Source of the DNA: Bryobacterales bacterium
GTDB taxonomy: Bacteria; Acidobacteriota; Terriglobia; Bryobacterales; Bryobacteraceae
Direction: 5' to 3'
Length of the DNA stretch: 7,282 nucleotides
NCBI GenBank assembly: GCA_003132905.1
Contig: PKZC01000071.1
Coordinates: 1-7,282 of the forward strand
Part shown: in pieces, positions 1 through 7,282 of the stretch
How the letters are laid out: the number at the start of each line of letters is the position of its first letter
How positions within the stretch are numbered: the first letter of the stretch is position 1
Program-made: the position numbers and the translations under genes
Notes under the pieces: model-generated
What the model was told of the DNA's origin: nothing
Databases searched by the model: none
Seen by the model: only the letters and a program-made list of their open reading frames with translations

Positions 1-26
1 TTTCGACACAGGCTGCTAGAACGAAC

Positions 27-264
27 ATGTTAACCAAGTTGTAAGGGATGCGGAAAACCGAATAACAACGGCTATCAATATTGCACGGCCTGTCATGCGG
101 CTCACCGCAGTGGACAGAAGACAATTGCTATCCCGGTTGCCATCCTGGAAACGATGCTGGAAGGAACGCCCGAACAGTCAGCCGTCTCTGAAGTGCCCTT
201 GATGACGCCTGAACAGACAGAGCAAGTCAGACAGTTTTGCGGAGAGTTGAAGGAAAGAGAATGA
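27..264 (+). pseudogene. Small zinc-ribbon-like protein, apparent +1 frame break near its start
   Basis: From position 40 to the TGA at 262-264 one frame reads as a compact protein. It opens with a C-x2-C-x10-C-x2-C zinc-ribbon pattern (CKGCGKPN...YCTACHAAHR), followed by a Glu/Gln-rich helical tail. This frame has a TAA at 31-33 and no ATG before the cysteines. An ATG at 27 in another frame (MLTK) would join it exactly as MLTK-CKGCG if one T of the TT at 39-40 were absent. So either the gene carries a one-base insertion or the base is a sequencing error. No clear Shine-Dalgarno sequence is visible before 27. The stop overlaps the next start as ATGA, which suggests translational coupling and so a real gene. 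Zinc-ribbon proteins of this size are common in phages and plasmids, often as nucleic-acid binders, but the role here is unknown. Confidence 0.45.
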
Positions 265-718
265 TAGACCAATTCAAAGAGTGGGCAAAGTCAATCGGTG
301 TTGAGGATGTTTCTCAGATTACATGCCATCTCTCTCAATATTTTATGGGCCTGTGGACGAACACTATTTCAAGAGACCCGATCCGGCAAAGCGAGTTCTC
401 TTTACCGAATTCTGTAATGTACTCCGCAAAGCCGATTTCATCTTTGGCCACGACACAGAAACTGGTAATGTCTTTCTGGCCTATGGCAAGGATGTCATAC
501 AGGCTTTGATAGACGGGAAGACACAATTCGTCGCACCGATCCTAGTCAACCTTCGTCAGGCCACGCCCGAACTAGAACTTCTTTTAGTCACGTTGGACCA
601 AGTCAAAGGCCGTAACGATTATGAAAGCTATAAAGGTGAAGCCGGTGACGCCGTCGAATGGCTTGAGAAATTGGTTGTGTTGGACGGCATGACCCGAACA
701 AAGGCCAGTCTGACCTAA
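261..718 (+). CDS. Hypothetical protein of the integrative element, frame broken near 310
   Basis: The ATG at 261 has a good ribosome site (AAGGA, about 6 nt upstream) and overlaps the previous stop as ATGA. Its first 17 codons (MIDQFKEWAKSIGVEDV) read like a protein, then this frame becomes poor. The frame from 323 to 718 reads well (IFYGPVDEHYFKRPDP..., then FIFGHDTETGNVFLAYGKDV) but has no ribosome site at its ATG (323). One extra T in the TTT at 310-312 would join the two as ...EDV-FSDYMPSLSIFYG..., giving about 153 aa. Without that, only 323-718 (131 aa) is open. I see no membrane segment or catalytic motif and do not recognise the family. It is soluble and fairly acidic. It lies between the zinc-ribbon gene and the excisionase-like gene on the same strand, probably in one transcript. 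Confidence 0.5.
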
Positions 719-724
719 GAAACC

Positions 725-1027
725 TTGACGGTCAATAGTGTGAGAAAGAAGATTAGAGCGCTCTTAGAAGCGCACAGGAAGCCCGCCAGCGCATCGCTAG
801 AGGCTTTCCCTGCCCTGACACTCACCCTGCAAGAATCTGTCTTTGAGGACGTAAAAAACAGACGGGTTTACACTTACCAGGAAGCCGGAGAACTTTTAGG
901 ATGTTCGGCAGAAAAGGTACGGTTAGACGCCCGTGGGTTTCCTGTCATCAAGCAAGGCAGAGCGCATGTCATTCCTGAGACCGTTTTCAAATTGATGGTG
1001 GCGTCCAGGTTGTCTGTTGCTTCTTAG
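725..1027 (+). CDS. Excisionase-like helix-turn-helix DNA-binding protein (possible recombination directionality factor)
   Basis: A protein of 100 aa if it starts at TTG 725, or 95 aa from GTG 740; neither start has a strong ribosome site. The C-terminal half (about residues 48-92) has the layout of the excisionase/MerR-type winged HTH family: YTYQEAGELLGCSAEKVRLD as helix-turn-helix, then a short wing (GFPVIKQGRAHVIP) and a closing helix (ETVFKLMVASR). The N-terminal 45 residues are a basic helix and a linker. Proteins of this fold bend DNA at attachment sites and turn an integrase towards excision, or repress promoters. It follows the unknown gene by 6 bp on the same strand. It runs head-on into the integrase so tightly that the stop codons overlap (TTAG, 1024-1027). 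That context supports a role as recombination directionality factor, though a plain repressor cannot be excluded. Confidence 0.65.
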   Translation: MTVNSVRKKIRALLEAHRKPASASLEAFPALTLTLQESVFEDVKNRRVYTYQEAGELLGCSAEKVRLDARGFPVIKQGRAHVIPETVFKLMVASRLSVAS

Positions 1028-2328
1028 GCCGTCCGTCGATTTCCCTTGACTAGCTTCAATGTTGGTTTCTTCGTGGCCGCAATCATGGCGTCATATGCTG
1101 CCTCTGATGGAATGTGGGTTGCCCGGATCGCATGTGAGTAATGAGCCTCTGTGATTTTTGTACTGGAATGTCCAAGCCAGCGGGAAACCATCTTGATGTC
1201 GGCACCAGCATTCAAAGCCGAAATTGCAAAGGTGTGACGCAGTGTGTGAGGCGTAGCATGATGGGCGAACGGCTTTTGTGGCGGCTCCTGTGCCAGCTTC
1301 AAAAGATTGTCAACCCGTTCCCTCCAATTCGTGATGGCCGTGGACTGTTTGCCGTCTCCAGTGTAGAACCAATATCTTTTTCCGCCCTGGTCACCCTTGA
1401 AGTTCAAAGCCTGAAGAGCTTGAGCCGTTTCCAGCGTGATCGGAATTCTTACCCATTCGCCGGTCTTCTGTTGGCCCATGATTTTGATGGCGTACCCGTT
1501 GCCAGATTCCCTTGAGACCAGTTGAGTATGATCCAACATGACAGCGTCAGAAATCCGAAGGCCAGAAAAACGCATGACCAACACGAGCGCCCGGAGTTCC
1601 TTACTGTTGTATTGATCCATTTGCCGCCGAAGGCTCACGAGGTCAATAGCATCAAACATCTGTTGCTCTTCATGCGGCTCAAGCCCGTACTTGGGAGATG
1701 GCTTACTCACGCCCAACTTGATGTTGGCCGCATGATTTTTTTCCAGCCAGCCTTGCTCCACGCAGAACCGAAGGAAAGAGCGAAACCGATCAAGCTCTTT
1801 TTCTTTCGTCCTGTCGCTCAAGGGCTTCTCAATGACCGTGTCAGATTGTTTGTTGTGGTTGGGGTTCAAATTTTTGAAGGACAAAAAGCATTGGGTGACG
1901 ATGTCCGCTTTGTCAAAAGCGCTCAAGAGTTCGATATCATTCTCGACGCAAAATGGTTTGATGCGGTCATTCAACATGACCACATGCTTGCGGAGCGTGG
2001 CAGCGTCGATGTTCTGGCCCTTCTCGCCCTTGTAGTCCAAGTAGCGCTCTGTAGCCGTCTCGACGGTCACCCGGTTGGACTGCGGCTCAAGGTTCTCAAG
2101 TTTTTTCAGCTTGCTTTTGGCCTCGTCCCAATCGTTAGTATCCAAGGACAGGTGCCTAAACTTTTCGGTCACTCCGGTTGCACTCGAATAGACGGAACCA
2201 GAGCAAACAATCGGACACTGACAATCAGCCTTGACCGCTTTGGGTGTTGCCGGAAAGAAGATGCGGAAATTTTGTTCGTAGTCTTTGCTGCAAGCCTTAC
2301 TGTGCCGTCTGTAGATCATCAGTGCCAT
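1024..2328 (-). CDS. int: Tyrosine recombinase (phage-type integrase) of the selC-inserted element
   Basis: It catalyses site-specific recombination between attP and the bacterial tRNA site. Counting from the longest possible start (ATG 2370, 448 aa), all catalytic residues are present: R272 (FSGLRISD), K302 (GQQKTGEW), H375-x-x-R378 (HTLRHTFA), H401 (WLGHSS) and nucleophile Y411 (EAHYSH). Residues about 100-205 form the SAM-like core-binding domain. The N-terminus has a short Cys/His cluster (RRHSKAC...DCQCPIVC) that I associate with acidobacterial integrases. I prefer ATG 2328 (434 aa) because the first codons of the longer form lie within an inverted repeat that looks like an operator or arm site. 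ATG 2319 is also possible, and no start has a clear ribosome site. The gene starts about 85 bp beyond the 3' end of selC, on the same strand. It appears intact, so the element may still be mobile. Confidence 0.93.
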   Translation of the reverse strand: MALMIYRRHSKACSKDYEQNFRIFFPATPKAVKADCQCPIVCSGSVYSSATGVTEKFRHLSLDTNDWDEAKSKLKKLENLEPQSNRVTVETATERYLDYKGEKGQNIDAATLRKHVVMLNDRIKPFCVENDIELLSAFDKADIVTQCFLSFKNLNPNHNKQSDTVIEKPLSDRTKEKELDRFRSFLRFCVEQGWLEKNHAANIKLGVSKPSPKYGLEPHEEQQMFDAIDLVSLRRQMDQYNSKELRALVLVMRFSGLRISDAVMLDHTQLVSRESGNGYAIKIMGQQKTGEWVRIPITLETAQALQALNFKGDQGGKRYWFYTGDGKQSTAITNWRERVDNLLKLAQEPPQKPFAHHATPHTLRHTFAISALNAGADIKMVSRWLGHSSTKITEAHYSHAIRATHIPSEAAYDAMIAATKKPTLKLVKGNRRTA

Positions 2329-2351
2329 GGGAACGTTTGTCTTATTAATAG

Positions 2352-2369
2352 TGTACACCAAAGTGTACA
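2352..2369. promoter_or_regulatory. Inverted repeat in the integrase leader (TGTACAC-CAAA-GTGTACA)
   Basis: A perfect 7-bp inverted repeat with a 4-bp spacer lies 24 bp upstream of the preferred integrase start and 44 bp from the 3' end of selC. Possible roles are an operator for the nearby HTH protein, an arm-type binding site for the integrase, or both. If translation began at ATG 2370 the repeat would be coding, which is one reason to prefer ATG 2328. The role is inferred. Confidence 0.4.
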
Positions 2370-2412
2370 TGAGAAAAACTTCGCTATAAGCATCTTTAGA
2401 ATCAACAGATCG

Positions 2413-2441
2413 TGGCGGAAGCTAGTGGGAGTCGAACCCAC
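2413..2441. other. Predicted attachment site of the left element, within the 3' end of selC
   Basis: Integrases of this class usually recombine in the T-arm and 3' acceptor part of a tRNA gene, so that the element restores an intact tRNA. The integrase begins just beyond this end, so one att core should lie within the T arm and acceptor stem. No second copy of this sequence was found by eye in 1-2412, so the other att site must lie beyond the left edge. The exact core limits cannot be set from this window. Confidence 0.5.
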
Positions 2442-2508
2442 CCGCGACACAAAGTGCCGCACAACTGGTTTTGAAGACCAGGCCCAGCACCGGCCAAGAC
2501 TAGCTTCC
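2413..2508 (-). tRNA. selC: tRNA-Sec (anticodon TCA)
   Basis: This is the selenocysteine tRNA, charged with serine, converted to Sec-tRNA and brought by SelB to recoded UGA codons. Read on the - strand it spans 96 nt including an encoded CCA. It has an 8-bp acceptor stem (GGAAGCTA with TAGCTTCC, discriminator G) and a 5-bp T stem (GTGGG-TTCGACT-CCCAC), which is the bacterial 8+5 layout. The anticodon arm is CTGGT-CTTCAAA-ACCAG with anticodon TCA. The long variable arm pairs GCGGCAC with GTGTCGC around TTT. These traits separate it from an ordinary suppressor or Ser/Leu tRNA. It starts 25 bp after the stop of the SPFH gene on the same strand, so it may be processed from a longer transcript. 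Its 3' end is the inferred target of the integrative element. Confidence 0.96.
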
Positions 2509-2533
2509 AGCCGCGATTCTATCACCCAATCCG

Positions 2534-3820
2534 TCAATGCGACCCACTCTGACTACGTACCGGCTCCTGCGGGTCCGCAGCCACGGCGGCCGGCATCGCG
2601 CCCTTCAGCACATCGTTTGCGAAGAAGAATTTCCCGTCGCTCGGCACCATCATGATCTGCACTTTGTCCGATAATTTCTCGGCAATGATCTTCTGAATCA
2701 GCATGGGATACTCCTTCAGCGCCACGCCTTCCAGGTGCATTTTGTCGGCGTCGGCCTTCGACAGCAACTGCACGCGATCGAGATCGGCTTCGTTCATCAG
2801 CTTGCGACGCTCCAGCTCGGCCTTGCCATCGATCACTTTGGCCTGCGCCTGCGCTTCCGCCTGCTGCACCGTCGCTTCCTTTCGTGCTGCCGATTCCAGG
2901 CGCGTCTGCTCGATCTGTTTCTGCTTCAGCGGAAGTGTGTACTGCATAGCGTCCGACTGCGCCTTGGCCTGCAGCACCGTCACCTGGGCCTGCCCCTCGG
3001 CTGCTTTTACGTCACGAGCCTCTTGCGCCTCCGCTTCCAGCTCCGCTTCTCGAACTTCCTTTTGCTTAACATCCAATTCCACGCCCAACTTCTCGTTTTC
3101 CTGTTCCTTCAGCAGCACGCCCTCCAGCCCCTTGGCATACTCGGACGGCAATTGAATGTCGCGCAGCATCACTTCTTTTACTATCACGGCGTCGGGCGCC
3201 AGTTTCTGAGCGATGGTGGTGGCGGCTTCGCGGCGGATCTCGTCGCGCTTGGTGGCGAACAGTTCTCGGACCAGGTATCGCGGCGTCAGATCGCGAAATG
3301 CCGTAGCAACCACGGGTGGCACCAATTCCTTTTCCACCGGTTGCGGTAGATTGGCGTGAACATACGCCAGGCGGCGCGGATCCAACCGGAAGCGTACGGT
3401 AACAGCCAGGGCCAATTCCAAACCTTCCTTAGTTTGAACTTTCAGCACCTCGCCTTTCTTGGTATCCGGCACCAGGGTGGTTTCATAGATCTGATCCCGC
3501 AGGTCGTACGTTTCTACCGACTGTACGAGCGGGAAAACGAGGTGCAGTCCCGGATACAGCGTCTCGGGAAGCGTCCCGGAAATCTGGCTCACTCGAACAC
3601 CGGCCATTCCAGCCGGAACCACCGCGATGCTTAATCCAAGAAGCAACGGAATCAAACCGACCAGCATGACGCGGACGGGCAGTCTCCACTCGACATCCGC
3701 GATGCTGATTTCCGGTTGCGGCCGACGGTACAACTTTACAAGGTCCATCGCCACCAGCAGAGCCGCAGCCCCGAACATGGCGAAGCCGAAAAATTCAAGC
3801 AGGTACTTCAGAACGATCAT
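2534..3820 (-). CDS. SPFH/band-7 (prohibitin/flotillin-like) membrane protein
   Basis: A 428-aa protein. Residues about 4-27 and 51-69 are two hydrophobic segments separated by a short polar stretch (KLYRRPQPEISIADVEWRLP). The SPFH/band-7 domain follows (about 70-250: VPAGMAGVRV, YPGLHLVFPLVQSVETYDLRDQ, then LTPRYLVRELFATKRDEIRREA and VMLRDIQLPSEY). A long Ala/Glu/Lys/Gln coiled coil runs from about 235 to 370. The tail is short, with VQIMMVPSDGKFFF. SPFH proteins form ring-like membrane assemblies that scaffold microdomains or control membrane proteases; the partner here is unknown. The start is firm: AGGAGG lies 6 nt before the ATG. It is 83 bp downstream of the HD hydrolase and 25 bp upstream of selC, all on one strand. 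It looks chromosomal rather than mobile. Confidence 0.9.
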   Translation of the reverse strand: MIVLKYLLEFFGFAMFGAAALLVAMDLVKLYRRPQPEISIADVEWRLPVRVMLVGLIPLLLGLSIAVVPAGMAGVRVSQISGTLPETLYPGLHLVFPLVQSVETYDLRDQIYETTLVPDTKKGEVLKVQTKEGLELALAVTVRFRLDPRRLAYVHANLPQPVEKELVPPVVATAFRDLTPRYLVRELFATKRDEIRREAATTIAQKLAPDAVIVKEVMLRDIQLPSEYAKGLEGVLLKEQENEKLGVELDVKQKEVREAELEAEAQEARDVKAAEGQAQVTVLQAKAQSDAMQYTLPLKQKQIEQTRLESAARKEATVQQAEAQAQAKVIDGKAELERRKLMNEADLDRVQLLSKADADKMHLEGVALKEYPMLIQKIIAEKLSDKVQIMMVPSDGKFFFANDVLKGAMPAAVAADPQEPVRSQSGSH

Positions 3821-3826
3821 TGGGTG

Positions 3827-3832
3827 CCTCCT
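3827..3832 (-). promoter_or_regulatory. Strong Shine-Dalgarno site of the SPFH gene
   Basis: AGGAGG on the - strand, 6 nt before the ATG at 3820. It fixes the start of the SPFH protein and indicates high translation. Confidence 0.8.
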
Positions 3833-3903
3833 GCTCCGCCATACGCAGGTTGCTGGCCGCGCGCGAAATGGCGCGAAAGAGAAGATGATCGGATTACTTT
3901 GTG

Positions 3904-4503
3904 TCAGTTTTGAGGCGACGCGTGTTCCGCTTTAGACAGCGGCTCAACACCCGCAAGTCCTAACTCAACCGCCCGCTGCTGCATCGCTTCGATGCAGAAC
4001 ACGATGTGCTCATCGAGATCAACATTCAGCCCCGCCGCACCGTTGATGATGTCGTCGCGATTCACCGAGCGCGCGAATGCTTTGTCCTTCAGTTTTTTTC
4101 GCACCGACTTCACATCCACCTCGTGAATGCTGCGGCCCGGCTTCACATACGAGCAGGCGGTCAGAAATCCCGCCAATTCATCGCAGGCAAACAGAGTCTT
4201 TTCGAGCGGCGATTCGCGCGCCACTCCGCTGAAATCGGCATGCGACAAAATCGCCCGGCGAATCTCGGCGTCCACTCCGCGCTCGGCCAGAATGGGCTCG
4301 CCTTTCATGGGATGATCGGGCAGCGTGGGATGGATCTCCCAGTCGAAATCATGCAGCAGAGCCGTGACGGACCACTTGCCCTCGTCTTCGCCGAACTTCC
4401 GCGCATACGCCACAACGCATGTCTCCACAGCCAGGGCGTGCCGCCGCAGCCCGTCGGTTTTAGTGAACTCGCACAGTAGATCCCAGGCTTCTTCCCGCGT
4501 CAT
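3904..4503 (-). CDS. HD-domain metal-dependent phosphohydrolase, predicted
   Basis: A 199-aa soluble protein. It carries the full HD-superfamily pattern: H22 (LRRHALAVE), H51-D52 (ALLHDFDWE), H64 in PDHPMKGEPIL, H88 (AILSHADFSG) and D108 (FACDELAGF). These residues hold a divalent metal pair in phosphatases or phosphodiesterases acting on nucleotides. The length and the order of motifs match a group of small stand-alone predicted HD hydrolases (COG2316-like, from memory). The substrate is unknown. The C-terminal part (VRKKLKDKAFARSVNRDD) is typical of that group. A GGAG lies about 9 nt before the ATG at 4503. The next gene downstream on the same strand is the SPFH gene (83-bp gap), so the two may share a transcript. 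It appears intact and chromosomal. Confidence 0.85.
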   Translation of the reverse strand: MTREEAWDLLCEFTKTDGLRRHALAVETCVVAYARKFGEDEGKWSVTALLHDFDWEIHPTLPDHPMKGEPILAERGVDAEIRRAILSHADFSGVARESPLEKTLFACDELAGFLTACSYVKPGRSIHEVDVKSVRKKLKDKAFARSVNRDDIINGAAGLNVDLDEHIVFCIEAMQQRAVELGLAGVEPLSKAEHASPQN

Positions 4504-4517
4504 TGCATTGAACTCCG

Positions 4518-4548
4518 GTGACCATGTTAGCGGACCGCATGATATATT
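4518..4548 (+). promoter_or_regulatory. Possible promoter of tRNA-Ala
   Basis: In the gap between the HD gene and tRNA-Ala, GTGACC (4518-4523, 4/6 to TTGACA) and TATATT (4543-4548) lie 19 bp apart, about 20 bp before the mature tRNA 5' end. The spacing is long and the match moderate. The divergent HD gene must also be transcribed from this short gap. Confidence 0.3.
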
Positions 4549-4568
4549 GAAAACGCATCGCGCGTTGT

Positions 4569-4644
4569 GGGCCTGTGGCGCAGTTGGGAGCGCGCTTCCA
4601 TGGCATGGAAGAGGTCGTCGGTTCGAACCCGACCAGGTCCACCA
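4569..4644 (+). tRNA. tRNA-Ala (anticodon GGC)
   Basis: A complete 76-nt tRNA including an encoded CCA. The acceptor stem is GGGCCTG with CAGGTCC (one G-U) and the discriminator is A. The D arm is GCGC...GCGC. The anticodon arm is CTTCC-ATGGCAT-GGAAG with anticodon GGC, reading alanine GCC codons. The T arm is GTCGG-TTCGAAC-CCGAC. From its D stem onward the sequence is duplicated 2.6 kb downstream, which marks it as the insertion site of a second integrative element. The 3' half now in this gene is then probably the copy brought by the element. Confidence 0.97.
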
Positions 4645-4650
4645 ATTACT
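4588..4650 (+). repeat. attL-type direct repeat (3' part of tRNA-Ala), 63 bp
   Basis: Identical base for base to 7180-7242. It covers the 3' half of the D stem, the anticodon arm, T arm, acceptor strand and CCA, plus ATTACT. Identity ends at 4651 (T here, C at 7243) on the right and at 4587 (G here, T at 7179) on the left. Confidence 0.92.
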
Positions 4651-4655
4651 TAGTC

Positions 4656-4707
4656 GGCTCTACGCCATTAATGGGGGCAGCCAGCCTCTGACTGACCTCA
4701 AGAACAC
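4656..4707 (+). repeat. Imperfect tandem repeat, copy 1 (52 bp)
   Basis: Begins GGCTCTACGCCATTAATGGG and ends CAAGAACAC. It matches 4737-4787 except for one extra G in the G run and two substitutions (CTGACCT here, CCGACCG in copy 2). It starts 6 bp after the att core, which fits integrase arm-binding sites, although the repeat is longer than usual for that. Confidence 0.85.
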
Positions 4708-4736
4708 ATTACCCTAACTCGCAATCTGTAGTTTTG

Positions 4737-4787
4737 GGCTCTACGCCATTAATGGGGCAGCCAGCCTCTGACCGACCGCAAGAACAC
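4737..4787 (+). repeat. Imperfect tandem repeat, copy 2 (51 bp)
   Basis: Second copy of the repeat, 81 bp downstream of the first. The 29-bp spacer between the copies is not itself repeated after copy 2. Each copy contains ATTAAT and CAGCCAGCCTCTGAC. No coding role is seen. Confidence 0.85.
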
Positions 4788-5273
4788 TCTCGCACGTCCA
4801 ATTTTGGATTCTGGTATTTGCGCGGCATCTCGCTTCCGCCCAGGATAGATAAAACGAATGAGCGAGCTAGTGTTGAAACGGCTTCCGGGACTCAAAGGAT
4901 CTCTCAAACGCAACTCTCCTAGGCTGGATAGATTCTTTTGTGCCTGAGTGACGGCCGCGTGAAATCTGGTCGGGCAAAGCTCGGTACCTATATGGGTACA
5001 AAACAGGAATGGGTGCTGTCAAGCGAATTTTTCAATGAGAACGCTTTATTATCGCGATCCTTCAACAAAGCGGTTATCCGGATCTCCAAATTGTCGGTGA
5101 AACAGATCCCCTAGTGCGTCGCCTCGGTGAACCCAAGCAGGTTCGGCACGGGAATCGCGAGCGATCCGATTAGCGTCAGAGAAGAGGCAGGGAAACATTA
5201 TTCGTACTAGTACAATTCCGGTTTTTGGGCACAAAAAAACAACGCCCAAGGTGATAGACTTTCACCATGAGCG
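4788..5273. other. Stretch without a convincing gene, with two GTAC palindromes
   Basis: No convincing gene is visible. A short + strand frame from ATG 4992 (MGTKQEWVLSSEFFNENALL..., about 40 codons) and a - strand frame at 5049-5249 (with NRIARDSRAEPAWVHRGDAL) both read somewhat like protein. Neither has a ribosome site or a recognisable family, and they partly overlap on opposite strands. The stretch also has an inverted repeat GTACC-TATATG-GGTAC (4984-4999) and a perfect 10-bp palindrome GTACTAGTAC (5204-5213). It is best read as eroded coding DNA plus possible control sites. Confidence 0.4.
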
Positions 5274-5337
5274 TCATCTGTCGATCGGCGGTTGGTTGGG
5301 GTCCAAACCCAACTGATGATTAACAGCTTCGTTCATC

Positions 5338-5358
5338 GCCTCCCTTCCAAAAGGAGGC
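5338..5358 (-). promoter_or_regulatory. Hairpin over a Shine-Dalgarno-like site before a 20-codon ORF
   Basis: On the - strand, GCCTCC (5358-5353) can pair with GGAGGC (5343-5338) around a 9-nt loop. The 3' arm overlaps a purine-rich ribosome-site-like run (GGAAGGGAGG) directly before an ATG at 5336. That ATG opens a 20-codon frame ending at 5274 (MNEAVNHQLGLDPNQPPIDR). If it is expressed, the hairpin would hide the ribosome site. On the + strand the same hairpin stands just before the terminator at 5362-5393. Which strand matters is unknown. Confidence 0.25.
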
Positions 5359-5361
5359 CAT

Positions 5362-5393
5362 AAAAGCCCCTGCCTGGCCCGGTGGGGGCTTTT
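5362..5393 (+). terminator. Rho-independent terminator
   Basis: AAAAGCCCC (5362-5370) pairs with GGGGCTTTT (5385-5393) around a 14-nt loop, followed by more T (TTTTTGTTTTG). The stem has 9 bp, including A-U pairs at its base. It would end a + strand transcript. No convincing gene lies upstream on that strand, so a small RNA or a lost gene is possible. The 3' T run is much poorer on the - strand. Confidence 0.65.
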
Positions 5394-5441
5394 TGTTTTG
5401 CAAGTCCACTCTAACTTACATTTTGGCGTATTGGCAAGTAC

Positions 5442-5453
5442 TGGTACGTACCA
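5442..5453. promoter_or_regulatory. 12-bp palindrome TGGTACGTACCA
   Basis: A perfect palindrome preceded by AGTACT (5438-5443). It shares the GTAC core with 4984-4999, 5204-5213 and an 8-bp palindrome TGGTACCA at 5642-5649 near the start of the 173-aa gene. It may be an operator or recombinase site; this is inferred from symmetry and recurrence only. Confidence 0.3.
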
Positions 5454-5522
5454 AGGGGGGGCCACCGATCAGTATTTGCTAAATCCATCGAATTGCTAGC
5501 GTTTCAGCCCCTTTTGCTTTCG

Positions 5523-5624
5523 TCATTTCTTCGCCCAACGTGCCTTCGCCGCCTTCTGCGCGATCTCCTTCCCCGTTTTTCTGACATTGTGGCAAACTAT
5601 GATGGTCAGTGCATTGGTTGCCAT
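5523..5624 (-). pseudogene. C-terminal fragment of a hypothetical protein (...KAAKARWAKK)
   Basis: On the - strand a 33-codon frame ends in RKTGKEIAQKAAKARWAKK and a stop at 5523-5525. This Lys/Ala-rich ending with ARW is, from memory, a common C-terminus in hypothetical proteins of acidobacteria and some other bacteria. The upstream residues (MATNALTIIVCHNV) do not look like the rest of such a protein. The ATG at 5624 has no ribosome site, and the frame overlaps the start of the next gene on the opposite strand. It is probably the surviving 3' end of a lost gene. Confidence 0.35.
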
Positions 5625-6130
5625 TTAATTTCGAGGGTGATTGGTACCATCTCGACCACCTTCACCCCAGAACGATCACGTATTTTCAGCCTGCACAGGG
5701 CGGCAAAATGCCGCGCTCGTACGAGGTCGATATTATATATTCGATGCATTGCTTCACGCGGGGACGTAGGGATGGCGATGCCAATCTTTTGTACAGCGAC
5801 AGGCGAGAAACCCGCGTGTTTGATTTCCGGCGTTACCAGCTTTCTCTCCAACTCCCGCAGATCGTTGAGAACCTAATGGGGCGCAGATGCTATCACGCCG
5901 GGAGACAAAACTTCTTCACCGTAGAGATGCTCGACGATGAACTAAAACGCATTGAGTACGAGATCTACTTCACCGCATCGCGCGCTTCAAGTGGGCGTCT
6001 AAAGCTCTTTGTTCAAAGTGCATATGTGCGGGACAAAGCGCACGCCAACAAACCGCAGCGTAAGCCAATCGGCTTCCACGTGATCCTGTTTAACACCCAA
6101 AACAACAAGTCGATTGTTGTGCCACAATAG
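5609..6130 (+). CDS. Conserved-looking hypothetical protein, the only intact cargo gene of the tRNA-Ala element
   Basis: A 173-aa protein starting at GTG 5609, with an in-frame stop 9 bp upstream. The first codons MHWLPFNFEGDWYHLDHLHP already read like a folded protein, so the start is probably right, although no strong ribosome site is seen. There is no signal peptide or membrane segment. The sequence is rich in His, Arg, Tyr and Phe, with blocks such as SYEVDIIYSMHCFTRG, LLYSDRRETRVFDFRRYQL, CYHAGRQNFFTVE, YEIYFTASRA and LKLFVQSAYVRDKAHANK, ending KPIGFHVILFNTQNNKSIV. I have the impression of a family of unknown function found in bacterial accessory regions but cannot name it. Alternating polar and hydrophobic strands suggest a beta-rich fold. 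It ends exactly at a strong terminator. Unlike its neighbours it shows no frame damage, which suggests it is still under selection. Confidence 0.8.
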   Translation: MHWLPFNFEGDWYHLDHLHPRTITYFQPAQGGKMPRSYEVDIIYSMHCFTRGRRDGDANLLYSDRRETRVFDFRRYQLSLQLPQIVENLMGRRCYHAGRQNFFTVEMLDDELKRIEYEIYFTASRASSGRLKLFVQSAYVRDKAHANKPQRKPIGFHVILFNTQNNKSIVVPQ

Positions 6131-6157
6131 AAGAGGCCCCTCGAAAGGGGCCTCTTT
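6131..6157 (+). terminator. Strong rho-independent terminator of the 173-aa gene
   Basis: AAGAGGCCCCT (6131-6141) and AGGGGCCTCTT (6146-6156) form an 11-bp perfect stem with a CGAA loop, directly after the TAG stop. The T run on the + side is short (TTT), and the A-rich 5' base of the stem gives a similar run on the - strand, so it could act in both directions. Confidence 0.85.
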
Positions 6158-6440
6158 CATCCGTAATCGGGCCTCTTGGATATCCCCACGCTTGGGTGGA
6201 GGCCATTTTCATGGCGGGATCGACGCATGGCTTTTTAGGGCCATTCCGTTCATACGCCGACACCATCATCATAGACCCTTTGCCACACAAAAATCAAGCC
6301 TGGCAAGTAAGTCTATGAAAACATTGGTATTTTATCGATCTTCAGAGTGTCAGTCGAGAACGAATCCTGAAATTAGCTCTCCACTTCTGATAAGAGATCC
6401 TTCTCGCAGGGCGAAGCCCCAAAACACCACTGAAGTGGAC
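6158..6440. other. Stretch without a recognisable gene
   Basis: A + strand frame is open through this stretch to 6617, with an internal ATG at 6315 (MKTLVFYRSSECQSRTNPEI). It has no ribosome site and no family I recognise, and its later part overlaps a more protein-like - strand frame. No RNA gene or repeat is seen. On the - strand, GGGGCTTCGCCC and CCACTTCAGTGG-TGTTTT (about 6420-6437) form two small hairpins after the fragment at 6441-6577. The second could be a weak terminator for it. Confidence 0.4.
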
Positions 6441-6577
6441 TCAGCGTTGGGGAAGCCGTTCGCAGTGCAGGGCCACCTTCATTCCTGGTGGCATATAGTA
6501 AAACACTCGCTGCACAACACGGAACCGATCCGCGAAATTCAGATAAACGATATCTCCAATTGCTGGAAGCGGGCCAT
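6441..6577 (-). pseudogene. Small hypothetical protein, probable one-base frame break near its start
   Basis: On the - strand the frame ending at TGA 6441-6443 reads PLPAIGDIVYLNFADRFRVV, then QRVFYYMPPGMKVALHCERL. This is a convincing small protein pattern. It has no start of its own: upstream in frame is a TAG at 6579-6581. An ATG at 6577 with a ribosome-site-like GAAGGG just before it is one base out of frame. One extra C in the CCC run (plus-strand GGG, 6571-6573) would give MAPLPAIGDIVYLNF and a 45-aa protein. The alternative is a 69-codon frame from ATG 6650 (MTTTILEFANSLGNESIADQ) interrupted by that TAG. I do not recognise the family. A small hairpin with TGTTTT follows the stop. Confidence 0.4.
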
Positions 6578-6650
6578 CCTACCCTTCGATCTGGTCCGCG
6601 ATAGATTCGTTTCCTAGGGAGTTGGCGAACTCAAGGATGGTGGTCGTCAT

Positions 6651-6881
6651 TTGCAACCATCATACAGACCCCGGAGGACTACGACGGATTGACCACGCGC
6701 CGGAACGAGCGCATCAGCACGGACGCCCCTGAAGCTGAGATTTCCTACCACGCTCCGAATGCTGGGCGATGTAGAGAGCACCGACATTCGTTTCGAATTG
6801 TCGTATCCAGACGAATGCTATGGTGCGCGGACGGCGAACCGCGTTCGGAAGTAGCACTCGCGGAATTTGTGACCCGTGCAG
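6651..6881. other. Ambiguous coding remnant, no gene assigned
   Basis: Frames on both strands read partly like protein. On the + strand there is RRNERISTDAPEAEISYHAP, and later, one frame over, LRMLGDVESTDIRFELSYPD, which stops in RVRK. On the - strand a 46-codon frame from ATG (MSVLSTSPSIRSVVGNLSFR) ends with ATGA overlapping ATG 6650. The + strand pair could be one gene broken by a frame change. None has a ribosome site or a recognised motif. Confidence 0.25.
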
Positions 6882-7193
6882 TTAGACCGGCATGTCGATA
6901 TGGAACACTCGCTTTTGCCAGTCGAAGGACACGCGGAAGTTCTCAAAGAATCCACGCTGGCCCAAGAGCGCACGCTTTAGTTCTCCCTTACTTGGATCCG
7001 GAATTGCCATCTCCATGAAGCCGGCATGTGTGGTGAAGGTCAGGGGCGTACTCTTACCGTCGTTCTTAACGGCGATGCGTGCTTCAGCGAAGCTTACTTG
7101 ATGAGCATGGCTGCCGATGAGCCCCTGCACTCTTTGCGAATTGGCGCTAACTTCGCTGTAGACTACCCCGTGGGTGATTGAGCGCGCTTCCAT
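6882..7193 (-). pseudogene. C-terminal part of a retropepsin-like aspartyl protease, cut at the right att core
   Basis: A 103-codon - strand frame. Its last two thirds read FAEARIAVKNDGKSTPLTF... and then RALLGQRGFFENFRVSFDWQ-KRVFHI. That ending resembles the C-terminal part of bacterial retropepsin-like aspartyl proteases, in which a hydrophobic LLGRxFFxxFxVxFD block closes the domain. The catalytic D-T/S-G motif, expected about 80-100 residues earlier, is missing. The only ATG (7193) lies inside the tRNA-Ala repeat, so the first residues (MEARS) are tRNA sequence, and there is no ribosome site. The N-terminal part was therefore lost when the att junction formed. In a circularised element the frame would meet a stop just past the core, so the gene is not split across attP. 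The family assignment is by resemblance only. Confidence 0.45.
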
Positions 7194-7242
7194 GGCATGG
7201 AAGAGGTCGTCGGTTCGAACCCGACCAGGTCCACCAATTACT
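7180..7242 (+). repeat. attR-type direct repeat (truncated tRNA-Ala copy), 63 bp
   Basis: Exact copy of 4588-4650 with no 5' half of the tRNA before it, so it cannot give a functional tRNA. It probably is the original chromosomal 3' end of tRNA-Ala displaced by the insertion. The 40 bp after it are the resumed chromosome or a further element; nothing can be called there. Confidence 0.92.
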
Positions 7243-7282
7243 CAGCCCACGGCCGATATTACTGGGTGCGCGACATAAATGT

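Follow-up and report, generated by a model that had tools for sequence, protein, structure and literature searches.

The window, a stretch of 7,282 nucleotides, contains a single intact tRNA-Ala(GGC) gene (4569..4644, plus strand; ARAGORN and Rfam, both placing its start at 4569), and the 3′ part of this gene occurs a second time downstream. As the initial annotation had stated, the two copies (4588..4650 and 7180..7242, both on the plus strand) are identical over 63 bp, which a within-window comparison confirmed letter for letter; the pair can be extended to 66 nt with one mismatch, at a spacing of 2592. In our uncalculated judgement an exact repeat of this length is far beyond chance. The left copy lies inside the tRNA gene, the putative integration target, and would be the core of attL, on which side the element would restore the 3′ part of the gene. 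The right copy, the putative core of attR, lacks the 5′ part of the tRNA and is not called as a tRNA by either ARAGORN or Rfam. The earlier description of the intervening unit as compact, with one intact gene and no recombinase, also holds, as one gene is supported by homologues and no recombinase was recognised between the repeats in a Pfam scan of the frames at 5609-6130, 6114-6617, 6689-7018 and 6882-7193. Among these scanned frames no integration or transfer genes were recognised, and no packaging, capsid-interference, hijacking or replication gene was recognised in the element. The integrase that the window does encode (1024-2370) adjoins tRNA-Sec and lies outside the repeat-bounded unit.

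The supported gene (5609..6130, plus strand, GTG start) is of heat-shock type and encodes a 173-residue homologue of HtrC/YjaZ, assigned by a precomputed PF27200 match and a weak full-length match to NF007263, and is backed by homologues along its entire length. Its predicted fold (pLDDT 85) has no PDB match at E <= 0.001 (best 0.11), and therefore the fold gives no function; PADLOC returned no match for the protein and no phage record matches it at 1e-5. A terminator-like hairpin, seen by eye, follows the gene at 6131..6157 (plus strand), and behind it lies a candidate conserved structured RNA (6164..6263, plus strand), to which we return below. Sequence comparison also places two tandem ISL3-type insertion-sequence ends in the unit, the first at 4655..4735, where the P′-side arm would be expected, and the second at 4736..4787, its transposase absent; the two share 21 nt at 100% and 34 nt at 94%. 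At the other end, a minus-strand frame (6882..7193) begins within the right repeat and is therefore either cut or spurious, probably what the boundary has left of the 3′ end of a gene. This frame has no homologue other than itself, and a search of 237 genomes, run without a positive control, returned no match. A tentative identification as an aspartic-protease fragment is supported by no family search.

Just before the right repeat, comparison with the family of arms described below identifies an attR arm, GTGGGTGATTGA (7170..7181, plus strand), in which GTGATTGA (7174-7181) stands 10 nt before the core ATGG, in the same register as in the family. A possible P′-type arm, CTCAGCCCACGG (7241..7252, plus strand), is a weak candidate, as its 7-nt inverted match to 7168-7174 was matched or bettered by 392 of 20,000 shuffles. 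The element thus has both core repeats intact and an attR arm present, and ISL3 ends occupy the place of its left arm; for this reason the copy is unlikely to be mobile at present.

In the Bryobacteraceae (Acidobacteriota), the family of the nearest relative, the tRNA-Ala site is a hotspot of integration. There, a tRNA-Ala 3′ half stands behind the conserved arm ATTGA-N10-ATGGCATGG in 40 of 237 genomes, at 43 sites, and a reversed-pattern control over the 237 genomes gave 0 sites. ATTGA occurs at the fixed register in 26 of 36 remnants, is lacking there in the other 10, and was found in 0/36 elsewhere between -45 and -16. By an arm matrix (-27..-11) the right end of the window's element ranks 1 of 14,474 positions; the matrix was built without the window sequence, and its remnants L168, L178, L179 and L180 were chosen because their BLAST match to the window already reached the arm. 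By DNA, 211 of the 237 genomes match 4645-7282; among the matches listed it is nearly always the tRNA half that aligns, and the interior matches are confined to the ISL3 ends and the htrC/RNA stretch. Plasmid DNA similar to the element was found in 22 records, the best 20 of which owe their similarity to the tRNA or to the stretch with htrC and the RNA. An empty site, anticipated for related genomes, exists in the nearest relative, where L145 has an uninterrupted tRNA-Ala and L001 a 2,988-bp element next to the same flank (aligned flanks 93-98.5% identical). A limited search of openly available literature found no report of comparable tRNA-Ala elements in Bryobacteraceae.

Several kinds of element use this site. 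An integrase of the L125 type occurs in 35 of the 237 genomes and lies within or adjoining att-bounded elements in G024, G003, G059, G066, G127 and G136. A contig from IMG/VR represents a probable prophage of ~59 kb with an L125-type integrase and the family arm, and the phage contigs L182/L185 and L187 terminate in the family arm and core. Integrase-bearing elements, which the initial annotation had proposed to look for, thus use this site; the window has an arm variant (GTGGG instead of the consensus GTAAG), and no integrase was found tied to that variant. The site also holds many islands of 0.8-3 kb without an integrase, several of them with toxin-antitoxin genes. The window's element lacks the shared right end of ~240 bp, and no alignment of its interior with the other elements compared was listed (limits 120 bp, E 1e-8).

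The reading that best fits the window's element is that of a CIME- or satellite-like remnant, an island with att ends and no integrase. As a whole, we consider it likely that this is a tRNA-Ala island that arose by site-specific recombination, has decayed here, and was mobilised in trans if at all, a proposal built on the repeat, the arm match, the hotspot, the relative's empty site and the integrase-bearing users of the site. In this account the island entered tRNA-Ala(GGC) through a tyrosine recombinase, with the crossover somewhere within the shared stretch from the anticodon loop to the CCA end. Insertion would have restored the tRNA at the left (attL) and displaced the old 3′ half to the right, behind the arm GTGGGTGATTGA (attR). 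The island would then belong to the set of elements at this site, namely the probable prophage, the integrase islands and the compact integrase-less islands. We infer that the compact members moved, if at all, by means of an integrase from a co-resident or incoming element, or alternatively in cis after tandem accretion. To that extent the early suggestion of a CIME or satellite movable by a foreign integrase stands in part: the unit is compact, att-bounded and located at a site used by integrase-bearing elements, and its movement by such an integrase may have occurred. The copy in the window has probably decayed, with ISL3 ends at the left arm and a frame cut at the right end, and what would persist is the cargo, the htrC homologue with the structured RNA behind it. 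One earlier argument, that perfect repeat identity points to recent insertion, is not supported, because 16 of 22 related tRNA/remnant pairs are identical over the 45-nt core.

Within this general reading the mobility of the compact units can be explained in more than one way. A nearly even chance belongs to the proposal that the window's element is the remnant of a prophage or integrative element and never moved in its compact form, the middle with the integrase having been deleted and the cargo and att ends left behind. The use of the same site and arm by a probable prophage and by integrase islands is consistent with such an origin, as are the ISL3 ends and cut frame in the window and the element L162, in which a fragment resembling an integrase and a cargo of three genes are kept. 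By eye, the L162 cargo resembles the genes of L185 between integrase and attR. However, similar compact elements (~83-93% identity), with right ends in common and toxin-antitoxin modules, are found repeatedly in different hosts whose flanks are much less alike; the compact elements L128 and L137, for example, are 92.9% identical over 829 bp versus 72.3% over 934 bp of flank. This recurrence suggests that the cargo modules travel, but a travelling full element could also account for it.

Somewhat doubtful, but still a real possibility, is that the compact elements, the window's included, are still mobilised by an integrase that a resident or incoming element supplies, which would make them genuine satellites or cis-mobilisable elements. 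Tandem arrays point this way, with an integrase (740-1915) ahead of remnants at 3495 and 5978 in G059 and an integrase gene adjoining a compact unit in G127, as do mismatches between the core letters of tRNA and copy in 6 of the 22 pairs (up to 5 letters, in L137), which are expected after interspecies transfer. On the other hand, the window's copy has ISL3 ends where its left arm belongs, and an L125-type integrase was not seen in 30 of the 40 arm-bearing genomes, of which at most seven candidates per genome were scored, so that some may be missed; the absence is compatible with decay and with help in trans alike. It is very improbable that the right copy, instead of being an att site, arose by local duplication or as an artefact of assembly: the window continues only 40 bp past the right repeat and is possibly a metagenome contig, but GTGATTGA stands in register, the same architecture occurs in 40 genomes, and P0121, a protein running over the right junction, is recorded from 4 contigs (possibly assemblies of one sample).

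The general kind, an integrase-less att-bounded island, is already known, and the cargo is more novel. The cassettes of integrons, and of the integrase-less integron cassette arrays called CALIN, are defined by attC sites, and Ccr proteins are serine-type recombinases. The att site here is a tRNA half rather than attC, although the short units, some of them in tandem, with a recombinase elsewhere are reminiscent of CALIN (PMC11389934). Like CIMEs as defined in PMC5704250, the window's element is bounded by att repeats and shows no recognised gene for integration or transfer, and elements of its family stand in tandem with integrase-bearing ones at the same att site. Unlike CIMEs as defined there, the integrase-bearing relatives include a probable prophage, and descent from an ICE or IME is only putative. 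The Dehalococcoides ssrA islands (PMC3146451) stand in tandem between repeated copies of the 3′ end of an RNA gene, each copy preceded directly by a conserved motif of 15 bp, and 15 of the islands are without an integration module; the family described here shares tandem units, such repeats, a motif before the repeat and members without an integration module. It differs in that those islands use ssrA and a recombinase likened there to Ccr proteins, whereas the target here is tRNA-Ala and the integrase a tyrosine integrase, and in that Dehalococcoides integration modules measure 9-11 kb, whereas a complete island here often has a length of 0.8-3 kb, and several carry toxin-antitoxin genes. Phage satellites, which according to PMC11389934 include PICI, P4-like elements, PICMI and tycheposons, are likewise small islands at att sites also used by phage, but in the window's element no integrase, replication, packaging or capsid-interference gene was recognised.

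The candidate RNA sits immediately 3′ of htrC/yjaZ, the position of sroH in E. coli. It covaries in the alignment and is found behind htrC in three phyla, Acidobacteriota, Pseudomonadota and Deinococcota; from the single sequence its folding is ordinary (z = 0.16), and the structure is evident from the alignment only. The sroH model (Rfam RF00372) does not match anywhere in the window at E <= 1, and its matches in E. coli and a Thiothrix plasmid are antisense to htrC. What links the candidate RNA to sroH is its position, because aligning it directly with the E. coli region gives scores below those of shuffled sequences; our RNA model R1 found neither E. coli nor the Thiothrix plasmid nor a Xanthomonas plasmid. 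No phage record matches the region at 0.01, the exact RNA pattern has zero matches in viral contigs, and a limited open-literature search, partly swamped by an unrelated abbreviation, turned up no report of an RNA behind htrC outside enterobacteria. We give an even chance to the hypothesis that HtrC/YjaZ and the structured RNA form a two-part module, present in three phyla or more on islands as well as on plasmids and chromosomes, that acts jointly and is spread by mobile elements, with E. coli yjaZ-sroH as a diverged member. The two parts might function jointly, for instance in a ribonucleoprotein or through control of htrC by the RNA, and mobile elements would have carried the pair between hosts. 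If this is true, sroH would be the visible part of an RNA class that is widespread and has its structured strand in the same direction as htrC.

For a large and little-studied family of soil bacteria, a single tRNA gene thus provides a readable record of element traffic. Because phage, integrase islands and integrase-less mini-islands share the site with recognisable arms, mobilisation in trans is directly testable. The cargo, in turn, ties the unexplained E. coli gene htrC/yjaZ and the under-characterised small RNA sroH to a structured RNA in three phyla, giving a comparative handle on both.

The island between 4588-4650 and 7180-7242 is bounded by two 63-bp copies of tRNA-Ala sequence that letter comparison confirmed as an exact repeat, the left copy lying inside an intact tRNA-Ala(GGC) and the right one without the 5' part of the tRNA. 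Between the copies no recombinase was recognised, as the initial annotation had claimed. To the left of the tRNA lie chromosomal-looking genes for an HD-domain protein (3904-4503) and an SPFH protein (2534-3820), and further left a tyrosine integrase (1024-2370), separate from the island, adjoins tRNA-Sec. Together with a small gene having weak HTH matches, this integrase forms a second site-specific element (725-2508). Passages in PMC5704250 on CIMEs and in PMC3146451 on the ssrA islands of Dehalococcoides describe islands of the same general kind. We regard the window island as belonging to a family of elements with att sites at their ends; it is integrase-less and probably decayed.

Membership in this family of elements is suggested by the right end. 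The 45-nt tRNA-Ala half is present in 196 of 237 genomes of the family to which the genome of L001 (G001) belongs, taken from record titles to be Bryobacteraceae, and 24 further genomes with several copies were listed. Most extra copies in the loci compared stand behind a conserved arm, with the consensus TTTTGTTTCTGGT...GTCTGTAAGTGATTGATATTTCTTAA immediately before ATGGCATGG. ATTGA stands at a fixed register in 26 of 36 distinct remnants (extra 3' halves without the 5' part) and nowhere else between -45 and -16 in any of the 36; most of these loci were selected for two copies on one contig, and excluding the four selected from BLAST matches already reaching into the arm (L168, L178, L179, L180) the count is 22/32. 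Scanning the 237 genomes for arm plus core found 43 sites in 40 genomes, and a reversed-pattern control found 0. The right end of the window, left out of the arm matrix, ranked first among 14,474 positions, both strands counted (matrix over -27..-11); it carries GTGATTGA at 7174-7181, preceded by GTGGG where the consensus has GTAAG. Neighbouring tRNA-Ala halves of one contig differ in T-arm letters in three loci (L135, L137, L162), as would be expected of elements originating in species whose tRNA-Ala is a different variant.

An empty site was found among relatives. The HD protein has 514 relatives; most titles among the top 80 name Bryobacterales or other Acidobacteria, and a near-match to the window's tRNA-Ala was recognised in 28 of these 80. 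The best match (84% in the HD protein) leads to the nearest relative examined, L001, where an integrase related to that of the window also adjoins tRNA-Sec (67.7% nucleotide identity over 1.48 kb) and where synteny is incomplete, an extra gene lying between HD and tRNA-Ala. In L145 the tRNA-Ala is uninterrupted and is followed by the flank that follows the remnant in L001, with three aligned stretches at 96.7%, 98.5% and 93.1% identity and an indel upstream of the tRNA. In L001 core to core spans 2,988 bp, and the T arm of the remnant is short by 12 nt. The pair settles insertion for the nearest relative examined; the window's right flank is only 40 bp, so the pair does not settle the window.

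Integrases occur in other users of the site: one within a 4.3-kb island (L013/L165) and one within a 7.4-kb island (L125). Integrases of the L125 type (E <= 1e-40, up to 7 candidates scored per genome) were found in at least 35 of the 237 genomes, in 10/40 genomes with arms versus 25/197 others (Fisher one-sided p = 0.045), and in one genome (G059) the order is integrase gene, remnant, compact unit. The IMG/VR contig 3300048503_000180 carries tRNA-Ala at 578 and, near 59,998, a remnant that stands behind the family arm; its two end pieces, analysed on either side of 12,602-50,678, match terminase, portal, head protease and scaffold and carry the same integrase type, from which we infer one continuous prophage. 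In a further locus (L187), portal, protease and major head matches lie ahead of an arm-bearing remnant. Very probably a temperate phage uses the tRNA-Ala site. Another IMG/VR contig, 3300005531_000238 (43.8 kb; L184/L188), begins or ends with a stretch resembling tRNA-Ala and has a remnant close to its opposite end; the arm there differs, so tRNA-Ala may serve phages of more than one type.

Neighbouring copies delimit 27 intervals of 0.8 to 7.4 kb, in which an integrase was recognised in L125 and L165 and, by eye, a fragment in L162. Some hold toxin-antitoxin-type cargo (Gp49/HTH, RelB/YafQ, PIN or RelE/HTH; 7/10 proteins tested). The right parts of L128 and L137 share 92.9% identity over 829 bp, versus 72.3% over 934 bp in their flanks, and L137 and L140 share 91.1% over 1,032 bp with flanks lacking any alignment of at least 200 bp. 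These alignments show that modules travel between hosts, be it as compact elements or in some other form. Among the alignments listed (limits 120 bp, E 1e-8), none joined the window element to its compact relatives. In the 3.8-kb island of L162 (282-4064), the integrase-like fragment is accompanied by three genes resembling, by eye, the three between integrase and attR of the inferred prophage (L185 5696-9320).

The perfect identity of the repeats had been taken as a sign of recent insertion or of selection on the site. The comparison does not support the first reading: in 16 of 22 related tRNA/extra-copy pairs the 45-nt core matches letter for letter, so a perfect match gives no date for the insertion. 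Shortly after the left copy lie two ISL3-type insertion sequence ends in tandem (4655-4735 and from 4736). In L170 and in L173 this end adjoins transposase-like frames; the frame tested, that of L173, matches DDE_Tnp_ISL3 (4.9e-58). Because the two ends in the window stand where the left arm would be, excision of the window element is probably impaired. ISL3-type ends lie 5-15 nt behind the CCA of tRNA-Val, tRNA-Ala(CGC), tRNA-Pro and, in three loci, tRNA-Ala(GGC) (window 4655-4787; L170, L171, L172, and L003 and L015, biased in being fetched for their tRNA-Ala neighbourhood); no tRNA was called ahead of the end in L173 or L124.

The cargo gene (5609-6130, +) encodes a 173-aa protein with 140 full-length homologues at E <= 1e-3; PF27200 appears in the precomputed column for 120 of the 120 listed. 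Its match to the YjaZ model is weak and full-length (5.5e-13, 49 bits; cut-off 324). Homologues, all below 60% identity, occur in 622 plasmid records, some titled heat-shock protein or HtrC, and in 4 of 376 genomes drawn across the phylum. Behind the htrC stop codon come a terminator-like hairpin and then a stretch (6164-6263, +) conserved in L174-L177 and two Fluviibacter plasmids, one without htrC. A copy of the RNA with no annotated htrC (L197 3001-3096, on a Fluviibacter plasmid) precedes a gene of the ParA type (AAA ATPase).

We propose this stretch as a candidate structured, covarying RNA that, in three phyla, immediately follows htrC/yjaZ homologues (window 6164-6263; L174-L177, L191-L197, L229-L233, L236-L239). 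When 16 sequences were aligned, 80.9% of the cells in hairpin B and stem D (10 pairs) were paired, 9 pairs had changes on both sides and the covariation score was 0.573, stem D being weaker (71-73% paired). None of 500 shuffles reached the covariation score or paired percentage; 2 matched the count of both-side-changed pairs and 23 that of pair types. Slid structures gave covariation of at most 0.148, with 58% of cells still paired at +3; since the structure was drawn from the same sequences, this control is biased towards it. Applied to 13 htrC loci that were not used to build it, model R1 (7 sequences) finds 10, just behind the gene on the same strand (weakest P. syringae, E = 0.0043; two near-identical Agrobacterium copies among the ten), all 13 having been read by eye beforehand and nine standing in the covariation alignment. 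At blind loci it finds 4/4 (E 1.5e-11 to 2.5e-9). Away from htrC genes, its matches in 342,530 bases are L197, itself in the model, and a weak one (L138, E = 0.83).

The model fails at the loci of E. coli, Thiothrix and Xanthomonas. Behind htrC of E. coli and of the Thiothrix plasmid, Rfam assigns sroH to the opposite strand (201 and 87.4 bits), and direct comparison of the window RNA with the E. coli region did not support homology to sroH. One article (PMC6172242) counts SroH among under-characterised sRNAs, with one reported target, kbl. The pairing of htrC with this RNA is the part of the island most worth following.
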